Below, piece by piece: positions 1 to 64,000 of a stretch of DNA of 64,000 nucleotides. Origin of the DNA: Elusimicrobiaceae bacterium (GTDB lineage: Bacteria > Elusimicrobiota > Elusimicrobia > Elusimicrobiales > Elusimicrobiaceae); assembly GCA_017961585.1 (NCBI GenBank), contig JAGCWX010000013.1, forward strand, positions 62,001 to 126,000, read 5' to 3'. Made by a program: the position numbers and the translations under genes. The notes below the pieces were generated by a model, which had not been told where the DNA came from, searched no databases, and saw nothing but the letters and a program-made list of their open reading frames with translations. Numbering within the stretch: position 1 is the first letter of the stretch; the number at the start of each line of letters is the position of its first letter.

Positions 1-1
1 T

Positions 2-262
2 GTGGTGGATGAAAACAACAACGTTCTCTATACCAATTTTGAATTAAAGGAAGAAGAAGGCCGCAAAATCCACTTATTGGATATTTTTGACGGAACTCAA
101 CAGGAAATTATTCAAGTGGTGGGGGAAGCTTTGGAAAACCCTACCAAGGTGTTGCGTGGTACTACCACTACCAAAGATGTAAAATGTACGGTTAAGGCAG
201 TGGAACTGCCTAACGATGCAGGGAAAAACCGGATTGTGATTGTGCTGGAACCGGAGAAATAA
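2..262 (+). CDS. C-terminal part of a PAS-like protein (partial)
   Basis: The frame is open to the left edge, so the GTG at base 2 need not be the true start. The visible 86 residues begin VDENNNVLYTN and continue to a phrase like ELPNDAG, a pattern typical of a PAS fold (the 'VDENG.I.Y.N' opening and late beta strands). The protein ends 20 nt before the next gene, so it probably shares its operon. Function is unknown. PAS folds bind ligands or partners, but without the upstream part I cannot say whether it belongs to a kinase or a regulator. Confidence 0.5.
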   Translation: MVDENNNVLYTNFELKEEEGRKIHLLDIFDGTQQEIIQVVGEALENPTKVLRGTTTTKDVKCTVKAVELPNDAGKNRIVIVLEPEK

Positions 263-282
263 TTTTTTAGTAAGGAGAAAAT

Positions 283-552
283 ATGAAAGTAGAAATTAAA
301 AAAGTATCTATCAAGGATGTATTGTTTTCGGCATTCCCATTGGCTGTATTTGTGGTAATGTTATTAACAGCCGTGTTTGAAGTGTTTAAACCGGAAGCTA
401 CTTTGACGGTATCTTACGTAATGGGTTTGGTCATGTATGCTATTTCAGCTACTATTTTGTTCTTGGTATCTAGCGTAGTGTTGTTATTTGCATACAATTT
501 TTTGTGTTCTCTTGGCGTACGCGGAGTACGGGTAGATTTAGAAGATAAATAA
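283..552 (+). CDS. Small two-helix membrane protein
   Basis: 89 residues, preceded by the Shine-Dalgarno AAGGAG 6 nt before the ATG. Two hydrophobic segments (about residues 14-34 and 48-72) flank a short polar loop (FKPEATL). The C-terminus VRGVRVDLEDK is charged and should lie in the cytoplasm. The layout resembles DUF3566-type two-TM proteins, but I cannot assign a family with confidence. It sits between the PAS-like gene and the DsbA-like gene in a tight same-strand run, which suggests cotranscription. No catalytic motif is visible. Confidence 0.65.
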   Translation: MKVEIKKVSIKDVLFSAFPLAVFVVMLLTAVFEVFKPEATLTVSYVMGLVMYAISATILFLVSSVVLLFAYNFLCSLGVRGVRVDLEDK

Positions 553-561
553 AGGAACAGT

Positions 562-1500
562 ATGAAAAAAATTGTTGCGTTTTGTTTGGCTGTTTTGGTG
601 GCCGCGCCTGCAGTGTGGGCTGCGCCTGCCGCCAAAAAAGCTGCTACTCAGAAGAAGGCAGAATTTATAATTGTGGAATCAGGCGAGTATGCAGCCGGGA
701 AGGAAGACCCCAGGCTGACCGCAGGGATTGCGCAATTTTTGGGAATGGAGCCGGTAGTTACCAAAAAGACTCAATTGGAAGCTATGCAGGACGAAAAATT
801 GGCTAATTTGGATTATAGTTTCCTCCCTTTGTATTTGGTTAAAAAAACGGATGCCGTTCGCTCTAAAATGGAATCCTATTTACAACGTGGTTTTGTGCTG
901 GAGACGGAAGAGTATATCGTATTGCCGCACCAAACGCGCAGCGGGGTATACACGGCTAAAGAAGCCAAACCGGGCGTAATGGAGATTTTTGTCATGTCGC
1001 AATGCCCTTACGGGGTAATGGCTGAAAGTGCGGTTATAGAAGCCAAGAAAAACGGGACATTTCCGCAGGGGAAAGAGGTCAAAATTCGTTATATTGTCAA
1101 TTATGATCCTCGCAATGGATTTTCCAGCTTGCATGGTTCGGCCGAATGGGAAGAAGATGTACGGCAATTGTTAATTGCCAAGTACTATCCTTCCAAGCTG
1201 TGGCAGTATTTAGAGATCCGCAACAAAGATTATCGCTCTAGCCGTTGGGATAAGGCCATGCAGCAAGCCGGTATCAATGTAAATAAAATTATGAAAAAGT
1301 TTGATACCGAAGGGTTGGAACTCTTAAAACAAGAAGCTGCTTACGGAAAAGAATACGGCGTGAATGCTTCCCCTTCGTTCTTGTGGGAAGGGAAGGTGCT
1401 GCTGGATTTTGGTTCGGCGGCGGAAATAGACGGTTTCTCGTTCTTAAACCCTCGTACAGCTTCGGGGGAAAGGGCAGCGGCTCCCGCGGGTAGCTGCTAA
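562..1500 (+). CDS. Exported DsbA/GILT-like thioredoxin-fold protein
   Basis: 312 residues with a clear Sec signal peptide ending near WAAPAA (residues 1-20). A thioredoxin-like domain starts around residue 142 with MEIFVMSQCPYG. Here the usual CxxC is CPYG (Cys148 followed by Gly151), so only one active-site cysteine is present in that motif. Further along are SLHG and the cis-Pro-like loop NASPSF, as in DsbA-related proteins. The last residue is a second cysteine (PAGSC). A single N-terminal active-site Cys suggests isomerase-, binding- or monothiol-type chemistry rather than a classic oxidase; this is inference. It could act on the Cys-rich surface proteins encoded downstream. Confidence 0.7.
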   Translation: MKKIVAFCLAVLVAAPAVWAAPAAKKAATQKKAEFIIVESGEYAAGKEDPRLTAGIAQFLGMEPVVTKKTQLEAMQDEKLANLDYSFLPLYLVKKTDAVRSKMESYLQRGFVLETEEYIVLPHQTRSGVYTAKEAKPGVMEIFVMSQCPYGVMAESAVIEAKKNGTFPQGKEVKIRYIVNYDPRNGFSSLHGSAEWEEDVRQLLIAKYYPSKLWQYLEIRNKDYRSSRWDKAMQQAGINVNKIMKKFDTEGLELLKQEAAYGKEYGVNASPSFLWEGKVLLDFGSAAEIDGFSFLNPRTASGERAAAPAGSC

Positions 1501-1513
1501 ATAAGCGGTTTTT

Positions 1514-1548
1514 AAACGGGGGCTAGGAGTCAATCCGGCCCCCGTTTT
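1514..1548 (+). terminator. Rho-independent terminator
   Basis: A perfect 10-bp stem (AAACGGGGGC at 1514-1523 pairs with GCCCCCGTTT at 1538-1547), a 14-nt loop and a short T run. It separates the DsbA-like gene from the two-component genes. Confidence 0.8.
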
Positions 1549-1586
1549 GCTGAGTAGTACCATTTAGAAGTGTGGGAGTTTGCAAA

Positions 1587-3452
1587 GTGAAGCGCTTTCG
1601 TGGGTTATTTTTTAAAGCGGTAGTGGTGTTAAGCATCATCTCTATTGTACCGGTTTTGGTGGTAGGGTACCGAGTGGTGCGGATTAACAGCCTTTTGCTT
1701 AAAAATCAGCTTCTGCAAAAACAGGAGATGATTGCCTCCCGCCTTTCCTTCGTGATTCGTTCCTCTTTAATTTCCAAAGAACAGTTATTGTCCGAATTTA
1801 GCGATTTGCACACGGATTTTGGTTCCCATGCGTTGATTACCCCTTCGGATTTGGATTATTTGCGGGCGCGTTTCCCGTCTTTGTTTTATTTGGTTGCTTT
1901 TTCCAAAACAGGGACACTGCTTTTTGATACGGGTACTGCCCCAACCGATACTTACAGCACCATGCAGCAGGAGATGTTGCGTGCCTGTTTAACGGGCGCT
2001 AATTTTATCAGCGATGTGTACGAATGGGACGGGAACCCTTTTATTTGGTTGGGGCAGCCGCTGCATCGTCAGGTGGGATCTTCCCATGTAACGGGTGTAT
2101 TGGCCGCTGCTATGTATTTAAACGATTTAGTGGATACTTTATCCCAGGCCTATCCGTTGGATATGGATGCGATGATTGTTACACAATCAGGGCAGATTTT
2201 GTCTTTTAACGGGGCTCCGCAAGATTTAAATGTGTCCGTTCAGGAACAATTACAAGCGATGTTGGCCCAAGTGCGCCAGCAATTAGACGGTGCCACCCAA
2301 GGGGAAGTAGCTCTTTCCGATGGACGGCGGCTGTTGGTAGCGGTAGCGAAAGTTCCCAAAATGTCTTGGGAAATTTACGTTTTGCAGCCGGCTAACGTGC
2401 CTATGCGTTTGTTTGTGGATAATTTGATCCATTCTTCTGCATGGGATATTATTTTGGTTGCTTTGTGCATGTTGGCTTTTGTAGGGGTGGTAAGTTATTT
2501 GGTAATTATCCCCATTACACGCCCCTTGGCTCGGTTGCGCAAAGCTGTTGTTCGCTTGCGGGAAGATGAAAACCAGGTCATCAAACCGCAAGATGTGGAA
2601 ATTCCAAATAACGAAATTGGCGAATTGGCCGGTGCGTTTGTGGATATGTCGCAGACGTTGCATGAACGTCGGCAAGAATTAGCTCAAATGAACCAGGTGC
2701 TAGAGCAACGGGTAGAGCAACGCACGCGAGAACTTCAGGCGGCTACGGGGGAACTGGTCAAAGCAGAACGTTTGGCGGCAATAGGGCAAATGGCCTCTAT
2801 TATCAGCCACGAAATTCGCAACCCTTTGGCTGTAATTAGTAATTCCACGCGTTTGATCAAAACACTTACAACCCCCACGGATCAAAAAGTGATCAAGCAA
2901 TTTAATATTATTGAATCCGAAGTGCGCCAAGCCAATAGTATCATCAACGAAGTGTTGGGCTATGCCCGCAAACGTGAGCTTATTTTGAGCATGATTGATA
3001 TTAACAGCTTTTTGCATGAAATATTGCTTGCTTTTCCTGTGCCGGCGGGGATTACCGTGCAAGAACAGTTGGCCTCGGAATCGGTTCGTATTAAGGCCGA
3101 TGCAGAGGAAATTAAGCAAGCCCTGCGTAACTTGCTCACCAACGCCGTAGAGGCAATGCCCAACGGGGGAACTTTAACTTTGGGATCTAAAGTGGGGCGC
3201 CGGTTGGTGGCTTTGTACGTAAGCGATACAGGCGCAGGCGTGCCGGAAGAGCTAAAACAAAAGATCTTTTCTCCGTTTTTTACCACAAAAGCACGTGGAA
3301 CGGGTTTGGGCTTGGCCGTGGTGCGCAAAGCGGTTGTGCGTCACGGTGGAAAACTTTTTATCACAAGCACGCCAGGGAAAGGGGCGTGTTTCCAAATTTA
3401 TCTAAAAATTTATCGTAAACCGGGAGATACAAATTATGGAGAAGCAAGTTAA
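1587..3452 (+). CDS. Membrane sensor histidine kinase (Cache-HAMP-HisKA-HATPase)
   Basis: I choose the GTG at 1587 (reads MKRFRGLFF) because GGGAG lies 8 nt before it; the GTG at 1572 lacks a site. About 621 residues: TM1 near 8-28, an extracytoplasmic Cache-like sensor to about 280, TM2 near 288-310, then HAMP and a coiled coil. The HisKA motif ISHEIRNPL has the phospho-acceptor His near 408. HATPase boxes follow: N box NLLTNAVEAMPNGG, G1 DTGAGVP, G2 GTGLGL. It overlaps the next gene by 17 nt, so the two are translationally coupled. It probably phosphorylates the hybrid protein and/or the LuxR-type regulator downstream. The ligand cannot be read from the sequence. Confidence 0.9.
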   Translation: MKRFRGLFFKAVVVLSIISIVPVLVVGYRVVRINSLLLKNQLLQKQEMIASRLSFVIRSSLISKEQLLSEFSDLHTDFGSHALITPSDLDYLRARFPSLFYLVAFSKTGTLLFDTGTAPTDTYSTMQQEMLRACLTGANFISDVYEWDGNPFIWLGQPLHRQVGSSHVTGVLAAAMYLNDLVDTLSQAYPLDMDAMIVTQSGQILSFNGAPQDLNVSVQEQLQAMLAQVRQQLDGATQGEVALSDGRRLLVAVAKVPKMSWEIYVLQPANVPMRLFVDNLIHSSAWDIILVALCMLAFVGVVSYLVIIPITRPLARLRKAVVRLREDENQVIKPQDVEIPNNEIGELAGAFVDMSQTLHERRQELAQMNQVLEQRVEQRTRELQAATGELVKAERLAAIGQMASIISHEIRNPLAVISNSTRLIKTLTTPTDQKVIKQFNIIESEVRQANSIINEVLGYARKRELILSMIDINSFLHEILLAFPVPAGITVQEQLASESVRIKADAEEIKQALRNLLTNAVEAMPNGGTLTLGSKVGRRLVALYVSDTGAGVPEELKQKIFSPFFTTKARGTGLGLAVVRKAVVRHGGKLFITSTPGKGACFQIYLKIYRKPGDTNYGEAS

Positions 3453-4554
3453 AATTTTGGTGGTAGATGATGATAATAACCTGCGTGAAACCCTGGTAGA
3501 TTTGCTGGAAATTGAAGGGTATAAGGTGTACCAAGCGGGAACGGCGGCGGAATGTTTGGACATTTGCGCCAGTGATTTTTTTAATATTATTTTAATGGAT
3601 TACAACCTGCCGGACGAAACCGGGTTGGATTTGATCCGAAAAATTCGTTCCTTCAACCACGACAGCCAAATTATTATGATTACAGCTTACGCTTCCCTCA
3701 ATGCCGTTATGGAAGCTATTCAGGAATCCGTCTACGATTTTTTAATGAAGCCGGTAGATTTTGATTACCTCAAGCGCACCATCAACCGCGCGTTGGATAA
3801 ATACTTTTTGGAACAAAGCAACAAAGAACTGTTGGCTCAGCTCAAAACACGTAACGAAGATTTGGACCGCCTTAACAATATGAAATCTAAATTTTTCTCT
3901 ATTGTGTCGCACGATTTGTCCAACTCTCTTATGACGCTTAAAATGAGTTTTGATATGCTCAAAAAGAAGACCAATCCTACAGAGGAACAACAGCAAAAAA
4001 TGATGTTTATGGATGAATCCATCAGCCAAATTGAACATCTGATTAAAGACTTAGTGGACTGGGCTGCTATTGAAAAAGGCAAATTGCGCATTGAAAAAGC
4101 TCCTTTTGAACTTACGGAAAGCTTGCGTAAAACGGTTGAAATTTTCAAGGATAAGGCCAGCAAACACAATATTCGTGTTACGTTCCAAAGTGGAGGGGAA
4201 ATCCCCGTAGTTGCCGACGAAAAACGCATCCGCCAAGTTATCTCTAATATTTTGGAAAATGCCGTGCGCCATACCCCCGATAACGGAAGCATTAGCATTA
4301 TTGTTAGTAAAATAGATGAAAAAAATGCTAAAGTATCGGTAGCGGACTCTGGGGATGGTATTGAACCGGATATGGCCCCCAGTTTGTTTGATAGCTTTGC
4401 GCAATTTGGAGACAAAGGGCGCGTAGGGCGTTTAGGGCTTGGTTTATCCATAGCTAAAGATATTATTTTAAATCACGATGGGCGCATTTGGGCGAACAGT
4501 GATGGGGTAGGTAAAGGAGCCACTTTTAACTTCACCTTGCCTATAGCCAGTTAG
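3436..4554 (+). CDS. Receiver domain-histidine kinase hybrid (soluble)
   Basis: 372 residues with no TM segment. The N-terminal receiver has VVDDDNN, the phospho-acceptor Asp55 in LMDYNLPDE, ITAYAS and the Lys in MKPVDF. A coiled linker leads to HisKA (SHDLSN, His159) and HATPase (NILENAVRHTP, DSGDGI, GRLGLGLSIA). The order receiver-then-kinase is opposite to most hybrid kinases. It suggests that phosphate from the upstream membrane kinase gates this kinase's own output. It starts inside the previous gene and lies 22 nt before the LuxR-type regulator, so a three-step relay is a reasonable inference. The DNA target is unknown. Confidence 0.9.
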   Translation: MEKQVKILVVDDDNNLRETLVDLLEIEGYKVYQAGTAAECLDICASDFFNIILMDYNLPDETGLDLIRKIRSFNHDSQIIMITAYASLNAVMEAIQESVYDFLMKPVDFDYLKRTINRALDKYFLEQSNKELLAQLKTRNEDLDRLNNMKSKFFSIVSHDLSNSLMTLKMSFDMLKKKTNPTEEQQQKMMFMDESISQIEHLIKDLVDWAAIEKGKLRIEKAPFELTESLRKTVEIFKDKASKHNIRVTFQSGGEIPVVADEKRIRQVISNILENAVRHTPDNGSISIIVSKIDEKNAKVSVADSGDGIEPDMAPSLFDSFAQFGDKGRVGRLGLGLSIAKDIILNHDGRIWANSDGVGKGATFNFTLPIAS

Positions 4555-4576
4555 TTTTTTAAAGAGAGAGGAGTGT

Positions 4577-5278
4577 ATGCCAGCAAATAAAAAGAAAAAA
4601 ATTACCGTGTTAATTGCGGATGACCAAACCTTGTTCCGGGAAGGGATAAAGGATATTTTGATGGGTGAAAAATGGGTAGAAGTAGTGGGTGAAGCCAGCG
4701 ATGGCGTAGAAGCCGTTGCTTTGGCCAAAAAATTAAAACCCGATGTGGTGCTGATGGATATTAAACTGCCTAAGATGGACGGTATTAATGCCACGCGCAA
4801 AATCCATGAGACTTGCCCGCAAGTCAATGTGCTTGTACTGTCCAGCTTTGAAGATGAAGCCCACGTGCTTGATGCAATTCAAGCGGGGGCAAACGGATAT
4901 TTATCCAAAATGTTGCCGGCCGCGGAATTAGTGAGCTCCATTAAAGCATTCACCAGCGAAGGGTTGATGATTCCGCAGCAGCTGATGGGTAAACTGTTGC
5001 ATGGGCTTCGCAAGATGGGGGACAGCTCCATGCCTTCTCAAGCTACGCTCACAAAAACAGAAATTAAAATTATGGATTTGTTGGGCAAAGGGCTTAGCAA
5101 TAAAGAACTAGCCCGAGAGTTGGAATGTAGCGTCAAGACGATTAAAAACCACCTCAACAGTGCTTTCCACAAATTAGGGGTTAGCAGCCGCACGGAAGCG
5201 GTGGTAAAAGCCATTGAAAAAGGGCTTATTTCATCGGAAGGAAACGTCGTTTTTGATGACGAGGACGAAGATTTTTAG
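4577..5278 (+). CDS. NarL/LuxR-family response regulator
   Basis: 233 residues, with AGAGAGGAG just upstream. The receiver domain has DDQ, the phospho-acceptor Asp61 in VLMDIKLPKMDG, LSSFED and the conserved Lys in LSKMLPA. A LuxR-type helix-turn-helix follows (about residues 155-215), with the signature LTKTEIKIMDLLGKGLSNKE and VKTIKNHLNS. The acidic tail DDEDEDF is unusual. The stop codon is only 3 nt from a small pilin-like ORF, so this regulator is cotranscribed with Tad-type pilin genes. It is the obvious candidate regulator of the two related promoters at 7.2 and 14.7 kb, though no binding site is proven. Confidence 0.92.
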   Translation: MPANKKKKITVLIADDQTLFREGIKDILMGEKWVEVVGEASDGVEAVALAKKLKPDVVLMDIKLPKMDGINATRKIHETCPQVNVLVLSSFEDEAHVLDAIQAGANGYLSKMLPAAELVSSIKAFTSEGLMIPQQLMGKLLHGLRKMGDSSMPSQATLTKTEIKIMDLLGKGLSNKELARELECSVKTIKNHLNSAFHKLGVSSRTEAVVKAIEKGLISSEGNVVFDDEDEDF

Positions 5279-5281
5279 TGC

Positions 5282-5461
5282 ATGAAACGGTTCTTAGCGC
5301 CTATTCAACTTTCACTTTCGCGCGGGCAAGCAACTATTGAGTATGTGCTCATGCTGGCCAGCGTGGTGGTGATTTTCTCGGCGTTTTTGACCACGTTTCA
5401 TACAGATATTGTGCATTATTTGTTTTCGTTCGTAGGGCAACTTTTACCAGGGGAAAATTGA
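5282..5461 (+). CDS. Flp/Tad-type small pilin (59 residues)
   Basis: Starts 3 nt after the regulator's stop and ends 1 nt before the next ATG. The protein begins MKRFLAPIQLSLSRG and continues QATIEYVLMLASVVV. That is a class III (prepilin-peptidase) leader: Gly at -1, Glu at +5, Tyr at +6, then a hydrophobic helix. Length, the Glu-Tyr pair and position before TadE/TadG-like genes all fit Flp-family pilins. No separate Shine-Dalgarno is visible, so translation is probably coupled to the upstream gene. It is short enough to be missed by ORF-length cut-offs. An alternative is a TadE/F-like minor pilin, but the protein is shorter than those. Confidence 0.75.
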   Translation: MKRFLAPIQLSLSRGQATIEYVLMLASVVVIFSAFLTTFHTDIVHYLFSFVGQLLPGEN

Positions 5462-5462
5462 T

Positions 5463-6620
5463 ATGCGTTTAAAGCGCCTCTCTCTCTTTCACGCACTTCA
5501 TAACCGCCGGGCACAGCTTTTGCTGCCGGCGGCCCTGCTCTTGCCGATATTCGTACTGGTAATTTATTTGTTGGTAGAAGTTACCAAGGTTTCCATTGCC
5601 AAAGTGCGCAACCAGTTTGCGTTAGACAATGCGGCCTATTCGCAAATGAGTACGGTCAGTTTGTTTTTAAATGCTACGGCTTATCTAAACGGCGGTCTTC
5701 CTTTCCGTGTGCTTAGTACCTATGCCGATGAACTTAAACCTGTAGATGCAACAAATAATCCTTACCGCGGGCAAGGAGGTTGGACCGTATTTGACTTGTT
5801 TTATCAGGCGGGGGCAGTGCCCAGCGTCGGCCCGGATTATGATAAAAATGCCCATAAAAATCCGGCCCCGTCCCCGGCTTCTACGGATTGGAAAATACAT
5901 TATGCTCAATACTCGGGGATTGAAGAACAAAAGGACGACGCCGGCAATCCCGCTTATGTGCGCAGCGGGTGGGAGAAAGAAACCCCGGACGCAATTAAAG
6001 ACCCGGTATGGGTAATGAATAGAGAAATGGTGGAAAAGCATTACATCATTGCCAAGGAAGTGGGGATCCCGGCTATTACCGCTTACTTAAGCACGTACGT
6101 GCAGCTGGGGGATACGTTTAACTTGCAAAAAGATTTGTACAAAAAATTAACCCGCAACGCGCATATCTTCCGGGAAGGGTATTATTTGAACGTGGATGAT
6201 TGTAAAAAGAACGAATGTGCCCGGCAAAGTGCCTCGCGGTTGTTGCCTTTCTTAAACATTCCTACCAAGCGGCAGGAGGCGGATGATTTAGTGTTTCATT
6301 TATCTGCTGCGTCAAATTTTGGGGAAGGATCCGGCGGTGCGTGGAAAGTACCGTGGAAGATGACGCGCGATGCCAATGCAGACCCGTTGTTCTTCTTTGC
6401 GTACGTGGAACCGTCCGGCCGTAGCAAACTGCGCACGTTAAAGAAGGGGATTTCCCTAAAGCAAAATTTCAAATTGCCGCGCAACCATTTTAACATCAAT
6501 TTGGAAAGCAAATACAAACCGGCTGTACGCAACACGATTGTAATGTCCTGCCCGCGCGGGAACAATAACTGTGTGTGGCCCAACCCCATTCCCAAATACA
6601 CCATTATGCTGAGGCCCTAA
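5463..6620 (+). CDS. TadG/TadE-like pseudopilin or surface protein
   Basis: 385 residues. The N-terminus has a short basic stretch, then RRAQLLLPAALLLPIFVLVI: a TadG-like 'RGQ-A-x-LPxLL' hydrophobic helix (about residues 17-42). A helical region (VRNQFALDNAAYSQM) follows, as in TadE/TadG proteins. The large extracytoplasmic part has four cysteines in two close pairs (DDCKKNEC, and SCPRGNNNC near the C-terminus). It lies between the Flp-like gene and a TadE-like gene, overlapping the latter as TAATG. Likely role: minor pilin or tip/surface component of a Tad-like structure. The large domain is not one I recognise. Confidence 0.65.
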   Translation: MRLKRLSLFHALHNRRAQLLLPAALLLPIFVLVIYLLVEVTKVSIAKVRNQFALDNAAYSQMSTVSLFLNATAYLNGGLPFRVLSTYADELKPVDATNNPYRGQGGWTVFDLFYQAGAVPSVGPDYDKNAHKNPAPSPASTDWKIHYAQYSGIEEQKDDAGNPAYVRSGWEKETPDAIKDPVWVMNREMVEKHYIIAKEVGIPAITAYLSTYVQLGDTFNLQKDLYKKLTRNAHIFREGYYLNVDDCKKNECARQSASRLLPFLNIPTKRQEADDLVFHLSAASNFGEGSGGAWKVPWKMTRDANADPLFFFAYVEPSGRSKLRTLKKGISLKQNFKLPRNHFNINLESKYKPAVRNTIVMSCPRGNNNCVWPNPIPKYTIMLRP

Positions 6621-7165
6621 TGAAACGCACCGTTTTTTCTCTCTTTTCCCGCAAAGGGCAGGCCACTACCGAAATGGTACTGCTGTTCCCGGTGTTAATT
6701 GTATTTGTGTTATTTATCATTAAAATTTTTGGAATTTTGGTGCTCAACCAAAAATTGCAAATTGCCGGCACGTACGCGGCCCGGCGTTATCAATTGCAAT
6801 CGCACGAAACGCAATTTTTTGCCCAAGGGTGGGATAAACGTTTCCTGCAAAAAGATTTGCAACGTAAGATAGAAGATTATATTGGTTTTTCAAACCCGGG
6901 GATGAAGCAATTTCTTAGTTTAAATACTTTCAAAATGGATATCAACACAAACGGCGGTTGGGCGCGTATTGAGTTGGTAGTGAATACCAAGCCGATTAAC
7001 ATCCGCTTTTTGTGCAAGTACGATAAACAACGCGTTTGCGAACGGGACCAATATTGCATGCGCGGGTACAATTTTTTGTGTGAAAGGGGCACCCAAATTA
7101 AAGTGATCAAATATGCCGGGAAGAACGAACGTCCGCTTCCGTATGCCCGCCCGGAGAATAGATAA
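6620..7165 (+). CDS. TadE-like minor pilin
   Basis: 181 residues from the ATG at 6620, which overlaps the preceding stop (TAATG); an upstream in-frame ATG at 6575 lies inside the previous gene. The N-terminus reads MKRTVFSLFSRKG then QATTEMVLLFPVL: a prepilin-type site with Gly-1 and Glu+5, then one TM helix, exactly the TadE pattern. The extracytoplasmic part has four cysteines (LCKYDKQRVCERDQYC and FLCERG). It ends the regulator-pilin operon. Cleavage by a prepilin peptidase is expected; none is encoded in this window. Confidence 0.72.
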   Translation: MKRTVFSLFSRKGQATTEMVLLFPVLIVFVLFIIKIFGILVLNQKLQIAGTYAARRYQLQSHETQFFAQGWDKRFLQKDLQRKIEDYIGFSNPGMKQFLSLNTFKMDINTNGGWARIELVVNTKPINIRFLCKYDKQRVCERDQYCMRGYNFLCERGTQIKVIKYAGKNERPLPYARPENR

Positions 7166-7220
7166 TTTCCCTCTTTTTTGTTTTTTTATAGGGAGCTGCC
7201 CTGACGTTAACCCACATATA

Positions 7221-7265
7221 GGCCCAAATTTGGGCCTTGACAAAATGGGGTTTTAGTCTTATACT
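7221..7265 (+). promoter_or_regulatory. Strong sigma-70 promoter with adjoining 16-bp palindrome
   Basis: TTGACA at 7237-7242 and TATACT at 7260-7265 are separated by 17 nt, almost consensus. Directly against the -35 box lies a perfect palindrome, GGCCCAAATTTGGGCC (7221-7236), placed where an activator or repressor would bind. The transcript would have a leader of about 90 nt before the gene at 7361. A related arrangement precedes the large gene at 14945. Confidence 0.75.
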
Positions 7266-7360
7266 AATGATAAGGTGTATCACTCTGTGTTTGAGCGCGC
7301 GTGCGTACGTACGGTGCGGGTCAGCAAGAGTAGTTTTTATTTGTTATAGAGGGTAAATGT

Positions 7361-8758
7361 ATGTTTACATTCAAACCAAAAAAAGTTTTTGAGAAGTTAA
7401 ACAAAATGGACCGCAAGCAGGCCTATACCATTGGGGCTATTGCGGTGGTCAGTGTGGTAGCGCTGATCTTGCTGATTTCTGCGGCTTCGCAGCCGGGGGA
7501 TGATTCCATGCCGGGCATGAGTACCCACGGGTACGATTTGGCCCAAATGCCCTTTGCTACGGATGAGGCCGAAAAATATCTGCTGGCCAACGCCTACCCG
7601 GACATGAAGGAAGGCGGCAGTTTGCTCTATACCCCGCAGGAAAAAGAAGAACGCCAAGAAGAAGATGCTGCCCTGGAAGGGGAAGAAGGCGAAAATACAG
7701 AATTTGATGAAAATTCTTCCGGCTCGTCCTCTTCGGATGATGGCGGGTACAGTTCCGGTTCGTCCTCGCGCGGATACGGGGGCTATGGCGGGGGTAGCGG
7801 CCGTGGCGGTTCCAAAACAGAAATCGGTCAATTGGGCTCTGCCACTATGGCACACAGCGGGGGCAGTGGAATTAATTCTCAATGGGGCCCCAGTGGGGAT
7901 TTTAGACAATTTAGAAAGGACGACAAAGGCCGCGAAAAGCCGGTCCAGCTGCGTAATTCCGATGCGCGCCGTTCGCTCTCGCAATTCCGTTCGGGCAGTG
8001 TGGCTGCCGCGCGCATTAACGAAAATAAACTCACCAACGCCCGCCGTGCGGCTATGGGGGGGAATATTGACGGTAGCGACGCCTTTGGTAAAGACGGTAG
8101 CGTGGATTTGAGCAAATTGCAAAACGGTGGGCTTACGTTGGATACTTCGGCCCCTGCTTCTACCACGGATCTTTCCAACCTGGATAAAAAAGTAGCCGAT
8201 GCTGCCAAAAAGGCCGAGAATGAAAAAAAGAAGGAAGAGGATAAGAAAGAATGGTGGGAAGAAATGCTAATTAACTTAGCTAAATCCGCTGCGAACAGCT
8301 TAGTCAATTCGGTAATGGGCGCATTTGGCGATACAATTAGCGGAAGTATTGCAGGTCAGAAAGCAAAAAATGGTGTTTATAGAAATTTTTCTGATCAGGA
8401 ATATGCTAAATTAACGAATGAACAAGTGAATGAAATGACGGGAGGCAAGTTTACTACCGTGAAAGAATTTAGAGAACAGTACTCTCCAAGACAGTATTAT
8501 CGTACATATGGAAAGAGTCATGCCCATGCAGATGCCACAACTGTAAATGCCGCATATGAAGCAAAAGTGGAAGCTATTGGACAGGCACAAAATCGATCGG
8601 CCCAAAGACGTACGGATGATCGATTGCGTGATATTGGGCAGCAAGTTGTGGACGCGTCGCGGAATAGACTTTTTAATGGAAACAATTCGGGAACAACAGG
8701 GGCGGACATGGCTGCCCGTATTCAACCAAAGACAAATGAAGCTGGGACGGAAGAATAG
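7361..8758 (+). CDS. Bitopic low-complexity protein of unknown family
   Basis: 465 residues. N-terminal cytoplasmic segment (1-20), one TM helix (about 21-43), then an acidic stretch (EEKEERQEEDAALEGEEGE) and a Ser/Gly/Tyr-rich linker. A mid-section has the motifs TEIGQLGSATMAHSGG and KPVQLRNSDARRSLSQFRSG. Next come a charged Lys/Glu helix (KKAENEKKKEEDKKEWWEE) and an amphipathic segment (NLAKSAANSLVNSVMGAFG). The C-terminus is polar. Part of the mid-section resembles the protein encoded at 14945, so they may be distant paralogs. No enzyme motif is visible. First gene after a strong promoter; probably structural. Confidence 0.6.
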   Translation: MFTFKPKKVFEKLNKMDRKQAYTIGAIAVVSVVALILLISAASQPGDDSMPGMSTHGYDLAQMPFATDEAEKYLLANAYPDMKEGGSLLYTPQEKEERQEEDAALEGEEGENTEFDENSSGSSSSDDGGYSSGSSSRGYGGYGGGSGRGGSKTEIGQLGSATMAHSGGSGINSQWGPSGDFRQFRKDDKGREKPVQLRNSDARRSLSQFRSGSVAAARINENKLTNARRAAMGGNIDGSDAFGKDGSVDLSKLQNGGLTLDTSAPASTTDLSNLDKKVADAAKKAENEKKKEEDKKEWWEEMLINLAKSAANSLVNSVMGAFGDTISGSIAGQKAKNGVYRNFSDQEYAKLTNEQVNEMTGGKFTTVKEFREQYSPRQYYRTYGKSHAHADATTVNAAYEAKVEAIGQAQNRSAQRRTDDRLRDIGQQVVDASRNRLFNGNNSGTTGADMAARIQPKTNEAGTEE

Positions 8759-8819
8759 TCCAGCCATTGGATGAGGAAAAACAATTTTTAGCAGTAACTT
8801 AGTTTTAAGGAGGCACCCT

Positions 8820-10469
8820 ATGAAATATATCTTAAATTGGCTTAAAAGCCATGCAGGCAAAGCAAGCGTTAGCTTAGTCCAAGCGGCGGGAATCACCGCT
8901 GTGGTGGGCGCGGCCGGCTTTGCGGCGTATAACTATTTAAGTTCCCCGGCGGAAAACAATTCTTTTATGCCGCCTTCTGTGTATGAAAACGGTAACGTGG
9001 TGTATGTAGCTTCCGGCGGGGGTGGCGGAACGTATGCTACCAACGGAGCCGTTCAAGGTTCGGCGGAAAATATCCGGCGTTCGCGCGCGTTAGACCTGGC
9101 TAACCAGCAGGCCGCGCAATATCAACAACAATCAGCCCTTGAAGATGCACCCGTAAACCCGGCTTATGCGGAAGATGCCTCCTCCGCGCAAGCAGATAGA
9201 GCGTATCAGTTAGCGGGTGGCAACTTAGGGGTCGGCCTGGGTGGTGGTACGGATAAAGACGTCAACGCACCTTTACAAATGCTCACCGGTTTGCAAGGCC
9301 AGTTGGAAGGCATGACCGATGCCGTAGCCAACGCCACACAAGCCGCTGCCGGACAAGGTGGGGAAGCGAAAGCGGCCCCCGGGCAGAAAGGTTTTGCTAC
9401 GGTAGAAGGATCGGCTTCCGGCGCGGCAAATGCCTCGCGCAATTGGGGGCAAGGCCGCGGGAGTGGTGGCACGGGTTCCTCTAACGAATTTGTCATTCAA
9501 AACAGCAATAAAAACGGGCCTTCTAAAGCGGATTTGGACGCCTTGGCCAAAGCCGGAGACGCTATGGCCGATGCCCGCGCCGCTATGGCATCCGGCTTAA
9601 AGGAAGGCAGCCCCATGAAATTTTCGGGCGCTAATTTTGGTCCGTCGGATCGTTTATCTCGTGAGAGAGATGCCCGTGTGAATGGGGCTCAGCGTTTGAC
9701 GGGACAAGGGGGAACGGAATTGGCCCGTATCCGTAAACACACTGCGCAAATCCATGGCAACAAGACCAACGCAGCCAACGCCGGCGGGTTACCGTTCTTA
9801 GCTGGCGCACAAATCAACGGCGGGATGGTGGTGGACGGGTCCGAAGTGACCATCGGTAATTCGTCTTCCAGTGATGTAAGAAGCATGTCGGACACTAGCC
9901 TTCGGGGTATCCGTGCCGGGTTAGCCAGCGTACAAACGAACGAAGCGGATAAAAGAGATGCCGCCAAGAAGGAACTGCGTTCCTGGTTGTGGACCATTTT
10001 CCCCGCAGTTATGGGGATGATTGTGGGAATTGCCATATTAATAAAATTAGCAAAGGGAGCTGTAAGTCCTTGGGCAAAAGCTGCTTTCTGGATTGCAGCC
10101 GGAATTATGACGGCTGTTGCGTTGGCTTCAATCATTTTCTTGTTAACTAAAATACACAAATATGCCGATATCTGCGGACATGACCATTGGGTAGTATGGG
10201 GTCGTATTGCAAGCGGCGTTCTGACAGTTGGGGTTGGTGCGGCATGGGTTATGGGAACAAGAGCTGCAAAGGCAGCTTGGAAGTCGTTAAAGTGGTATCA
10301 AAAGGCAGCTGTTTACCTGGGTGCCGGTGGCGCAGGTATGGCCGGATACCGTATGCTTGCCGATAAAGACCAATACCTCAAGGATATTGAAGAGGCCAAT
10401 AAAGGTACCAGCGATATAAAGGAAAGAGTTGATCAAGAAACCAATGCAGAAGGAGGGAACGACAAATGA
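8820..10469 (+). CDS. Membrane protein, N-terminal anchor plus C-terminal TM bundle
   Basis: 549 residues with AAGGAGG before the ATG. Residues 12-38 (GKASVSLVQAAGITAVVGAA) form a pilin-like or anchor helix, but there is no Glu at +5. An Ala/Gly/Gln-rich extracytoplasmic region follows. Near residue 260 is the motif LKEGSPMKF, also found (LKEGSPLQA) in the gene at 10965. The last ~170 residues hold about four TM helices, with one CGHDHWVVW loop. Its leader sequence nearly duplicates that of the 10965 gene. ATGA overlap with the next small gene. Function unknown; probably a structural or scaffold element of the same assembly. Confidence 0.6.
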   Translation: MKYILNWLKSHAGKASVSLVQAAGITAVVGAAGFAAYNYLSSPAENNSFMPPSVYENGNVVYVASGGGGGTYATNGAVQGSAENIRRSRALDLANQQAAQYQQQSALEDAPVNPAYAEDASSAQADRAYQLAGGNLGVGLGGGTDKDVNAPLQMLTGLQGQLEGMTDAVANATQAAAGQGGEAKAAPGQKGFATVEGSASGAANASRNWGQGRGSGGTGSSNEFVIQNSNKNGPSKADLDALAKAGDAMADARAAMASGLKEGSPMKFSGANFGPSDRLSRERDARVNGAQRLTGQGGTELARIRKHTAQIHGNKTNAANAGGLPFLAGAQINGGMVVDGSEVTIGNSSSSDVRSMSDTSLRGIRAGLASVQTNEADKRDAAKKELRSWLWTIFPAVMGMIVGIAILIKLAKGAVSPWAKAAFWIAAGIMTAVALASIIFLLTKIHKYADICGHDHWVVWGRIASGVLTVGVGAAWVMGTRAAKAAWKSLKWYQKAAVYLGAGGAGMAGYRMLADKDQYLKDIEEANKGTSDIKERVDQETNAEGGNDK

Positions 10470-10741
10470 CCGAGCCAAACAACGTAGAACAGCCGTTTGT
10501 TATGCCCTCTAAACGGACAATTTGGACCGTGCGCCTGGTATTACTTGCATTGGTGGCGTTATGGGTAGGTGTAGGCATTTATTTTCATATGGAAGCACGT
10601 GAAGCACGTGCCAAAGTGGAGCACAACCGCCTGGAGGCCCAACGCCAAGAACAGCGTCTGCGGCGCGAGACCAATTACAAGCAGCGCGTGCAGGACCGCA
10701 CGTACATCCCGGCCACGCGCAACGCAGTAGACGGACGGTAG
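10466..10741 (+). CDS. Small bitopic coiled-coil protein
   Basis: 91 residues, starting within the stop codon of the previous gene (ATGA). About 20 cytoplasmic residues, one TM helix (22-42: VRLVLLALVALWVGVGIYF) and a charged helical tail rich in Glu, Arg and Gln (AREARAKVEHNRLEAQRQEQ) that should form a coiled coil. Size and topology resemble FtsB/FtsL-like or conjugation-type stalk proteins, but I see no family signature. Translational coupling implies a fixed ratio with the 549-residue membrane protein. Confidence 0.6.
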   Translation: MTEPNNVEQPFVMPSKRTIWTVRLVLLALVALWVGVGIYFHMEAREARAKVEHNRLEAQRQEQRLRRETNYKQRVQDRTYIPATRNAVDGR

Positions 10742-10781
10742 AGAGATATAAAGTAAGACGTAACAGCAACGGCGTGCGTGG

Positions 10782-10854
10782 AAGATGCTGAGTCAAGCTC
10801 AGCATGACAGACCTTATAAAATAGAAGTCATCCTGAACTTGATTCAGGATCTTC
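10782..10854. repeat. Inverted pair of REP-like palindromes
   Basis: Two ~28-bp palindromic units in opposite orientation lie between genes: 10782-10810 (core GATGCTGAGTCAAGCTCAGC) and 10827-10854 (core GTCATCCTGAACTTGATTCA then GGATCTTC). The reverse complement of the first closely matches the second. Each unit can fold on itself and the two can pair with each other. This is the layout of a BIME/REP or small MITE-type element. Similar 'TCATCCTGAACTTG-TTCAGGATCT' units are known from several unrelated bacteria. No transposase is nearby. Confidence 0.75.
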
Positions 10855-10964
10855 AACGCGAAGGTAGTAAAGCAGCCATAGAGAAGGGATATTGCCGAAT
10901 GCCTTCGGTAACGACGTACAAAGTAATAGATTTTTAGCCGTAACTTAATTTTAAGGAGGACTGT

Positions 10965-12461
10965 ATGAATATATTTCGCTTTTTAACAGGCAAGCGCGGC
11001 GCCATTAAATTGGCAAATGCTTCGCTGGTGGTGTCTGTGGCGGCGGCGGGCTTGTTCTATGTGGGGGCCAATACGGCCGCCAACAAGCAAATTGCCAAGG
11101 AACGCCAAGTGCGCAGCTTAAGCGGGGTGGCAAACACCAACAACCCGTATGAAGGAATGCAACGCCGCGGGCGGATGCTGACCTCTATGAACTTTCGCGA
11201 TGGCCAAAATCAACTGGCCAGCGAAGAAGATTTAGCCAATCGCACCGGGAATGATGCCTTGGCCCGCTACGGAGCTAACCAACGTGCGCTAGGCAAACTA
11301 GAAAGCACCTTGGGGGCTTATCAATTTGGAGATTCGGACGAGCTGAATACCGCCAACCGCGACGTGGCGATGAACCCCACCCAGTTGCAAGTGGGTAACC
11401 CCAATGTGGCAGGGATGGAGGGAACCCTGGCGGATGGTGCTTCCGGCGCGGCAGCGCGCGCGGGGGCAGCCGGTGCCGGTTCGGCAGGTGCGCGTTCCAG
11501 CTTGGCACCTGCGTCTATGGCGCGAGGTAGTGGTACGGGGGTCAATGTGGCCGGTGCCAATCCTGCCGCAACGGCTAGCGGTCCGCGTATGGGTGGACGT
11601 CCTCAAGGAGGAGGTCTATCAGGGGTTATGCCGGGCGGTTCGTTGCCTTCTCGTCTTAAAGAAGGGAGCCCATTGCAAGCCAGCGCCTCATTTGACCGCG
11701 GATACCGGGATAGCAGAGCGGCGCGCAGAGGGCACGACGTGTCCGACCGGGATCAACTTAGAGATATTGTAAAAAAATCAGCCGCGGCGGTGCGTAATAC
11801 AAATGCCGGTGCCAACGAAGGGTATAAACCCTTTATGTCCGGCGGGCCGGGCTCGGGCGGAATGTCGGTTGAAGGCGATAACGCCCCACAAACGGCTACA
11901 TCTGCTGACTTGGCTGCCAAAACCAATGCCAAGCTTAAAAACATTGGCAACCGCTTAGATAAAGAAAAAGATTTAACAGAGGAACGTAATCAAGCAAATG
12001 AGAATTTGATTTGGCAATTCCTTTTAACGGCGGCTGGTTCGTTAGGAGCCATTTTTGCCTTTTCCGCGATCCTCCAAAAGATGGATTTGAAGATCAAAGT
12101 GATGGAAAAGGTTGCGCTTTCTTTGGCCTCTAACCCCATGACGGCAAAGATGGCTGCGGCCATGAAAATTAGAATTGCCGCCTTGAAAACCACGCGGTTG
12201 CTTACAGCCATTGGGTTTGTGACAGCTGTTGTAGCAGCGAACGGTTTCTTGTTTGCGGCGGCGAAGAGCTTTTCCTCCAAATATGGCAGTATGGGCGGCA
12301 CTTGGGTTGCCACCGCGGCTCAAATTGCGGCACCGCTTTTGGTGGGGGCCGCTGTGCAAACAGCTATTGAACCGAAATGGAGCCAATTCTTTAAGAAAGT
12401 GTGGAGCAACTTTTCGGGTTCCATTACCAATATTGGTATGAGTATGTTCCCAAAAGCTTAG
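10965..12461 (+). CDS. Membrane protein paralogous in layout to the 8820 gene
   Basis: 498 residues, with AAGGAGG upstream in a leader almost identical to that of the 8820 gene. N-terminal helix (about 12-36: GAIKLANASLVVSVAAAGLF), then a long Ala/Gly/Pro-rich and probably disordered region with LKEGSPLQA, a charged Arg-rich stretch, and a C-terminal block of about 130 residues with three to four hydrophobic helices. The order matches the 549-residue protein: anchor, disordered region, KEGSP motif, TM bundle. This suggests an old duplication, though overall identity looks low. Function unknown. Confidence 0.6.
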   Translation: MNIFRFLTGKRGAIKLANASLVVSVAAAGLFYVGANTAANKQIAKERQVRSLSGVANTNNPYEGMQRRGRMLTSMNFRDGQNQLASEEDLANRTGNDALARYGANQRALGKLESTLGAYQFGDSDELNTANRDVAMNPTQLQVGNPNVAGMEGTLADGASGAAARAGAAGAGSAGARSSLAPASMARGSGTGVNVAGANPAATASGPRMGGRPQGGGLSGVMPGGSLPSRLKEGSPLQASASFDRGYRDSRAARRGHDVSDRDQLRDIVKKSAAAVRNTNAGANEGYKPFMSGGPGSGGMSVEGDNAPQTATSADLAAKTNAKLKNIGNRLDKEKDLTEERNQANENLIWQFLLTAAGSLGAIFAFSAILQKMDLKIKVMEKVALSLASNPMTAKMAAAMKIRIAALKTTRLLTAIGFVTAVVAANGFLFAAAKSFSSKYGSMGGTWVATAAQIAAPLLVGAAVQTAIEPKWSQFFKKVWSNFSGSITNIGMSMFPKA

Positions 12462-12467
12462 AAAAGT

Positions 12468-12490
12468 CGGGTGCCCTGTGTGGGCACCCG
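12468..12490 (+). promoter_or_regulatory. Intercistronic hairpin
   Basis: A perfect 9-bp GC-rich stem (CGGGTGCCC at 12468-12476 pairs with GGGCACCCG at 12482-12490) with a 5-nt loop. There is no T run, so it is not a standard terminator. It lies 15 nt before an ATG that has no clear Shine-Dalgarno, and could affect mRNA stability or start-site access. Confidence 0.55.
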
Positions 12491-12504
12491 CAACTGTGTA
12501 ATTT

Positions 12505-14685
12505 ATGAATGAGAAACCCCCTAAACCACCCAATTATGTGCCCGAAGAGAATTTAGATTTACACGAAAATTTCTCTCCGGCCATTGCGGAAAACGGTCTC
12601 ATCCGTCCGGCCCCCGTTGAGCCGGACCCGGAGACAGTGGGGGATTTTGCCGACTTAACTTATACCCGTATGGATACGGTGCAGGATTTGGTAGCGTTGC
12701 GCTCCGCCAAGGAAGAACAATCCCAAAAACCTGCGGACGAAAAGAAACCGCAAGCGGGGGAAAAAGAACCCGCCCCGCAACCCAAAGAACAAACGCAGCA
12801 AGAGCAAGTACCCATTCAGGTCCGCCAGCCCGAGACCCCGGCGCAACCCTCCGAAAAAACATTGCTGCTTACGCAAACCAAAACGGCTTTGTTGCCGCTT
12901 TTGAAAAAACCGATTTCCTTTAAAAAATTACGCAGAAAAAAACAAAAAAACAAAGAGGAAAAACTTGCCCAAGGGCCTGTGGCCAACGAGCAAAAAGCGG
13001 CTTCCCAGCCGCAAAAGCCCGGTAAGAAGTCCGGCAAGTCAAAAGACAAACAACCCAAGTCCAACACTCCCAGCCGCTGGCCGTGGGTGGTGGCGGTATT
13101 GGCATTTTTATTCTTGGGAACCATTACCGGAGTGTTGCCCGTGGAAAAAATTCCATTGCTGCGCAATCTGGCGTATGCGATGGGGTTCACACAGGCAGAC
13201 ACGCAACGAATGTCTTTCTTGCGCGCGTTGTTGACGTGGACGGATAAAACCTTGGGGTTCCGAGGCCGGCTGGCCGAAATGCCGCAAGGGGAAGATTTCT
13301 TACCCCGTCGTGGAAACTTTGTCCAGGCGGATTCAGAAGCGGCTGTGGGAAATAGCTTATCTGCCAATATGACCCATTACAATGGGACTACGCATTTAAT
13401 TGATATCAAATCGCTACAAGCATTGCAGCGCAAACAGGGCCGCGCGCAAGACTCTTTGAACGGGGTGGTGGCTCCCATTGCCGGGCGGGAAGAGCAAGAC
13501 GCCCGCAACGCTCCGCTGCGCGACGATAAAGTGGCTGTGCGGACCGAGGCCGGCCGCGAACTGGGGGATGTGTATTTTGGCAGTGATGCCTTTGCGCAAA
13601 ACCGCCAAGCGCAAGACGGTTACGATTCCAGCAAAAAATTGGCTTCGCTTAAGAACCCCTATATTACCAACGGGCACCCGATTGACTGGATGACCGAAAA
13701 GGCCTCCCAGCTCATCAATACGGATATGGGGATTGGGGGCATCCAGCGGGAGTTGGGCGGCTCGCGCGTGGTGTGGCAAACGGGGCCGATAGACATCGGG
13801 CAGGATGCTGCGCACCGTTCCCTATATCGCGCGTGGATTACCAGCCGTATGTCAAAATATACGCCCAATTTAATGCTCAAAAAATCGCTTGCCAATTCGG
13901 GCTTTATCGGGGCGCAGTTGCCCAGCATGGCTTCCAGCGTGCTGAGTGCGGGCGGGGTGCGCTTGGATACGGCTGCCGCTATGGCTGATCAACAAAGCTG
14001 GAAAGAGTACTTAGAGTACGAAAAGAACTGCCGCGAGGAATTAACCGCCGCGGGGCGTGCCGGTAAACGGATCACCGACGCGGAAGAAACTATTGCAGAT
14101 ATAACGAAAGATACAGTGGAGTCGCCTACTTGTTTGGAGATTTTAAATGGTGGAAAAGAAAATGTTTTTCAAACGTTTGAGAAAAAAAACAACCAAAAAC
14201 TTAAGACGCTTAAAGCTAATTGCGATGTCTTAAAAAAGGCCTATGATACCCTTAGCGAAACTTGCAAAATGGCGGTAGATACTAATGTGAATTGTAATTC
14301 AACGGTAGAGGAAAATTTTAATAAAGAGCCGTGGGAAAAATTTCACGATAAGTGTGAGCAGAAGTTGGACGAAGATTTTACGAAATATAAAGAGAAAAAC
14401 TGCAAAGAAAACCTGAACTGTATAACAAAGGAAAAATATAAGGAGATGTATTGGAAAGAGGCAAGTGGTAAAGATAGGTTAGAAATTAAGTCCACAGATC
14501 ATGTTCTTGGGAACACGACGAAACAATTCCCCACCTTCCTGCGTGGGAAGTGTAAACCCGGAAGTGATGACGGTGTTTTCTGCTCTGAGTGGGAAGAAGA
14601 TGAGAGCGTGGATCAGAAAGCAATTGACACAATTAAAGGCGGTTTGCAGACAAATTCGGCGTTGTTTGGCTCTCAAACGCTTTAA
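12505..14685 (+). CDS. Large bitopic protein with Cys-rich C-terminus
   Basis: 726 residues. Unusually long cytoplasmic N-terminal part (about 190 residues) rich in Pro, Lys, Gln and Glu, with basic blocks such as FKKLRRKKQKNKEEK. Single TM helix near 192-212 (WVVAVLAFLFLGTITGVLP). The extracytoplasmic region has no recognised domain. Its last ~230 residues contain about a dozen cysteines spaced like disulfide-bonded helices (KNCREEL, PTCLEIL, ANCDVLK, ETCKMAV, VNCNSTV, DKCEQKL, KNCKENLNC, GKCKPG, VFCSEW). It has no obvious ribosome-binding site. Likely a structural component whose folding needs disulfide formation; function unknown. Confidence 0.6.
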   Translation: MNEKPPKPPNYVPEENLDLHENFSPAIAENGLIRPAPVEPDPETVGDFADLTYTRMDTVQDLVALRSAKEEQSQKPADEKKPQAGEKEPAPQPKEQTQQEQVPIQVRQPETPAQPSEKTLLLTQTKTALLPLLKKPISFKKLRRKKQKNKEEKLAQGPVANEQKAASQPQKPGKKSGKSKDKQPKSNTPSRWPWVVAVLAFLFLGTITGVLPVEKIPLLRNLAYAMGFTQADTQRMSFLRALLTWTDKTLGFRGRLAEMPQGEDFLPRRGNFVQADSEAAVGNSLSANMTHYNGTTHLIDIKSLQALQRKQGRAQDSLNGVVAPIAGREEQDARNAPLRDDKVAVRTEAGRELGDVYFGSDAFAQNRQAQDGYDSSKKLASLKNPYITNGHPIDWMTEKASQLINTDMGIGGIQRELGGSRVVWQTGPIDIGQDAAHRSLYRAWITSRMSKYTPNLMLKKSLANSGFIGAQLPSMASSVLSAGGVRLDTAAAMADQQSWKEYLEYEKNCREELTAAGRAGKRITDAEETIADITKDTVESPTCLEILNGGKENVFQTFEKKNNQKLKTLKANCDVLKKAYDTLSETCKMAVDTNVNCNSTVEENFNKEPWEKFHDKCEQKLDEDFTKYKEKNCKENLNCITKEKYKEMYWKEASGKDRLEIKSTDHVLGNTTKQFPTFLRGKCKPGSDDGVFCSEWEEDESVDQKAIDTIKGGLQTNSALFGSQTL

Positions 14686-14727
14686 AAAGTGGCGGGGGTT
14701 CCCGTCGTAAAAAGGTCGAAAAAGTAG

Positions 14728-14784
14728 GGCCCAAAAAAAATTTTTAAAAATAGGCCTTGAAAAAATGAGAAATAGTTGTATAAT
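14728..14784 (+). promoter_or_regulatory. Promoter related to the one at 7.2 kb
   Basis: TTGAAA (14757-14762) and TATAAT (14779-14784) with a 16-nt spacer. The sequence around the -35, GGCCTTGAAAAAATGAG, matches GGCCTTGACAAAATGGG of the 7.2-kb promoter at 15 of 17 positions. A GGCCCAAA half-site lies upstream (14728-14735), followed by an A/T tract. The leader to the ATG at 14945 is about 150 nt. Co-regulation with the 7361 gene is likely. Confidence 0.68.
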
Positions 14785-14944
14785 AATAGTATAGGCAGTA
14801 TGAAATAGGTTGTCACAGAATGGGGAACCAGTTCTGAACAACGCCTAATTTATTTATGTTCCATAAGCCGGGGGCTGTATAGTTTCACCCCGCAAGTAGT
14901 AAAGTAGTAGCCGTACAAATGATTTAGTTTTATAGGAGGCGTTT

Positions 14945-17900
14945 ATGCCAGAGGAAAAGAAAGAAAGTTTCACCTTTAGCGATAAGATCAAAAACAGCAA
15001 AGCTGCTGAGAATAAATCTTTCGCTAAATCTTCCTCCAAAATTGGAAGAGACGGCAAACCGAAAGCCACGCTGTTCCAGCGCACGCGTCGGGATGCCCCG
15101 TTCTTTATTGCAGCGTTAGTAGCGCTGCTGCTGCTGCCGTTCTTGTATAAGTATAGCGGCCAGTCCAGCGAAGAACAATTGCTTACGCCAGGGAGCGACT
15201 TAACTGCGTTTAACCCCGGCGAAGGCGAGAGCATGCTTACCACCTTTAACGAGGACCCTTCACGCCAAATTGCACAGCTTTCTGGCCGTGATTCTTTGTC
15301 CTTAATCAAAGGATGGGGGGCTGATGACGAGGAAAACGTCGGTCGTGACGACCTGGACTTTGATTATGACGAGTCCGCCTCTTCGGCTATGGATGCCGAG
15401 GGCCGCTACGATGCGGAACATGCTTCCACCTCTGACATAGATATTGAAGAAAACACAACCAATATTTATAAACGCCGTGCCAAAGCAGGCACCCGTGCGG
15501 CTTTCCGCCGGGCAGCTACTAAAATTGGCACCCTTGCACCGGCTCATTTGGGCCGGCCGGGTGGTACCGGTTTTGGGTACAAATGGGGCGGTGGCTTAAA
15601 AAATGCAGCCAAAAAAGTGGGCCCCAAAGGGCCTACCCAAGGGCCTAAGCCGGTTTCTTTGCAACCGTTACGCGCTTCCGCGGGCCGTGCCTCGTTTGGG
15701 GGCGGTAATGCGGCAGCTGCGCGCAAAGGTGCCGACAACATGGGTAAAGCCAACGCGCGTGAAGCGTTGCGCGATTCCTATGTAAGACCTGTGGACCCCA
15801 CCCGTACAGGCGGGCTGGACTTTACTTCCGGCTTTACCGGGGGCGGCGCGGGTAAATTGGATCATCACATCAACATTGGTAAAGGTGAAACACCGTGGTG
15901 GTGGGATATGATGAAGACCCGTATGCAAAAAGAGTGGGAAGCCCGCTTTAACCGCAAATGGGACTGGATTAAATGGGCCGACAAATTGGCGCAACACATC
16001 CTGGGCGGCATCATCAACTGTTTACTTACCGGTGATGATAGCGGCGATATGGGCCGTATGTTCGGTTTCGGAGCCGGCGGTGGCGGTAAAGTGGCCAAAT
16101 GTTGTGGAGTGGCGGAATCCGGTTGGAAAGCAGAATTGGCTGCTATCGGAGCGACATCACTTACTGAGAGCAGTTGTAAGAATATCTTGAGAAAAAAATA
16201 TGGGAACGCCAAATATAAGGAAGCTTGCGGTGACGAATTTTGGGAAAAAGGTTCCTCAGCTTCTGGCGAAAGTGGTGGTTTCTTTGCTGCCCGTTTGGGT
16301 TGTTTAGGTATTAAAGGTTCCGGGTATGGCTCTGGCAATTTAGGGTTGAACGGCACTTGTGAAGAAATGCCTACCTACAGCGTGATCCCGTCCGGCGAAG
16401 CGCGCAAGTGGAACATTTACACTTATGTAGTGGTGCGCAACTATGCCCCAGCCGCACTTAAAGACGTTCCTACCCTTACGACTCAAAAAGGGAAGCAACG
16501 GTTGCTCTGCGGTTCCAGTGATCGCAGACACGGTGGCACGTCCCTCAACCATGCCGATATTTCGGCCGGGGTTGGGCATGTTGAAGCTAAAAAGGACTCC
16601 GAACTGGAAACGAACGTAATTGTAGAGAGCAAAGAAAGTTCTAATGTAACCACCGAACAGCAAAGAATTCGCGAGAACTACTTGGAATATGACCAAGAGG
16701 CCTTGCGTGATGCGTGTGTGATTGCGGTTTCCCGCGGGTCTGTATTACCGTATGAACAGGTTAAGAACCACATTATGGACCTGTTTAAAGAGAAATACAA
16801 ACTGTCTGCTGAGGAAGCTGCTACGGCTTTCTATCAGCTGGACTTGATGTTTGTAAGCTCTTTTGCCACCAAACACAAATTGGCGTATGCCCAATGGTTT
16901 GAGTCGGGTCATCACCTTACCAAACTGTTGCCTATGCCGTATTGGGAGTTTGAAAACGCTTACATCAACCACCGCAAGGTTACGCATAAATTGGACGGCA
17001 GCCGTGATAACGTCCGCAAATGGCGTGTGGAAGGTGTGGATTTGGTGAAAGGTCAACGGTGCTACTATGGTATGCAATTCTCTTGTGGCCCTGAAAATGT
17101 TGCCGAAGCTACACTGATTCTCAAGCAGGCCAGTTTCCATGGCGGTGATAGCCAAGCTGTTCCTAAACTAGGCGACGTAAAAGTAACGGCACAGTTCCGC
17201 CCGTTAAATGCTGGGCAAGAAAGCGCCAAAAATTATGTTGTGCAGCCGGTGAATTCTAAGATGGACGGCGAAGGAAATAGAACATCGTTTAACAATTGGA
17301 CCGTTACGTACGCAATACAGGGATTCTACGCTGATTCTGCTACGCGTACAAATGAAGCCGAAAGAGTGGTGGATGGAGACGGAAACGGCTTAGTCGGTAC
17401 TGTTGTTTGGACGGCTACACGCGGGGCGGAAGTAATTACCCAAGAATGTCCGCTCAACATGTCCGGCGATGGCTATACTAAACACGTAACAGAGAAAAAG
17501 TGTAGCAGTGCCCAGCAAGATGAAGAATGTTGTAGAAAACTGATGACAGAAAGCGGATTGGTGGAGGGAACTGATTTTATCTGGGATCCTTCCAAACCGG
17601 TGGGAAGTCAGTGTGTGCGGCTATGTACAAATCCCGAGCAGAGTGCCGAATGCTGTGAACAATTGGGACAGGGTGCAACTTGGCATGAGGAGCCAAATGC
17701 TCAAGGCAAACATTGCTATCAAGGGATTACGCCTCCGCCACCATCACCAACATTGGGGCAAACCCGCTTAGCGCCGGTGTTGTCGTGGGTACCTGTTGGG
17801 AAAGTAGACTGCCGCCAACAAGCAGGGGATGACGTTAACCCGACAAAGGCTGTGTTCTCCGGGTGTAATGCTAAAATCACCGGTGTTGTGGAAGGACAGA

Positions 17901-18856
17901 GAGAACATTGCGGATCCCAAACACCCATCATGATGGATTCGCAAGCGGCTGCTACATTCGTGCGCGATGTGGTAACAGCCTACAATGCTACGAATCCGAC
18001 GATGAAACTGAGCGATAAATTCTACAGCAATACATATCCTACGGATGGGGAATTTGTAGATGCCTTGTTTATTGCTGATCAGTTAGGAATTCCAGATGTT
18101 CCTTCCTCTGCCGTGTGTGAATTGGCACGTGATATGGTACGTATGTCTAAGGACCCACATGCCGGACATCGGAGAGTAGAAGAAAGAAATGACTTTAAGG
18201 ATATTCCTCGTTTTTATCGGAACGATCTTGGAGCATTTTTAGTTTATGTACATCCTACTTCTATCTTGTATCCTAATAAATACTACGGGCAAGAGCATGA
18301 GGTGTGTGATTGGCGTTTCTTGCCCAAAGGGTCTACATGCCGCGGAATTAAGAGTACTATGCAAATGGGCAAAGCATTCTACTTTAACTACTATAATGAT
18401 TCTAAGAAGAATGCTAATTTGCAGTCGTACTTGGGTTCGTTTGATAAAGTGGGTATTAAGAAGACCTATCCACTGGCTGCTATTACTAAAGGCCATTCGG
18501 ATTTGGCCCACAACTGTCCTACACAGGATTGTGCGAACACCCGCAATAGTTACAATAAGGACGACTACTTCGGGTTGATGATTTCGGATATGGCGACTCT
18601 TGATGGGCAGGGGAAAGCCTGCGTGGCCTTTGCCGGTGATAATAAAATGTCGGTTAAAAAAGCCATCGAATATGTACAAAATGTATGTACGACAGGATTA
18701 GATGCCAAACCGTATGGTAACCAATCCAGTAGGGGAACGGTTGCTACTAGTGCGGCTATATACGATCCGAATCAAACGTTTACGCAAACAACAAACTCGC
18801 GACCTGGAAACGATACTAGTGTACAAAGACAGGGTCAGGCTCGTGGGAGAGGATAA
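14945..18856 (+). CDS. Giant bitopic surface protein with Cys-rich repeats
   Basis: 1303 residues, ATAGGAGG before the ATG. Cytoplasmic residues 1-50, a TM helix about 51-69 (APFFIAALVALLLLPFLY), an acidic linker (GRDDLDFDYDES) and a basic Gly/Ala-rich region with motifs shared with the 465-residue protein (KIGTLAPAHLGRPGG; KPVSLQPLRASAGRASF). A Trp-rich segment (WWWDMMKTRMQKEWEARFNRKW) follows. The extracytoplasmic half has many cysteines (CCGVAESGW; QDEECCRKL; SAECCEQLG), including two tandem ECC modules near residues 855-925. No catalytic motif is recognised. It is the largest gene of the locus, has its own promoter and ends at a terminator. Adhesin, tip or secreted-structure subunit are possible roles. 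Confidence 0.6.
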   Translation: MPEEKKESFTFSDKIKNSKAAENKSFAKSSSKIGRDGKPKATLFQRTRRDAPFFIAALVALLLLPFLYKYSGQSSEEQLLTPGSDLTAFNPGEGESMLTTFNEDPSRQIAQLSGRDSLSLIKGWGADDEENVGRDDLDFDYDESASSAMDAEGRYDAEHASTSDIDIEENTTNIYKRRAKAGTRAAFRRAATKIGTLAPAHLGRPGGTGFGYKWGGGLKNAAKKVGPKGPTQGPKPVSLQPLRASAGRASFGGGNAAAARKGADNMGKANAREALRDSYVRPVDPTRTGGLDFTSGFTGGGAGKLDHHINIGKGETPWWWDMMKTRMQKEWEARFNRKWDWIKWADKLAQHILGGIINCLLTGDDSGDMGRMFGFGAGGGGKVAKCCGVAESGWKAELAAIGATSLTESSCKNILRKKYGNAKYKEACGDEFWEKGSSASGESGGFFAARLGCLGIKGSGYGSGNLGLNGTCEEMPTYSVIPSGEARKWNIYTYVVVRNYAPAALKDVPTLTTQKGKQRLLCGSSDRRHGGTSLNHADISAGVGHVEAKKDSELETNVIVESKESSNVTTEQQRIRENYLEYDQEALRDACVIAVSRGSVLPYEQVKNHIMDLFKEKYKLSAEEAATAFYQLDLMFVSSFATKHKLAYAQWFESGHHLTKLLPMPYWEFENAYINHRKVTHKLDGSRDNVRKWRVEGVDLVKGQRCYYGMQFSCGPENVAEATLILKQASFHGGDSQAVPKLGDVKVTAQFRPLNAGQESAKNYVVQPVNSKMDGEGNRTSFNNWTVTYAIQGFYADSATRTNEAERVVDGDGNGLVGTVVWTATRGAEVITQECPLNMSGDGYTKHVTEKKCSSAQQDEECCRKLMTESGLVEGTDFIWDPSKPVGSQCVRLCTNPEQSAECCEQLGQGATWHEEPNAQGKHCYQGITPPPPSPTLGQTRLAPVLSWVPVGKVDCRQQAGDDVNPTKAVFSGCNAKITGVVEGQREHCGSQTPIMMDSQAAATFVRDVVTAYNATNPTMKLSDKFYSNTYPTDGEFVDALFIADQLGIPDVPSSAVCELARDMVRMSKDPHAGHRRVEERNDFKDIPRFYRNDLGAFLVYVHPTSILYPNKYYGQEHEVCDWRFLPKGSTCRGIKSTMQMGKAFYFNYYNDSKKNANLQSYLGSFDKVGIKKTYPLAAITKGHSDLAHNCPTQDCANTRNSYNKDDYFGLMISDMATLDGQGKACVAFAGDNKMSVKKAIEYVQNVCTTGLDAKPYGNQSSRGTVATSAAIYDPNQTFTQTTNSRPGNDTSVQRQGQARGRG

Positions 18857-18886
18857 TAGTATATTCTATAACGCTAGATCAACTTC

Positions 18887-18918
18887 AAACCCCCAGTTAC
18901 CTGGGGGTTTAATTTTCT
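18887..18918 (+). terminator. Rho-independent terminator
   Basis: A perfect 10-bp stem, AAACCCCCAG (18887-18896) with CTGGGGGTTT (18901-18910), a 4-nt loop and a following T-rich stretch. It closes the transcription unit of the 1303-residue gene. Confidence 0.85.
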
Positions 18919-18956
18919 ATTCTTGCGCGTAAGTAGTAAAATGATATTATATACCT

Positions 18957-20645
18957 ATGCGTTACATGCGAGTTTTCTTTGCGCTTTGCTTTTTGGTGCC
19001 GGCTTTGCCGGCTTGTGCGGCATTCCCGTTTTCGTTCCGTAAGCCCACTATCAAGACCGACTACTCCAAAACCGTGTGGGATCAAATCATGGAAGAACAG
19101 TCCATGACCGATATGCGCCGAGGGATGCGGGAAATGTCCGCCACCAATTATCAGGCCGCTTCCAATAGTTTTGCCCGGGCCGTTATCAAAAACAGCAAAG
19201 ACCCGTTGCCCTATCTTTTGTTGGGGGCGTCGCTCTATTGGGCGGGCAAAGTGGATGATGCCATTAGCGAATACAACGAAGCCCTCCACCTGGACCCTAA
19301 CAACGCCATGGCCTACCAGCTTTTGGGGATTGCCTCCGGCTGGAAAGGCGACGTGCAAGAGGCGCAAGATTATTTTTTAAAAGCCAACGCGCTGGACCCC
19401 AACAAGGCCGACACGCATATGAACCTCGGCTCCACCTACGCCGTCCAGCACAATTGGGATAAAGCACTTGAGCACTTCCGCCAATCCGCGGACCTGGCCC
19501 CGCGCGAGCCGCTTTATCATTATCAGTTAGGTACGCTTTACGAGGCCCTCGGGCGCGACGTGTTGGCCGAAGAATCCTTTAAAAAAGCCATTCACTATTT
19601 CAGTAATTATGAAGATGCCATGCTCAGTTTGGGCGCCCTTTACGAAAAGTTAAACCGCCCGCAGGAAGCCCTTAAATATTACAAGCGCGCCGTTAAAACC
19701 AAGCCCGGCGATTTTGTGGCGCGCCTGCGCTATGGGTTTTTGCTCATGCAACAAGGACAAGTGGAAGCCGCCCGGCAAATTATTGAGCAGGCCTTCTCTA
19801 TCACCCGCTTTAAGCAGGACGGGCTTGCCCTAAACGCCGTTTACCGTGCCAGCGGCAACAGCGCACAAGCGTTTGAACAACAAATCCAAAAATTTCAAGA
19901 AAGTTTGGCGCGCGTACCGTCCGGCAAACCGGTGAATATAGAAGTGTCGCTTGAGTTCGCCCCCGCAACACCGCCATCTTCCCAACAAGCAGCCCGCCCG
20001 CGCACGTACGAGCAGGCCTACGAGCGTTTGCGGGGGGATAGCGCGCTGGAGGGGAATTCTTCGGCTGAGCCGCAAACATTTAAGCGGATGTTCGCTCTGC
20101 CGGCTTCCGACGACGATACCCGCCAACAGCAAATTCACGATTTGATAAACGGGATCCGCCAAAGCGTTGCGCAAGCCGCCGGGAAATACAACGTGAACCT
20201 TTCTATGCAAGGCCGTACGCTGGATTACAATGCTCCTTCGGCACTCACGCAAAACCGCAACGCCCCGCCCAAAGCCGTGTACGATCCGCGTATCGTCGGG
20301 AACGATATGGGCTTGTGGGTGATGGGGCGCACGTGGCTGGGGTTTGTGGACGAAGCTACCGAAGATTTGGCCGAATATACCCAGTGCCCCGCCGATAACA
20401 CGTGCGATTTGCTAAAAGGATTGGCCGCCTTGGCACGCGGCAATGGGGCCGGGGCCGCCGATGCCTTTACGCGCGCGGCGGATCATCAGCCGCAAGATCC
20501 GCTGGCCCAGTTGGGGTTGGGTACCGCAGCCGTGTTGGGCGCCGACGACGAACAAGCCCTTTCCTCCTATAAACACGCCTTGGAATTAGACCCCAAAAAT
20601 AAGGTGGCGGCTAAAAATATCAAAGTATTGGCGGATGACAAATGA
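18957..20645 (+). CDS. Exported TPR-repeat protein
   Basis: 562 residues. N-terminal signal sequence (VFFALCFLVPALPACAA) with a weak lipobox (LPAC), so it is either periplasmic or a lipoprotein. At least seven TPR units run from about residue 60 to 290 (e.g. YLLLGASLYWAGKVDDAISE, AYQLLGIASGWKGD). A second TPR block lies in the last 100 residues after a polar linker. TPR proteins scaffold complexes, in Gram-negatives often pilus or outer-membrane assembly (PilF/Tgl type). The stop overlaps rsmA by ATGA. The promoter is weak, with TATTAT close to the start and hence a very short leader. Its place after the surface-protein locus hints at an assembly role. Confidence 0.8.
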   Translation: MRYMRVFFALCFLVPALPACAAFPFSFRKPTIKTDYSKTVWDQIMEEQSMTDMRRGMREMSATNYQAASNSFARAVIKNSKDPLPYLLLGASLYWAGKVDDAISEYNEALHLDPNNAMAYQLLGIASGWKGDVQEAQDYFLKANALDPNKADTHMNLGSTYAVQHNWDKALEHFRQSADLAPREPLYHYQLGTLYEALGRDVLAEESFKKAIHYFSNYEDAMLSLGALYEKLNRPQEALKYYKRAVKTKPGDFVARLRYGFLLMQQGQVEAARQIIEQAFSITRFKQDGLALNAVYRASGNSAQAFEQQIQKFQESLARVPSGKPVNIEVSLEFAPATPPSSQQAARPRTYEQAYERLRGDSALEGNSSAEPQTFKRMFALPASDDDTRQQQIHDLINGIRQSVAQAAGKYNVNLSMQGRTLDYNAPSALTQNRNAPPKAVYDPRIVGNDMGLWVMGRTWLGFVDEATEDLAEYTQCPADNTCDLLKGLAALARGNGAGAADAFTRAADHQPQDPLAQLGLGTAAVLGADDEQALSSYKHALELDPKNKVAAKNIKVLADDK

Positions 20646-21421
20646 GCGGACGAAATATCCAAAAATACGGTCAGCATTTTTTAACTTCTGCCCTGGTGAT
20701 CCGGCAAATTGTTGACGCGGCCGAGGTACTGCGCGGGGAAAACTTAGTGGAAATCGGCCCCGGGCAAGGCGCTCTCACGCGTGAGTTTATTGCACGCGGG
20801 CAGGCCGGTTTTACCGTCATAGAAATTGATCCGGAAATGATCAATTTCTTGCAAAAAAATTTGCCGCCGTCCGCGCAGATCCAAATTGTGCGGGCCGATT
20901 TTTTGCAATTTGATTTGCATTCACTTTCCGCGGTTCCCACCGAGTTTGTGAGTAATTTGCCTTACATTGATGCTGCGGAAATTTTAAATAAAGTTCTTGC
21001 TTGGCCTTATTTTAAGACGGCAGTATTTATGTTTCAAAAAGAGCAAGCCCAAAAAATTACCGCTAAACCCGGCGAAAAAGGATACGGAGCCCTGGCGGTT
21101 TTGAGCCAGTTGCGTGCGCAAATCGGGCTGATTTGTAACGTCGGGCGCGGGTGCTTTAATCCGCCCCCTAAGGTGGATTCGCGCGTGCTGTGTTTTGAAA
21201 AAATTGCCGCGCCCTCTCACTGGCCCGACATAGAGCACTTGGTGCGTGCGGCCTTTTTACACCGGCGTAAAACACTTTTAAATGCTTTGCTGCTTGGCGG
21301 ATATCAAAAGGAAAACGTGCTTGCGGCCCTCGCACAATTGCAACTGCCCATTACCGTCCGACCCGAGCAGCTTTCCCCACAACAATTTGTGCAACTTGTT
21401 CACGCCTTGCCGGCTGTGTAG
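20642..21421 (+). CDS. rsmA: 16S rRNA dimethyladenosine transferase RsmA/KsgA
   Basis: 259 residues, normal length. It dimethylates two adjacent adenines near the 3' end of 16S rRNA (A1518/A1519 in E. coli numbering) with SAM, late in 30S assembly. Visible marks: QKYGQHFLTS at the N-terminus, the SAM-binding motif VEIGPGQGALT (about residues 35-46), acidic IEID loop, and the catalytic NLPY motif (SNLPYIDAAEIL). The C-terminal domain has FLHRRKTL. The usual GNLPYNIS is SNLPYIDA here, a small departure. Start overlaps the TPR gene's stop, so the two are coupled. Confidence 0.93.
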   Translation: MSGRNIQKYGQHFLTSALVIRQIVDAAEVLRGENLVEIGPGQGALTREFIARGQAGFTVIEIDPEMINFLQKNLPPSAQIQIVRADFLQFDLHSLSAVPTEFVSNLPYIDAAEILNKVLAWPYFKTAVFMFQKEQAQKITAKPGEKGYGALAVLSQLRAQIGLICNVGRGCFNPPPKVDSRVLCFEKIAAPSHWPDIEHLVRAAFLHRRKTLLNALLLGGYQKENVLAALAQLQLPITVRPEQLSPQQFVQLVHALPAV

Positions 21422-21484
21422 CATTTTGCTTCTTTAGCTTTACTTTTTTAATTGTTTTTGATACTCTTAACCTATGGGGTGAGT

Positions 21485-21994
21485 ATGAAACAACAGGGTT
21501 TGAATCATAAAGGGTTTACACTAATTGAACTGCTGGTGGTGGTGCTGATTATCGCCATCTTGGCAACAGTAGCACTTCCGCAGTATCAAGTAGCTGTGGC
21601 CCGTTCGCGGCTAGGGGGCATACAGTCTTCACTTGCCTCTTTCAAGCAGGCCGAAGAACTGTATTACCTATATACGGGAACCTATACAAACAATACCGAA
21701 GATTTAGATATTGATTTGCCTCAATGTCCAAAGGACGATGTGTGGCATAACGTGCCTGTGTGCGGGGGTTGGTTGCTAGATCCAATTGACGGAACTCCAA
21801 CACTTGCTAGCAGCACGGTGCGGGCGGCCTACTGCCCCGAGGTTGCCAAAGTGAAAGGCCGATGGACCGACTGTACGGCCGTGGCGGATTATTACATAAC
21901 CTATTGGCTTACCCATTCTTTGTATCCGGATAAAATAGAATGTGCCCCCAGGACTGCTTTGGGCGAAAAGATTTGTCGCTCATTTAACCATTAA
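21485..21994 (+). CDS. Solitary type IV pilin-like protein
   Basis: 169 residues from the ATG at 21485 (GGGG 5 nt upstream); the longer frame from 21452 has no ribosome site. Leader MKQQGLNHKG, then [13 protein letters not shown]: type IVa prepilin cleavage after Gly, with Glu at +5. The N-terminal helix continues ILATVALPQYQVAVARSR. The globular part has six cysteines after residue 80, including a C-terminal pair (ECAPRTALGEKIC). Could be a major or minor pilin, or a T2SS-like pseudopilin. No pilus machinery is adjacent. Its end overlaps the convergent ftcD gene by 15 bp. Confidence 0.88.
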   Translation: MKQQGLNHKGFTLIELLVVVLIIAILATVALPQYQVAVARSRLGGIQSSLASFKQAEELYYLYTGTYTNNTEDLDIDLPQCPKDDVWHNVPVCGGWLLDPIDGTPTLASSTVRAAYCPEVAKVKGRWTDCTAVADYYITYWLTHSLYPDKIECAPRTALGEKICRSFNH

Positions 21995-22945
21995 ACGTTG
22001 TTCTAATACGCGCTCATTAACCACAAACGGGCGAATATTACTAAGCAATAAATGTTCCACCGCCGCGTTCATTAAGGCGGTTTCTTTTACTTCGTGCGGT
22101 GCGTAGAATTTGCCGGCGCGCAGAAGGGCTTCTTGCGGGATGAGACCAATGAGCTCGCTCCCGGTTATTTGTAAGCCGAGCGTGGTGGCCTCTTGCTTGC
22201 ACGCTTCAAATACATCTTGCAAATTGCTTTGGTGAAAATCCGTTAGATTAAAAGATACTTGCGCACAGTGATAACTTTCCATATACCACCCGATCGCTTT
22301 TACGGCGGGAAGACCGCCGTTTTTGGCGCGCAGTTTGGCGGCTATTTCTTTTGCGGCGGTTACGTCTTGCGTATTAAGAGAAATATTAAACGCAATTAAA
22401 AAATTGCGTGCGCCCATTACGCTGGCCCCGCTGCGTGCGACGGAAGAGGAAAACTCCTGCGGGCCGTGATCGGGCGGGAGTGTTTTTAATTTCTCGGGCA
22501 AGCTTTCATATTCCCCGCGGCGGATGAAAGCCAGGTTTTTGCGTTCGCTATTTTTGGCATTTGCTTCATACAAGTAAACGGGAAGATTTAATTCTGCGGC
22601 CACGCGGCGGGCTAAATCGTCCGCTAACTGTGCCGTTTGTTCCAGCGAAATTTCTTGCACGGGTACCAGCGGGCAAACATCCACCGCGCCTAAACGCGGA
22701 TGCGCACCGTGATGTTCTTGCATATTAATGTGTTTTTGGCAGGCCTTAAAAAGCGCAAAACAGGCCTGCACTACATCCGCCGGCGCCCCGGCCAAAGTAA
22801 TTACGGTGCGATTTGCATCGGGATTGCTGTCTATATGCAACAGCTTAGCATCCCCCAGTGCGGCACGCAGGTCCGTCAAAATACGAGTCAAAGTCTCCGT
22901 ATTTTTTGCCTCAGAAATATTCGGTACGGCCTCTATAATTTGCAT
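21980..22945 (-). CDS. ftcD: Glutamate formimidoyltransferase
   Basis: 321 residues, the size of a stand-alone formimidoyltransferase without the cyclodeaminase half found in mammalian FTCD. It moves the formimino group from N-formimino-glutamate to tetrahydrofolate (histidine degradation) or, in the related direction, handles formyl-glutamate/folate exchange. Motifs: VPNISEAKN at the N-terminus, EHHGAHPRLGAVDVCPLVP (about residues 78-96), GARNFLIAFNI and the C-terminal GLIPQEALL. No hut genes are nearby, so it may serve folate one-carbon supply rather than a full histidine pathway; this is inference. Confidence 0.88.
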   Translation of the reverse strand: MQIIEAVPNISEAKNTETLTRILTDLRAALGDAKLLHIDSNPDANRTVITLAGAPADVVQACFALFKACQKHINMQEHHGAHPRLGAVDVCPLVPVQEISLEQTAQLADDLARRVAAELNLPVYLYEANAKNSERKNLAFIRRGEYESLPEKLKTLPPDHGPQEFSSSVARSGASVMGARNFLIAFNISLNTQDVTAAKEIAAKLRAKNGGLPAVKAIGWYMESYHCAQVSFNLTDFHQSNLQDVFEACKQEATTLGLQITGSELIGLIPQEALLRAGKFYAPHEVKETALMNAAVEHLLLSNIRPFVVNERVLEQRLMVK

Positions 22946-22982
22946 ATATACATTATACCTTTAAAATTTTTTTAAAAAACAC

Positions 22983-23073
22983 TTGCATTTTTGTTTAACA
23001 TTTATAGTATAATAGTTGTAGGTACTTATTAAGTTTAAGTACTTGATATAATTAATAAAAGGAAGTAATAGTC
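22983..23073 (+). promoter_or_regulatory. Promoter and structured leader of the cold-shock gene
   Basis: A -35-like TTGCAT (22983-22988) and TATAAT (23008-23013) with a 19-nt spacer. The ~60-nt leader holds an inverted repeat (GTACTT at 23023-23028, AAGTAC at 23038-23043). The ribosome site is AAGGAAG. Structured leaders are usual for csp mRNAs, where they can act as temperature-responsive switches; that function is not shown here. Confidence 0.5.
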
Positions 23074-23074
23074 A

Positions 23075-23278
23075 ATGCCTAAAGGAAAAGTAAAGTGGTT
23101 TAACGACCAAAAAGGTTACGGTTTCGTAACCCCCGAAGACGGTTCTAAAGATCTCTTTGTTCACTACCAGGAAATTCAGGGTGACGGTTTCAAGACCTTA
23201 GCCGAAGGCCAAGAAGTAGAGTTCGAAGTTGTCGAATCCGAAAAAGGCCCGAAAGCCGTAAAAGTTGTCAAACTGTAA
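23075..23278 (+). CDS. CspA-family cold-shock protein
   Basis: 67 residues, one cold-shock domain. Both RNA-binding motifs are present: RNP1 as KGYGFVTP and RNP2 as DLFVHYQEI, after the usual start [12 protein letters not shown]. These proteins bind single-stranded RNA/DNA and melt mRNA structure. The usual FVHFS is FVHYQ here. Monocistronic: own promoter and leader, and a strong terminator directly after. Confidence 0.95.
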
Positions 23279-23295
23279 TTTTTGGTAACTTTTTA

Positions 23296-23324
23296 AGGGC
23301 CCCGCTAACCCGGGGCTCTTTTTT
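23296..23324 (+). terminator. Rho-independent terminator after the csp gene
   Basis: A 9-bp stem with one G-U pair (AGGGCCCCG at 23296-23304 with CGGGGCTCT at 23311-23319), a 6-nt loop and a run of T. Clear intrinsic terminator. Confidence 0.9.
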
Positions 23325-23334
23325 ATGGTGTAAA

Positions 23335-24702
23335 ATGAACGCGAAACAAGATATCAAAACTTCGCTAGGCGAATTGTGGTTTTTGTCCTGCCCGCTTATT
23401 GTAACAATGGCTGCGCAGGTAGTTATGCAATTTGTGGACCGAATGTTTTTGGCGTGGTATTCGCCCGAGGCGCTGGGAGCGTGTGTGCCGGGGGGAATGC
23501 TGGCTATGACGTTTGGCGCGTTGTTTGTGGGGCTTTCAGGATATACGAGTGTGTTTATTTCCCAATTTAACGCCCGCAAGAAACGCGCCAGTGTAACGCT
23601 TTCTTTGTGGCAAGGGATTTTTCTTGCACTTCTTTCTGCGGTTATTTTGGCATCTTTAACTCCGGCAGGCCGAGCCCTGATTTATGCGTTTGGCCACGCG
23701 GAAGAAGTGCGTGTTTTAGAACTGAAATATTTTACGATACTTAATTTATTTAGCGGGTTGGCTATTCTTAATAACGCGCTGGCCAGTTTTTTTAACGGCC
23801 GCGGGAAAACCAAAACCCCGATGTACGTTGCCTTGGTGGGAAACGCTGTGAACATCCTGCTAGATTATGTACTCATTTTTGGAAAACTCGGCTTGCCTGC
23901 GTTAGGTATTGTGGGGGCAGCCTGGGCGACTGTTCTAGGCGGCGCGTGTATGACGGTCATTTTTTGTGTGCTCATTTTTGCACGACCTATCCGCCGAACT
24001 TTTAAAATTTCTCGGCTGGCGGGTTTTTATAAGCCCATTTTTACGCGCCTGGTGCGTTTTGGATTACCCAACGGATTTGGGATTTTGATGGATGTTATTT
24101 CGTTTACACTTTTTACCTTTATGGTGGGAAATATTGACAGTATTTCATTGCAGGCCAGTAACATTGTGATGAGTATGCAGCCCGTTGTATTTATGGTGCT
24201 AATAGGTATGGGCTCGGGCATTCAAATTTTAGTCAGCAAATATCAAGGACTAAAACGACCGGATCAAAGCGTACAAGTGGTCAAAAACTCATGCCGTTTG
24301 GGCTATGCGTATGCGGGGGGAGTTGCTTTGTTGTTTTTCTTTGGATCTCCGTTGTTTATACACTTGTTTATCCCGGCGGGAACGGAGCACGGAGTGGAAC
24401 TGGCTGCCAAAACCTGGCCGCTGATTAAGTTAGTCAGTTTTTTTGTGCTGGGCGATGCTACCTATTTGATTTTTGGAGCGGCGTTGCGGGGTGTGGGCGA
24501 TACCAAATTCTTTATGCGTATTATGATGGGATGCGCGTGGTTGATGCTTATCCCGGGCACGTGGCTTTTAGTATATAAGCTGAGTGCATCCGTCACGTGG
24601 GTGTGGAGCTGGCTGACGTTTTACGCGTGGCTGACCGCTGTGTTTATGGTCGTGCGGTTTGCGCGCGGCACGTGGAAAAGTATCCGGGTTACTTCTGCGT
24701 GA
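23335..24702 (+). CDS. MATE-family efflux transporter
   Basis: 455 residues with about 12 TM helices in two similar halves, as in MATE exporters (NorM/DinF/YeeO type), which expel cationic drugs or metabolites against Na+ or H+. The N-terminal phrase FLSCPLIVTMAAQVVMQFVD and the region GLSGYTSVFISQFNARKKRA fit the family, as does the mid-protein FFNGRGKTKTPMYVALVGNA. The start lies just after the csp terminator, and I see no strong Shine-Dalgarno. It ends 34 nt before mtnP, so the two could be cotranscribed. The substrate cannot be read from the sequence. Confidence 0.88.
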   Translation: MNAKQDIKTSLGELWFLSCPLIVTMAAQVVMQFVDRMFLAWYSPEALGACVPGGMLAMTFGALFVGLSGYTSVFISQFNARKKRASVTLSLWQGIFLALLSAVILASLTPAGRALIYAFGHAEEVRVLELKYFTILNLFSGLAILNNALASFFNGRGKTKTPMYVALVGNAVNILLDYVLIFGKLGLPALGIVGAAWATVLGGACMTVIFCVLIFARPIRRTFKISRLAGFYKPIFTRLVRFGLPNGFGILMDVISFTLFTFMVGNIDSISLQASNIVMSMQPVVFMVLIGMGSGIQILVSKYQGLKRPDQSVQVVKNSCRLGYAYAGGVALLFFFGSPLFIHLFIPAGTEHGVELAAKTWPLIKLVSFFVLGDATYLIFGAALRGVGDTKFFMRIMMGCAWLMLIPGTWLLVYKLSASVTWVWSWLTFYAWLTAVFMVVRFARGTWKSIRVTSA

Positions 24703-24710
24703 AAATGTGC

Positions 24711-24716
24711 TACAAT
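24711..24716 (+). promoter_or_regulatory. Candidate -10 element for mtnP
   Basis: TGTGCTACAATA overlaps and follows the MATE stop region, 20 nt before the mtnP start. It matches the TTGCTAYAAT pattern seen before many genes in this window. Confidence 0.4.
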
Positions 24717-24736
24717 ACAGCTACATGGAGGCCTTT

Positions 24737-25555
24737 ATGGAAATTTTAAATCAGGCGGATATTGGCGTATTTGGCGGTTCCGGTTTTTATAAATTTTTAG
24801 CAGATATTGAAGAAGTAAAAATAACCACTCCTTACGGAGAGACAAGCGACAACGTATTCATCGGTACCATCGGCGCGCACAAAGTGGCTTTTATGCCGCG
24901 CCATGGGCGCAATCATACCATTGCGCCGCATCAAGTAAATTACCGCGCCAACGTGTGGGCTATGAAACATTTGGGCTGCAAACGGGTGATTTCCCCGTGT
25001 GCGGCCGGCAGTTTGCAAAAAGAAATCCAGCCCGGACATTTTGTAATTTGTGATCAGTTTGTAGATTGGACAGACGGACGTAAAAATACGTTTTTTGAAA
25101 ATCCGTTCTTGTTGGAAGGCCCCTGCGTGCAACATCCTTCTCCGGCGGATGTATATTGCCCGCAACTACGTAAATTAGCGATTGAAACGGCCAAAACGCT
25201 TAACATTCCCGTGCATGAAACCGGCACGGTAGTGGTCATCAATGGGCCGCGCTATTCCACCAAGGCGGAGTCTGCCTTTTTTACGCGCCAAGGGTGGGGG
25301 GTAATCGGGATGACGTCTTTCCCAGAGAATTACCTTGTTAAGGAACTCAATATGTGCCCCTTGAACATTGCGCTCATTACCGATTATGATGCCGGGCTGG
25401 TGGGCGACGTACCGCCCGTTTCACACGAAGAAGTGCTCAAAGTTTTCAATAACAATATTGAAAAATTAAAAGCCCTCTTGTTCAAGATGATTGAGCAAAT
25501 CCCACTAGAAGAACGTACGTGTGCTTGTGCTCATTGCACGCAGTTGAAATTTTAA
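24737..25555 (+). CDS. mtnP: S-methyl-5'-thioadenosine phosphorylase
   Basis: 272 residues from the ATG at 24737, which has GGAGG 5 nt before it; the ATG at 24725 overlaps that site. It splits methylthioadenosine with phosphate into adenine and methylthioribose-1-phosphate (methionine/adenine salvage). Family marks: phosphate-binding GVFGGSGFY, MPRHGRNHTIAPHQVNYRAN, SPCAAGSL, and GMTSFPE...TDYDAG. The Thr in GMT and Asp pair in TDYD favour MTA over purine-nucleoside substrates. A CxCxxC-like tail (CACAHC) is unusual. metK in the same window fits an SAM-consuming metabolism. A general purine nucleoside phosphorylase is the alternative. Confidence 0.82.
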   Translation: MEILNQADIGVFGGSGFYKFLADIEEVKITTPYGETSDNVFIGTIGAHKVAFMPRHGRNHTIAPHQVNYRANVWAMKHLGCKRVISPCAAGSLQKEIQPGHFVICDQFVDWTDGRKNTFFENPFLLEGPCVQHPSPADVYCPQLRKLAIETAKTLNIPVHETGTVVVINGPRYSTKAESAFFTRQGWGVIGMTSFPENYLVKELNMCPLNIALITDYDAGLVGDVPPVSHEEVLKVFNNNIEKLKALLFKMIEQIPLEERTCACAHCTQLKF

Positions 25556-25563
25556 GAGAATTT

Positions 25564-27042
25564 TTAGTTAGAAGATTCCGGTTGCACCAGGAGTTTTTTG
25601 ATAATATTCTCGTGGATGCGCCACAAGCTTTCGTCTTTATTGGTAGCTAAATTGTTTGCCATGAGGGCAAACGCCACGAGTTTGCCATCCTTGTCGTGCA
25701 CGTAACCGGCTACAGCTTTCACTCCGTCAATAGTCCCGCCTTTAATACGTACATTTTCCACTTGACGTTTGGATTTTAAAAACCGCCGCAGTACCAACAA
25801 ATCTCCGCGGTCATCGGGCGTAGCCAGCGAATTATAATAGGGTTCAAAATAGGGACCGTTTGCCATAAAACGCAACGTATTTACCAGTACGCGCGGAGTA
25901 ACCATGGTGTCGCGCGAAAGGCCACTCCCATCGTAAATTACGGTGTCGTTTTCGCCGGCTAAATTGTTTTTGCGTAAAAACTGATTTAAAGCAGCTAGTC
26001 CGTTTTGGATGCTGCCCTTTTGCCCGTTGGCCAAGGCCAGGTGCCTAAGTAGCATATCGGCATACAAATTTACACTGCGTTTATTAACTAGCAGTACAAT
26101 ATCTTTGAGCTGGGGCGATTGATAGGTGTACAACCAAGTCAACGTATTGTAATCCGGCGCGGTGGTGATTACTTGCGGTTCTCCGGTTATCTCAATGCCG
26201 GATTGTATCAGGGCCTCTTTGAACATTTGCAATGCAAATAAAGCCGGATTAGGCAAAGCCCCTCTAATGGTAAAACCGTTGGCAGTGGTGGGGATCGTTC
26301 CGAAAATTTTCAAATCATATTGATCCGGTGCGCCGTAAACATAGGCGTTATCTTTTTTGTTTTTTGCGTCGGTAGTTACAAAGCTTTGCAGGGAAAGGCC
26401 GGGCACGTTGGGCGTTGTAAAATCTTCCAATTGAGCCAACTGCCCGCCTTTGCGTTCCCCCTTAAAGTGAATTGCGAAAGAATTATCGTTAAAGCAAAGT
26501 GCACTGGCCGGGGCAGCATAATAATTGCCCATATTTTCCCAATTGACTTTGTTGGCAATGGCGGGGCCTTCAAAAATAGAGACATCTGCATAAATATTTC
26601 CGTCTACTTTGCGGATGCCGGCTTCTTTTACAGCACGGACCCATTTACTAAGAACCGTTTGATAGGTTTCCGCACCGGGTACACGCTTAGACCCCAAGGT
26701 CATATCGCCGCCACCTCTTATGATTAAATCCCCTTTCAAGGTACCCGTTTCGCTGGGGTTTGCGGTAGCATACAGCTTGGTTTCAAAGCGGTGGTACGGG
26801 CCAAAGGCGTGCAGTGCGGCGGCCGTTGTCAGTAATTTTAAAGTAGAGGCCGGGGCAAAGCGGGTATCGGCCTGCACGGCAAAAAGTTCGGAAGTTTTAC
26901 CATCGCTATATTCAGCCAAACCGCCCCACCAGGCCCCTTGCAAAACAGGTTGATTTAGTTGTTGCTCTACCCAATTTTGCAACGGTTGCGCCGTTGCACA
27001 AAGGGAGCATAGAAGAATCACAAAAGTATAAAAATATCGCAT
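25564..27042 (-). CDS. dacB: D-Ala-D-Ala carboxypeptidase/endopeptidase (PBP4, peptidase S13)
   Basis: 492 residues, signal peptide at the N-terminus (FVILLCSLCATAQP). Penicillin-binding-protein triad: SxxK as STLK (Ser66, Lys69), SxN as SVN in NKRSVNLYADMLL, and KTG-like KGGT in RIKGGTIDGVKAVAGYV. The large insert between the first two motifs is typical of class C PBP4/DacB. It acts in the periplasm, trimming or cutting peptidoglycan cross-links. Followed by a membrane protein gene on the same strand (14 nt away), so possibly one operon. Confidence 0.9.
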   Translation of the reverse strand: MRYFYTFVILLCSLCATAQPLQNWVEQQLNQPVLQGAWWGGLAEYSDGKTSELFAVQADTRFAPASTLKLLTTAAALHAFGPYHRFETKLYATANPSETGTLKGDLIIRGGGDMTLGSKRVPGAETYQTVLSKWVRAVKEAGIRKVDGNIYADVSIFEGPAIANKVNWENMGNYYAAPASALCFNDNSFAIHFKGERKGGQLAQLEDFTTPNVPGLSLQSFVTTDAKNKKDNAYVYGAPDQYDLKIFGTIPTTANGFTIRGALPNPALFALQMFKEALIQSGIEITGEPQVITTAPDYNTLTWLYTYQSPQLKDIVLLVNKRSVNLYADMLLRHLALANGQKGSIQNGLAALNQFLRKNNLAGENDTVIYDGSGLSRDTMVTPRVLVNTLRFMANGPYFEPYYNSLATPDDRGDLLVLRRFLKSKRQVENVRIKGGTIDGVKAVAGYVHDKDGKLVAFALMANNLATNKDESLWRIHENIIKKLLVQPESSN

Positions 27043-27056
27043 ATTTCAAACAAAAT

Positions 27057-28685
27057 TTAGTTAAACCACGGGTACCATTTGTCCCGGTCTCGGATGCTAA
27101 TCAGTAAAGATATAGCCAATAGATCGCGGGCGTTAATGGCTTCGGGCTTATCTACATTGCAGGTGCTTCGGTTAAATAAGGCATGCGTATTTTCAATAGC
27201 CCCTTTACTTTGCATAGCTCCTACAATATCGTAATCGGCCCGGAGCATACCCCATAAGTGTCCACAAAACATACGTACAATAGCTTGCCAAAGGGAACGC
27301 TCGGTGAAACTGGCCAATTCAACTCCGTCTTTGGTAAGTAATTTCCATTGTCGCTTTGGCGTAAAACGCTTACGCTGAGCCAAGACCAATTCTTTGGATT
27401 GCACAAAATAAATTTGGTATTGTTCGCGGGTGATGTTATACCCTTTTTGAAACAAGAAGGCGGCTTTTTCGCCTTTGCTATCAAATAGAGTAATTTCATT
27501 GCGCAGGACCTGTCCCCACACAATTCCGCAAAACAAGATTAAAAATCCCAACGGAAGTACCAACGCACATGCCGAGTAAAGCGTATTATAGGCAGAGGCA
27601 GATATCCGCAACAGTTGCATTTGTTCGCATACGCTGGTAAAGGCCATGGTAACCAAGGCAATTAACATCAGCACAATCCCCGAGAACATAAACAAGGCAT
27701 CCCAGCGGGCACTTAAGGAAGTTAGAATATTGCCCTGATTGTCCTTGGCACGAAAAATGAGCGAGGGGGTACCATATCGCCGTTCCAATTTGATGGGGTA
27801 GAGCGAATTGGGATTTGCCGTAGTTTCCACACGTCGGGGAGCTACAAATAGCCGGACAATGCCCGCCGCGCACCAAGTTGCAAAAAATAGGGCAATTAAC
27901 AGCATGAGGATATCATATCCATGCCCTAATTCCCGTATGTAAGGGGGCATATTGCGTGAAACCAACGTATGAATGGGGGTTCTGCTCAACCGAGCGCGCA
28001 GTTTGCGGGCGATTTTGCGCAAGGTGGAAGGAGTTGCTTTTTTTGCTACCGAGGGCTGTGCAACGCTACCTTGTGCGGGAAGTATTTCTGCGGACAAATC
28101 TTCCAAGCTTTCCACTTCCACGTCGGGCAGAGCCGTGGTTTGATAATCAGGTAAAGAAGTGGACACGTCCGAATCGGCTGGGGGGGTGAGTTGCCCAATC
28201 GGTTTAGAAGCAGGCGCAATGGCCGAGAAAATCAAATCGGCCTGGGCATAGGTAATGTTTTTGGCCAAGATGGAGTACCCTTTTCCATTTGCCAAAAAAT
28301 AGCCGGCGCTAAAATCATTTTTGGGAGTGTAAAAATGAATGTAATAAAACGGTTCCCCCGTAGAAAATTCAAAATGTTTGATTTCTTCGTCAGTATAAGT
28401 GTTTTTGACGACGGACATTTTTTTCGTTTTTACTTCCGCCAAGTCGTGGTTAATGGCAGATTCTAGACAAGATTCGTCGGTACAGTCCGTGGTTTTAATG
28501 TCTATACGGGCCTGTTCTTTTTGAACGGAAAGTACACTTTTTTGCGGAGGGTTTTGCAGCCGTACCCAACCCGCAGGCATATCTACCGAGAATGCACCGT
28601 CAGCGGCCGAAAAAAGATCTGCCTTGCTCGGCATGGCCGCGGTTACACATAAAAGACATAATCCTACACGCAGAAAATTCTTCAT
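27057..28685 (-). CDS. Membrane protein with periplasmic N-terminal domain, unknown
   Basis: 542 residues. Signal peptide (1-22), then a periplasmic domain of about 150 residues (FSVDMPAGWVRLQNPP, YIHFYTPKNDFSAGYF) that resembles PsbP/Mog1-like folds in style. Three hydrophobic segments follow (near 258-280, 325-350 and 370-395). The cytoplasmic C-terminal part has pairs of beta-rich phrases (FDSKGEKAAFLFQKGYNITRE, KQWKLLTKDGVELASF), vaguely like LURP-one/scramblase repeats. No motif is decisive. Immediately upstream of dacB on the same strand, so perhaps linked to envelope maintenance. Confidence 0.6.
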   Translation of the reverse strand: MKNFLRVGLCLLCVTAAMPSKADLFSAADGAFSVDMPAGWVRLQNPPQKSVLSVQKEQARIDIKTTDCTDESCLESAINHDLAEVKTKKMSVVKNTYTDEEIKHFEFSTGEPFYYIHFYTPKNDFSAGYFLANGKGYSILAKNITYAQADLIFSAIAPASKPIGQLTPPADSDVSTSLPDYQTTALPDVEVESLEDLSAEILPAQGSVAQPSVAKKATPSTLRKIARKLRARLSRTPIHTLVSRNMPPYIRELGHGYDILMLLIALFFATWCAAGIVRLFVAPRRVETTANPNSLYPIKLERRYGTPSLIFRAKDNQGNILTSLSARWDALFMFSGIVLMLIALVTMAFTSVCEQMQLLRISASAYNTLYSACALVLPLGFLILFCGIVWGQVLRNEITLFDSKGEKAAFLFQKGYNITREQYQIYFVQSKELVLAQRKRFTPKRQWKLLTKDGVELASFTERSLWQAIVRMFCGHLWGMLRADYDIVGAMQSKGAIENTHALFNRSTCNVDKPEAINARDLLAISLLISIRDRDKWYPWFN

Positions 28686-28797
28686 ACTAGTATTATATAT
28701 TATTGCGCGGAAATTGGGGCAAAAAATCCCTACGCGTGCGCGCCTGTATTGTAAGCGGGGGCAAAAATTGCTAAAATATCACATAGGAGTATTTACC

Positions 28798-29859
28798 ATG
28801 AAAACAAACCAATATGTGCAAGAAAAATTAACAACTATTCGCAAATGGATGAACAAAAACGGACTGGATGGGTTGGTGGTTACTTACAACACAGATCAGT
28901 TTTACTTGACCAATTTTTATTTCTACACCGAAGAGGCCATCTTTTTAATTACGGCTAAAAAGGCCCTGGCTATTACCCGTGGTTTATACGAGAAACCCTT
29001 TGGCAAATTTGCGCCGTATATGCAAGTGATTGGCTGCGAAGGGAATCGCCCGCAATTTCTATTGGATCAGATTAAAAAATTGGGTCTTAAAAAAGTAGGG
29101 TTTGATGCGGCGCATGAGCCCTATCCTACGGGCAAGCTCTTCCGGGAGCACGGTTTGCTTGAAGTGCCCAGCTTTATTTCTACGTTGCGCACCACTAAAA
29201 ACGAGCAAGAGCACAAAATATTGCGTGCTTCTAACCGGTTGGCCTATTTGACGTACGAATATATTAAGCCGCGTATTAAAACCGGAATGACGGAATTTGA
29301 AGTGGCCGCCGAAATGGAACGTTTCATGCGTATCCACGGGGCAAAAAGCACCTCTTTTTTCACGATAGTAGCTTTTGGTGAAAATGCTGCCAATCCTCAT
29401 CACGAAACAGGTTCGCGCAAGCTTAAAGCCAATGATGCCGTGCTGCTGGATTTTGGCTGTGTGTATCATGGCTATTGCTCGGACATGACGCGTAGCTGGT
29501 GGCACGGGAATAAAGAACCTGCCGAATATAAAAAGATTTGGCAAATTGTGGATAATGCCCGTAAAGAAGGTATCAAGGCCGCTAAAATAGGGGTGGCTTG
29601 TAAACAAGTGGATGCCACTTGCCGTGATTTAATCACGCGGGCCGGTTATGGGGACTATTTTACCCATGGAACCGGGCACGGGGTGGGCATTGAAATTCAC
29701 GAAGATCCCTACAATAACCAAACCTCCAAACACGTGCTCCAAAAGGGGAATGTGGTTTCGGTGGAGCCGGGTATCTATTTGCCGGGTAAATTTGGGGTTC
29801 GCCTGGAAGATACGGTTATTATTACCGAAACGGGTGCTAAAATTTTAACTCGTAAATAA
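28798..29859 (+). CDS. M24B Xaa-Pro aminopeptidase, copy 1
   Basis: 353 residues from the ATG at 28798 (AGGAG 8 nt upstream); the frame continues upstream, but without a ribosome site and into the divergent gene. An N-terminal creatinase-like domain is followed by a pita-bread catalytic domain. Metal ligands are visible: Asp in LLDFG, Asp in CSDMTRSWW, His in GTGHGVG, Glu in SVEPGIY and Glu in RLEDTV. It releases the N-terminal residue from Xaa-Pro peptides, with two Mn/Co ions. One nucleotide separates it from a paralog; the EF-P gene follows that. Confidence 0.9.
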   Translation: MKTNQYVQEKLTTIRKWMNKNGLDGLVVTYNTDQFYLTNFYFYTEEAIFLITAKKALAITRGLYEKPFGKFAPYMQVIGCEGNRPQFLLDQIKKLGLKKVGFDAAHEPYPTGKLFREHGLLEVPSFISTLRTTKNEQEHKILRASNRLAYLTYEYIKPRIKTGMTEFEVAAEMERFMRIHGAKSTSFFTIVAFGENAANPHHETGSRKLKANDAVLLDFGCVYHGYCSDMTRSWWHGNKEPAEYKKIWQIVDNARKEGIKAAKIGVACKQVDATCRDLITRAGYGDYFTHGTGHGVGIEIHEDPYNNQTSKHVLQKGNVVSVEPGIYLPGKFGVRLEDTVIITETGAKILTRK

Positions 29860-29860
29860 T

Positions 29861-30922
29861 ATGCTTAAGTCTCTTGCTTCTCAACGGATGCGCCAATTAC
29901 AGCGCACTTTAAAACAGGCCGATCTAGGTGGTTATCTTACTACCAATTGCCTGGAACAGCGCTATTTAAGTGGGGTGGATTTATCGGATGGAGAAGCTGT
30001 ATTTTTGATTACTCCGGCTAAAGCATATTGTGTGACCAAAAAGTTAATTGTTTCCAAGATGGCTCCGGCAGTCCGATTTATGCAAGTCGTGGATGTGCCT
30101 TTGGGTGGAATGCTAGACGGAGCGTTGCGGCTTGTGCAAACCAAAAAATTAAAGCGTGTTGCGTTTGACCCTGCCCTAGTTAATTTGGAAACGGGCGAAA
30201 TGTTGCTCAAGCACAAATTTGTTCGTACCGTTAGTTTAGTGGGGGAGATGCGCCGTCAAAAATATGCGGACGAAATAGCTTACTTAAAAAAGGCCTGCCA
30301 AATTGCGGCTTGTGCATTTGACGAAGTAAAACCGCAAATCAAAACAGGGATGACGGAAGAAGAGGTTCGTGTTTTAATTGCGCTTGCGATGATAAAGCGC
30401 GGAGCGGATTCTATCCCCTTTAATATTGTTTGCTTTGGGGAAAATACAGCGGATGCTCATCACACGCCCTCTAAAACGCGCAAACTTAAAAAGAACGAAG
30501 CTGTTTTAATGGATTTTGGCTGTTTTTATGAAGGATATACGTCGGATATGACGCGTAGTTGGTGGCATGGGGACAAAGAACCCGCCGCCTATACAAAAAT
30601 TTGGAACATCGTACATAGCGCCTACAAAGCAGGTGTAAAAACCTTGCATGCAGGCGTGCTGGCGGGGGAAGTAGATAAAGCTTCCCGCACGATAATAGAG
30701 CAGGCCGGCTATGGAAAAGAGTTTTTCCATACGGTAGGCCACGGCATTGGTTTGCATGAGCATGACTTACCTATCTTGCGCGCTGGTGCATCGGATATAC
30801 TAGAAGAAAACTTTGTGGTTACCGTAGAGCCCGGTATTTATTTTGCCGGACGCTGGGGTATCCGTTTGGAAGATAGTTTCCTAGTAACAAAGGCGGGTTC
30901 CAAAAAATTAACGAAACGCTAA
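29861..30922 (+). CDS. M24B Xaa-Pro aminopeptidase, copy 2
   Basis: 353 residues, the same length as the gene 1 nt upstream and clearly paralogous (TSDMTRSWWHGDKEPA against CSDMTRSWWHGNKEPA). All five metal ligands are kept: Asp in LMDFG, Asp in TSDMTR, His in TVGHGIG, Glu in TVEPGIY and Glu in RLEDSF. The N-terminal domain has diverged most, so substrate length or specificity may differ. Placement next to efp is a common neighbourhood for pepP-type genes. No Shine-Dalgarno is obvious, so translation is probably coupled. Confidence 0.9.
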   Translation: MLKSLASQRMRQLQRTLKQADLGGYLTTNCLEQRYLSGVDLSDGEAVFLITPAKAYCVTKKLIVSKMAPAVRFMQVVDVPLGGMLDGALRLVQTKKLKRVAFDPALVNLETGEMLLKHKFVRTVSLVGEMRRQKYADEIAYLKKACQIAACAFDEVKPQIKTGMTEEEVRVLIALAMIKRGADSIPFNIVCFGENTADAHHTPSKTRKLKKNEAVLMDFGCFYEGYTSDMTRSWWHGDKEPAAYTKIWNIVHSAYKAGVKTLHAGVLAGEVDKASRTIIEQAGYGKEFFHTVGHGIGLHEHDLPILRAGASDILEENFVVTVEPGIYFAGRWGIRLEDSFLVTKAGSKKLTKR

Positions 30923-30961
30923 TTTAGGGCGGTTAAACGCTCAATAAAAATGAGGTAAATT

Positions 30962-31528
30962 ATGTTAAGTACAACTGAATTTCGCGAAGGGCTGATTTTC
31001 CAAGACGAAAACGGCCAACTGGTGGAAATTATTGAATTTCAACACCACCGCAAATCGCAGGCCCGGGCTGTAGTGCGTGTGAAATTGCGCAACATCAATA
31101 CCGGTGCTATGATAGAAACGGCTTATCGCCCGGAAGATAAGTTTACAGAAGTGGAAGTGGAAAAACGCCCCTTCCAATATTTGTATACTACCGGCGATAT
31201 GGCTACCTTTATGAACACGGAAACGTATGATCAGGTGGAAGTTCCTACCGCCAAACTGGGCGATTTAACCAAGTATTTGAAAGACAATATGGACGCCACC
31301 GGTATTTACATCAACGACCAGCTTTTTAACGTAGAGTTGCCCATTAAAGTACCGCTTAAAATTGCCTCCACCGTTCCCGGTGTCAAAGGCGATACGGTAG
31401 CCAACACTACCAAAGAAGCTACGTTAGAAACAGGTGCCGTGATTAAAGTGCCGCTTTTTATCAACGAAGGGGATACCGTCCTCGTGGATACTCGCACCGG
31501 CAACTACGTAGAACGTGTGGCTGCGTAA
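30962..31528 (+). CDS. efp: Translation elongation factor P
   Basis: 188 residues with the three-barrel EF-P layout: KOW-like N-domain, OB domain (VEKRPFQYLYTTGDMATFMN) and C-terminal OB (TKEATLETGAVIKVPLFINE, VDTRTGNYVERV). It rescues ribosomes stalled at polyproline. The loop that carries the modified residue reads HHRKSQA, with Lys31 where E. coli has Lys34 (PGKGQA). The usual Pro-Gly is His-Arg here, so the modification system, if any, may differ. No epmA/epmB or ymfI-like genes are in the window. Pro-rich proteins encoded here (the 726- and 211-residue ones) are natural clients. Confidence 0.95.
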   Translation: MLSTTEFREGLIFQDENGQLVEIIEFQHHRKSQARAVVRVKLRNINTGAMIETAYRPEDKFTEVEVEKRPFQYLYTTGDMATFMNTETYDQVEVPTAKLGDLTKYLKDNMDATGIYINDQLFNVELPIKVPLKIASTVPGVKGDTVANTTKEATLETGAVIKVPLFINEGDTVLVDTRTGNYVERVAA

Positions 31529-31533
31529 TTTTT

Positions 31534-31986
31534 ATGAAACGTATCGGGTGGGGGTTTGTAGTTTGTTTGTTGTTAGCACCCGCCCTATACGCGCTAGATG
31601 TACAAGTTGGTAGTTCTTTTAAAATTACGGGTATTCGGCGGGAAGAAAATCGTCTCGTGTTGCCCGTAGAGCGCAGTAAATACTATAACGTGCGGATTTT
31701 GCAACGGGGTACTTTGCAATATGTGCAACAATGCCAAGAACCCTGCGTGCAAGAGCTGACATCCGTTGAACCACGGGTGCTGGATATTCGGTCGGCTCAA
31801 AGTCGGCCGGACATGTGGATTGCACACGTGTCGTTCGGTGGGGCGTGGCAGATCACGTTTTTAGTATTTAAAAACGGGAAGCAGTTTTCAGTGAAATCGC
31901 CTAAACATTTTATGTTCTTGGACAAGAAACTGCAAACGGCTACCCAGCAGATAATTTTGGAAGCATTAAAACAGGAAACTCCATGA
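31534..31986 (+). CDS. Small exported protein, unknown
   Basis: 150 residues, 5 nt after efp. Signal peptide (VVCLLLAPALYAL), then a mostly beta-rich sequence with one Cys pair (QQCQEPCVQ) that could form a disulfide. The pattern 'VQVGSSFKITGIRRE' resembles small periplasmic domains, but I recognise no family. The ATG of the DUF192 gene lies inside its stop (ATGA), so the two are cotranslated. Confidence 0.6.
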   Translation: MKRIGWGFVVCLLLAPALYALDVQVGSSFKITGIRREENRLVLPVERSKYYNVRILQRGTLQYVQQCQEPCVQELTSVEPRVLDIRSAQSRPDMWIAHVSFGGAWQITFLVFKNGKQFSVKSPKHFMFLDKKLQTATQQIILEALKQETP

Positions 31987-32318
31987 AGTGTACCCTTCAA
32001 AAAACGGGAAACGTAATTGCCCAACAAGTTGTGTTGGCTAATACGTTTTATTCACGTCTAAAAGGGCTGATGGGGCGCAAAGGTTTGCCGCAGGGGGAAG
32101 CATTGTTGTTGGACCCTTGCCCACAAATTCATACCTGTTTTATGCGCTTTGATATAGACGTTGTGTTTTTGGATTGTTCCGGTAGAGTAGTAGCTGTTTT
32201 GGAACAAATAAAACCTTGGCGTATGAGCAAGTTTTATTCGGGATGTCAGGCGCTTGAATTATCGGGCGGCAGCTTGCAAGGGAGTGTACAACCCGGTGAT
32301 ATATTAATTTTTAACTAA
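31983..32318 (+). CDS. DUF192 protein (cytoplasmic form)
   Basis: 111 residues, ATGA overlap with the preceding gene. DUF192 marks: SRLKGLMGRKGLPQGEALLL near the N-terminus, IHTCFMRFDIDVVFLDCSGRV in the middle and VQPGDIL at the end. There is no signal peptide, unlike the second DUF192 gene at 36271. Function of the family is not established; members often sit by secretion or pilus genes. Confidence 0.82.
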   Translation: MKCTLQKTGNVIAQQVVLANTFYSRLKGLMGRKGLPQGEALLLDPCPQIHTCFMRFDIDVVFLDCSGRVVAVLEQIKPWRMSKFYSGCQALELSGGSLQGSVQPGDILIFN

Positions 32319-32335
32319 TTAAATAAGGAAAACCT

Positions 32336-33094
32336 ATGAAAAAGACTATACTTTTATTATCATTTCTGTTACTCGGCACCGCAAGTGCCTTTTCCCACAA
32401 TATTTGGGATGATTTTGGCACGCATGTGAATAAAAATAACGTCCGCGCTTTCACCAAAGACTTGGGTGGCTTGATCGGTTCGGGCACATATACTACCGGG
32501 CGCGTATTGGGCTGGGGTGGTTTCCAAATTGGTCCGCGTGGCAGCATGATTTTCAAAATGAGCAAAGCCAGCGGTTCAACAGATGCGGAAAGATCTCACA
32601 CGGCTTTAGGTAACCGCAACGATGTGGGCGCGGTTTTTTATCCTTGGCTCCAAGCCGATATTGGACTTCCGTTCCGTATTGACGGGTTTATCCGGGCTAG
32701 CAGTTTTGAAGGGATGACCATTGCCGGCGGTGGGCTTCGCTGGGGGATTACCCAACCTAATGAAATGTTGGGCTCTTTGCAACCTATGTTGGTAGTGGCG
32801 GCGCATAGTGCCAGTGCGCGTGATTTTTCGGCCTCGCACTATAATGCCAGTTTGGTAATTTCTATGAAGATTAAATACTTCGTTCCTTACATTGGAGGCG
32901 GGGTGGATTATACCACGTTGCATGTTAACTCTGTAGCTGCTACGGCATTGTCCGGGCGCAATGAATACGCTGCCACGGCGCGTGGAACGGTGGGGATGAA
33001 CTTTAAACTACCGTCCTATTTAGATTTAAGCTTGGCCGCTAACTATGCCCATTATGGACTGGGGGCGGAAGCGTCGTTATCTGTTCGATTTTAA
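32336..33094 (+). CDS. Outer-membrane beta-barrel-like protein
   Basis: 252 residues with a Sec signal (ILLLSFLLLGTASAFS). The mature part alternates polar and hydrophobic residues and ends in ...SVRF, the C-terminal Phe signature of outer-membrane barrels recognised by BamA. Gly- and aromatic-rich strands (GRVLGWGGFQIG, GMTIAGGGLRWG, YIGGGVDYTTLHV) fit eight or so strands. Small porin or structural OMP is likely; no specific family is recognised. Confidence 0.68.
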   Translation: MKKTILLLSFLLLGTASAFSHNIWDDFGTHVNKNNVRAFTKDLGGLIGSGTYTTGRVLGWGGFQIGPRGSMIFKMSKASGSTDAERSHTALGNRNDVGAVFYPWLQADIGLPFRIDGFIRASSFEGMTIAGGGLRWGITQPNEMLGSLQPMLVVAAHSASARDFSASHYNASLVISMKIKYFVPYIGGGVDYTTLHVNSVAATALSGRNEYAATARGTVGMNFKLPSYLDLSLAANYAHYGLGAEASLSVRF

Positions 33095-33113
33095 GTAAAA
33101 GGGAAGGAATGTT

Positions 33114-34277
33114 ATGATTAAGCAAGGAACCTGTTTTTTTACCTCTGAATCTGTTTCCGCCGGTCACCCGGATAAAGTGTGCGACCAAATTTCCGACGCT
33201 GTTTTGGATGCTATTTTAGCCAAAGACAAAGCCGCCCGTGTGGCGTGTGAAACTTACATTACCCGCGGCTTAGTAGTTATCGGTGGGGAAATTACTACCC
33301 GTACGTGGGTGGATGTGGAGCAAATTGCCCGCAATGTCATTAAAAATATTGGCTACGATGAGGCCAAATGGGGCTTTAACTATAAAACCTGTGCCGTGGT
33401 TAACGTAATTGGCAAACAATCGCCGGACATCAGCCAAGGGGTGGATGTTGGCGGTGCAGGGGATCAAGGACTTATGGTTGGCTACGCCGTCAATGAAACG
33501 CCCGAACTAATGCCGCTTTCCTTGGTTTTATCCCACAACATTTTAAAGGAGTTGGATAAGGTGCGCCGTTCCAAAAAACTTCCTTACCTGGGGCCGGATG
33601 CCAAATCTCAAGTAACGGTGGAGTATAAAGACGGAAAACCGGTGCGTGTGGATACGGTGGTGCTTTCCACTCAACATACCGAAGATATTTTGGATAAAAC
33701 AGGCAACCAAATTACCGAAAAATCCAAAAAAGAACTTATCTCTACCGTGATTGCCCCCGTAGTTGGCAAGTGGATGGATAAGAACACTAAAATTTACATC
33801 AACCCGACGGGGAAATTTGTCATCGGAGGCCCGCAGTCTGACACAGGGCTTACCGGGCGCAAAATTATTGTAGATACTTACGGTGGACGATGCCCGCATG
33901 GTGGGGGGGCGTTCTCCGGCAAGGATCCAACCAAGGTGGATCGTTCTGCGGCATATATGGCGCGCTACATTGCCAAAAACATTGTAGCGGCTAAGCTTGC
34001 GCACGAATGTACCGTCCAGCTGGCGTATGCTATTGGTAAGGACGACCCGGTCGGTTTTTATGTGGATACGGATGGCACGGGGATATTGCCCGATGAAAAA
34101 CTTGCGCAAATTGCCCGTACTATTTTCCCGCTTACGCCACGGGGTATTATTGAACATTTTAAATTGCGTAGCCCCATTTATGCACAGACCGCTGCTTTCG
34201 GGCATTTTGGTCGCAAAGCATTCCCGTGGGAAAAGACCGATAAAGCTGCTACGCTTAAGAAAGTGGCAGGGAAATAA
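33114..34277 (+). CDS. metK: S-adenosylmethionine synthetase
   Basis: 387 residues, standard length. It makes SAM from methionine and ATP. The N-terminal [20 protein letters not shown], the [12 protein letters not shown] loop (K+ and substrate site), [20 protein letters not shown] and [17 protein letters not shown] are all present. Start: AGGAATG 4 nt from the ATG. There is no room for a SAM riboswitch in the 19-nt gap. Supplies SAM to rsmA and feeds the mtnP salvage step. Confidence 0.97.
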
Positions 34278-34285
34278 AAGAATTT

Positions 34286-34828
34286 ATGAAGAAAGTCTGC
34301 TTAGTACTTACGGATGGATTTGAAGAATTGGAAGCTGTAGGTACGTTTGCTATTTTAAGCCGTGCCGGATTGACGGTGGATATTTTTTCGCTTACGCAAG
34401 GGGATGCGACAGGCCGCTTTGGCCTTGCGTGCACGGCATTAAAGCCGTTTGCAACGTTGAACGGAACTGATTATGATGCCCTGGTATTACCCGGCGGACC
34501 GCAATACAGCACTTTGAAAAAAAGTGAGGGCGTGCAAGCCCTTATCAAAGAATTTGTAGAGGGCGGCAAAGTAGTGGCAGCTATTTGCGCAAGCCCTACT
34601 ATTTTGGGCCACGCAGGTTATTTGAAAGGCAAAAAATACACTTGTTTTACGGCAATGAATGAAGATTTCGGCGGTCATTTTACCGGGGAATATGCCACCA
34701 CGGATGGCAATATTATTACCGGTCAGTCCGCCGCGGCTACCATTGATTTTGGTTTTGCGATTGTAGAAAAATTATTGGGTAAAGAAAAAGCCGAACAGGT
34801 CAAAAAAAGTATCTACTACAAAAAATAA
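34286..34828 (+). CDS. DJ-1/PfpI-family protein
   Basis: 180 residues, class I glutamine amidotransferase-like fold. Catalytic Cys in the nucleophile elbow AAICASPTILG and the upstream Glu of TDGFEELEAVG fit DJ-1/YajL. Reported activities of the family include protein deglycase, chaperone and glyoxalase; which applies here is unknown. It directly follows metK (8 nt) and meets the convergent M20 gene with a single nucleotide between the stops. Confidence 0.88.
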   Translation: MKKVCLVLTDGFEELEAVGTFAILSRAGLTVDIFSLTQGDATGRFGLACTALKPFATLNGTDYDALVLPGGPQYSTLKKSEGVQALIKEFVEGGKVVAAICASPTILGHAGYLKGKKYTCFTAMNEDFGGHFTGEYATTDGNIITGQSAAATIDFGFAIVEKLLGKEKAEQVKKSIYYKK

Positions 34829-34829
34829 A

Positions 34830-36281
34830 TTATTCTTTTTCGGCTGTTTGAGCAGTAAGTGGCAGCAAATCTTGCCCGTAGGCAAAATCAAAAACCACCC
34901 CCGCAATAAATTCCAATTGACGATAAAAGTCTTCTTCTCGGATGCGCTCATCCGCGGCATGTGCCGTGTTGGTATCCAGCGGGTCCATATCCGGGCCCAA
35001 GCCGTAGGTAATCACACCTAAATTGCGCAAGAATTCATTATCACCCGAGGCAGGGCTTAATCCCGGTACGGTAATGGATCCAGGCCGCAACTTTGTGGCG
35101 GTTTGTTTGATGGAAGCAAACAACGGGTCCGTGCCATCCATAGCTTTTGGAGCGGGCGTCTGCGGACGTTCTACAATTTCCAAAAGGATATGCTCATCTT
35201 GCTTAAATAGTGCTTGCAGCTGGGCTAAAAACTCGTCGGGATCTGTGCCCGGTAATAAACGCACGTTTAATAGAGCACTGGCCGAAGCTCCGGTAGCCCC
35301 TGTCCGTACCGGGGAAGAAATTTGGGTGGGGTTAATAGTGTCTTGTAATTGAGATTTAAAAAACGGATCTTGCGCCATGAGCTGGGCAGCCGTCTGACGG
35401 TTTTGGGGGTTTTCGTCCGATAAGAGCATACGAATTGTGGTTTGTCCGTCTTCATCTTGCAACGGTAAAATAGCTTCCAATAATGTTTTGGTGGGGGGAG
35501 TTACTTTTGCGGGTGGGTTAAAATTTTCAATTTTGGCCAATGCTTGCGACAAGTTGTACACGGCATTATTTTCTACCGGCATAGAAGAATGAGTTTCCGT
35601 TCCCAGGGCCGTGATGCGGATATCCATATATTGTTTGGAAGAGGCCTCCGCAAATACCAAATCGGGGCCGTTCGGATCCTGAATGATACCACCCCCTTCG
35701 TTAAGGGCAAAACCGGGCGCAATTTGTTCCCAAAGGGTGTTCCCTAACCATAAGAGCCCGGTATCGCTACCGGTTTCTTCACCGGAAGTGGCCAGGAAGA
35801 TAATATCGCGTACTGGTTTTTGTTCTTGCTGGGCTAGCCATAAGAATAAAGTCAAATAAGCGGCAGTATAATTTTTAGCATCGGTGGCGCCTAGTCCGTA
35901 GATATAGCCGTCTTTTTCCACGGCCTTAAAAGGGGGGACGGTCCACCCGGACTGTGCATTGGCAGTGTCTAAGTGTGAAATTAAAAGCAGTGGCTTTTGA
36001 GAAGGATCAGTTCCCTTAATGCGTGCTAACAGGTTGGCCCGGCCTTTGACGGGGGAAAAAATATCCCAGTCAATGTGTTGCTTGTTAAATTGTTTGTAAA
36101 TGTAACGTGCGGCGGAAATTTCATCGGGGTTAGCAACGGAAGTATCTATTTTTAGCAATTTTATAAAGTGTTTTTTGGCGTTTTGGTGCAACGGTTCCCA
36201 TGAATTTTGCGCCGCAGGGGCTGCGTGCACACTCCACACAGTTAGACACAAAATCCCGGTTAATAGCAGTTTATTTCTCAT
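34830..36281 (-). CDS. Exported M20-family metallopeptidase
   Basis: 483 residues from the ATG at 36281 (MRNKLLL); a TTG three codons upstream is possible. Signal peptide (LTGILCLTVWSVHAA). M20 zinc-site marks: HLDTANA, GATDAKNYTAAYL (bridging Asp), SGEETGSDTG (catalytic Glu pair) and a C-terminal His in NTAHAADERI. The dimerisation insert lies at about 240-350. It cleaves amide bonds of peptides or N-acyl amino acids in the periplasm. Overlaps the DUF192 lipoprotein gene upstream by 11 nt. Confidence 0.87.
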   Translation of the reverse strand: MRNKLLLTGILCLTVWSVHAAPAAQNSWEPLHQNAKKHFIKLLKIDTSVANPDEISAARYIYKQFNKQHIDWDIFSPVKGRANLLARIKGTDPSQKPLLLISHLDTANAQSGWTVPPFKAVEKDGYIYGLGATDAKNYTAAYLTLFLWLAQQEQKPVRDIIFLATSGEETGSDTGLLWLGNTLWEQIAPGFALNEGGGIIQDPNGPDLVFAEASSKQYMDIRITALGTETHSSMPVENNAVYNLSQALAKIENFNPPAKVTPPTKTLLEAILPLQDEDGQTTIRMLLSDENPQNRQTAAQLMAQDPFFKSQLQDTINPTQISSPVRTGATGASASALLNVRLLPGTDPDEFLAQLQALFKQDEHILLEIVERPQTPAPKAMDGTDPLFASIKQTATKLRPGSITVPGLSPASGDNEFLRNLGVITYGLGPDMDPLDTNTAHAADERIREEDFYRQLEFIAGVVFDFAYGQDLLPLTAQTAEKE

Positions 36282-36714
36282 GTGTTTCAAATTGTAGCCG
36301 ACTGCCGGGTACTACCCCATGTTTTTGGGCGGATTTGCTGGTTAGTTCTAGCACGTATTTGCCGTACCCCAGGGCGTAGGCCACTTCGTCATCGGGGGTA
36401 TAAGTGTAAGAATGGGGCATTTCAGCTGCTACACCGGTGACGGTTTTATCGGTATCAATAAACACCATATCTAGGTCAATGAGTGTATTTTTCATCCAAA
36501 AAGCTTGTTCGCCTTCTTCGTCAAAGGCAAAAATCATGCCTTGATCTTCAGGTAAATCGGTCACAAACATTAGCCCTTTTTCTTGTTTTGCAGGCGTATC
36601 CGCTACTTTGGCTTGTACTACAAATCCGTCAGGTAGCGTAACGGGAATGGTTTTATAAGGATGGCAAGCAACCAGACCCCATAGAGCGGTGAGTAAAATA
36701 AAGTATTTCTTCAT
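36271..36714 (-). CDS. DUF192 lipoprotein
   Basis: 147 residues with a lipoprotein signal (LLTALWGLVAC, Cys17). DUF192 core: KQEKGLMFVTDLPEDQGMIF, FWMKNTLIDLDMVFIDTD, YVLELTSKSAQKHGVVPGS. It is the exported counterpart of the cytoplasmic DUF192 protein at 31983. Cotranscribed with the M20 peptidase. A TTGCTATACT -10 lies 8 nt upstream of the start. Confidence 0.85.
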   Translation of the reverse strand: MKKYFILLTALWGLVACHPYKTIPVTLPDGFVVQAKVADTPAKQEKGLMFVTDLPEDQGMIFAFDEEGEQAFWMKNTLIDLDMVFIDTDKTVTGVAAEMPHSYTYTPDDEVAYALGYGKYVLELTSKSAQKHGVVPGSRLQFETHEK

Positions 36715-36813
36715 ATAAAACAGTATAGCAAATCCAGCAGCGCTTTATATTAATATCCGCATATTTGAAAATAATTCGTATGGCAAACTGCGTGCGGAGT
36801 GCGCCTAAATTGC

Positions 36814-36819
36814 TATAAT
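36814..36819 (+). promoter_or_regulatory. Extended -10 promoter for the ABC-transporter operon
   Basis: TTGCTATAAT ends only 7 nt before the ATG at 36827, and no -35 or Shine-Dalgarno is visible. The mRNA is therefore likely leaderless or nearly so. The same element is seen upstream of many other genes here. Confidence 0.65.
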
Positions 36820-36826
36820 ATAACCG

Positions 36827-37795
36827 ATGACACAAGCCGCGTTAACTGTGCAAGATTTGCACCTTAGTTTTTTGACCGATGAAGGGGCTTTGCCCGTCTT
36901 GCGGGGGCTTTCCTATACATTGTCACCCGGTAAAATCCTGGCGGTGGTGGGGGAATCCGGCAGCGGCAAAACCGTGCATGCACTAAGTATCCTTAATTTG
37001 TTGCCGCCCAATGCACGGGTAGACCAGGGTAAAATACTGTATCAAGGTAAAAATTTGCTATCTATGAAATCCTCTGCATTGCGTCGGGTCCGCGGGCGCA
37101 AAATCGCTATGATTTTTCAGGATCCGCAGGCCAGTTTAAACCCCGTGTTGACGGTAGGGGAACAGCTCATAGAAACCTTGCGTGCGCATAAACGGATTTC
37201 TAAAAAAACGGCCCGCAAACAAGCAGCCGAATTGCTGACCAAAGTAGGCATTGAAGAGGCCGAAAAACGCTTAGAAGAATATCCGTTTCAATTTTCCGGC
37301 GGGATGTGTCAGCGTGTGATGATTGCTATGGCCTTGGCACTTAGTCCCGATGTCTTAATTGCCGATGAACCCACAACCGCTTTGGACGTTACCATTCAAG
37401 CACAAATTTTGCGCCTTATCAAAGAGTTGCAACAGCAAAGCGGCATGGCTGCTATTTTTATTACCCATAATTTAGCTGTGGCTGCCCAGGTGGCGGATGA
37501 AGTGCTGGTGCTTTATGCCGGGCAATGTATGGAACAAGCGCCCGCTTCTAGACTTTTTAGTCATCCGCTGCATCCTTATACTCAGGGGTTATTAGGTTCG
37601 CTTGCCAGTGTGGAGCGCAAAGAAGAGCGATTACCGGCTATTACCGGCAATCCGCCTCGCCCCGGGGAAATTTTAACCGGCTGTCCGTTTGCCCCGCGCT
37701 GTTCCCACGCGTTAAAAAAATGTTTTGAAACTTGCCCTCCGCTCTATGAAAAAGATGGGTGCAAAGTCCGCTGCTTTTTACAGGAGGGGAAATGA
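36827..37795 (+). CDS. Oligo/dipeptide ABC transporter ATPase (OppD/DppD type)
   Basis: 322 residues. Walker A GESGSGKTVHA, signature FSGGMCQRV, Walker B LIADEPTTALD and the switch His in ITHN. The C-terminal oligopeptide-specific extension has the Cys pattern CPFAPRCSHALKKC...CPPLYEKDGC, which can bind an iron-sulfur cluster in DppD-type ATPases. Pairs with the ATPase 37792-38589 to drive peptide or nickel uptake through the permeases downstream. No ribosome site precedes it. Confidence 0.9.
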   Translation: MTQAALTVQDLHLSFLTDEGALPVLRGLSYTLSPGKILAVVGESGSGKTVHALSILNLLPPNARVDQGKILYQGKNLLSMKSSALRRVRGRKIAMIFQDPQASLNPVLTVGEQLIETLRAHKRISKKTARKQAAELLTKVGIEEAEKRLEEYPFQFSGGMCQRVMIAMALALSPDVLIADEPTTALDVTIQAQILRLIKELQQQSGMAAIFITHNLAVAAQVADEVLVLYAGQCMEQAPASRLFSHPLHPYTQGLLGSLASVERKEERLPAITGNPPRPGEILTGCPFAPRCSHALKKCFETCPPLYEKDGCKVRCFLQEGK

Positions 37796-38589
37796 CTGCC
37801 GCTTTAGTAATTGAGAACCTGCACAAAACGTATGTTCGTAAAGCGTGGTTGGGAAAGCGCGTTGAAAAGCCGGTCTTGCGCGGAATTGATCTTACGCTTG
37901 AAGAAGGTAAAGTGTTGGGATTGGTAGGCGAATCGGGCTGTGGCAAGAGTACCCTTTGTAAAGTAATTTTGGGGATTGAACCTATTACCTCCGGTACTGT
38001 GCAAGTGGCCGGCGTGAATATCAACGGGTTATCCACGGCAAAATGGCGCGACTTGCGTCGTAAAATGCAGGTGGTCTATCAAGATCCGTACGCTAGCTTG
38101 GATCCGCGTTTTACCGTGCGTCAATTAGTTAGCGAACCCTTGGATATCCATAAATTATATATGGACAAATCTGCACGTGAAAATTACTTGCGCGAACTAC
38201 TTAACTCCGTGCAGTTGGACGTGGCCTTTTTAGACCGCTATCCACATGAATTTTCCGGCGGACAACGCCAGCGTATTGCTATTGCGCGCGCCCTAGCTTT
38301 GGAACCGCAAATTCTTATCGCGGATGAGCCGGTATCTGCCTTGGACGTTTCTGTACAAGCACAAATTTTAAATTTGCTTAAAGACATTGCACAAAAACGT
38401 CAACTTTCTATGCTTTTTGTGACGCACGACTTTGCCGTTGCGCGCTTTTTGTGCGATGATATTGCCGTGATGCATCAAGGAAAAATCGTGGAATACGCCC
38501 CAGCGGAAGAATTGTTTGCGCAGCCGCGGCAGGCCTATACGCAAAAATTACTTTCGGCCGTACCTACGGTACCGCGAGGTGCTTTATGA
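37792..38589 (+). CDS. Oligo/dipeptide ABC transporter ATPase (OppF type, short)
   Basis: 265 residues from the ATG at 37792, with GGAGGGG upstream and ATGA overlap with the OppD-like gene. Walker A GESGCGKSTL, signature FSGGQRQRI, Walker B LIADEPVSALD and His in VTHDFAVARFL. It ends at LSAVPTVPRGAL, so the Cys-containing C-terminal extension of typical OppF/DppF is missing. Likely forms a heterodimer with the OppD-like protein. Confidence 0.88.
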   Translation: MTAALVIENLHKTYVRKAWLGKRVEKPVLRGIDLTLEEGKVLGLVGESGCGKSTLCKVILGIEPITSGTVQVAGVNINGLSTAKWRDLRRKMQVVYQDPYASLDPRFTVRQLVSEPLDIHKLYMDKSARENYLRELLNSVQLDVAFLDRYPHEFSGGQRQRIAIARALALEPQILIADEPVSALDVSVQAQILNLLKDIAQKRQLSMLFVTHDFAVARFLCDDIAVMHQGKIVEYAPAEELFAQPRQAYTQKLLSAVPTVPRGAL

Positions 38590-39611
38590 GAAGATATATT
38601 TTGCGTCGGCTTTGTTTGCTGCCCTTGGTGGTGTTGGGGGTTACTTTCTTGTTATTCTTTTTAACCCAGCGCTTAAGCCCTGAAATGCGTGCCTCTTTGT
38701 ATGTAAAGGATCCGCGTCAAATGGGTGCCTTGGAAGAAGTCATCCGCGAATATGGCTTGCGGGATAACGTTTTTAAACAATACGGCCGTTGGCTGGTGCA
38801 AGTAGCCCACGGGGATTTGGGGTATAGCCCCAGTGCCAATATGCCTGTCGCGCAAGCCCTTAAGAAATATTTGCCGGCCACCATTCAACTAGCCGTGGTT
38901 ACCATGATATTAGTCGTATTTTTTGGCGTATGGTTTGGGGCCGCTTCGGCGGTGCATAAAGATAGGTGGCAAGATTTTATAGCGCGGTTTATTTCGGTGG
39001 GAGGGTTTTCGCTACCTATTTTTGTGCTGGGGCTCATTTTACTCATGATTTTTTACGGCAAATTGGGATGGTTCGCCCCGGGTGGATATTCTATTCAAAC
39101 CGATATTATTATTCATAGTTCGGCCTTTAAAACGTATACGGGTTTCTTGCTGATAGACAGCTTGCTCAATGGGGACTTGCGCGTATTTTGTGATGTGTTT
39201 GCCCATTTAGTGTTGCCGGCAGTAACATTATGTATCGGCTCGTTTGCGCTCATGGTGCGTGTGATGCGTTCCTCCATGCTAGAAGAACTCAACAAAGATT
39301 ACGTCCGCACGGCGCGTGCCAAGGGGCTGCGTGAATACCGGGTGATTTACAAACACGCGGGGAAGAATGCCATTATCCCTGTGATTACCCTGGCTGGGAT
39401 TCAGTTTATTCGGTTGTTAGGCGGTACGGTAATTGTAGAAACTATTTTTGATTACCCCGGTATCGGGCGTTTTGGAGTGTTAGCAGCCCAGCAGTTGGAT
39501 ATTGCCGGGATTTTAGGATTTTCGCTGATGGTGGCTGTATTGTTTGTGATTGGGAATTTATTTTCCGATATTTTGTATATGGCGGCGGATCCGCGTATTC
39601 GGTTGGAGTGA
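38586..39611 (+). CDS. Peptide ABC transporter permease (OppB/DppB type)
   Basis: 341 residues, six TM helices. N-terminal RRYILRRLCLLPLVVLGV, then the long first periplasmic loop with AALEEVIREYGL-type sequence. EAA motif near the C-terminus: YVRTARAKGLREYRVIYKHA. ATGA overlap with the preceding ATPase. Pairs with the DppC-like permease next door to form the channel. Confidence 0.88.
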   Translation: MRRYILRRLCLLPLVVLGVTFLLFFLTQRLSPEMRASLYVKDPRQMGALEEVIREYGLRDNVFKQYGRWLVQVAHGDLGYSPSANMPVAQALKKYLPATIQLAVVTMILVVFFGVWFGAASAVHKDRWQDFIARFISVGGFSLPIFVLGLILLMIFYGKLGWFAPGGYSIQTDIIIHSSAFKTYTGFLLIDSLLNGDLRVFCDVFAHLVLPAVTLCIGSFALMVRVMRSSMLEELNKDYVRTARAKGLREYRVIYKHAGKNAIIPVITLAGIQFIRLLGGTVIVETIFDYPGIGRFGVLAAQQLDIAGILGFSLMVAVLFVIGNLFSDILYMAADPRIRLE

Positions 39612-39613
39612 GC

Positions 39614-40486
39614 ATGAACCTGCGTATCTTAAAACGTATCTATAAGAACAAAACCTCACTATGTGGGCTCTTATTAGTGGCTTTTTTCGGAGCGGTGGCA
39701 CTGTTTGCCCCGATGCTTGCGCCGGTTCAAAATGAGCACAATCCCTATCAATTGCCGCAGTCAAGTTACCAAATTACTCCGCAACCCCCTTCCGCGGACC
39801 ACTGGTTCGGCACTACCGAACAGCAATACGATTTGTATTATGGTATTGTATGGGGCGCACGGCTGGCTTTTAAAATTGGCATCACGGTAACGGCGTTGGC
39901 CTTTTTAATTGGGCTAGCGGTGGGGGGAATTGCTGCCTATTTCGGTGGAAAAGTGGACGAAACCCTCATGCGGTTGACGGATGTAGTTTTTGCGGTGCCC
40001 TCTTTGGTATTGGCGATGGTGATTGCCGCAATGCTTGGGCCGGATCTCAAAAATATGATGATAGCGTTAACGGCGGTTGCGTGGCCTTCCTATGCACGCT
40101 TGGTGCGAGGGGATATTTTATCTGTTAAACAACGTAACTATGTGACTGCGGCGCGCACGTTGGGGGCGGGTGGTCCACGTATTTTTCTACGCCATATTGT
40201 TCCCAATTCCATTTATCCTTCCGTTGTGGTAGCTAGTTTAGATATTGGCTATGTGGTACTGACGGCTGCCTCTCTTTCCTTTTTAGGGTTGGGAGCGCAA
40301 CCCGGTACGGCCGATTGGGGGCAACTCATTGCTATGGCGCGTAACTGGGTATTGGGTACGCCCAGTAATTCGCTGGCGTATTGGTATACCGTAGTGGTGC
40401 CCGGGGGAGCAATTTTCCTATTTGTACTTGGTTGGAACCTGTTAGGGGATGCATTTCGTGATATTTTGGACCCGCGCCAAGGGTAG
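39614..40486 (+). CDS. Peptide ABC transporter permease (OppC/DppC type)
   Basis: 290 residues from the ATG at 39614 (GGAG 5 nt before it); a GTG at 39608 overlaps the upstream stop but has a poorer site. N-terminal OppC motif, one TM, then the periplasmic loop HWFGTTEQQYDLYYGIVWGA typical of DppC. EAA motif YVTAARTLGAGGPRIFLRHI. The last gene of the operon; no solute-binding protein gene is present before, within or after it. Confidence 0.9.
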   Translation: MNLRILKRIYKNKTSLCGLLLVAFFGAVALFAPMLAPVQNEHNPYQLPQSSYQITPQPPSADHWFGTTEQQYDLYYGIVWGARLAFKIGITVTALAFLIGLAVGGIAAYFGGKVDETLMRLTDVVFAVPSLVLAMVIAAMLGPDLKNMMIALTAVAWPSYARLVRGDILSVKQRNYVTAARTLGAGGPRIFLRHIVPNSIYPSVVVASLDIGYVVLTAASLSFLGLGAQPGTADWGQLIAMARNWVLGTPSNSLAYWYTVVVPGGAIFLFVLGWNLLGDAFRDILDPRQG

Positions 40487-40504
40487 GAATTCCATTAAGT
40501 ATGC

Positions 40505-40510
40505 TACAAT
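40505..40510 (+). promoter_or_regulatory. Extended -10 promoter of the acyl-CoA ligase gene
   Basis: ATGCTACAAT, matching the recurring TTGCTAYAAT element, 28 nt before the chosen start codon. No clear -35 sequence. Confidence 0.45.
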
Positions 40511-40538
40511 ATAGATATACTCAATTTGAGAGGTGCTT

Positions 40539-42164
40539 ATGATTCGTCGTAAAGATTTATATACTTCGCTAGCGGATAGTGCGTTTCGCTTTCCTAATAA
40601 AATTGCACTAACAGAGGCCGGCACGGAGAAAAGGATTTCTTACCACGAACTTTTAATGCAAGTGGATCGTGCAGCCGATATGTTCTTTGAGCACGGCATC
40701 CGCAAAGGGGACCGTGTCGCGGTTGCCCACCGCAATTCCATTGATACGATTGTGGCCAATTATGGCTTGTATAAGTTGGGGGCGGTAGCTATCCCGATGA
40801 ACTTTATGGTCACCAAGCCCGAAGAAATTGAGTATATTTTAAACAATGCCGGGGCCAAGGCCGTGGTGACACAGGCCGAGTTTATCCGTCACTACGTGAA
40901 GTGCTTGCCCAATATCCCCACAGTGCAGATTCTTTTTACTACGGACGAAATCCCTTCCTCGGTCCAGGATTGTGACAAAATACAATATTTCTGGAAAGAA
41001 ATTGAAAAATCTACCTATCATGACGAAACAGCTTCCGCTCAAGCCGGGTTAGATGATTTGGCTTTTATTTTGTATACGTCCGGAACGACGGGCCTTCCCA
41101 AAGGGGCGATGATTACGCACGGCAATTTGGCGGCTAACGTCATTTCCTGCGCGCAGATTTTTAAAATTACGGATGATGACTGCTTTTTGTGCTTGCTGCC
41201 CATGTTCCACTCGTTTGCGTGGACTACGTGTGTGGTCATTCCGCTTTACCTCAATTTGAAAGTGGTTATCGTGGCCAACGTAATGCCGGCCAGCAAGTGG
41301 CTGGGGGCTATGGGGACCGAGAACGTAACCCTCATTTTGGCAGTGCCGCAAATTTACGCGGTGCTCTCTAAAGAGGCCAAAGGGCTTAAACAGCTTTACT
41401 TGCGTTTTTGGCCGTTTAAGAACGTACGTTTCGGCGTGTCCGGCGCGGCTCCGCTTACGCAAGAGATTAAAGACCGGTTTGAAGAAAAAATCGGTGTGCC
41501 AATTTTGGAAGGGTACGGACTTACCGAAACCAGCCCTGTGGTGAGCGTGAACACGGAAGAATTGCAAAAAATTAAATCCGTAGGGCCGGCTATCCCGGCT
41601 GTCAGTACCCGTGTGCTTGATGATGACGGGAACGAAGTGCCCCGCAATCACGAAGGGGAGTTGTGTGTTAAAGGCCCCAACTTGTTTAAAGGGTATTGGG
41701 GTAACGAGGCCGCCACGCGCGATGCTTTCACAGAAGACGGATGGTTTAAAACCGGGGATATTGTGGAAGTAGATGATGACGGATTTATTTTTATTAAAGA
41801 CCGCAAAAAAGACATGATTATCATCAAAGGGCTGAAAGTCTTCTCGGCCCAGGTGGAAGCGGTCATTTGCGAGCATCCTGCCATTGAAGAATGTGCGGTA
41901 ATCGGTGTGCCGGACGGCCGTGGTGGCGAGTTTGTAAAGCTCTACGCCGTTAAAAAAGAAGGAGCGGAAGTGTCCGACGCAGAATTTAGAAAGTTCTTAA
42001 AAACCCACTTAGACAACTACAAACGTCCGCGTGATTTTGAGTTTGTAGAAGCCCTGCCTAAAAATGCGCTTCGCAAAGTTTTAAAACGCGAACTGCGCAA
42101 AGATGCGGTGGAAAAATTAAAAAAAGCTGTTGCTGCCGGTGCCGCCGCTATAGCGGAGGACTAG
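40539..42164 (+). CDS. AMP-forming acyl-CoA synthetase (FadD type)
   Basis: 541 residues from the ATG at 40539 (AGAGG 5 nt upstream; a GTG lies two codons earlier). It activates a fatty acid as acyl-AMP, then acyl-CoA. ANL-family motifs: A3 YTSGTTGLPKGAMITH, A5 GYGLTETSP, A7 TGDIVEVDDDGFIFIKDRKK, and the catalytic Lys in LPKNALRKVLKREL. Chain length preference cannot be read. One nt from the CCA-adding enzyme gene, so the two are coupled. Confidence 0.9.
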   Translation: MIRRKDLYTSLADSAFRFPNKIALTEAGTEKRISYHELLMQVDRAADMFFEHGIRKGDRVAVAHRNSIDTIVANYGLYKLGAVAIPMNFMVTKPEEIEYILNNAGAKAVVTQAEFIRHYVKCLPNIPTVQILFTTDEIPSSVQDCDKIQYFWKEIEKSTYHDETASAQAGLDDLAFILYTSGTTGLPKGAMITHGNLAANVISCAQIFKITDDDCFLCLLPMFHSFAWTTCVVIPLYLNLKVVIVANVMPASKWLGAMGTENVTLILAVPQIYAVLSKEAKGLKQLYLRFWPFKNVRFGVSGAAPLTQEIKDRFEEKIGVPILEGYGLTETSPVVSVNTEELQKIKSVGPAIPAVSTRVLDDDGNEVPRNHEGELCVKGPNLFKGYWGNEAATRDAFTEDGWFKTGDIVEVDDDGFIFIKDRKKDMIIIKGLKVFSAQVEAVICEHPAIEECAVIGVPDGRGGEFVKLYAVKKEGAEVSDAEFRKFLKTHLDNYKRPRDFEFVEALPKNALRKVLKRELRKDAVEKLKKAVAAGAAAIAED

Positions 42165-42165
42165 C

Positions 42166-43674
42166 GTGGAAAACTTAGCGGATATTTTAGCCGAACTAGT
42201 ACCAAACGGGTATTACGTAGGGGGGATTGTCCGCAATAGTTTGCTTAAACGCCTTTCGGGCGATATTGATATTGCTCTGCCCGCTTGCGAAGTAAAATCT
42301 GCCGCTTTGGCCTTAGCCAAGCGCCTTAAAGCCGCTACCTTTGAGATGGATCCCGAACTGGGGGTGTGGCGGCTGGTCACCCACCAAGAAAAACTCCAAA
42401 TTGATTTAACTGCTTATCAAGGCAAAGACCTAACGGCCGATTTGCGCCGCCGGGATTTTGCATTTAATTCCCTGGCGTATCCTGTGTCGGCTAAACCGCA
42501 AATTGTGGTTTCCCCGTGTACAAACGATACAGCCCGGGTATTATTAAAACGTTTGCTCCGTGCTAAAATTGTGGATAAAACCGGCGGACTTGCGGACGTC
42601 AAAAATAAAATTATCCGATTAAACGGGAAGGACCGATTTAAAGAGGATCCGTTGCGGATGTTGCGTGCTTTTCGGTGCGCGGCTGAGCTCAAATTTACCA
42701 TAGAGCCCAAAACTTTGGCACAAATTAAAAAGGACAAAGCCCTCATTTCTCAACCGGCCGGCGAGCGAGTGCGCGAAGAGTTAGAACGACTCTTTGCTGT
42801 ACCGGGGGTGATGTACAAGTTTTTGTTACAAATGGACGCGTGCGGCCTGCTGACGGCCTTATTTCCGCTTTTAAAGGATCAACGTGGTTGCGCCGAAGTG
42901 TATTATGGCAAAGGCGGCGTGTTAAAGCATACTTTCCTCGTTTGTAAACGGATTGATTATCTATTGGAAAATTTACACAAAGCTTTTCCAAAATATGCTC
43001 GTCAATTAGGAACTTTTACGCAAAACAAACCGCTTTATAAGATGGTGGCACTCTTGCACGATATTGCCAAGCCGGCTACCGCCAAAATGAAAAAAGGACG
43101 GTTGCGGTTTTTCTATCATGAGCAGGTGGGGGCTAAAATGGCCCGGCATATTTTGGAGCAACTGCACTACAGTCGCGCCGATATACGGCTGATGTGCGCA
43201 ATGATTGGCGAGCATTTGCGCCCGTCTAACCTAGCCAGCAACGATATTATGACCCAGCGCGGGGTGTATCACTTCTTTCGCGATTTGGGAGACGCTGCGA
43301 TCCCTATGTTGCTACTTTGTTGGGCCGATTACACGAGCTATGTTTCCGACGCTCAATTGCGACGTATTTTGCCGCGAAGCGAAGAAAAAATGATGACAAT
43401 CGCCCAGGCCGAACGTTTTAAAAATGTAGGAAAGACGTTGCGCCACTTGCAGATGCTTGCCTTTATGATGCGCCAGTTTTTTGATCAGCCGGCGGCCGTA
43501 AAACCCACCAAACTCATTACCGGGCAGGACATTATGAAGGTTCTAAACATCAAGCCCGGGCCGCGGGTGGGGGCTATTTTGGAGGCCGTTGCGGTGGCAC
43601 AGGTAGAGGGAAAAGTAAAAACCCGTCAAGAGGCCCTGGTCTTTGTGCAACAGCAGGGTACCCCTGAAAAATAA
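42166..43674 (+). CDS. tRNA nucleotidyltransferase (CCA-adding/poly(A) polymerase family) with HD domain
   Basis: 502 residues, GTG start with GCGGAGGA upstream. Class II nucleotidyltransferase marks: YVGGIVRNSL, metal-binding SGDIDIALP, and RRRDFAFNSLAYP. The RNA-binding head has DPLRMLRAFRCAAEL. An HD phosphohydrolase motif LLHDIAKPAT follows (about residues 300-310). It adds or repairs the 3'-CCA end of tRNAs. tRNA-Gly just downstream has no encoded CCA and so needs this activity. A-adding only or poly(A) polymerase are alternatives that sequence alone cannot exclude. Confidence 0.88.
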   Translation: MENLADILAELVPNGYYVGGIVRNSLLKRLSGDIDIALPACEVKSAALALAKRLKAATFEMDPELGVWRLVTHQEKLQIDLTAYQGKDLTADLRRRDFAFNSLAYPVSAKPQIVVSPCTNDTARVLLKRLLRAKIVDKTGGLADVKNKIIRLNGKDRFKEDPLRMLRAFRCAAELKFTIEPKTLAQIKKDKALISQPAGERVREELERLFAVPGVMYKFLLQMDACGLLTALFPLLKDQRGCAEVYYGKGGVLKHTFLVCKRIDYLLENLHKAFPKYARQLGTFTQNKPLYKMVALLHDIAKPATAKMKKGRLRFFYHEQVGAKMARHILEQLHYSRADIRLMCAMIGEHLRPSNLASNDIMTQRGVYHFFRDLGDAAIPMLLLCWADYTSYVSDAQLRRILPRSEEKMMTIAQAERFKNVGKTLRHLQMLAFMMRQFFDQPAAVKPTKLITGQDIMKVLNIKPGPRVGAILEAVAVAQVEGKVKTRQEALVFVQQQGTPEK

Positions 43675-43697
43675 TTGTGCCGGTTGTGAAATTTTGC

Positions 43698-43703
43698 TAC
43701 AAT
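43698..43703 (+). promoter_or_regulatory. Extended -10 promoter of tRNA-Gly
   Basis: TTTTGCTACAAT, 19 nt upstream of the mature tRNA 5' end. It matches the TTGCTAYAAT element. Confidence 0.5.
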
Positions 43704-43722
43704 AAATTGTCTTAAAGTTTAT

Positions 43723-43793
43723 GCGGGCGTGGTTCAATGGTAGAATGGAAGCTTCCCAAGCTTTAGACGAGGGTTCGATTCCCTTCGCCCGCT
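43723..43793 (+). tRNA. tRNA-Gly (anticodon CCC)
   Basis: 71 nt. Acceptor stem GCGGGCG with CGCCCGC and discriminator T; D arm GGTTCAATGGTAGAAT; anticodon arm GAAGC-TTCCCAA-GCTTT with anticodon CCC at 43755-43757; T arm GAGGG-TTCGATT-CCCTT. The 3'-CCA is not encoded (TTTTT follows), consistent with the CCA-adding enzyme gene upstream. Reads GGG codons. Confidence 0.95.
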
Positions 43794-43811
43794 TTTTAAA
43801 ATAGGAACCCT

Positions 43812-44447
43812 ATGCCAAATCAGACTGCTGAATTTGAAACGAAACCTACCTCCAATAAAGATTTTTGGCTGTTGCTTATTGTGCTGGACGTGGTGGCCCT
43901 GTGTATATTGGGGTTCTTTTTGTATAAGCATTTTTCCAAACAATTATTTAATGGGCCGGCGGCTCCCGTTCAAATGGAGCTAACGACCCAAGAAATTGAG
44001 CCGCTACCGCAAGTGGAAGAAGTGGCTTTAATCCCGGCCGAACCGGTCAAAGAAGTGGCGCCTGAAACATTGCCTGAACCTGTTGTAGTACCGGAACCCA
44101 AACCGATGGAACCGGTTGTGGCAAAAGCACCCGCGCCCGAACAAGCCAAACCCGCTGAGCCCAAGCCCGTAGCGGTTAAAAAACAAAGCATTTTGGTAAC
44201 CCCAGTAAATGGTAGCAAATACCGCCGGGTGACGTTCCGTTGGTTTGAACCGGCTAAGAGCGTTTCTATCGTAAGTGGATTTACCAATCGCAAAGCCCAA
44301 CCCCTCAAAAAGATTGGGGACTTGTGGGAAACCACCCTTTCCATTGCGCCGGGTACATATAAGTTCTTATACGTAGTAGATGGGAAAAATACCCTGGACC
44401 CCAACGCCGACGAGAAGGACGGACGCTCGGTACTAATTGTAGAGTAA
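43812..44447 (+). CDS. Membrane-anchored protein with CBM48/AMPK-type domain
   Basis: 211 residues. Cytoplasmic N-terminus, TM helix about 17-37 (LLLIVLDVVALCILGFFLY), a Pro/Glu/Lys-rich spacer (PEPVVVPEPKPMEPVV) and a C-terminal domain of about 60 residues. That domain (KSVSIVSGFTNRK, GDLWETTLSIAPGTYKFLYVVDG, DPNADEKDG) matches the glycogen-binding CBM48/AMPK-beta pattern. Such domains bind alpha-glucans; here it lies outside the membrane, in the periplasm. Function unknown. Confidence 0.72.
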   Translation: MPNQTAEFETKPTSNKDFWLLLIVLDVVALCILGFFLYKHFSKQLFNGPAAPVQMELTTQEIEPLPQVEEVALIPAEPVKEVAPETLPEPVVVPEPKPMEPVVAKAPAPEQAKPAEPKPVAVKKQSILVTPVNGSKYRRVTFRWFEPAKSVSIVSGFTNRKAQPLKKIGDLWETTLSIAPGTYKFLYVVDGKNTLDPNADEKDGRSVLIVE

Positions 44448-44465
44448 AGTTGAATTTTGTTTCTT

Positions 44466-44493
44466 AAATCCTCCCGGAAGGGGGGATTTTTTT
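44466..44493 (+). terminator. Rho-independent terminator
   Basis: AAATCCTCCC (44466-44475) pairs with GGGGGGATTT (44480-44489), with a GGAA loop, then T. Ends the CBM48-like gene. Confidence 0.85.
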
Positions 44494-44510
44494 GTGTTTA
44501 TTTGGAACAA

Positions 44511-44544
44511 AAAAGTACCGGGGCTGTTTCGACGCAGCCCCGGT
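44511..44544 (-). terminator. Terminator on the lexA strand
   Basis: A perfect 10-bp stem, ACCGGGGCTG (44517-44526) with CAGCCCCGGT (44535-44544). On the minus strand it is followed by ACTTTTTTG, as an intrinsic terminator of lexA. Confidence 0.65.
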
Positions 44545-44597
44545 GAGGTTACAACTAGTTGCCCAGGAGTACCGGGCAGCAGGAAAATGTATTTGAT

Positions 44598-44628
44598 GGG
44601 CCTGGCCGCGAATAGCCGGGCCTTTTTT
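44598..44628 (+). terminator. Plus-strand terminator-like hairpin with no known gene upstream
   Basis: GGCCTGGC (44599-44606) pairs with GCCGGGCC (44615-44622; one G-U), 8-nt loop, then TTTTTT. It overlaps the end of lexA on the other strand. What it terminates is unclear, since the CBM48-like gene already ends at 44493. Confidence 0.55.
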
Positions 44629-45235
44629 AACAACTTACGTTGCGCTTGATGATACTGCGCACGATCCCTTCCACGTGGAAGGCCGTTTTGTCCGCCACGA
44701 TGGGGGTATAGTCCGGATTTTCGGACTGTAAAATGATATTTTGCCCGTCTTGCGTAAAACGTTTGACCATTACTTCGCCGTTGTTGACGCAGACCACAAT
44801 ATCTTTGTTTTTAGGCGTGTGGGATTGTTCCACAATTAGCCAATCGTGGGGGGCAATCATGGTTTGCATACTGTCGCCCTTGGCCTCTACCATAAACCCT
44901 TTACACGCCGGGAAATAAATCATGCTCGGGTCCACCGGCACCACGCGGGTGGGGGTACCGTCCAAAATAGTCCCTTCCGGGCCGCACTTGGCCATTCCGT
45001 ACATATTGAGGTAGATGACATTGCGCTCCGGGTCTTTTAGCACGATATAATCGCGCGGGTTGGAGGGGTTGCGCTTTAAATAGCCCTTTTTCTCTAACTG
45101 GGTGATGTGGTGAAACACGACGCTTTTGCTGCTAACGTTTAGGCGTTCAGCCAATTCTTCCATGGTCAGCGGATCGGAAATGTTTTTCTTTAAGATTTCC
45201 AACAACTCAGCTTGTTTCGGGTGTAGAGCTTTCAC
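44627..45235 (-). CDS. lexA: LexA-type SOS repressor
   Basis: 202 residues, GTG start with GGAGG 6 nt upstream. N-terminal winged helix (TMEELAERLNVSSKSVVFHH) and a C-terminal S24 self-cleaving domain: Ser122 in KGDSM and Lys158 in VMVKRF, spaced as in LexA. The scissile bond is Cys84-Gly85 (MAKCGPEG) rather than the usual Ala-Gly; UmuD also uses Cys-Gly. It represses SOS genes until RecA-triggered self-cleavage. Its own upstream region carries a repeated GAAC/GTTC element, as expected for autoregulation. A UmuD-like or other S24 regulator is less likely, given the N-terminal DNA-binding domain. Confidence 0.85.
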   Translation of the reverse strand: MKALHPKQAELLEILKKNISDPLTMEELAERLNVSSKSVVFHHITQLEKKGYLKRNPSNPRDYIVLKDPERNVIYLNMYGMAKCGPEGTILDGTPTRVVPVDPSMIYFPACKGFMVEAKGDSMQTMIAPHDWLIVEQSHTPKNKDIVVCVNNGEVMVKRFTQDGQNIILQSENPDYTPIVADKTAFHVEGIVRSIIKRNVSC

Positions 45236-45250
45236 AGGGCGCCTCCTTTT

Positions 45251-45283
45251 GGAACTATTTATTTTGTTCTATATATTGTTCTA
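45251..45283. promoter_or_regulatory. Candidate LexA operator
   Basis: Directly upstream of the lexA ribosome site lie GGAAC (45251-45255) and two direct repeats of TTGTTCTA (45264-45271 and 45276-45283) exactly 12 bp apart. GAAC-10nt-GTTC forms an inverted pair. The site also lies between lexA and the divergent SGNH gene. This is an inference from position and repetition. Confidence 0.5.
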
Positions 45284-45352
45284 ACATTTTTAAAAATAAA
45301 ATGCAAGCAAATTTTTTGTGCGGCCGATTTCCCGTCGGGAAAAAAGATTTGT

Positions 45353-45358
45353 TATAAT
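45353..45358 (+). promoter_or_regulatory. -10 element of the SGNH esterase gene
   Basis: TTGTTATAATA ends 6 nt before the ATG at 45365, so the mRNA would be almost leaderless. No Shine-Dalgarno is seen. Confidence 0.5.
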
Positions 45359-45364
45359 AAACGT

Positions 45365-45964
45365 ATGAAAAAAATTTTGATTGCGGCGGTGTGCGTGATG
45401 GGATTGTTTTACTTGTTTAAAGGGAAAAAGCCAGAAGTGAAAAATTTCCCCAATGCCAACCACGCAGTGGTGGCGTTTGGTGATAGTTTGACTGCCGGGT
45501 ATGGTGTCCCGGCTGGGGCCAGTTACCCCGATGTGCTGGCGCAAAAAATCAGTCGCCCCGTCGTGAATTTGGGCCTATCCGGCGATACAGCCGCTAATGC
45601 ACCCACGCGTTTGCCGCAGGTGCTAGCCCAGCGCCCGTACATGGTACTGATTGAATTTGGAGCCAACGACCGCATCCGCCAGCTCAGCCGCACCGCCGCT
45701 GTGAATGCCGTGGCACACATTGTGGATGAAGTGCAAGCCGCCGGTGCGATTGCCGTTATCGTGGATACAGGCGGCCCGGGGATGGGGGAGTATACCAAAG
45801 CGTATAAGCACTTGGCACGCGAAAAAGGCGCGCTGTTTGTGCCCGGGATTATCAAAGGGATTTTTTATCGGCCCAGTTTGAAGAGTGACCAAGTCCACCC
45901 CAATGCCGCCGGATACGCCAAAATTGCCAATAAAGTGCACAAAGTGATTAAAGATTATTTGTAG
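45365..45964 (+). CDS. SGNH/GDSL esterase (TesA-like)
   Basis: 199 residues with a hydrophobic N-terminal anchor or signal (KKILIAAVCVMGLFYLF). SGNH blocks: Ser41 in VAFGDSLTAGYG, Gly in LGLSGDT, Asn in EFGANDR, and the Asp-x-x-His pair in DQVHPNAAGY. TesA-like enzymes hydrolyse acyl-thioesters, lysophospholipids or arylesters in the periplasm. Substrate unknown. Divergent from lexA, sharing the putative operator region. Confidence 0.87.
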   Translation: MKKILIAAVCVMGLFYLFKGKKPEVKNFPNANHAVVAFGDSLTAGYGVPAGASYPDVLAQKISRPVVNLGLSGDTAANAPTRLPQVLAQRPYMVLIEFGANDRIRQLSRTAAVNAVAHIVDEVQAAGAIAVIVDTGGPGMGEYTKAYKHLAREKGALFVPGIIKGIFYRPSLKSDQVHPNAAGYAKIANKVHKVIKDYL

Positions 45965-46008
45965 AGATAATTATAGGTCGAGCGTGTGCCCGACCTATAA
46001 ATTTGATT

Positions 46009-46545
46009 TTAATACAATTGCACATCCCAACCTTGGGTCGCTAAATGATTACAGATTTTTGTAGCAATTTTGTCGCTACGATAAGCAGAACAACGATGAG
46101 TCCAGGAATCTTCAGGATTAGTCTTTAGAGAATGTAGTATATAAGAATCCATATCTCCGGGAACCCAACTCTCTTGTGTGATCCTTGACATTCCAATTGT
46201 AAAGCTGTCATTATAGTCCGCAAAAAGATCAAAATTTTTCCCAATACAACCCGTGGTATAGGTATTACAATTCATGTGTGAAACTAGATCCACGCTTAAA
46301 GGGATTTCACTACCTTTCCCAACGAAATAGGTGTCATTTGGCGGGATTCCATTTTCAAGGACATAAAGGTCAATGGCTTGTTCCATAGATTTTATGAGTA
46401 ATATTGCTTCAGTAACTTTGCTTTTTTCTACAGCGAACTGATATTGTGGCAAGGCCACGGCTGCTAAAATACCAATAATTAATACTACCACTAATAATTC
46501 AATGAGTGTAAAACCCATAGATGTTTGATTTTGTTTTTGATACAT
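46009..46545 (-). CDS. Solitary type IV pilin-like protein
   Basis: 178 residues from the ATG at 46545 (GGAGAGAG just upstream); the longer open frame has no ribosome site. Leader [11 protein letters not shown], then [18 protein letters not shown]: prepilin cleavage after Gly and Glu+5. The globular part has Cys pairs ([15 protein letters not shown]...KIC). Six of the ten final residues are polar or aromatic (GWDVQLY). It is preceded by an unusual palindromic region with at least four hairpins. A major or minor pilin of an as yet unplaced pilus. Confidence 0.88.
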
Positions 46546-46568
46546 ATTCTCTCTCCAGTTTGTGATAG

Positions 46569-46795
46569 ATATACCTAAGGTATATGAATCGTTTTGTGTA
46601 AAACAAAGACGACTGCTATTTGAGAGATTGGGATCACACAAATAAACAGTCGCCTACCTATATTGACGTTTCATCAAATACAGGGTTATTACCAGCAAAA
46701 CTGGGTAATTAGTCCAATTTTGCTGGTTATAGCGACTGTTTTGGTTCCCAATCTCTTGTGCTTATTGCACAAGTGATGTCTAAAGTAATTAGACA
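46569..46795. other. Dense inverted-repeat region upstream of a pilin gene
   Basis: Within the 332-bp gap between the pilin and lptB lie: ATATACC-TAA-GGTATAT (46569-46585); an arm pair AGAGATTGGGA (46623-46633) with TCCCAATCTCT (46746-46756); AACAGTCGC (46645-46653) with GCGACTGTT (46732-46740); an enclosed hairpin ACCAGCAAAA (46691-46700) with TTTTGCTGGT (46718-46727); CTTGTGC-ttatt-GCACAAG (46755-46773); TGTCTAA-agtaa-TTAGACA (46777-46795). Most stems are perfect. There is no ORF of note. It could be a structured RNA, a MITE-like element or a recombination site. Confidence 0.7.
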
Positions 46796-46877
46796 ACCAA
46801 GACAGTACTAATTGTAATAAAGCTTAAATGAAAAACCTCCTATGTTGATATACCCAACTGTACAACTATACAACATT

Positions 46878-47597
46878 TTACATTTTAAAGTCTTCGCCTA
46901 AATAAAGCTTGCGGGCGTTTGCATCGTTAAGTAGGGTGTTTTGATCGCCCTCTACTAAAATTTTACCGTCATAAATAAGGTAGGCGCGTTCGGTAAGGGG
47001 CAAGGTTTCACGCACGTTGTGATCGGTAATTAGTACGCCGATGCCTTTGTCTTTGAGTTTAAAAATCATTTGCCGCAGGTCGGACACGGTGATGGGGTCA
47101 ATCCCTACAAACGGTTCGTCCAAGAGGATGATTTGCGGGTTGCTAATCATACAGCGCGCAATTTCCATACGGCGTTTTTCGCCGCCCGATAACGTCCACG
47201 CTTTTTGTTTGGCCAGTTTGGTTAGCCCAAATTCGCCCAGTAGCTCGTCCACACGTTTTTTTTGCGCGGCTTTATCGTCGGAAATACGTTCCAGCACGGC
47301 CAGTAAATTTTCTTCTACCGTGAGCCCTTTGAAAATGGTGGGCTCCTGCGCTAAATAACCAAGCCCATGGCGTGCGCGCTCAAACATAGGTAATTGAGTA
47401 ACGTCCTGCCCGTCAATAAATACCTTTCCGCTGGTGGGGCGGATAAAGCCCACCATCATGTAAAAGGAGGTGGTTTTTCCGGCACCGTTGGGGCCTAATA
47501 GACCCACAATCTCGCCGGATTTTACGTGAATATCCACGCCTTTTACTACCATGCGGTCTTTGTATACTTTGACGATTTTTTCACTGCGCAGTTCCAT
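46878..47597 (-). CDS. lptB: LPS export ABC ATPase LptB
   Basis: 239 residues. Walker A GPNGAGKTTSFY, signature LSGGEKRRMEIAR, Walker B IILLDEPFVGIDP, switch His in ITDHNVRETL. The phrase GYLAQEPTIFKGL is typical of LptB and distinguishes it from LivF-like ATPases. It powers LptFG to extract LPS to the LptC-A bridge. 8 nt from the OstA-type gene. lptF/G and lptD are not in the window. Confidence 0.93.
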   Translation of the reverse strand: MELRSEKIVKVYKDRMVVKGVDIHVKSGEIVGLLGPNGAGKTTSFYMMVGFIRPTSGKVFIDGQDVTQLPMFERARHGLGYLAQEPTIFKGLTVEENLLAVLERISDDKAAQKKRVDELLGEFGLTKLAKQKAWTLSGGEKRRMEIARCMISNPQIILLDEPFVGIDPITVSDLRQMIFKLKDKGIGVLITDHNVRETLPLTERAYLIYDGKILVEGDQNTLLNDANARKLYLGEDFKM

Positions 47598-47605
47598 AAA
47601 ATCCT

Positions 47606-48502
47606 CTAAAATTGTTTATTGATTTTGTTGTTGTTAATTTCCGGCGATACCAGCCAGCCCTGCACACGGCCGTCCAAGTGAACCACAGTGCCTTGTGCGT
47701 CCGAGCTTACGCTATCTGCTATTATAGCAAATGTGCCCTGCTCGGTGGTGCCGGTGGCTAACGGACGCGCACCAAAAGCGCGGGCCTCGTTTTTGGCCCC
47801 GTCATAAATGACGGTGTCGGCTTGCAGGGTATGCTCCCCATCGCTCAAAACGGCGTTTCCTTCCAAGTGGACGAAATCTTCCAGCTGTTTAACCGTAGCT
47901 TTATCGGCCTGCATGGTTTGGGTGCCTTCGGGCGTGGTGCGGGTGGCGTGAACATCGCCGGTTAAAATAAAAATTTGGGTAGTGGTGTTAAACGTGATTT
48001 GTTTGGCACGAGCGGTAACCGTTTGCGTGGCATCTTGCATATTCAAGCGTACCGGGTTTTTAGACGCGGATTTTAACGTTCCCTTCCCGGTTTTATAGTT
48101 ATAACGGCCCCAATCGCACTGAATTTGATAGGTAGGGCCTTGCGGGTTTTGCTGCTTTAAATATACGTTTTGTGAAGCGGTAATCGTGTTTTGTGCCCGG
48201 TCCGATAAAGCGTAACCTGATTTGAACACATAGATGCCATTATCGTAGGATACGTGGCCTTTAAATTCTTCTTGTTGTTTATCTTTGTAGATAACCCACT
48301 CGTCACTTTTTACCAGGCCGCCTAGGGCTTCAGGCACGGCGGAAGCCGCTTGGGTTTTTCCTTTTAAAGAGGCCTTTTTTTGAGCAAGCGTTTGTTTGGG
48401 TTGCGGAATGTTTTGTATGTCGGGAGAAGGGACCTGCGCAGTGCGGCAACCCACCAGTAAAATGGTTCCTAAAATGCTAAAGACAACAAGCAACTGCTTC
48501 AT
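47606..48502 (-). CDS. LptA/OstA-type LPS-transport protein (lipoprotein)
   Basis: 298 residues, longer than E. coli LptA (185). Lipoprotein signal SILGTILLVGC (Cys19). OstA-like beta-jellyroll repeats (QAASAVPEALGGLVKSDEWVIYKD..., YIFKSGYALSDRAQNTITAS..., TVTARAKQITFNTTTQIFIL, HTLQADTVIYDGAKNEARAF) predict a long jellyroll that could span part of the periplasm. E. coli LptA is soluble and unlipidated; a lipidated one would be anchored. Sits between lptC and lptB, overlapping lptC by ATGA. An LptD N-terminal homolog is a less likely alternative. Confidence 0.75.
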   Translation of the reverse strand: MKQLLVVFSILGTILLVGCRTAQVPSPDIQNIPQPKQTLAQKKASLKGKTQAASAVPEALGGLVKSDEWVIYKDKQQEEFKGHVSYDNGIYVFKSGYALSDRAQNTITASQNVYLKQQNPQGPTYQIQCDWGRYNYKTGKGTLKSASKNPVRLNMQDATQTVTARAKQITFNTTTQIFILTGDVHATRTTPEGTQTMQADKATVKQLEDFVHLEGNAVLSDGEHTLQADTVIYDGAKNEARAFGARPLATGTTEQGTFAIIADSVSSDAQGTVVHLDGRVQGWLVSPEINNNKINKQF

Positions 48503-49035
48503 AGAGAGCTCCTTTGAAGTTCGCTGCGGTTTTCGGGCAAACGGGTGGCGTGTTTTTTGATGATGATTTTAGTGAGTTTGGAATCCGTCTCTATCCCATT
48601 TTTGGCGACAGAGCGCGCCGTACCGCGCGTGATAGTTGTTTTGGTGCTGGACCAAATTTTATCTTTTGCAATATCGTAAAAAAATTCTGAAGCGGTAATG
48701 ACTGCTTTTTCCGTCAGCGAGGTGAGCGTGGCGTTACCCTCAATGCTAACGAGTTGTTTTTCATAATCAAAGGTTCCCAATTCTCCGCTGACGGTAGCGC
48801 TGTCCTTTCCGTCTTGCTTTAAGACGAGGCGTGGTTCTTTTAAGGTGGCATTTTGCATGTTTTCAAAATTAACGGAAACGGCTTGCAGAACCCATTGTTT
48901 TTGATTTTCTTTGGAAGAAAAAATAGATACGTGAGTGGCTACTTGGCTGTCCTCATCTTCAGACGTGGCAGAAGGGCTGCCCGAACAAGCAGCTAGAGCA
49001 AGTATACTTACCAACAATACGGCAAAATATTTCAT
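48499..49035 (-). CDS. lptC: LptC-type protein (lipoprotein signal)
   Basis: 178 residues. The OstA/LptC jellyroll is visible in the alternating beta pattern (KQWVLQAVSVNFENMQNATL, TVSGELGTFDYEKQLVSIEG, VITASEFFYDIAKDKIW). The N-terminus is a lipoprotein signal (LAACSGSPS, Cys17) and not the single TM helix of E. coli LptC. Gene order kdsD-lptC-lptA-lptB supports the call. ATGA overlaps on both sides show strict co-translation. Confidence 0.8.
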   Translation of the reverse strand: MKYFAVLLVSILALAACSGSPSATSEDEDSQVATHVSIFSSKENQKQWVLQAVSVNFENMQNATLKEPRLVLKQDGKDSATVSGELGTFDYEKQLVSIEGNATLTSLTEKAVITASEFFYDIAKDKIWSSTKTTITRGTARSVAKNGIETDSKLTKIIIKKHATRLPENRSELQRSSL

Positions 49036-50033
49036 TTCTTATCCAACATGGCTAAAAATTCAATAAGGTCTTTTTCGTCAATAATTCCCACTACTTTGCC
49101 GGTTTTATCAAGCACGGGTAAGTTGTCTACGCGGGTTTGGTGAATCATTTTAGCTGCGTCAATGGCGGGCACCGTATCTAAAATATGATAGGGGTTTTTT
49201 GTCATCACTTCGGTAATTTTTTTGTTAATGACATTGGCCCCGGTTTGCAAAATGCGGCGCAAATCTCCGTCAGTAAAATAGCCAAGAAGTTTACCTTTTT
49301 TGTCCACCACGCTGCAAGCCCCGGCGGCCCCGGTTTGAGTCATTACAAACAGGGCATCTTTTACCGTAGCGGTTTGCCCGACGGTAGGATTATTTTTGCC
49401 GGTGCGCATAACGTCTTTGACTTGCTGGGTGAGTAATTTGCCCAAAGAACCCCCAGGGTGAAATTGGGCAAAATCGCGCTTTTCAAAGTGTTTAATTTTC
49501 ATGAGGCAAATAGCCAATGCATCCCCGACGGCTAACGTGGCAGTAGTGGAAGCGGTGGGGGCCAGGTTATAGGGGCAGGCCTCGCGAGCAATATGGACGG
49601 TGAGGTGAATGTCAGACATTAAGGCCAGCTTGCTGTGCGGATGCCCCGTCATGGAAATGATAGTTAGTTTGCGGCGTTCAAGGGAGGGGAGAATTTTATT
49701 GATTTCTTCCGTCTGCCCGGAAAAAGAGATTGCCAAAATAACATCACCGGGCGTAATCATGCCCAAATCCCCATGCAGGGCTTCTACCGGATGCACAAAA
49801 AAGGAGGGGGTACCTGTGGAAGCCAATGTGGCGGAAATTTTACGCCCGATAATGCCGCTTTTGCCAATGCCCAACACGACTACGCGGCCCTTGCAGTTGG
49901 CAATGACGTCTACGGCTTTGATAAACTGCTCGTCCAAACTCTTGTGGCTCAGATTGAGGGCTTCTTTTTCAATGTCAATTACCTGACGGGCCAGGCGTTT
50001 AACGGTAGCAGGAACAATAGTGTATTTGGTCAT
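49032..50033 (-). CDS. kdsD: D-arabinose 5-phosphate isomerase (SIS + two CBS)
   Basis: 333 residues. N-terminal sugar-isomerase domain (VVLGIGKSGIIGRKISATLASTG; HPVEALHGDLGMI; SFSGQTEEI) followed by two CBS domains (DVMRTGKNNPTVGQTATVKD; EVMTKNPYHILDT...). It converts ribulose-5-P to arabinose-5-P, the first Kdo step. Shares the operon with kdsA and the lpt genes, starts within the stop of the small membrane ORF. Confidence 0.93.
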   Translation of the reverse strand: MTKYTIVPATVKRLARQVIDIEKEALNLSHKSLDEQFIKAVDVIANCKGRVVVLGIGKSGIIGRKISATLASTGTPSFFVHPVEALHGDLGMITPGDVILAISFSGQTEEINKILPSLERRKLTIISMTGHPHSKLALMSDIHLTVHIAREACPYNLAPTASTTATLAVGDALAICLMKIKHFEKRDFAQFHPGGSLGKLLTQQVKDVMRTGKNNPTVGQTATVKDALFVMTQTGAAGACSVVDKKGKLLGYFTDGDLRRILQTGANVINKKITEVMTKNPYHILDTVPAIDAAKMIHQTRVDNLPVLDKTGKVVGIIDEKDLIEFLAMLDKK

Positions 50034-50206
50034 AATTTTTCATTCCAAGGAGTAGTGCCGGCAGCAGGTACATGCGGCTGATACGGGGCCGGTAAACGGG
50101 CTGTTGAGTAGCAAAGGATGCCAAACAACGCCAAACATACCGCCAGCAATATGCCTAACACAATTGCATGCCACCCTAAAGAAGGAGTCCAAGCGGTATG
50201 GGTCAT
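50030..50206 (-). CDS. 58-residue membrane protein in the Kdo operon
   Basis: ATG at 50206, 2 nt after kdsA; its TGA overlaps the kdsD ATG (ATGA). The 58 residues start MTHTAWTPSLGWHAIVL, form one TM helix (about 13-34: HAIVLGILLAVCLALFGILC), and end in a Pro-rich tail LPAPYQPHVPAAGTTPWNEK. The tight coupling on both sides argues that it is translated. I recognise no family. Possible roles: a membrane tether or regulator of the Kdo enzymes, or a lone LPS-export accessory protein. Confidence 0.68.
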   Translation of the reverse strand: MTHTAWTPSLGWHAIVLGILLAVCLALFGILCYSTARLPAPYQPHVPAAGTTPWNEKL

Positions 50207-50208
50207 AA

Positions 50209-51036
50209 TTATTTAAATTTTTTAACTACCGCATCAATGGCACAAAGTTCTTTGACCATGTGGGCGGTAAGCGTAAAATCAAGTGAGTTGGGCCCATCGG
50301 AAAGGGCCGTGTCCGGCGTAGGGTGCGCTTCAAAAAACACTCCAGCAATCCCCAACGCAGTAGCAGATTTGGCTAGCACAGGGGCTAAGTGGCGATTGCC
50401 GCCGGTTGCTGTCCCCAATGCTCCTGGTTTTTGTACGGAGTGCGTAGCATCAAAAATAACTGGATAGCCGAACTGTTTCATAATTTCAAGCGAGCGCATA
50501 TCCACAATAAGATCGCCATACCCAAAACTGGCACCGCGTTCCGTGAGCAAAATTTTATGGTTCCCGCGAGATTCAATTTTTTTAATTACCTGTTCCATGG
50601 CATTAGGAGATAAAAATTGCCCTTTTTTTACATTGACGGCGCGCCCAGTATCGGCGCAGGCCAAAACCAAATCTGTTTGACGGCATAGAAAAGCAGGAAT
50701 TTGCAGGATGTCTGCCACGTGGGCGGCTTCTTCGGCTTGCCAAGGTTCATGGACGTCTACCACGGCGGGAAGCCCTGTAATTTTTTTTGCTTTGGCCAAA
50801 ATTTCCAGACCTTTGGCTAAGCCCGGCCCACGGAAAGCAGCCAATGAAGTGCGGTTGGCTTTGTCAAAAGATGCCTTTAAAATAAAAGGATGATGAGTAC
50901 GTGCAATAATTTCTTTTAATTTTTTAGCCGTACGGATATAATGTTGTTCGCTTTCAATCACACACGTGCCCGCCATGAAACACAACGGCCGTGTGTTGCC
51001 AATTTGAAAAGAACCTATTTTAATTGTTTTTTGCAT
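50209..51036 (-). CDS. kdsA: 3-deoxy-8-phosphooctulonate synthase
   Basis: 275 residues from the ATG at 51036; a longer frame exists upstream, but runs through the promoter. Motifs: CFMAGTCVIESEQHY, FKASFDKANRTS, DVHEPWQAEEAAHVADILQIPAFLCRQ, LTERGASFGYGDLIVDMRSL, DATHSVQKPG, HPTPDTALSDGPNS. It condenses arabinose-5-P with PEP to Kdo-8-P. The Cys in AGTC (Asn in metal-independent enzymes) suggests the metal-dependent type. A TTGCTATGAT -10 lies just before the start. Confidence 0.94.
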   Translation of the reverse strand: MQKTIKIGSFQIGNTRPLCFMAGTCVIESEQHYIRTAKKLKEIIARTHHPFILKASFDKANRTSLAAFRGPGLAKGLEILAKAKKITGLPAVVDVHEPWQAEEAAHVADILQIPAFLCRQTDLVLACADTGRAVNVKKGQFLSPNAMEQVIKKIESRGNHKILLTERGASFGYGDLIVDMRSLEIMKQFGYPVIFDATHSVQKPGALGTATGGNRHLAPVLAKSATALGIAGVFFEAHPTPDTALSDGPNSLDFTLTAHMVKELCAIDAVVKKFK

Positions 51037-51078
51037 ACTTACATCATAGCAAATTTCACCCGATTTATAGAAATTTTG

Positions 51079-51084
51079 TATACT
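51079..51084 (+). promoter_or_regulatory. -10 element of the pilin gene at 51116
   Basis: TTTTGTATACT upstream of the pilin; the ribosome site GGGAGG follows, 5 nt before the ATG. Confidence 0.4.
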
Positions 51085-51115
51085 GTTAATAGTTCTTGAC
51101 TTTTGGGAGGATGTT

Positions 51116-51532
51116 ATGAAGGGATTTACACTGATGGAAATGTTAGTTGTTGTCTTGATCATAGGGATTTTGGCCACTGTTGCGTTGCCACAGTATCAAA
51201 AATCGGTGGAAATGAGTCGCGCGGCCGAGGCCTTGATGAACGGACAGACCATTATTGAGTCGCAGAATCGTGCACTGGATGCATTTGGCAGAATAAATGG
51301 AGATAAAGGGGACTTAGACGTGACCCTCAATGGGGGTAATTGGAGTAATAATAACAGCGTATATACCACCAAGGATTTTATATATACTTTTTCTTCAACT
51401 GGAGTGGTAGCTACTCGTACTACTAGGAGTTATTGGTTAACATTCCACAATAAAAATAGCACCCAAGAGGGACAGATTGTATGCAGCGGAAGTGGTTCAG
51501 CAGGAATTTGTGATTCAATTGTGCAGCAATAG
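51116..51532 (+). CDS. Solitary type IV pilin-like protein with minimal leader
   Basis: 138 residues, with GGGAGG upstream. Leader only MKG, then [20 protein letters not shown]: prepilin cleavage after Gly3, Glu at +5, with Met in place of the usual Ile at +4. It has no Cys except one pair near the C-terminus (VCSGSGSAGICDS), the typical C-terminal disulfide loop. Third such orphan pilin in the window. Divergent from kdsA; followed by a bidirectional terminator. Confidence 0.9.
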   Translation: MKGFTLMEMLVVVLIIGILATVALPQYQKSVEMSRAAEALMNGQTIIESQNRALDAFGRINGDKGDLDVTLNGGNWSNNNSVYTTKDFIYTFSSTGVVATRTTRSYWLTFHNKNSTQEGQIVCSGSGSAGICDSIVQQ

Positions 51533-51556
51533 AATTTTGTGGATAAATTCTTTTAT

Positions 51557-51586
51557 TTAAACCCCCGGATGTATCCGGGGGTTTAA
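51557..51586. terminator. Bidirectional terminator
   Basis: A perfect 13-bp stem centred on CCCCCGGA-TGTA-TCCGGGGG (51557-51586), flanked by A and T runs, lies between the convergent pilin and dut genes. It can serve both. Confidence 0.85.
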
Positions 51587-51597
51587 ATGAGCAAAAC

Positions 51598-52011
51598 TTA
51601 TTTTCCGGTAGAGCCAAAACCGCCTTCACCCCGGGCCGTGTCAGAAAGTTCGTCCACTTCTTCAAACGTGGGATACAGCGTAGGAAGTACTACTAGCTGG
51701 GCTACCTTTTGCCCGGCTTCAAATACAAATTCCGTGTCGTTTAAATTGTACATACATACAAGTAATTCCCCGCGGTACGGAGCATCTACCAGCCCGGCCA
51801 TGGCCTTAATGCCTTTGCTTTCTACGGAGCTTTTACCCCAAATAATGCCGGAGGTGTTTTCAGGTAATTCTACTGCCACCCCAGTGCGCACTTTTACAAT
51901 ACTATGTGCCGGCAGTACGGTACGCTCTAATGCAAATAAATCAGCCCCCGAATCCGTTGGGTGAGCACGCAGAGGAAGTTTAGCACGTAAATCTAATTTT
52001 TTTACTTTCAT
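51598..52011 (-). CDS. dut: dUTP diphosphatase
   Basis: 137 residues, trimeric dUTPase. Five motifs in order: DSGADLFA, GKSSVESKG, GLVDAPYRGEL, (I/V)AQLVVLP and the P-loop-like RGEGGFGSTGK at the C-terminus. It hydrolyses dUTP to dUMP and PPi, which prevents uracil in DNA and feeds thymidylate synthesis. Confidence 0.95.
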   Translation of the reverse strand: MKVKKLDLRAKLPLRAHPTDSGADLFALERTVLPAHSIVKVRTGVAVELPENTSGIIWGKSSVESKGIKAMAGLVDAPYRGELLVCMYNLNDTEFVFEAGQKVAQLVVLPTLYPTFEEVDELSDTARGEGGFGSTGK

Positions 52012-52019
52012 AAATTCTC

Positions 52020-53054
52020 TTACATCAGTTTTTCAATTTGAGTTAATGCAGTTTGGGCGTAGGGTTTTTCAATTTCATTGCCATATTGGGCAATTGCGCT
52101 AATGGGAGCAATGAGCCCTTTCAGTAAGTGGATGTCAAAACTCCGATCCGATGAGTAGGAAAATCCGTCCGGATTACTAAGTACGCCAGCCATATAAGCA
52201 GCACTGCGTAGTGCGTTAATGCGTTCATTTTGATTTTTGCTTAGCAGAGCTGTTTTCAAACTGTCCACCCCATGCCCCGTCATAAAAGCAAGAGCCAAAT
52301 CGTACGTAGTGGCTGTCGGTTTTTTATAAGAGGTACTTAGCCCTTTTGCTGTTTCTGCCAAAGATAAATCCGGGGTTTTGGCTAGGGCTGCTGCCAGCTG
52401 TGTTTGCACCGTTTCTTCTTTTTCACTTTTGGCCCGTTTGAGAAGTTGTGTGATGGCCGCTTGCGTATGCAAAGAACCTAACCACGCGGCGGCAGCGCCA
52501 CGTACTTGAGGATCTTTATCTGCAGACGCTTTTTTAAGGAAACTAAATTGCTCTTCATCTGTTTGAGCCAACATATTCATGGCACGTTGGGCTAAATTGG
52601 CATCCAAAATGTAGAGGCGTACTACGTCGGAAGTATATGTTTTATCTTCAGGAGTGGTAAGTGCATAGGCCCCAGCCGCATACGCGCGCAAGGTAGGGTC
52701 GCTAGCTTGTGAAGCATCTTTTAAAATGGGGGTAAGTTCTTCATATACAGACCCCATGGAAGTTAAAATAATGGCACTAAGGGCTGTTTTTAACGGGTTG
52801 TTTCCCTGCATAATGGTATTTAAGAAGGCAGGTTCCGCGTTCTTGGCGGGGGGATTTTTTATTAAACTGGCCCCGGCTGCAAATACGGTGGTAGGATCCT
52901 GTGAGGATCGGAACAAGCTAATAACTTGCTGAGTTTGTGCGGGAGTACGTACGGATTGTTGCAAAAGAGGCAAAACCCGGGAGAGAGAATTTTGGGCCGC
53001 ACACACTGAAACGAACAGAGGGCAGACTAAAAAAGATAGTATGATTTTTTTCAT
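52020..53054 (-). CDS. Exported HEAT-repeat-like protein
   Basis: 344 residues with signal peptide (SFLVCPLFVSVCAAQ). Repeated ~30-residue helical pairs (e.g. DPTLRAYAAGAYALTTPE, KDPQVRGAAAAWLGSL, SEKEETVQTQLAAALAKT) resemble HEAT/armadillo-type solenoids, which bind protein partners. Function unknown. Upstream, TTGCTATAATGATAGT ends next to the ATG. Separated from dut by 8 nt, so probably one operon. Confidence 0.75.
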   Translation of the reverse strand: MKKIILSFLVCPLFVSVCAAQNSLSRVLPLLQQSVRTPAQTQQVISLFRSSQDPTTVFAAGASLIKNPPAKNAEPAFLNTIMQGNNPLKTALSAIILTSMGSVYEELTPILKDASQASDPTLRAYAAGAYALTTPEDKTYTSDVVRLYILDANLAQRAMNMLAQTDEEQFSFLKKASADKDPQVRGAAAAWLGSLHTQAAITQLLKRAKSEKEETVQTQLAAALAKTPDLSLAETAKGLSTSYKKPTATTYDLALAFMTGHGVDSLKTALLSKNQNERINALRSAAYMAGVLSNPDGFSYSSDRSFDIHLLKGLIAPISAIAQYGNEIEKPYAQTALTQIEKLM

Positions 53055-53102
53055 ACTATCATTATAGCAATTATCCGGCTTGTGGACCGGAAAAAATGGA
53101 GG

Positions 53103-53276
53103 TTATTTTTCAACCAAAGCGGCGGCTACATGTTCAGCCGTAACGCGGGAACGAGATTTTTGGCCCGTAGTAGGGCTGGAATAAATGTGCATATTTTCCG
53201 TATCTTGCAAGATGACCATCTTTGTGTTCCCGAGGGATAGTAAAAAACGCAAATTGTTAACGGTTTTGGGGGACAT
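53103..53276 (-). CDS. 57-residue protein next to the DnaA-box cluster
   Basis: ATG at 53276, with AAAGGAG 8 nt upstream; stop at 53105-53103. The protein (start MSPKTVNNLRFLLSLGNTK, later NMHIYSSPTTGQKSRSRVTA, then EHVAAALVEK) is soluble and predicted alpha-beta. A competing 70-residue frame on the same strand lacks a ribosome site and begins at a poor position. No family recognised. Position beside a candidate origin makes a replication link imaginable, but nothing in the sequence shows it. Confidence 0.6.
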   Translation of the reverse strand: MSPKTVNNLRFLLSLGNTKMVILQDTENMHIYSSPTTGQKSRSRVTAEHVAAALVEK

Positions 53277-53349
53277 ATTCTAACTCCTTTAAAAGTATTA
53301 ATTAGTTCTATTAAAGCTGTTTTTGGGCAAATGCGCAAGTGAAATTTGG

Positions 53350-53385
53350 ACCCGTTTGGATGTAGGTCCTATGGAACGGGTTTTT
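53350..53385 (+). other. Terminator-like hairpin before the DnaA boxes
   Basis: ACCCGTT (53350-53356) and AACGGGT (53375-53381) flank a loop with a small inner palindrome TAGG-T-CCTA, then TTTTT. It could be a terminator on the plus strand or part of the origin region. Confidence 0.45.
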
Positions 53386-53428
53386 CTAGGCCCTACGGGT
53401 GGTAAAAAAATACCCCAAAGGGGAAAAG

Positions 53429-53669
53429 TTGTCCACAGGGAGCTTGCAATGATAACTTTTGTGACTCTTAGTAAATAAATAAATCTTATTGCCGTCGATG
53501 ATACAACTGAAAATCAGGGGTATTTTCACCCTAATTTAAAGAGTTATCCACAAAGAAATCCACTTATCCACAGTTTGATTTATGGATAAAAGTGGAAAAT
53601 AAGGTAAAAAATGGGGGTGATTCCCTTAATATTGAGCGCAAAATATAAGTTATCCACAAGTTGTAAACA
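53429..53669. other. DnaA-box cluster, candidate oriC
   Basis: Three perfect DnaA boxes TTATCCACA in the same orientation at 53544-53552, 53564-53572 and 53650-53658. The first two starts are exactly 20 bp apart. A near match, TTGTCCACA, lies at 53429-53437; weaker ones are TATGGATAA (53581-53589, reverse) and TTGTAAACA (53661-53669). The gap 53438-53543 is A/T-rich (TTAGTAAATAAATAAATC) and could unwind. The region (53281-53742, about 460 bp) has no gene and genes diverge around it. dnaA itself is not in the window. Confidence 0.65.
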
Positions 53670-53719
53670 GCTGTTGAAAAGTTTTGCATAAAACGCTAGG
53701 TATTTTTTGATAGTTTTGC

Positions 53720-53725
53720 TATAAT
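53720..53725 (+). promoter_or_regulatory. Extended -10 promoter of the OmpA-like lipoprotein gene
   Basis: TTTTGCTATAAT, 17 nt before the ATG at 53743, followed by CAGGAGGG. Typical of the TTGCTAYAAT class. Confidence 0.6.
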
Positions 53726-53742
53726 ACAAACAGGAGGGTGTT

Positions 53743-54276
53743 ATGAAATTTCAAAAACTTTTTTTACCAGTAGTTGCGGCACTGACCTTGGCGGCCTGTG
53801 CCACCGAGCAAGAACAAGAGAATAATATTCCGCGTTTACCTGCGCAGGATCCCAACGTGATGGCGGCGCAAGAAAACAATTACAAATTGTATAATCAAAC
53901 CCCGGCGCAAATGTACCGTTCTTTGAAATTGCCTTCTGTTAATTATGATTTTGATTCCATTCGACCGCCGGAATATGCCTATGATCTTTTGGACAAAATA
54001 GCGGTGGTTATGAAAGAGCATGAAAATTTACACCTGATCATGGAAGGGAACTCCGATGTGTTAGGTTCTGAAGAGTATAACTATTGGATTTCCGGTGCGC
54101 GTGCAGCAGCATTAAAATCTTATTTAGTAAGCCGTGGTATCAGTGCCGAGCGCATCCGTATTCATGCGTATGGTAATACCCGTCCTATCACGCTAGACAA
54201 TTCGCAAGAAGGGCGACGTGCTAACCGTCGGGTGGATATGCAATTTACAACCCGTCTATGGAAAGCTATCTATTAG
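53743..54276 (+). CDS. Pal/OmpA-family lipoprotein
   Basis: 177 residues, AGGAGGG upstream. Lipoprotein signal (VVAALTLAACATEQ, Cys19). C-terminal OmpA-like domain (about 62-170): NYDFDSIRPPEYAYDLLDKI, LIMEGNSDVLGSEEYNYWIS, ARAAALKSYLVSRGISAERI, AYGNTRPI, RRANRRVDMQF. The consensus 'GHTD' is EGNSD here. It is expected to anchor the outer membrane to peptidoglycan. Could be Pal, but no tol genes are nearby. Confidence 0.85.
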   Translation: MKFQKLFLPVVAALTLAACATEQEQENNIPRLPAQDPNVMAAQENNYKLYNQTPAQMYRSLKLPSVNYDFDSIRPPEYAYDLLDKIAVVMKEHENLHLIMEGNSDVLGSEEYNYWISGARAAALKSYLVSRGISAERIRIHAYGNTRPITLDNSQEGRRANRRVDMQFTTRLWKAIY

Positions 54277-54292
54277 TAAAGCATCTATAAAT

Positions 54293-54320
54293 AATTCCCC
54301 GGGTTCCCGGGGAGTTTTTT
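54293..54320 (+). terminator. Rho-independent terminator
   Basis: A CCCCGG-GTTC-CCGGGG core (54297-54312) with extended A/T pairing and a T6 run. Ends the OmpA-like lipoprotein gene. Confidence 0.8.
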
Positions 54321-54363
54321 AATTTTGGCAGGTGTAGTATAACTTTTATACAAAGATACCCCT

Positions 54364-56988
54364 ATGCTTGATTTAACTAAACCCCAAAAAGAAACAATTT
54401 ACATGAAGTTAATTCGGGTATTTTTAGCAGCCACTTTTTTGGTGGTTCCGCTTATCTTCTTTACCGATCTTACTGTTAATCCTTTCTTTGCCCAAAATGT
54501 ACTGTTGTACTTGCTTATTGCCTTAATTTATGCGGCCATGGCGGCGGCTTTTTTGCATACTCACTCTATCTCATTTACCAAAACATTTTTTGATTTGGCT
54601 TTTTTTGTGTATGTGATTTCCTGCGCGATGGGATGGTTCTCTTCTGTATCAAGTGCTTCTCAGGCGTTGCGACAAACCTTATTTTTTAACTTACTTAATT
54701 ACGGCACTTTGCTTTTGGTGATAGCTGTAGGAGCGTATATAATTAGTAAAAATGTAGTGTTTTCCGGTGTAATTGAAAGTAAAACCAATTACATTTTATT
54801 GTTCTTTTTATGGGGAGGGTTATGGTATCTAGCCCCTATTTTTAAAACGACAGCTACGTCCGAAACCTTTTTGGCTCAGTTGTGGGATTGGTATGCGGTT
54901 GCTTTATGGGCTGTGGGCATTTATTTGGGGGTGCGTGTCCTTAAGAAATTGACGCAAGAAAATATTTTTGTCCTTATTTTTGTAGCTGTATTTTTGGCGT
55001 GTTGTTATGGGGTATTGCAAGCCCTGGGGCTTGATTTTTTGTGGCCGTTTGAAATTAATCAATTTGCAACGAAAGCGTTTTCCACCTTCGGTAATCCGAA
55101 CTTTTTATCTTCCGCGGTAGTGATGTTGCTACCAGCATTGCTAGTGTATTACATGCGCACGGACAGCAAAAAAGATTTTGTGGTATATGGGTTGTTGGTG
55201 CTTGTGTATATATTGTATTTGTCTTTTGGATTGGCGCGTTCCTGTTGGGCGGGGGCCTTATGTGGTCTTATTATGATGTGGATGTTCGGTACGTTACGTT
55301 CTCTCATTTGGCAACGCAAAGGCCGTGTATTTTTGCTGGCACTTTTGGCGGTGGGAGTGGCCTACAGTTCTATTTACATGCCGGGGCCCGGCGATGCTAT
55401 TAGCCCCGTTAAGAACCGCGCGGCCGAACTTGCACAAGTAACTCCTTCCACCTTTACGCTTAATGTTAAGAAAGATCAAATTTTTCAGTCCCTTCATCAG
55501 CGTTTGTTGATGTGGGATGCATCAAAAGAGATTTTTTTGGACCGCCCAGTACTAGGAAGCGGCGTGGGAAATTTTCAAATGGCTTTTGCGCAACATCAGC
55601 CCACTACGTTGTTGCGCTATCCGGAATTACGTTCCCTAAAAACAACTACTAATGCGCCGCATAATGAGTTGTTGTTTCAGTTGGCTCAGGGTGGAATTGT
55701 AGGAATCGGGTTATTTCTATTTATGTTTATGGTGTTGTTTTTGGAAGTAAAAGATTTTGCTGCGCATAAAAAAGAGGGAGATAAAAAGCAACTGTTGCAA
55801 GCTATTTTCTGCGGCATTTTGGGAATGTTGGTAGATAATATGCTAAATATTTCACTTCACGCCGTAGTACCAGCATTTATTTTTTGGTGGTTGGTAGGAG
55901 CCGAAGTAAGTGGGGTAGGAAAAGAAGAGGGAAAAATTGTCGTATCAACAAATCCTGCGACGAAAGCAGTTGCTTTGGTAGTGTTGGTGGGCTGCATGGC
56001 TGTGTTTGTATGGCAGGGGTTGTGGTTTGCCAGCGAGTATGAATCTTTCGTCGGACAGAAAAAAATTGTAGTTCAAAATTATGAGGGAGCTACTAAAAAT
56101 TTATCTGCCGCACTTGCGCTTTATCCGGCCAACACGGAAGCAGGATTTAGGTTGGGACAAGTGCTTTTGGCTCAGAAGGAATATTCCAAGGCCTTGAGTG
56201 TGTTTGAGAAAACCTTGGCAGCGGCTTCTTACTATGAAGAAGTTTATTATCAAGCTGCATTAGCTGCATTGGGGGCTCAAGATTTCAAAAAAGCGGCACA
56301 CTATTTGTTGCAAAATTTACGTTTGCATCCTTATCATTTGCAGGCCTATAAAGTGTTGGCCGCTTTGCTAGAGGAGTATAATTTTTACGCGGATGAGGAA
56401 GCAATGTCCATGTTAGAACGTGGATTAACATTGTTTCCGTATGAAACAGATTTGTGGCATCAGGTGGGAGAAATTTATCAAAAAAGAGGGGAACCAGAAC
56501 ATGCCCAAAATACATATTTGCGCGGATTACAAACAGATACTTTAGATGTTTTATTACTAAAACGTTTAGAAGAAATCTATGCAAAATCCGCCGAAAAACC
56601 TGAGTTGTTAAAACAGGCAAAAACGTTGCAATCTTACCGCGAAAAAACAAATAAGTTTGATAAGATGTCTCCCTTTTATCAGCACAAGCTACGTGAAAAT
56701 TTAGAAGATTATGTGGCCAAGTATCCGCATGATATGAACGGGAAAATTTTGTTGGCGCGTGTGCTTTCGTTGTCGGGAAATGATTTAAAAGCAGAAGAAG
56801 TTTTAGAACAAGTTTTGGCGGAAAACCCCGCGCACTTGTGGGCTAATTTAGCGTTGTCTTCTTTATACTATGAGGCGGAAAATTGGCGCCGCGCACGCAA
56901 GGCAGTGGAGGATGCTTTATTTTATTATCCCGACAACCCAACCGCACAAAAGAGATTGGATGTGCTTAAAAAAATGAGTGAAAAATAA
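54364..56988 (+). CDS. O-antigen ligase/Wzy-family membrane protein with C-terminal TPRs
   Basis: 874 residues. About 12 TM helices fill the first ~590 residues. The Wzy_C region (about 395-470) has the marks GSGVGNFQMAFAQHQP and NAPHNELLFQLAQGGIVGIG. The remaining ~290 residues are TPR-like (ALALYPANTEAGFRLGQVLL, LRLHPYHLQAYKVLAALLEE, RGLTLFPYETDLWHQVGEIY). This layout is known from PglL/PilO-type O-oligosaccharyltransferases and WaaL ligases that move lipid-linked glycans. Just upstream of the pilus operon; pilin glycosylation is an inference. Confidence 0.85.
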   Translation: MLDLTKPQKETIYMKLIRVFLAATFLVVPLIFFTDLTVNPFFAQNVLLYLLIALIYAAMAAAFLHTHSISFTKTFFDLAFFVYVISCAMGWFSSVSSASQALRQTLFFNLLNYGTLLLVIAVGAYIISKNVVFSGVIESKTNYILLFFLWGGLWYLAPIFKTTATSETFLAQLWDWYAVALWAVGIYLGVRVLKKLTQENIFVLIFVAVFLACCYGVLQALGLDFLWPFEINQFATKAFSTFGNPNFLSSAVVMLLPALLVYYMRTDSKKDFVVYGLLVLVYILYLSFGLARSCWAGALCGLIMMWMFGTLRSLIWQRKGRVFLLALLAVGVAYSSIYMPGPGDAISPVKNRAAELAQVTPSTFTLNVKKDQIFQSLHQRLLMWDASKEIFLDRPVLGSGVGNFQMAFAQHQPTTLLRYPELRSLKTTTNAPHNELLFQLAQGGIVGIGLFLFMFMVLFLEVKDFAAHKKEGDKKQLLQAIFCGILGMLVDNMLNISLHAVVPAFIFWWLVGAEVSGVGKEEGKIVVSTNPATKAVALVVLVGCMAVFVWQGLWFASEYESFVGQKKIVVQNYEGATKNLSAALALYPANTEAGFRLGQVLLAQKEYSKALSVFEKTLAAASYYEEVYYQAALAALGAQDFKKAAHYLLQNLRLHPYHLQAYKVLAALLEEYNFYADEEAMSMLERGLTLFPYETDLWHQVGEIYQKRGEPEHAQNTYLRGLQTDTLDVLLLKRLEEIYAKSAEKPELLKQAKTLQSYREKTNKFDKMSPFYQHKLRENLEDYVAKYPHDMNGKILLARVLSLSGNDLKAEEVLEQVLAENPAHLWANLALSSLYYEAENWRRARKAVEDALFYYPDNPTAQKRLDVLKKMSEK

Positions 56989-57085
56989 ATTAGATTTTGC
57001 TACAATTTCTGAAGTTGGAGTAGTAAAATAAATTACGTAAAAATTGACACGCTAAAAAAGCACTTTACAAACGGTGAGAAATTGC

Positions 57086-57091
57086 TATAAT
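57086..57091 (+). promoter_or_regulatory. Extended -10 promoter of the pilus-associated operon
   Basis: ATTGCTATAAT, about 58 nt before the chosen start of the 57149 gene. A second match, TTTTGCTACAAT, ends at 57006. No good -35. Confidence 0.5.
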
Positions 57092-57148
57092 AAAGTGTAT
57101 CGGCGTGATAGTTGTAAATTAAATCCTAGCGCAAGGAACATGTATTAC

Positions 57149-59230
57149 ATGAAGAATAAAAATAAAGTAGGAATGTATGTGCTGGTGTTAGCAGGTTGTT
57201 TACTGACGGCAGGAATGCCGGGCCATGCGGCTTCAGCAGAAAAACAACTTCAAAAGGGCATTACCGCTTACCAACAAAATGACAACGATAAGGCCTTGGA
57301 TTATTTTATCGATGTGTTGATGAATGGGGATAGCGAACAAGTAAGACAAGCCAATCAATATATTGATGCCATTCACAATCAAATCGGTGGAATTAAAAAT
57401 CCAGTAGAAGTGGATATCAGCTTCCCTGATCAACCCACTCAAACCATCATCAATAAGTCCGAAAATTTAGCCAACTATGGGACGGAACAACTTAGTACGT
57501 TGGCAGATCGGGCCGGAGATGTGGTTCAAGATGCCAATGATTTGATCAACAAAGAAAATAAAACGTTGACTGAACAAATTGAAGCGCGTCAGTTGGAAGG
57601 ATATTTGCAAGAACAAGCTCAACCCATTGTGCAACAAAAAGCTGCTTTGTTGGAGCAACCTACTGTCTTGCAAGAAGAAATAGCCAATCAAGTAAATACT
57701 GCGCGGCAAGATTTGGAAGCCATTGCCAAAGAATTTAACGAGCAGAATATGCCTACGGAAGTAGTTCCTGCCGGCACCGCTAGAAAAGTAACAGCTGTGC
57801 AACCGGTGGTGCAGACCCCGGTAGAAACTCTTCCCGTAGTCACGGAGCCCGTAATTGTTATCCCGGCGGGAAATGTCCCGGTTGATACCACGGTGCAAGA
57901 ACCGGTAGCGGCTGCGCCCGTTTATACGCCCGTGGTTCCTACTACGGCGTTGACGATGTCTCAAGCCAATCCGGATTCCGCCACCTTGTTTGCGGATTTA
58001 ACGAGTGACGATGCTGTGCGCGCTCGCAACCTCTACACTGCCCAAAAATTACAAAGCATGAAGGACAGTGCCCTGGCTTCTCTATCTAGTGAACCGGGTG
58101 TACATGTTTACATGCGTGCGGATGGTCGGCCGGATGCAATTGATATTGATGACGGAGTTCTTTTTCAAGGGAATTCCTTCCGCCCGGAATCGTTTTCTAC
58201 CTTAAATGATATTTATGAAGTATTGGCTTTAACGCAAGATGCACAATATGTTATTTTGCCTGCTGGTTCTTATACTGATGATGTAACGCTCGCCGGAATC
58301 CGCCAAGCGATGGCGCTTCATTCTTATTTAGTTAAAAGGGGCATTTCTCAAGGCAAGCTGTACTATAATATGGGGTTAGTAGATCAAGAAGTCCCCGCAC
58401 AATTTTCTAATTTAAAAGGTCTTTCTATCGTTTTTGATTATGATGCCAAATTGCCTACTCGCTTAGTAGATAATGCTACGAATGAGACGGCTCCTCTTTT
58501 AAGCATGGCAATTGTGCCGCCGTGCCATGCAATTGACCGTTCGTTAGGGGAAGCTTACGCAATTGATTTTTCTGTTTTGGAAACCGTCGATACGTTAGAT
58601 AACTGGATGTTACAAATTATTCAACACGGGCGTGACGGAAACTATTATATTGTGCGCCAGTTGGAAGGGTTCGCTCCAGTTTATCACCAAATTTTGTGGA
58701 ATGGCCGCAAGGGAATTATCGGGCCGGAATTGCCGTGTGGTAAATATACGGTTGTGTTGACCGGCGTAGATGTAAAAGGGAACAAACAAACCTTGCGCCG
58801 CCGCTTGATTGTAAAATGCAATGGAACTGCTTCTCTTGGTTCTTGTGAAACAGGAACCTGCAACGTAAAAGCTACTGCTAAAAAAGCTACTGCCCTTAAT
58901 TATAAGGCCGCTCGGTTGTGGAAAAAGCCCGGCCGTGTGATGGGGGGAGTAGCGAAAGAAGTAGTAGTGGAACAAAAAGTAGAAGAGGTTGCCCCGGCTG
59001 TGCAAGAACAAAGCACGGCTACCAGCACCAGTTCCAACACTTATACGGTAACTAAAACGGTACGTAACATTGTAACGGATGATAACTCTAGCAGCAGCAC
59101 GACGACTACTTCCTCTTATAGTGATGCGTATGCACCGTTACCGCCGGCTGATGCAGGTTATATCCCGGCTACAGCCAATCCGTATGATATGCCGTATGAG
59201 GAAGTATATACAGAAACGTCTACTTATTAA
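57149..59230 (+). CDS. Large exported protein with OmpA-like central domain
   Basis: 693 residues from the ATG at 57149 (AAGGA 11 nt upstream); a longer frame exists from 57074 without a ribosome site. Signal peptide (VLVLAGCLLTAGMPGHAAS). TPR-like N-terminus (QLQKGITAYQQNDNDKALDY), a coiled region, then a Pro/Val-rich linker. A compact domain (about 350-440) has the OmpA pattern (IRQAMALHSYLVKRGISQGK) but lacks the peptidoglycan-binding Asp/Arg pair in clear form. The C-terminal part is Ser/Thr-rich with a CNVKATAKKA stretch. Probably a pilus-assembly or peptidoglycan-linked scaffold (FimV/TsaP-like role), since it precedes pilMN. Confidence 0.62.
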   Translation: MKNKNKVGMYVLVLAGCLLTAGMPGHAASAEKQLQKGITAYQQNDNDKALDYFIDVLMNGDSEQVRQANQYIDAIHNQIGGIKNPVEVDISFPDQPTQTIINKSENLANYGTEQLSTLADRAGDVVQDANDLINKENKTLTEQIEARQLEGYLQEQAQPIVQQKAALLEQPTVLQEEIANQVNTARQDLEAIAKEFNEQNMPTEVVPAGTARKVTAVQPVVQTPVETLPVVTEPVIVIPAGNVPVDTTVQEPVAAAPVYTPVVPTTALTMSQANPDSATLFADLTSDDAVRARNLYTAQKLQSMKDSALASLSSEPGVHVYMRADGRPDAIDIDDGVLFQGNSFRPESFSTLNDIYEVLALTQDAQYVILPAGSYTDDVTLAGIRQAMALHSYLVKRGISQGKLYYNMGLVDQEVPAQFSNLKGLSIVFDYDAKLPTRLVDNATNETAPLLSMAIVPPCHAIDRSLGEAYAIDFSVLETVDTLDNWMLQIIQHGRDGNYYIVRQLEGFAPVYHQILWNGRKGIIGPELPCGKYTVVLTGVDVKGNKQTLRRRLIVKCNGTASLGSCETGTCNVKATAKKATALNYKAARLWKKPGRVMGGVAKEVVVEQKVEEVAPAVQEQSTATSTSSNTYTVTKTVRNIVTDDNSSSSTTTTSSYSDAYAPLPPADAGYIPATANPYDMPYEEVYTETSTY

Positions 59231-59258
59231 TATAGAAGTTTAGGGGAAACTTGGGATT

Positions 59259-60866
59259 ATGAATTGGGCAGAGACTTTAATTGGCAATAACATGAATGCG
59301 CACCCCGATTGTTTAGGGCTCTATATCGGGGTAAACGAAATCTACGTGGCGCAAAGTGCCAAAAAAGACGGCGGAACGGTATTGGAATCGTTGATTCGTG
59401 TGCCGGTTAACATACCCGACCGCAGCAAATTAAAACCGCTGGATTTGAACGAATCCTACTTTACGATGGATTACTGGCTGGATGCCTTAACGAAGGTGAC
59501 CTCCAAAAAATCGTGGAGTACCAATAAGGTTGTGGTCAGTTTAGCACCGGAGTTTTGTTTGCTTCGCCACTTTGTCATTTCCATGCCCCTGAAACGTAAA
59601 GAATGGGCCGAAGGGGTTCCCACGGAAGCGCGCAAGTACATCCATTTCCCCTTTGAAAAAGCTACCTACGCCTATTACGTGTATGATTTTGAAACCGCTG
59701 CCACCAAGCAGCACCACTTAGGTGTTGTGTTTACCTTGACGACCAAGCTGATTATTTCCCGCTTGGAAAAAGGGCTCAAAACGGTAGGATTTGATTTGGT
59801 ATCGGTAGAACCTTCCAGCTTATCTTTGGGCCGCGCCTTTATAGATAACGATAAAGAAGCTGTTGGAAACACAGGACGGATTTATTCCTTCTTTGGGAAG
59901 GATATGGCCAGTTTTGTGTTTTTAAATGGCACCGTTCCTTTGTTAGAACGGGATATGGAAATCATTGGTTCCATCCCGGCGGAAAGACGGCGTTTGGAAA
60001 TTGCCAATAGCACCGAATTTATTGCCAAACAGCTGGAAAAAGATCCCTTTGAAGAAGCGGTAATTACGGGATATCAAATTGATCCGTGGGTGCCCGTGTT
60101 GGAAGCGGATGCCCACAAACCCGTGCGCAGATGGGATTTGCGCGAAGTGTTTGGTATTGAAACCAAAGCCGTTGGCGAAGTAGCTGCCATTGGGGCCAGC
60201 GGTAAATTCTTTGATACCAAAATGCCGGATATTGATTTTACAAAGGGAAAACGCTTAAGCTCTTATGAGTTTAACGCCAGCTGGATGTTTTGGAAGATTA
60301 CCTTTGTGTTAATTGCCCTAATGCTTTTGTTCTTAGGGAAAAGTTATTTAGGCATGCTCTATGCCAATTATCAATTAAAGAAAAAGAATATAGAGACCGG
60401 CCAAACGGTGGAAGATTTTAGAGGATTGGACTACACGCAAATCCAAACAAACTTGGACAATATTAAATCTCAAAACGACGAGTTGACGGACGTTTATGTA
60501 AACAGTCCCTTGATTACCCCTGTATTGGTAGCGGTAGCGCGTTCAGTTCCGTCCAACATATGGTTAAGCAAAATTTCTTACTCGGCACCTTTCCCGGCTC
60601 AGCGTAAAGGGGAAGGAAGTTTGACGCTGGAAGGTTCCATTAGCTCGGGTAGAGATGGTGGGGAAGACTTGACGGTGGGGAGCCGTTTTAAAGATAGTTT
60701 AGCCCGTCAATCGGCGTTGCGTCGGTTATGTCGTAACGCAAATATTCGTTACTCCAACATTGCAGGGTCTTCTAGCAGTAACAAAAATCAAACCCAGCAG
60801 AAAGCGGGTAAAGAGACCCAGTTTGTGTTAACGTGTAGCAACGAAACTAAATCGGGGAGACATTAA
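59259..60866 (+). CDS. pilM-pilN: Fused PilM-PilN type IV pilus alignment protein
   Basis: 535 residues. The N-terminal ~330 residues form an actin-like PilM domain (CLGLYIGVNEIYVAQ, VPTEARKYIHFPFEKATYAYY, VSVEPSSLSLGRAF, AAIGASGKFF). One TM helix (about 343-362: FWKITFVLIALMLLFLG) follows, then a PilN-like periplasmic part (coiled coil, then SVPSNIWLSKISYSAPF and LRRLCRNANIRYSNI). In other T4P systems these are two proteins, with PilM held by a short INLLP peptide of PilN. That peptide is absent here, as a covalent link would make it unnecessary. GspL of T2SS has the same overall layout. Confidence 0.82.
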   Translation: MNWAETLIGNNMNAHPDCLGLYIGVNEIYVAQSAKKDGGTVLESLIRVPVNIPDRSKLKPLDLNESYFTMDYWLDALTKVTSKKSWSTNKVVVSLAPEFCLLRHFVISMPLKRKEWAEGVPTEARKYIHFPFEKATYAYYVYDFETAATKQHHLGVVFTLTTKLIISRLEKGLKTVGFDLVSVEPSSLSLGRAFIDNDKEAVGNTGRIYSFFGKDMASFVFLNGTVPLLERDMEIIGSIPAERRRLEIANSTEFIAKQLEKDPFEEAVITGYQIDPWVPVLEADAHKPVRRWDLREVFGIETKAVGEVAAIGASGKFFDTKMPDIDFTKGKRLSSYEFNASWMFWKITFVLIALMLLFLGKSYLGMLYANYQLKKKNIETGQTVEDFRGLDYTQIQTNLDNIKSQNDELTDVYVNSPLITPVLVAVARSVPSNIWLSKISYSAPFPAQRKGEGSLTLEGSISSGRDGGEDLTVGSRFKDSLARQSALRRLCRNANIRYSNIAGSSSSNKNQTQQKAGKETQFVLTCSNETKSGRH

Positions 60867-60869
60867 GCT

Positions 60870-61700
60870 ATGGCTTTGGATTTAGAGAAATTAAAACAGA
60901 AATTTTCAGCAGATAAAATGAAGTCTTTGCTTTCAGGGAAGAAAGCACCCGAAGGGGCTCCCGTAAGCAAAGAGGAGAACCCGCTTATCGTTAACGCCAA
61001 ACAAGGTTTTAATGACGTTAAAACGGTTTTTGAAGAGGGGAAATATAAACTATTTGTTGGGCAAATAGTGGCTTTGGCGCTTGTATTTTTATTGGTAAAA
61101 TACGCCAGTGGTAAATTGGTAGAGCACCAAAATGATTTGTGGAAGAAGATGAAAGCCATTAACATGGAAGAATTAAATAAAGATGACTATTTGGCCAATA
61201 AGCAACATTTATTGCAGTTGGAGCCGTTGTTCCCGGACAATAATCAGCGCAACGAATGGTTCTTGCGTCAAATGATTGATTTGTTGGATTCGCATAATTT
61301 GCCTTCCAATATCAGTGGTGATATTTCGGAAGATTCTTCCAACAGTGTCTATATTGTAATGCGCCGCCCGTTGAACACGGAACAAACTTTTAAAGAAGTA
61401 GGCAAGTTGATTTCCGATATTGAAAACGGGGACGAATTTTTGCGCGTGTCCGACATTACAATTAGCAAAATGACGGACTCGGCTTCTTTAGGGAAAAACA
61501 AAGTTACCATGACGCTGGGAACGGTATTCCCCAAAGAGAAATACGCCTCTAAACTATTTAAAGATTATGCCCAGCAAATGGTCAAATTGCAGCAGCAAAA
61601 AGCGGCGGCCGCACAACCCCCGGCGCAACCTGCAGCAGAGCAGAAGCCAGAAGCTGAGCAGAAGGCAGCCGAGCAGAAACCGGCGGAGGGAGCCAAATGA
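60870..61700 (+). CDS. pilO: PilO-like type IV pilus inner-membrane protein
   Basis: 276 residues, 3 nt after pilMN. Cytoplasmic N-terminus of ~50 residues, TM about 66-84 (IVALALVFLLVKYASG), coiled coil, and a ferredoxin-like periplasmic domain (VYIVMRRPLNTEQTFKEVGK). The C-terminal tail is a low-complexity Ala/Gln/Pro/Glu/Lys repeat (EQKPEAEQKAAEQKPAEG). It pairs with PilN to carry force or signals from PilM to PilP/Q. ATGA overlap with pilP. Confidence 0.8.
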   Translation: MALDLEKLKQKFSADKMKSLLSGKKAPEGAPVSKEENPLIVNAKQGFNDVKTVFEEGKYKLFVGQIVALALVFLLVKYASGKLVEHQNDLWKKMKAINMEELNKDDYLANKQHLLQLEPLFPDNNQRNEWFLRQMIDLLDSHNLPSNISGDISEDSSNSVYIVMRRPLNTEQTFKEVGKLISDIENGDEFLRVSDITISKMTDSASLGKNKVTMTLGTVFPKEKYASKLFKDYAQQMVKLQQQKAAAAQPPAQPAAEQKPEAEQKAAEQKPAEGAK

Positions 61701-62248
61701 GAGGAAAGAATCTCTTTTTAATTGGGTTACTTAGTAGCACTTTAGTAGTGACTTTTAGTGCTGCGTCTTGGGGACAAATGGAAGAGTCGGGATCTTCCAC
61801 TGAGGCCTCGGCTTCTCGGGCCGGTGGCGACGGATCTTGGGATGGTTCTTACGTGCGGGAACAATTGGTAAAACCGAGTGTCAATTTCCCGGCGCAAATT
61901 AAGGATCCAACCCTTTCCCCGGATGATGTGTTGCTTTTGAAACACCGTGAGCAACAGCGCTTGGCGGCGGAAGCAGCCGAACGTAAACGCCAGGAAGAAG
62001 CCGAACGTAAACGCCGTGCGGAAGAAGAAAAGAAACGGCAATGGGAACTTATGTTACTTAAAGACCCGACCATTTTAATCCGCGATAAAATTCATATCGG
62101 TGGAATTATTGATAAAGAAGTTTTAATCGGCGGGAAATTGTATACTATTGGTAATACATATATGGGGGCCAAAATTGTGGCCGTCAGCCCGGATTCGGTT
62201 ACCTTCTCGTACAAAGGACATAAATTTGTGCGACGGGTGAAGCTGTAA
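61697..62248 (+). CDS. pilP: PilP-like type IV pilus lipoprotein or periplasmic protein
   Basis: 183 residues. N-terminal signal or anchor (LIGLLSSTLVVTFSAASWG), with no lipobox Cys (PilP is normally a lipoprotein). A charged coiled-coil (EAAERKRQEEAERKRRAEEE) precedes a C-terminal ~60-residue beta domain (LIRDKIHIGGIIDKEVLIGG, FSYKGHKFVRRVKL), like the PilP/GspC HR fold that contacts the secretin. Position between pilO and pilQ is diagnostic. Confidence 0.78.
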   Translation: MRGKNLFLIGLLSSTLVVTFSAASWGQMEESGSSTEASASRAGGDGSWDGSYVREQLVKPSVNFPAQIKDPTLSPDDVLLLKHREQQRLAAEAAERKRQEEAERKRRAEEEKKRQWELMLLKDPTILIRDKIHIGGIIDKEVLIGGKLYTIGNTYMGAKIVAVSPDSVTFSYKGHKFVRRVKL

Positions 62249-62296
62249 AAAGATTTGTAGTATTTAGTTAATTTGTAGGACTCACACAGGAGGATT

Positions 62297-63871
62297 ATGA
62301 CAAAACGTTTAGCAGTACTACTGGCGGGTGTGATTACCGCGGGAATGACTGGTACCGCTTTTGCTCAGCAAGAACGGCAGGTTTTACCCAGTGATGACAC
62401 CATTGCTTTAACGGAGGACGTTGCTACAGCAAGCCCGTCCGCCGCTACGGACCTGTACAAGGAAGTGGAAGTTTCCTCTCCCTTGGATAGAAAAGTGTCC
62501 ATCCGGGTAGCCAATGTGCCGATATCGGCCTTCTTGAACAGCATTACTACCCAGGCCAAAATTAACTTTATTATGAGCGAAGAATTCGCTAATAAAAAAG
62601 TAACGGCCTCTTTAACGCGTGTAACGGTGCGCGAAGCGTTAGATACGTTGTTGCGTGTACACGGCTTGGCTTACCAACGTATCGGTAAGAGCGATAGCTA
62701 CGTGGTCACCAAACGTTCCAACGACGCTCCGGACACGATTACCAAGATTTATACGCTTAGCTACATCTCTTTACAAGGGATTGGTTCTGCTCAAAGCGAA
62801 CTGAACAGCATCATGCCGCAAGACGTTTCCAGCGGTAGTGGGATGAGTTCAGGTATGGGCATGCACAACAGTGGAATCAGTTCTGGCACAGGGGATTCTT
62901 ATGCTAGTGGTTCTACAATTACCAGCATTGTAAGCAGCATGCTTTCCCCTGTGGGTAAAATTGCGGTAGATCCGCGCACGAACAAGTTAATTATTACCGA
63001 CGTGCCGGAAATCTTCCCGCAAGTTGAAAATATTTTAGCGGAATTGGATATCAAACCGCCGCAGATTTTAATTGAGGCCCAAATCGTTGAAGTTACCAAA
63101 TCCAGCGGTCTTAGCGTGGGCTTTGAATACGGTGGAAGCGATGGAACGTTATTGTCTGTTTCTGCTCCTTCCCGTTCCATAACTGGAGATACTTTTCACG
63201 GTTGGGGTAAAAATAACGTTAAATTACACGGCTGGGACTGGATTTTCCCTAGATGGGCTGAAAGTCCCAGTGAGGGCGGTAGCTCTTCTTCGGAAGGTGG
63301 AGAGTCTGGCTCTAGTGGAACAAAGGCTGGTTTGTTGGACTTTTCTGCTTTTAACATTGTAATTAAATCCTTGTTAAGCCGTGGGGAAGCCAAATACTTA
63401 GGGAAACCCAAAGTGGTTACCTTGAACAACAAAACCGCTACCATTACCATTTCAACGGATGCGGCCATTGGGGAAACTACCACCCAATCCGGAGGTACGG
63501 ACTCCCAAACTACCACGACCAAAGCCGCAGAAAGAAAACGGGTCGGTTTAACCTTGCAGGTTACCCCGCAGGTAAACCGCGAAGGGTTTGTAACCTTGTA
63601 CGTGCAGCCCTCTTATTCGGACGTGGTGGCTTCGGCTATAAAAGATACCTATGACACCACTACCCGTGCCGCTGCTACGTTGGTACGTGTGAAAAACGGA
63701 CAAACGGTGGTTATCGGTGGATTGTTGAGTTCTCGCGAAATGGATCAAACCCGCAAAGTACCGCTGCTGGGCGACATCCCGGTACTCGGGTGGTTGTTCA
63801 CCAGCCGTTCTAAAGATAAAACGACGACGGACTTAGTCATCTTCATTACGCCGACCATTTTGGCGGAGTAA
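62297..63871 (+). CDS. pilQ: Type IV pilus secretin PilQ
   Basis: 524 residues, AGGAGG upstream, signal peptide (VITAGMTGTAFAQ). An STN/N0 domain (about 65-130: SIRVANVPISAFLNSITTQA) and secretin_N domain with a Ser/Gly/Met-rich loop (SSGSGMSSGMGMHNSGISSG). The secretin beta-barrel region begins near 240 (ILIEAQIVEVTKSSGLSVGF) and contains VTLNNKTATI, the plug-like 'VGLTLQVTPQVN' and the closing motif VPLLGDIPVLGWLFTS, then LVIFITP. It forms the outer-membrane channel. Shorter than most PilQ (no AMIN domains). Confidence 0.93.
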   Translation: MTKRLAVLLAGVITAGMTGTAFAQQERQVLPSDDTIALTEDVATASPSAATDLYKEVEVSSPLDRKVSIRVANVPISAFLNSITTQAKINFIMSEEFANKKVTASLTRVTVREALDTLLRVHGLAYQRIGKSDSYVVTKRSNDAPDTITKIYTLSYISLQGIGSAQSELNSIMPQDVSSGSGMSSGMGMHNSGISSGTGDSYASGSTITSIVSSMLSPVGKIAVDPRTNKLIITDVPEIFPQVENILAELDIKPPQILIEAQIVEVTKSSGLSVGFEYGGSDGTLLSVSAPSRSITGDTFHGWGKNNVKLHGWDWIFPRWAESPSEGGSSSSEGGESGSSGTKAGLLDFSAFNIVIKSLLSRGEAKYLGKPKVVTLNNKTATITISTDAAIGETTTQSGGTDSQTTTTKAAERKRVGLTLQVTPQVNREGFVTLYVQPSYSDVVASAIKDTYDTTTRAAATLVRVKNGQTVVIGGLLSSREMDQTRKVPLLGDIPVLGWLFTSRSKDKTTTDLVIFITPTILAE

Positions 63872-63884
63872 GTGTGAGTATTTA

Positions 63885-63912
63885 ACCTGCCCCCACTTGG
63901 GTGGGGGCAGGT
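63885..63912. promoter_or_regulatory. Strong intercistronic hairpin between pilQ and pilB
   Basis: A perfect 12-bp GC-rich stem, ACCTGCCCCCAC (63885-63896) with GTGGGGGCAGGT (63901-63912), and a TTGG tetraloop. It is not followed by a T run. It may dampen readthrough or set mRNA stability between the secretin and the ATPase. Confidence 0.7.
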
Positions 63913-63950
63913 GTCTATGCAATGTTGTAAAGTTGTACGGGGAATGGGAA

Positions 63951-64000
63951 ATGGCAAAACAATTAAACGAAATTTTACTAGAACAGGGTAAATTAACACC
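63951..64000 (+). CDS. pilB: Start of PilB/GspE-type assembly ATPase (partial)
   Basis: ATG at 63951; only 16 codons are in the window (MAKQLNEILLEQGKLT). This matches the N1 opening of PilB/GspE ATPases ('LGELLVEEGLIT'-like). It follows pilQ directly, as in many T4P operons. The rest lies outside. Confidence 0.7.
   Translation, partial: MAKQLNEILLEQGKLT

What the first reader, a model, noticed from the sequence alone, without database searches (positions are those of the whole stretch)
46546..46877. Palindrome-dense 332-bp gap before an orphan pilin
At least six inverted repeats, most perfect, including a 20-bp two-part outer stem (46623-46653 against 46732-46756) around a 10-bp inner hairpin, then two 7-bp hairpins with 5-nt loops. 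The motif GCGACTGTT recurs three times in alternating orientation. No ORF fits. Options: a structured RNA, a cruciform recombination site allowing pilin cassettes to be swapped, or a decayed MITE. The location before a pilin with relatives elsewhere makes the recombination idea worth a check.
Basis: partly seen in the sequence, partly recalled or inferred. Interest (0 to 1): 0.65.

Follow-up and report, generated by a model that had tools for sequence, protein, structure and literature searches.

The report
Self-kissing RNA switch before pilin genes
The palindrome-rich gap is one copy of a previously uncatalogued RNA switch that sits in front of pilin genes, up to about 127 times per genome, in gut Elusimicrobia; it can fold either to stop or to allow transcription, and it carries a loop that seems built to pair with another copy of the same RNA.

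Summary
The 332-bp gap encodes a ~210-nt leader (window 46806-46600, minus) ending in an intrinsic terminator about 50 nt upstream of the pilin start. It folds far better than shuffles (z -8.3; plus strand -4.9). Covariance models find it in 62 of 66 congeneric genomes, up to 127 copies per genome, elsewhere only in a second genus of the family and one other family of the phylum; Rfam has no match. Of 213 distinct copies, 201 have a co-oriented ORF (median 32 nt beyond the model's end) and 155 of those are type IV pilins. Four segments form mutually exclusive helices (1:2, 2:3, 3:4) with compensatory changes: a bistable attenuator. The antiterminator includes a 10-13 bp helix that varies from copy to copy but matches itself (-17 vs -7 kcal/mol for cross pairs). 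Between segments 2 and 3 stands a hairpin whose 7- or 9-nt loop is almost always palindromic (nine different palindromes), the published covariation signature of a symmetric intermolecular kissing loop. I infer homodimerisation coupled to attenuation; the dimer and the sign of control are untested experimentally.

The parts
46600..46806 (-). whole leader RNA element from segment 1 to the terminator U-run (its 5' extension, with GGAGG at 46840-46836, may reach about 46860)
   Evidence: fold z -8.3; homologues found by blastn and covariance models; coordinates
46795..46806 (-). segment 1 (S1, ACTGTCTTGGTT): pairs with segment 2 as P1, the anti-antiterminator
   Evidence: P1 pairs in 98.4% of cells of 129 copies, with double changes such as CTATATTTGA/TCAAATATAG and CTATTTTTGG/CCAAAAATAG
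46778..46794 (-). accessory hairpin a (inside P1)
46755..46773 (-). accessory hairpin b (inside P1)
46746..46756 (-). linker L (AGAGATTGGGA): 5' half of the private helix, complementary to the terminator loop L'
   Evidence: helix 7-15:137-145 of A2, 8 of 9 pairs with double changes; own duplex about -17 versus -7 kcal/mol for cross pairs
46732..46746 (-). segment 2 (S2, AACCAAAACAGTCGC): pairs either with S1 (P1) or with S3 (antiterminator)
46691..46727 (-). K hairpin (candidate dimerisation hairpin)
   Evidence: 15 of 15 pairs with double changes in 76 class II copies, 95.7% of cells paired
46705..46713 (-). K loop, 9 nt, 5'-AC-UAAUUA-C-3' with a self-complementary 6-nt core in a 2+6+1 layout
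   Evidence: nine alternative palindromic cores in homologues
46656..46686 (-). C hairpin between K and segment 3
   Evidence: 10 of 11 pairs with double changes in class II copies
46639..46654 (-). segment 3 (S3, GGCGACTGTTTATTTG): 5' half of the terminator stem; alternative partner of S2
46623..46633 (-). terminator loop L' (TCCCAATCTCT): 3' half of the private helix
46608..46622 (-). segment 4 (S4, CAAATAGCAGTCGTC): 3' half of the intrinsic terminator stem
   Evidence: terminator stem 99% of cells paired in A2
46600..46607 (-). U-run of the intrinsic terminator
   Evidence: mean 6.4 U in the 8 nt after S4 over 129 copies
46549..46556 (-). Shine-Dalgarno region of the pilin gene (GGAGAGAG)
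46009..46545 (-). regulated gene: type IV pilin-like protein, 178 aa, N-methylation motif (PF07963)

Best explanation
The element is a cis-acting transcription-attenuation leader RNA of the downstream pilin gene, read from the minus strand. Before segment 4 is made, the nascent RNA favours an antiterminator: segment 2 pairs with segment 3, and the private linker pairs with the stretch that will become the terminator loop. Once segment 4 is made, the alternative (P1 plus a long intrinsic terminator) is equal or better, and RNA polymerase is released. SHOWN from sequences: the element's strand, its position before the gene, the three mutually exclusive pairings, the private helix, and the near-universal palindromic K loop. 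INFERRED: the K hairpin joins two leader RNAs through a symmetric kissing loop, like retroviral DIS or the symmetric kissing loops of OLE and GOLLD RNA. INFERRED, less sure: released leader RNAs thereby act back on nascent leaders of the same gene, by kissing at K and then by pairing of the terminator loop L' with the nascent linker L. That would deny L to the antiterminator and promote termination, so each pilin gene would sense its own transcript level, much as antisense RNA does in pT181 but with the sense RNA itself. My estimates: attenuator leader about 0.9, kissing homodimer about 0.75, self-repressing feedback of this sign about 0.35.
For: Minus-strand fold z -8.3. Homologues in 10 of 61 relatives by blastn, 54 of 66 congeners by model R1, 62 of 66 by R2. 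Covariation: R1 set 97.4% paired, 46 double-change cells, shuffles 14; class II set of 76 copies, 583 double-change cells against 168 shuffled and 122-193 when slid; terminator version 408 against 114. P1 compensations. Private helix: own about -17 kcal/mol, other copies' about -7; 98.6% of 213 copies at or below -12. Bistability: antiterminator favoured before S4 in 98% of 128 copies (median -8.7 kcal/mol), P1 plus terminator favoured at full length in 86% (median 5.5). U-run mean 6.4 of 8. 201 of 213 copies have a co-oriented SD-ORF, median 32 nt beyond the model's end, 155 pilins; in genome G070 58 of 60 sampled copies precede pilins. K loop: 203 of 213 copies assigned to nine palindromic core types; 29 of 31 distinct loops palindromic over 4 nt or more and 22 over 6 or more, against shuffle means of 12.7 and 2.3; at least 58 changes of core on a quick tree; the same core is not enriched elsewhere in the same leader, so an intramolecular partner is unlikely. 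Published precedent: switching of loop tetranucleotides between palindromes is accepted evidence for intermolecular symmetric kissing in OLE and GOLLD (PMC12286853).
Against: No transcript, dimer or regulation has been measured. The commonest cores, UAAUUA and UUAUAA, hold only A-U pairs, so a kissing complex of two free hairpins may be weak. Six copies of genus g12 (L133, L134, L141, L143, L144, L145) lack a palindromic K hairpin altogether, and two (L316, L345) have a K hairpin without a palindrome, so dimerisation cannot be essential to the basic switch. The window copy itself is predicted to be almost exactly balanced at full length (-84.0 against -83.5). Private helices are not better insulated within a genome than between genomes, so selection against cross-talk is not shown. 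No sigma-70-like promoter passes the consensus scan in the window, although in homologues TATANT is commoner 12-34 nt before S1 than in a control window (105 against 50 of 209). Energies are secondary-structure only and ignore pseudoknots and kinetics.
Confidence: 0.65

Rival explanations
1. The leader is a riboswitch or a protein-controlled attenuator: the same bistable switch, but operated by a small molecule or RNA-binding protein, with K only a structural or protein-binding hairpin.
For: The four-segment architecture with P1, antiterminator and terminator is that of ligand-controlled leaders; hairpin a is fairly conserved in class II (consensus GGAACCGTAT-AAGAA); copies without a palindromic K exist.
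Against: The most conserved stretches are accounted for by the alternative pairings and the K loop, with no obvious invariant unpaired core elsewhere; K loops of nine unrelated palindromes are hard to reconcile with one ligand or one protein. No Rfam riboswitch matches.
Confidence: 0.22
2. It is a DNA site: a cruciform or tyrosine-recombinase-type recombination site that lets pilin cassettes be exchanged.
For: K has the outline of inverted arms around a 7-9 bp spacer, many copies precede pilins, and symmetric spacers occur in recombination sites.
Against: Arms differ between copies of one genome with compensatory changes, unlike sites read by one recombinase; the palindrome is off-centre (2 nt on one side, 1 on the other); P1, terminator and U-run are strand-specific and have no role in that model; viral contigs hold no match to the element pattern.
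Confidence: 0.03
3. It is a MITE or other small mobile element that happens to land before pilins.
For: High and very uneven copy number (1 to 127 per genome).
Against: Position is fixed: one orientation, median 32 nt before a start codon beyond the model's end; long-term selection on alternative helices; copies differ strongly, with no sign of recent identical insertions in the alignment.
Confidence: 0.02
4. The terminated leader is mainly a trans-acting small RNA, and the neighbouring gene is incidental.
For: A leader ending in a strong terminator would also be released as a stable ~210-nt RNA; the K loop is shared between many loci of one genome.
Against: The downstream gene is at a narrow distance, co-oriented and with its own SD in 201 of 213 copies; the antiterminator has no purpose in a pure small RNA.
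Confidence: 0.06

Closest known systems
pT181-type antisense-controlled transcription attenuator (repC leader)
   Same: bistable leader, antiterminator sequestering the 5' half of an intrinsic terminator; control in trans by another RNA that starts with a loop-loop kissing contact (PMC4878617)
   Different: pT181 uses a separate, fully complementary antisense RNA; here the kissing loop is self-complementary, no antisense RNA is indicated, and the element is chromosomal and multi-copy in front of pilins
trp-type attenuator (1:2, 2:3, 3:4 segments)
   Same: the same logic of four mutually exclusive segments (from general knowledge)
   Different: no sign of a conserved leader peptide in class II leaders; an extra private helix between linker and terminator loop; a palindromic hairpin between segments 2 and 3
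HIV-1 DIS and other palindromic kissing loops
   Same: 9-nt loop with a 6-nt self-complementary core, 2 nt before and 1 after (DIS layout from general knowledge; palindromic six-nucleotide DIS kissing loop in PMC7357161)
   Different: retroviral genome dimerisation, not transcription control; DIS cores are GC-rich, here mostly AU; 7-nt loops with 4-nt cores also occur here
OLE, GOLLD and ROOL RNAs
   Same: bacterial RNAs with symmetric intermolecular kissing loops, supported in OLE and GOLLD by loops that switch between palindromes (PMC12286853)
   Different: large stand-alone RNAs of several hundred nt, not cis leaders ending in a terminator before many genes; no sequence or Rfam match
Guanidine-II riboswitch (mini-ykkC)
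   Same: leader hairpins whose short self-complementary loops kiss (PMC7357161)
   Different: there two hairpins of one RNA are thought to kiss each other; here only one such hairpin exists per leader

Membership tests
Any Rfam release 15 family | covariance-model score above the gathering threshold | tested here: not met
   window and 14 homologous loci: only tRNAs pass; a permissive scan of the gap gives only chance-level eukaryotic families
Transcription attenuator leader (functional kind) | intrinsic terminator upstream of a co-oriented gene | tested here: met
   terminator stem 99% paired, U-run mean 6.4 of 8, SD-ORF a median 32 nt beyond the model in 201 of 213 copies
Transcription attenuator leader (functional kind) | conserved, mutually exclusive antiterminator | tested here: met
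   S2:S3 plus L:L' covary; energies cross over when S4 appears
Transcription attenuator leader (functional kind) | measured conditional termination | not testable with these tools
   no expression data
trp-type peptide attenuator | conserved leader peptide with regulatory codons overlapping segment 1 | tested here: inconclusive
   by eye no conserved short ORF around S1 in the copies read; not tested systematically
pT181-type attenuator | a separate antisense RNA complementary to the leader | not tested
   no promoter or transcript data for the opposite strand; the self-complementary loop makes it unnecessary
Symmetric (homodimeric) kissing-loop RNA | loop core self-complementary, with switching between different palindromes | tested here: met
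   nine cores; 29 of 31 distinct loops
Symmetric (homodimeric) kissing-loop RNA | dimer demonstrated | not testable with these tools
   needs gels, mass photometry or structure
Tyrosine-recombinase or attC-type recombination site | arms with a conserved sequence recognised by one recombinase | tested here: not met
   arms vary with compensatory changes within one genome
MITE | recently identical copies, terminal repeats, target-site duplications, no fixed gene relation | tested here: inconclusive
   fixed gene relation and divergent copies argue against; target duplications not examined

The most novel reading that the evidence does not exclude
A bacterial mRNA leader that senses its own concentration: copies of the leader kiss through a self-complementary loop and thereby set transcription termination of their own gene, with one to about 127 parallel copies per genome sorted into several palindrome 'channels' that could couple or insulate the expression of many pilin genes without any protein regulator or antisense RNA.
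Probability: 0.35. Interest if true: 0.95.

Novelty: new variant of a known kind. Interest (0 to 1): 0.82.

Why it matters
It is an uncatalogued RNA family with, in one 1.7-Mb genome, 127 model matches, an unusually high number for a cis-regulatory RNA. It gives a first handle on how gut Elusimicrobia, which carry 58 to at least 150 pilin-like ORFs per genome, might control them. If the kissing dimer operates the switch, it would be a protein-free, antisense-free way for a gene to measure its own transcript, and a ready-made set of orthogonal natural parts. Functional RNA homo-oligomers are considered rare (PMC7357161, PMC12286853).

Tried and rejected
Plus-strand RNA: weaker fold and no terminator there. 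Known families: Rfam at gathering and permissive thresholds, none. Phage or viral origin: no match in phages or viral contigs. Intramolecular kissing of K with another loop of the same leader: the own core is no commoner elsewhere in the leader than other cores; the window's second CTAATTAC, in hairpin a, is not general. Selection to keep private helices orthogonal within a genome: within-genome and between-genome cross energies are alike. Generic promoter search by TATAAT with one mismatch: uninformative in such AT-rich DNA; the positional test was better. The consensus scanner misses the terminator because its loop exceeds the scanner's limit. Literature: no paper found that joins Elusimicrobia with this RNA or with structured RNAs before pilins.

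Full report
THE OBSERVATION. The gap 46546-46877 lies between the stop of an lptB-like ABC ATPase gene and the start of a pilin-like gene, both on the minus strand. The minus strand folds to -109.3 kcal/mol against -68.6 +/- 4.9 for shuffles, z -8.3; the plus strand has z -4.9. Read on the minus strand the last stem is an intrinsic terminator: GGCGACTGTTTATTTG (46654-46639) with CAAATAGCAGTCGTC (46622-46608), then TTTGTTTT (46607-46600), about 50 nt before the pilin ATG.

RELATIVES. The element has no Rfam match. blastn finds it in 10 of 61 genomes searched, the own genome included, sometimes more than once per genome. A covariance model from 11 of these copies (R1) hits 54 of 66 congeners and revealed a second, commoner class; a model of 76 class II copies (R2) hits 62 of 66. 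With a wider candidate list the counts are 127 in G070, 91 in G026, 47 in G071 and 43 in G066; the window's own genome has five clear copies and one weaker one. In 341 genomes of the phylum the matches are confined to two genera of this family and to one other family. A pattern scan of 84,980 species genomes returned 70 stretches; the ones titled beyond 'uncultured bacterium' are all Elusimicrobia or Elusimicrobiaceae MAGs, mostly from herbivore guts where a source is named. Viral contigs gave none.

POSITION. I collected 213 distinct copies. In 201 a co-oriented ORF with a Shine-Dalgarno sequence follows within 400 nt, starting a median 32 nt (quartiles 26-41) after the end of the model; 155 of these encode proteins with the pilin N-terminal motif. 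In G070 58 of 60 sampled copies precede pilins. The five genomes examined hold 58 to at least 150 N-methylation-motif ORFs. The remaining genes are, by eye, mostly lipoproteins, restriction-modification-like genes, glycosyltransferase-like and other accessory genes. TATANT boxes are commoner 12-34 nt before segment 1 than in a control window (105 against 50 of 209), so many copies seem to have their own promoter; the window copy has no consensus promoter and might also be read from lptB.

SWITCH ANATOMY. Four segments: S1 (consensus CTGTTTTTGG), S2 (CCAAAAACAGYCG), S3 (CGGCTGTTT...) and S4 (AACAGCCG + U-run). S1:S2 (P1) is paired in 98.4% of cells, with double changes, for example CTATATTTGA/TCAAATATAG. 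S2:S3 and S3:S4 are both supported. In addition the linker just before S2 pairs with the terminator loop. This private helix covaries strongly: 8 of 9 pairs with double changes in the R1 set. Its sequence differs between copies, yet it matches itself: own duplex median -17 kcal/mol, other copies' about -7. Whole-structure counts for 76 class II copies: 93.0% of cells paired and 583 double-change cells, against 168 in shuffles and 122-193 with slid partners. Constrained folding says the antiterminator is better before S4 exists in 98% of 128 copies (median 8.7 kcal/mol) and P1 plus terminator is better at full length in 86% (median 5.5); the window copy is nearly balanced.

THE K LOOP. Between S2 and S3 stands a long hairpin with 15 of 15 covarying pairs. 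Its loop is 9 nt (NN + 6 + N) or 7 nt (NN + 4 + N), with a few 10-11-nt forms, and the core is palindromic: UAAUUA, UUAUAA, UUCGAA, UCAUGA, UUGCAA, CUGCAG, GAUC, AGCU, UCGA. Of 213 copies 203 were assigned such a core automatically; of the ten left, six lack a palindromic K hairpin, two (L098, L294) show a core on reading, and two (L316, L345) are real exceptions. Among 31 distinct loops 29 hold a palindrome of 4 nt or more and 22 one of 6 or more; shuffling letters within loops gives 12.7 and 2.3 on average, with a maximum of 23 and 8 in 5000 trials. Distinct loops are not fully independent, but a quick tree needs at least 58 changes of core (tree errors inflate this number). One genome holds up to eight different cores. 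The core is not repeated elsewhere in the same leader more than other cores are. Neighbouring positions of a palindromic loop core cannot pair with each other inside one short loop, and the authors of the OLE/GOLLD structures used this very argument, switching between GGCC, GAUC and AGCU, to support intermolecular symmetric kissing loops (PMC12286853).

MECHANISM. Shown from sequence: a cis leader with strand, gene, terminator, competing helices, private helix and palindromic K loop. Inferred: K dimerises the RNA. Inferred with less confidence: a released leader touches a nascent leader at K, and its L' loop then takes the nascent linker L before the nascent L' is made, which blocks the antiterminator and favours termination. 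This is the pT181 logic (kissing contact, then sequestration of the antiterminator; PMC4878617) run by the sense RNA itself. The opposite sign (dimerisation favouring read-through) is not excluded.

WHAT REMAINS UNCERTAIN. No transcript or dimer has been seen. AU-only cores may kiss weakly. A few copies do without the palindrome, so the switch can run without it. A ligand or protein could still be the physiological input. Private helices show no extra insulation within genomes.

Noticed in passing
whole genomes G000, G070, G071, G030, G072: Very large numbers of pilin-type N-methylation ORFs: 69, at least 150 (scoring cap), 115, 58 and 75; only part of them carry the leader (6 copies in G000, 127 in G070).
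   Followed up: partly
L009, L011, L013, L018, L020, L029, L034, L092, L136 and similar: Class I leaders (with a 5' GGAG and a short AAGCC/GGCTT hairpin before S1) often precede non-pilin accessory genes such as lipoproteins and a sulfatase-like membrane protein; some class II copies precede restriction-modification-like genes (L047, L102, L130).
   Followed up: partly
L133, L134, L141, L143, L144, L145 (genus g12): Shortened leaders in which K is lost or replaced by a plain hairpin, while P1, the private helix and the terminator persist: a natural test of what K adds.
   Followed up: no
hairpin a of class II leaders, e.g. L043 and L048 just after S1: The sequence GGAACCGUAU-NAAGAA-AUACGG is more conserved than base pairing alone seems to require; a possible further binding site.
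   Followed up: no
contig ends, e.g. L085, L102, L124, L127, L132: Several MAG contigs break a few hundred bases after the leader, inside or after the next gene, as expected if pilin 5' ends are repeated; copy numbers are therefore lower bounds.
   Followed up: no
window 46785-46793: In the window copy the K-loop string CTAATTAC recurs in hairpin a, so the two hairpins of one molecule could kiss; not seen as a rule in relatives.
   Followed up: yes
window 43723-43793: A tRNA gene on the plus strand (Rfam RF00005, 68.9 bits).
   Followed up: no

What the first reader, a model, noticed from the sequence alone, without database searches (positions are those of the whole stretch)
59259..60866. PilM-PilN gene fusion
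A PilM actin-like domain runs straight through a TM helix into a PilN-like periplasmic domain in one 535-residue protein. The PilM-binding INLLP peptide of PilN is gone. This recreates the layout of T2SS GspL inside a type IVa pilus operon (pilO, pilP, pilQ, pilB follow), and may be an evolutionary intermediate or a lineage trait.
Basis: partly seen in the sequence, partly recalled or inferred. Interest (0 to 1): 0.6.

Follow-up and report, generated by a model that had tools for sequence, protein, structure and literature searches.

The report
Fused PilM-PilN in second pilus machine
In a class of little-studied bacteria, two pilus-assembly proteins that are separate in textbook type IV pili are made as one protein inside a second, distinct pilus-type machine, which offers a natural test of how the pilus motor is coupled to the cell envelope.

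Summary
In detail: window 59259-60866 (+) is one intact 535-codon gene joining a PilM-type actin-like domain, a membrane helix and a PilN-type periplasmic domain. It is not an assembly error: by my count the fusion is found in 166 of 189 genomes of the class and 0 of 105 of the rest of the phylum. (1) The PilM-binding peptide of PilN is not simply gone. The C-terminal half aligns with PilN from residue 2 onward, and an almost invariant phi-Asp-phi motif (81 of 83 proteins) stands where PilN has Ile-Asn-Leu. In the predicted model this stretch aligns past the end of PilM in the PilM:PilN1-12 chimera 5EOU. (2) The operon is not the ordinary type IVa operon. Many genomes of the class also carry canonical separate pilM-N-O-P-Q; the fused gene marks a second machine with T2SS-like gene order in most lineages, a secretin without AMIN and a PilM domain whose ATP-site residues are lost (0 of 28). 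In Elusimicrobiaceae it is usually the only such machine, beside intact PilT. Most likely it is a retractable pilus with PilM and PilN permanently tethered; function is inferred.

The parts
59259..60866 (+). fused PilM-PilN gene, 535 aa
59304..60218 (+). PilM-type actin-like cytoplasmic domain (about residues 16-320); ATP-site residues replaced
   Evidence: AF2 model; fold matches; motif counts
60225..60248 (+). PDIDFTKG segment (residues 323-330): phi-Asp-phi motif at the place of the PilM-binding peptide of PilN
   Evidence: Asp in 81 of 83; aligns with PilN from residue 2; aligned to 5EOU_B up to chain residue 366
60282..60341 (+). single transmembrane helix (about residues 342-361, within predicted helix 335-380)
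60405..60863 (+). PilN-type periplasmic part, coiled coil then ferredoxin-like domain
60870..61700 (+). pilO/gspM-like gene
   Evidence: ortholog in L108 hits PilO PF04350 E 4.5e-5; phmmer link window-L108
61697..62248 (+). pilP/gspC-like gene with C-terminal HR-type domain
   Evidence: weak T2SSB/GspC hits
62297..63871 (+). secretin, N0/STN + one Secretin_N + secretin, no AMIN
   Evidence: compare
63948..64000 (+). start of pilB-type ATPase gene (continues beyond the window)
57074..59230 (+). conserved secreted protein just upstream; a distant homolog has an OmpA-type domain
   Evidence: homolog at all 20 distant loci; OmpA E 2.6e-5 in L125

Best explanation
The gene is an end-to-end fusion of pilM and pilN, fixed in much of the class to which the window belongs, and the signature of a second type IV filament machine that is paralogous to the canonical T4aP of the same phylum. 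The protein works like a PilM-PilN complex made permanent: the actin-like domain sits on the cytoplasmic face and couples the PilB-type ATPase to the platform; PilN's N-terminal peptide is retained as a phi-Asp-phi segment that docks in cis in the PilM groove; the helix and periplasmic domain pair with the PilO-like protein. The nucleotide site of the PilM domain has decayed, so ATP-dependent, reversible PilM-PilN binding is probably replaced by constant tethering, as in GspL of the T2SS. In Elusimicrobiaceae, where canonical PilM has usually been lost but PilT kept, this machine most likely makes the retractable pilus. Shown here: gene structure, conservation, homology of both halves, loss of ATP-site residues, genomic context. 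Inferred: docking in cis, coupling, pilus rather than secretion function, retraction.
For: Fusion conserved: 39 of 41 relatives; 166 of 189 class genomes at E<=1e-20 and 0 of 105 others (my hand count; total 197 of 294 at E<=1e-5, the weaker ones presumably canonical PilM). 20 of 20 distant loci that I chose have it as one ORF of 480-548 aa, the shortest near a contig end. PilM half. PilN half. Cis peptide: Asp326 in 81 of 83 (Asn in 1), mostly 14-18 residues before the TM window, against 14-16 in most of 15 canonical PilN of the phylum; best structural match 5EOU_B (PilM:PilN1-12) Z 21.7, model 16-330 on chain 10-366, while PilM-only P. aeruginosa chains are aligned to 353-354 at Z 17.4-17.9. 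ATP site: Asp and Lys of the phosphate-1 motif in 19 of 19 canonical PilM and 0 of 28 fused. Retraction: PilT-type ATPase over cut-off in 60 of 60 family genomes; of the 57 of these also only two (G151, G155) have a canonical PilM over cut-off. The own genome has one PilB, one Tad-type ATPase, two PilT, and two secretins of which one is in the Tad-type locus. PilC tree: on the T4aP side, 97/91 (four long rows left out).
Against: The operon order in most lineages (L-M-C-D-E-F-pilins in Gsp terms) is that of a T2SS, and the periplasmic domain's best VIA matches are GspL domains (XcpY Z 9.5, PulL, EpsL) and PilO, with Thermus PilN at only Z 5.6; Foldseek gave nothing below E 0.017 for that domain. 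GspF outscores PilC profiles for the platform protein. PilT lies outside the operon and could serve another purpose. The cis-docked peptide rests on an alignment and an unrelaxed prediction; I had no coordinates to inspect.
Confidence: 0.68

Rival explanations
1. The machine is a divergent type II secretion system and the protein is its GspL; no fusion event is needed beyond the one at the origin of the T2SS.
For: Gene order as in gspC-M rotated; GspL-like periplasmic fold; GspF better than PilC profiles; AU test does not reject ATPase grouping with T2SS (p 0.337).
Against: Secretin has one Secretin_N repeat where E. coli GspD has three; no GspL family hit in 28 members, pilM in 27; hhalign to 3 GspL 3.7%; PilB scores above GspE; PilC tree puts it with T4aP (AU for grouping with T2SS p 0.056); PilT kept in 60 of 60 family genomes.
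Confidence: 0.22
2. Local assembly or frameshift artefact joining two genes.
Against: Same fusion in independent assemblies across several families.
Confidence: 0.01
3. The fused protein keeps a regulated, nucleotide-switched PilM with other residues doing the binding.
For: Overall fold of the PilM domain is complete in the model.
Against: Phosphate-1 Asp and Lys 0 of 28, phosphate-2 Gly 3 of 28, second adenosine Gly 2 of 28, against 19 of 19 each in canonical PilM.
Confidence: 0.09

Closest known systems
PilM + PilN of type IVa pili (T. thermophilus 2YCH, P. aeruginosa 5EOU, M. xanthus 3JC8)
   Same: Fold and sequence of the cytoplasmic half; whole PilN half including the peptide position; neighbours PilO, PilP, secretin, PilB, PilC
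   Different: One polypeptide; Ile-Asn-Leu start changed to phi-Asp-phi-Ser/Thr; ATP-site residues lost
GspL of the type II secretion system
   Same: Layout cytoplasmic actin-like, TM, ferredoxin-like periplasmic domain; operon order in most lineages; periplasmic fold
   Different: No GspL family match by sequence; larger PilM-type cytoplasmic domain; secretin with one Secretin_N instead of three; PilT in the genome
BfpC of the T4b bundle-forming pilus
   Same: N-terminal part structurally like PilM (passages of PMC4471445)
   Different: T4bP system; not compared by sequence here
509-aa hypothetical of Allomeiothermus plasmid pMESIL02
   Same: PilN-type C-terminus (Thermus PilN 4BHQ E 3.5e-5) behind a long N-terminal part, between PilT and PilO genes
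   Different: N-terminal part only weakly similar (hhalign 33%, E 4.5e-4); probably a separate fusion

Membership tests
Type IVa pilus (T4aP) | separate PilM and PilN | tested here: not met
   single ORF
Type IVa pilus (T4aP) | PilQ secretin with AMIN domain | tested here: not met
   AMIN in 3 of 3 canonical-locus secretins, 0 of 5 fused-locus secretins and not in the window's
Type IVa pilus (T4aP) | PilT retraction ATPase in the genome | tested here: met
   60 of 60 family genomes over cut-off; not in the operon
Type IVa pilus (T4aP) | PilB/PilC group with T4aP | tested here: inconclusive
   ATPase unresolved; PilC with T4aP 97/91 after leaving out four long rows, deeper forks not resolved with all rows
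Type IVa pilus (T4aP) | nucleotide-binding motifs of PilM | tested here: not met
Type II secretion system | GspL-type layout in one protein | tested here: met
Type II secretion system | GspD with N0 and three N repeats | tested here: not met
   one Secretin_N in 5 of 5 fused-locus secretins against three in E. coli GspD
Type II secretion system | GspL sequence family | tested here: not met
   no GspL model among 28 members; hhalign 3.7% with only 3 GspL
Type II secretion system | GspE/GspF phylogeny | tested here: inconclusive
   p-AU 0.337 (ATPase), 0.056 (PilC/GspF)
Type II secretion system | secretes folded exoproteins | not testable with these tools
   needs experiment

The most novel reading that the evidence does not exclude
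The operon is a distinct third lineage of T4aP-derived machines, neither canonical T4aP nor T2SS, that independently took the steps seen in the T2SS (PilM-PilN fusion, loss of the PilM ATP site, loss of AMIN, one compact operon) while still working with PilT as a retractable pilus. It would be a natural rerun of the T4P-to-T2SS transition, and it would show that reversible PilM-PilN binding and ATP in PilM are dispensable for pilus dynamics.
Probability: 0.4. Interest if true: 0.75.

Novelty: new variant of a known kind. Interest (0 to 1): 0.55.

Why it matters
Why PilM binds ATP, and whether PilM and PilN must part during pilus cycles, is unsettled (my reading of the field). [quoted passage not shown] A whole lineage that has fused the two and lost the ATP-site residues, in genomes that keep PilT, is a natural version of that experiment. 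It also gives a comparison point for how GspL arose, since Denise et al. 2019 derive the T2SS from T4aP (PMC6668835, passages).

Tried and rejected
Rejected: assembly artefact. Rejected on inspection: the second secretin/ATPase locus upstream of the window (L104) as another MNO system; by its gene arrangement and TadE/CpaB-like sequences, read by eye, it is a Tad locus. The weak PF11104 hits elsewhere in the genome read as FtsA (next to FtsZ) and MreB by eye.

Led nowhere: tblastn of the fused protein in plasmids, no match; single-sequence PDB search; ATPase tree, backbone unresolved with 39 rows, and two of four AU tests on it did not finish. VIA rows do not list every family, so the low rank of PilN for the periplasmic domain is no evidence against PilN. 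Against the T2SS-order argument: loci of f8 and f13 (L119, L121, L124) have pilC and/or a pilin upstream of the fused gene instead. Literature: eight listings showed no paper on a PilM-PilN fusion in Elusimicrobiota, nor did; the library holds only CC-licensed PMC papers, and the E. minutum genome paper (recalled) was not seen.

Rows dropped: A1 used 38 of 44 loci plus the window (L090 partial; L057, L060, L062, L076, L078 not passed on). A2 used 27 loci plus the window. Four long-branch rows were left out of the second PilC tree.

Full report
WHAT IS THERE. The reported ORF is real: 59259-60866 on the + strand, 535 codons, no internal stop, one copy in a 1.49-Mb genome of 36 contigs. The named loci are mostly Elusimicrobiales/Elusimicrobiaceae metagenome genomes, so the window belongs there. 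By itself the protein has only weak PilM hits. A profile of 28 diverse relatives (A2) is clear: PilM chains 3JC8_Ma 6e-17, 5EOX 5e-13, 2YCH 2.5e-12, and M. xanthus PilN at a marginal 0.017. In NCBIfam 27 of 28 members match pilM; in Pfam 26 of 28 match PilM_2 and 6 of 28 PilN (best 0.0027), none a GspL model.

CONSERVATION. 39 of 41 relatives have it; the two misses are 87% and 83% complete. Over 294 genomes of the phylum the single sequence matches 165 and the profile 197 at E<=1e-5. Counting the table by hand, 178 of these are in the window's class and 166 of them reach E<=1e-20, out of 189 class genomes examined; of 105 genomes outside the class, 19 have weak matches (about 1e-5 to 1e-16), which I take to be canonical PilM, and none is strong. 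All 20 distant loci that I fetched hold one ORF of 480-548 aa. This excludes an assembly error and makes the fusion a lineage trait.

TWO MACHINES. A PilM profile over the same 294 genomes gives 130 with a match over the curated cut-off, mostly ORFs of about 340-430 aa. Many genomes of the class have both this canonical PilM and the fused gene. The canonical locus reads pilM-N-O-P-Q, with pilB, pilT, pilC, pilin and a prepilin peptidase upstream in the loci of other classes where that side was fetched. The fused locus reads, in families f1, f2, f7 and f10, secreted protein - PilMN - O - P - secretin - PilB - PilC - pilin(s), with O or P too diverged for phmmer in some loci, and in some loci further pilins and a peptidase-MA protein; f12 is read only as far as PilB. 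In Gsp terms this is L-M-C-D-E-F-pilins, a rotation of the E. coli gspC-to-M order. It is not universal: in f8 and f13 loci pilC and/or a pilin lie upstream. Secretins of the canonical locus have AMIN, N0, one Secretin_N (3 of 3); those of the fused locus lack AMIN (0 of 5) and have one Secretin_N, against three in E. coli GspD. AMIN domains of PilQ bind peptidoglycan and are needed for localisation in P. aeruginosa (PMC5285504, passages). The secreted protein upstream of the fused gene is present at 20 of 20 loci and one homolog has an OmpA-type domain; that it takes over wall anchoring is my inference.

THE PEPTIDE. In T4aP, PilM clamps the short N-terminus of PilN (PMC5285504). hhalign aligns the fused profile, columns 329-536, to 15 canonical PilN of the phylum from PilN residue 2 to 186 (96.3%, E 1.9e-9). 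The canonical start I-K-[IV]-N-L falls on the fused [IL]-D-[FL]-[ST]. The Asp is present in 81 of 83 aligned proteins and Asn in 1; it ranks among the ten most conserved columns of A2; its distance to the TM window is mostly 14-18, and 14-16 in most canonical PilN. The AF2 model (pLDDT 80.9, residues 321-330 about 84) matches best the P. aeruginosa PilM:PilN1-12 chimera, Z 21.7, model 16-330 on chain 10-366; PilM-only chains of that protein are aligned to 353-354 and score 17.4-17.9; 2YCH scores 20.7 and cyto-EpsL 15.9. A range gives only first and last aligned residues, and I had no coordinates, so docking in cis is probable, not shown. E. coli GspL also has an Asp in its pre-TM stretch (YDMLHG), one sequence only.

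ATP SITE. In an alignment with 19 canonical PilM of the phylum, the phosphate-1 Asp and Lys are 19 of 19 against 0 of 28 in the fused family; phosphate-2 Gly 19 of 19 against 3 of 28; second adenosine Gly 19 of 19 against 2 of 28. In Thermus PilM, Lys26 lies by the phosphates of ATP, and K26A still supports PilF stimulation with PilN (PMC6325625); that Lys26 is the same column is my inference. GspL is recalled not to bind nucleotide; no call tested it.

PERIPLASMIC DOMAIN. Predicted alone (pLDDT 80.9) its strand-helix order suits a ferredoxin-like fold. Foldseek found nothing below E 0.017. VIA-align ranks GspL periplasmic domains first (XcpY Z 9.5, rmsd 2.1, 78 aligned), with PilO at 8.1-8.5 and Thermus PilN at 5.6. 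So by sequence this half is PilN, by fold it is at least as like GspL; few PilN structures exist to compare.

TREES. ATPases: the fused-locus rows form one clade (17 rows, 100/100), canonical PilB another (99/99), T2SS apart, backbone open; grouping with T2SS or with canonical PilB is not rejected (p 0.337, 0.424). PilC/GspF: fused clade 90/97 with all rows; after leaving out four long rows, fused + canonical + Acinetobacter T4aP stand on one side with 97/91, and grouping with T2SS has p 0.056. The reference set is small.

FUNCTION. PilT-type ATPases over cut-off occur in 60 of 60 family genomes. Of the 57 that are also, only two have canonical PilM over cut-off. The own genome has one PilB, two PilT, a Tad-type ATPase, and two secretins, one of them in the Tad-type locus, and no other recognised PilM/PilN. 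So in most of this family the fused machine is the only recognised platform that PilT could serve. I conclude: most likely a retractable pilus with a permanently tethered PilM-PilN; a T2SS remains the main rival.

ELSEWHERE. A 509-aa protein on the Allomeiothermus plasmid pMESIL02, between PilT and PilO genes, has a Thermus-PilN-like C-terminus (4BHQ 3.5e-5; PF18222 3.2e-4) behind a long N-terminal part, probably an independent fusion. GspL and, by fold, BfpC are known to have a PilM-like part (PMC4471445, passages), so PilM-PilN fusion as such is not new; its place in a PilT-bearing lineage with a canonical paralog is the new part, as far as the searches listed show.

Noticed in passing
L163 8738-10267 (plasmid pMESIL02); L172 8655-10043 (pOCEPR01): Thermaceae plasmids: a 509-aa protein with PilN-like C-terminus between pilT and pilO, and a 463-codon hypothetical in a similar place behind a GspE-type gene; possible further PilM-PilN fusions.
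   Followed up: partly
57074-59230: Secreted protein with a homolog upstream of the fused gene at all 20 distant loci; OmpA-type domain in L125; possible wall anchor for an AMIN-less secretin.
   Followed up: partly
L104 (G000:C33:45001-62500), just upstream of the window: A Tad-type pilus locus by gene order (TadE-, CpaB-, secretin-, TadA-type genes), about 6 kb before the window start.
   Followed up: partly
L105 6192-9723: A PilT-type ATPase gene directly beside ftsZ and ftsA in the own genome.
   Followed up: no
L106 6403-11092: A second pilT and a PilA-type pilin near each other, away from the operon.
   Followed up: no
54364-56988: O-antigen ligase (Wzy_C) with a TPR tail, upstream in the window.
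   Followed up: no
G151, G155: The two family members that keep canonical PilM have 9-10 PilT-type matches against 2-4 in the others.
   Followed up: no
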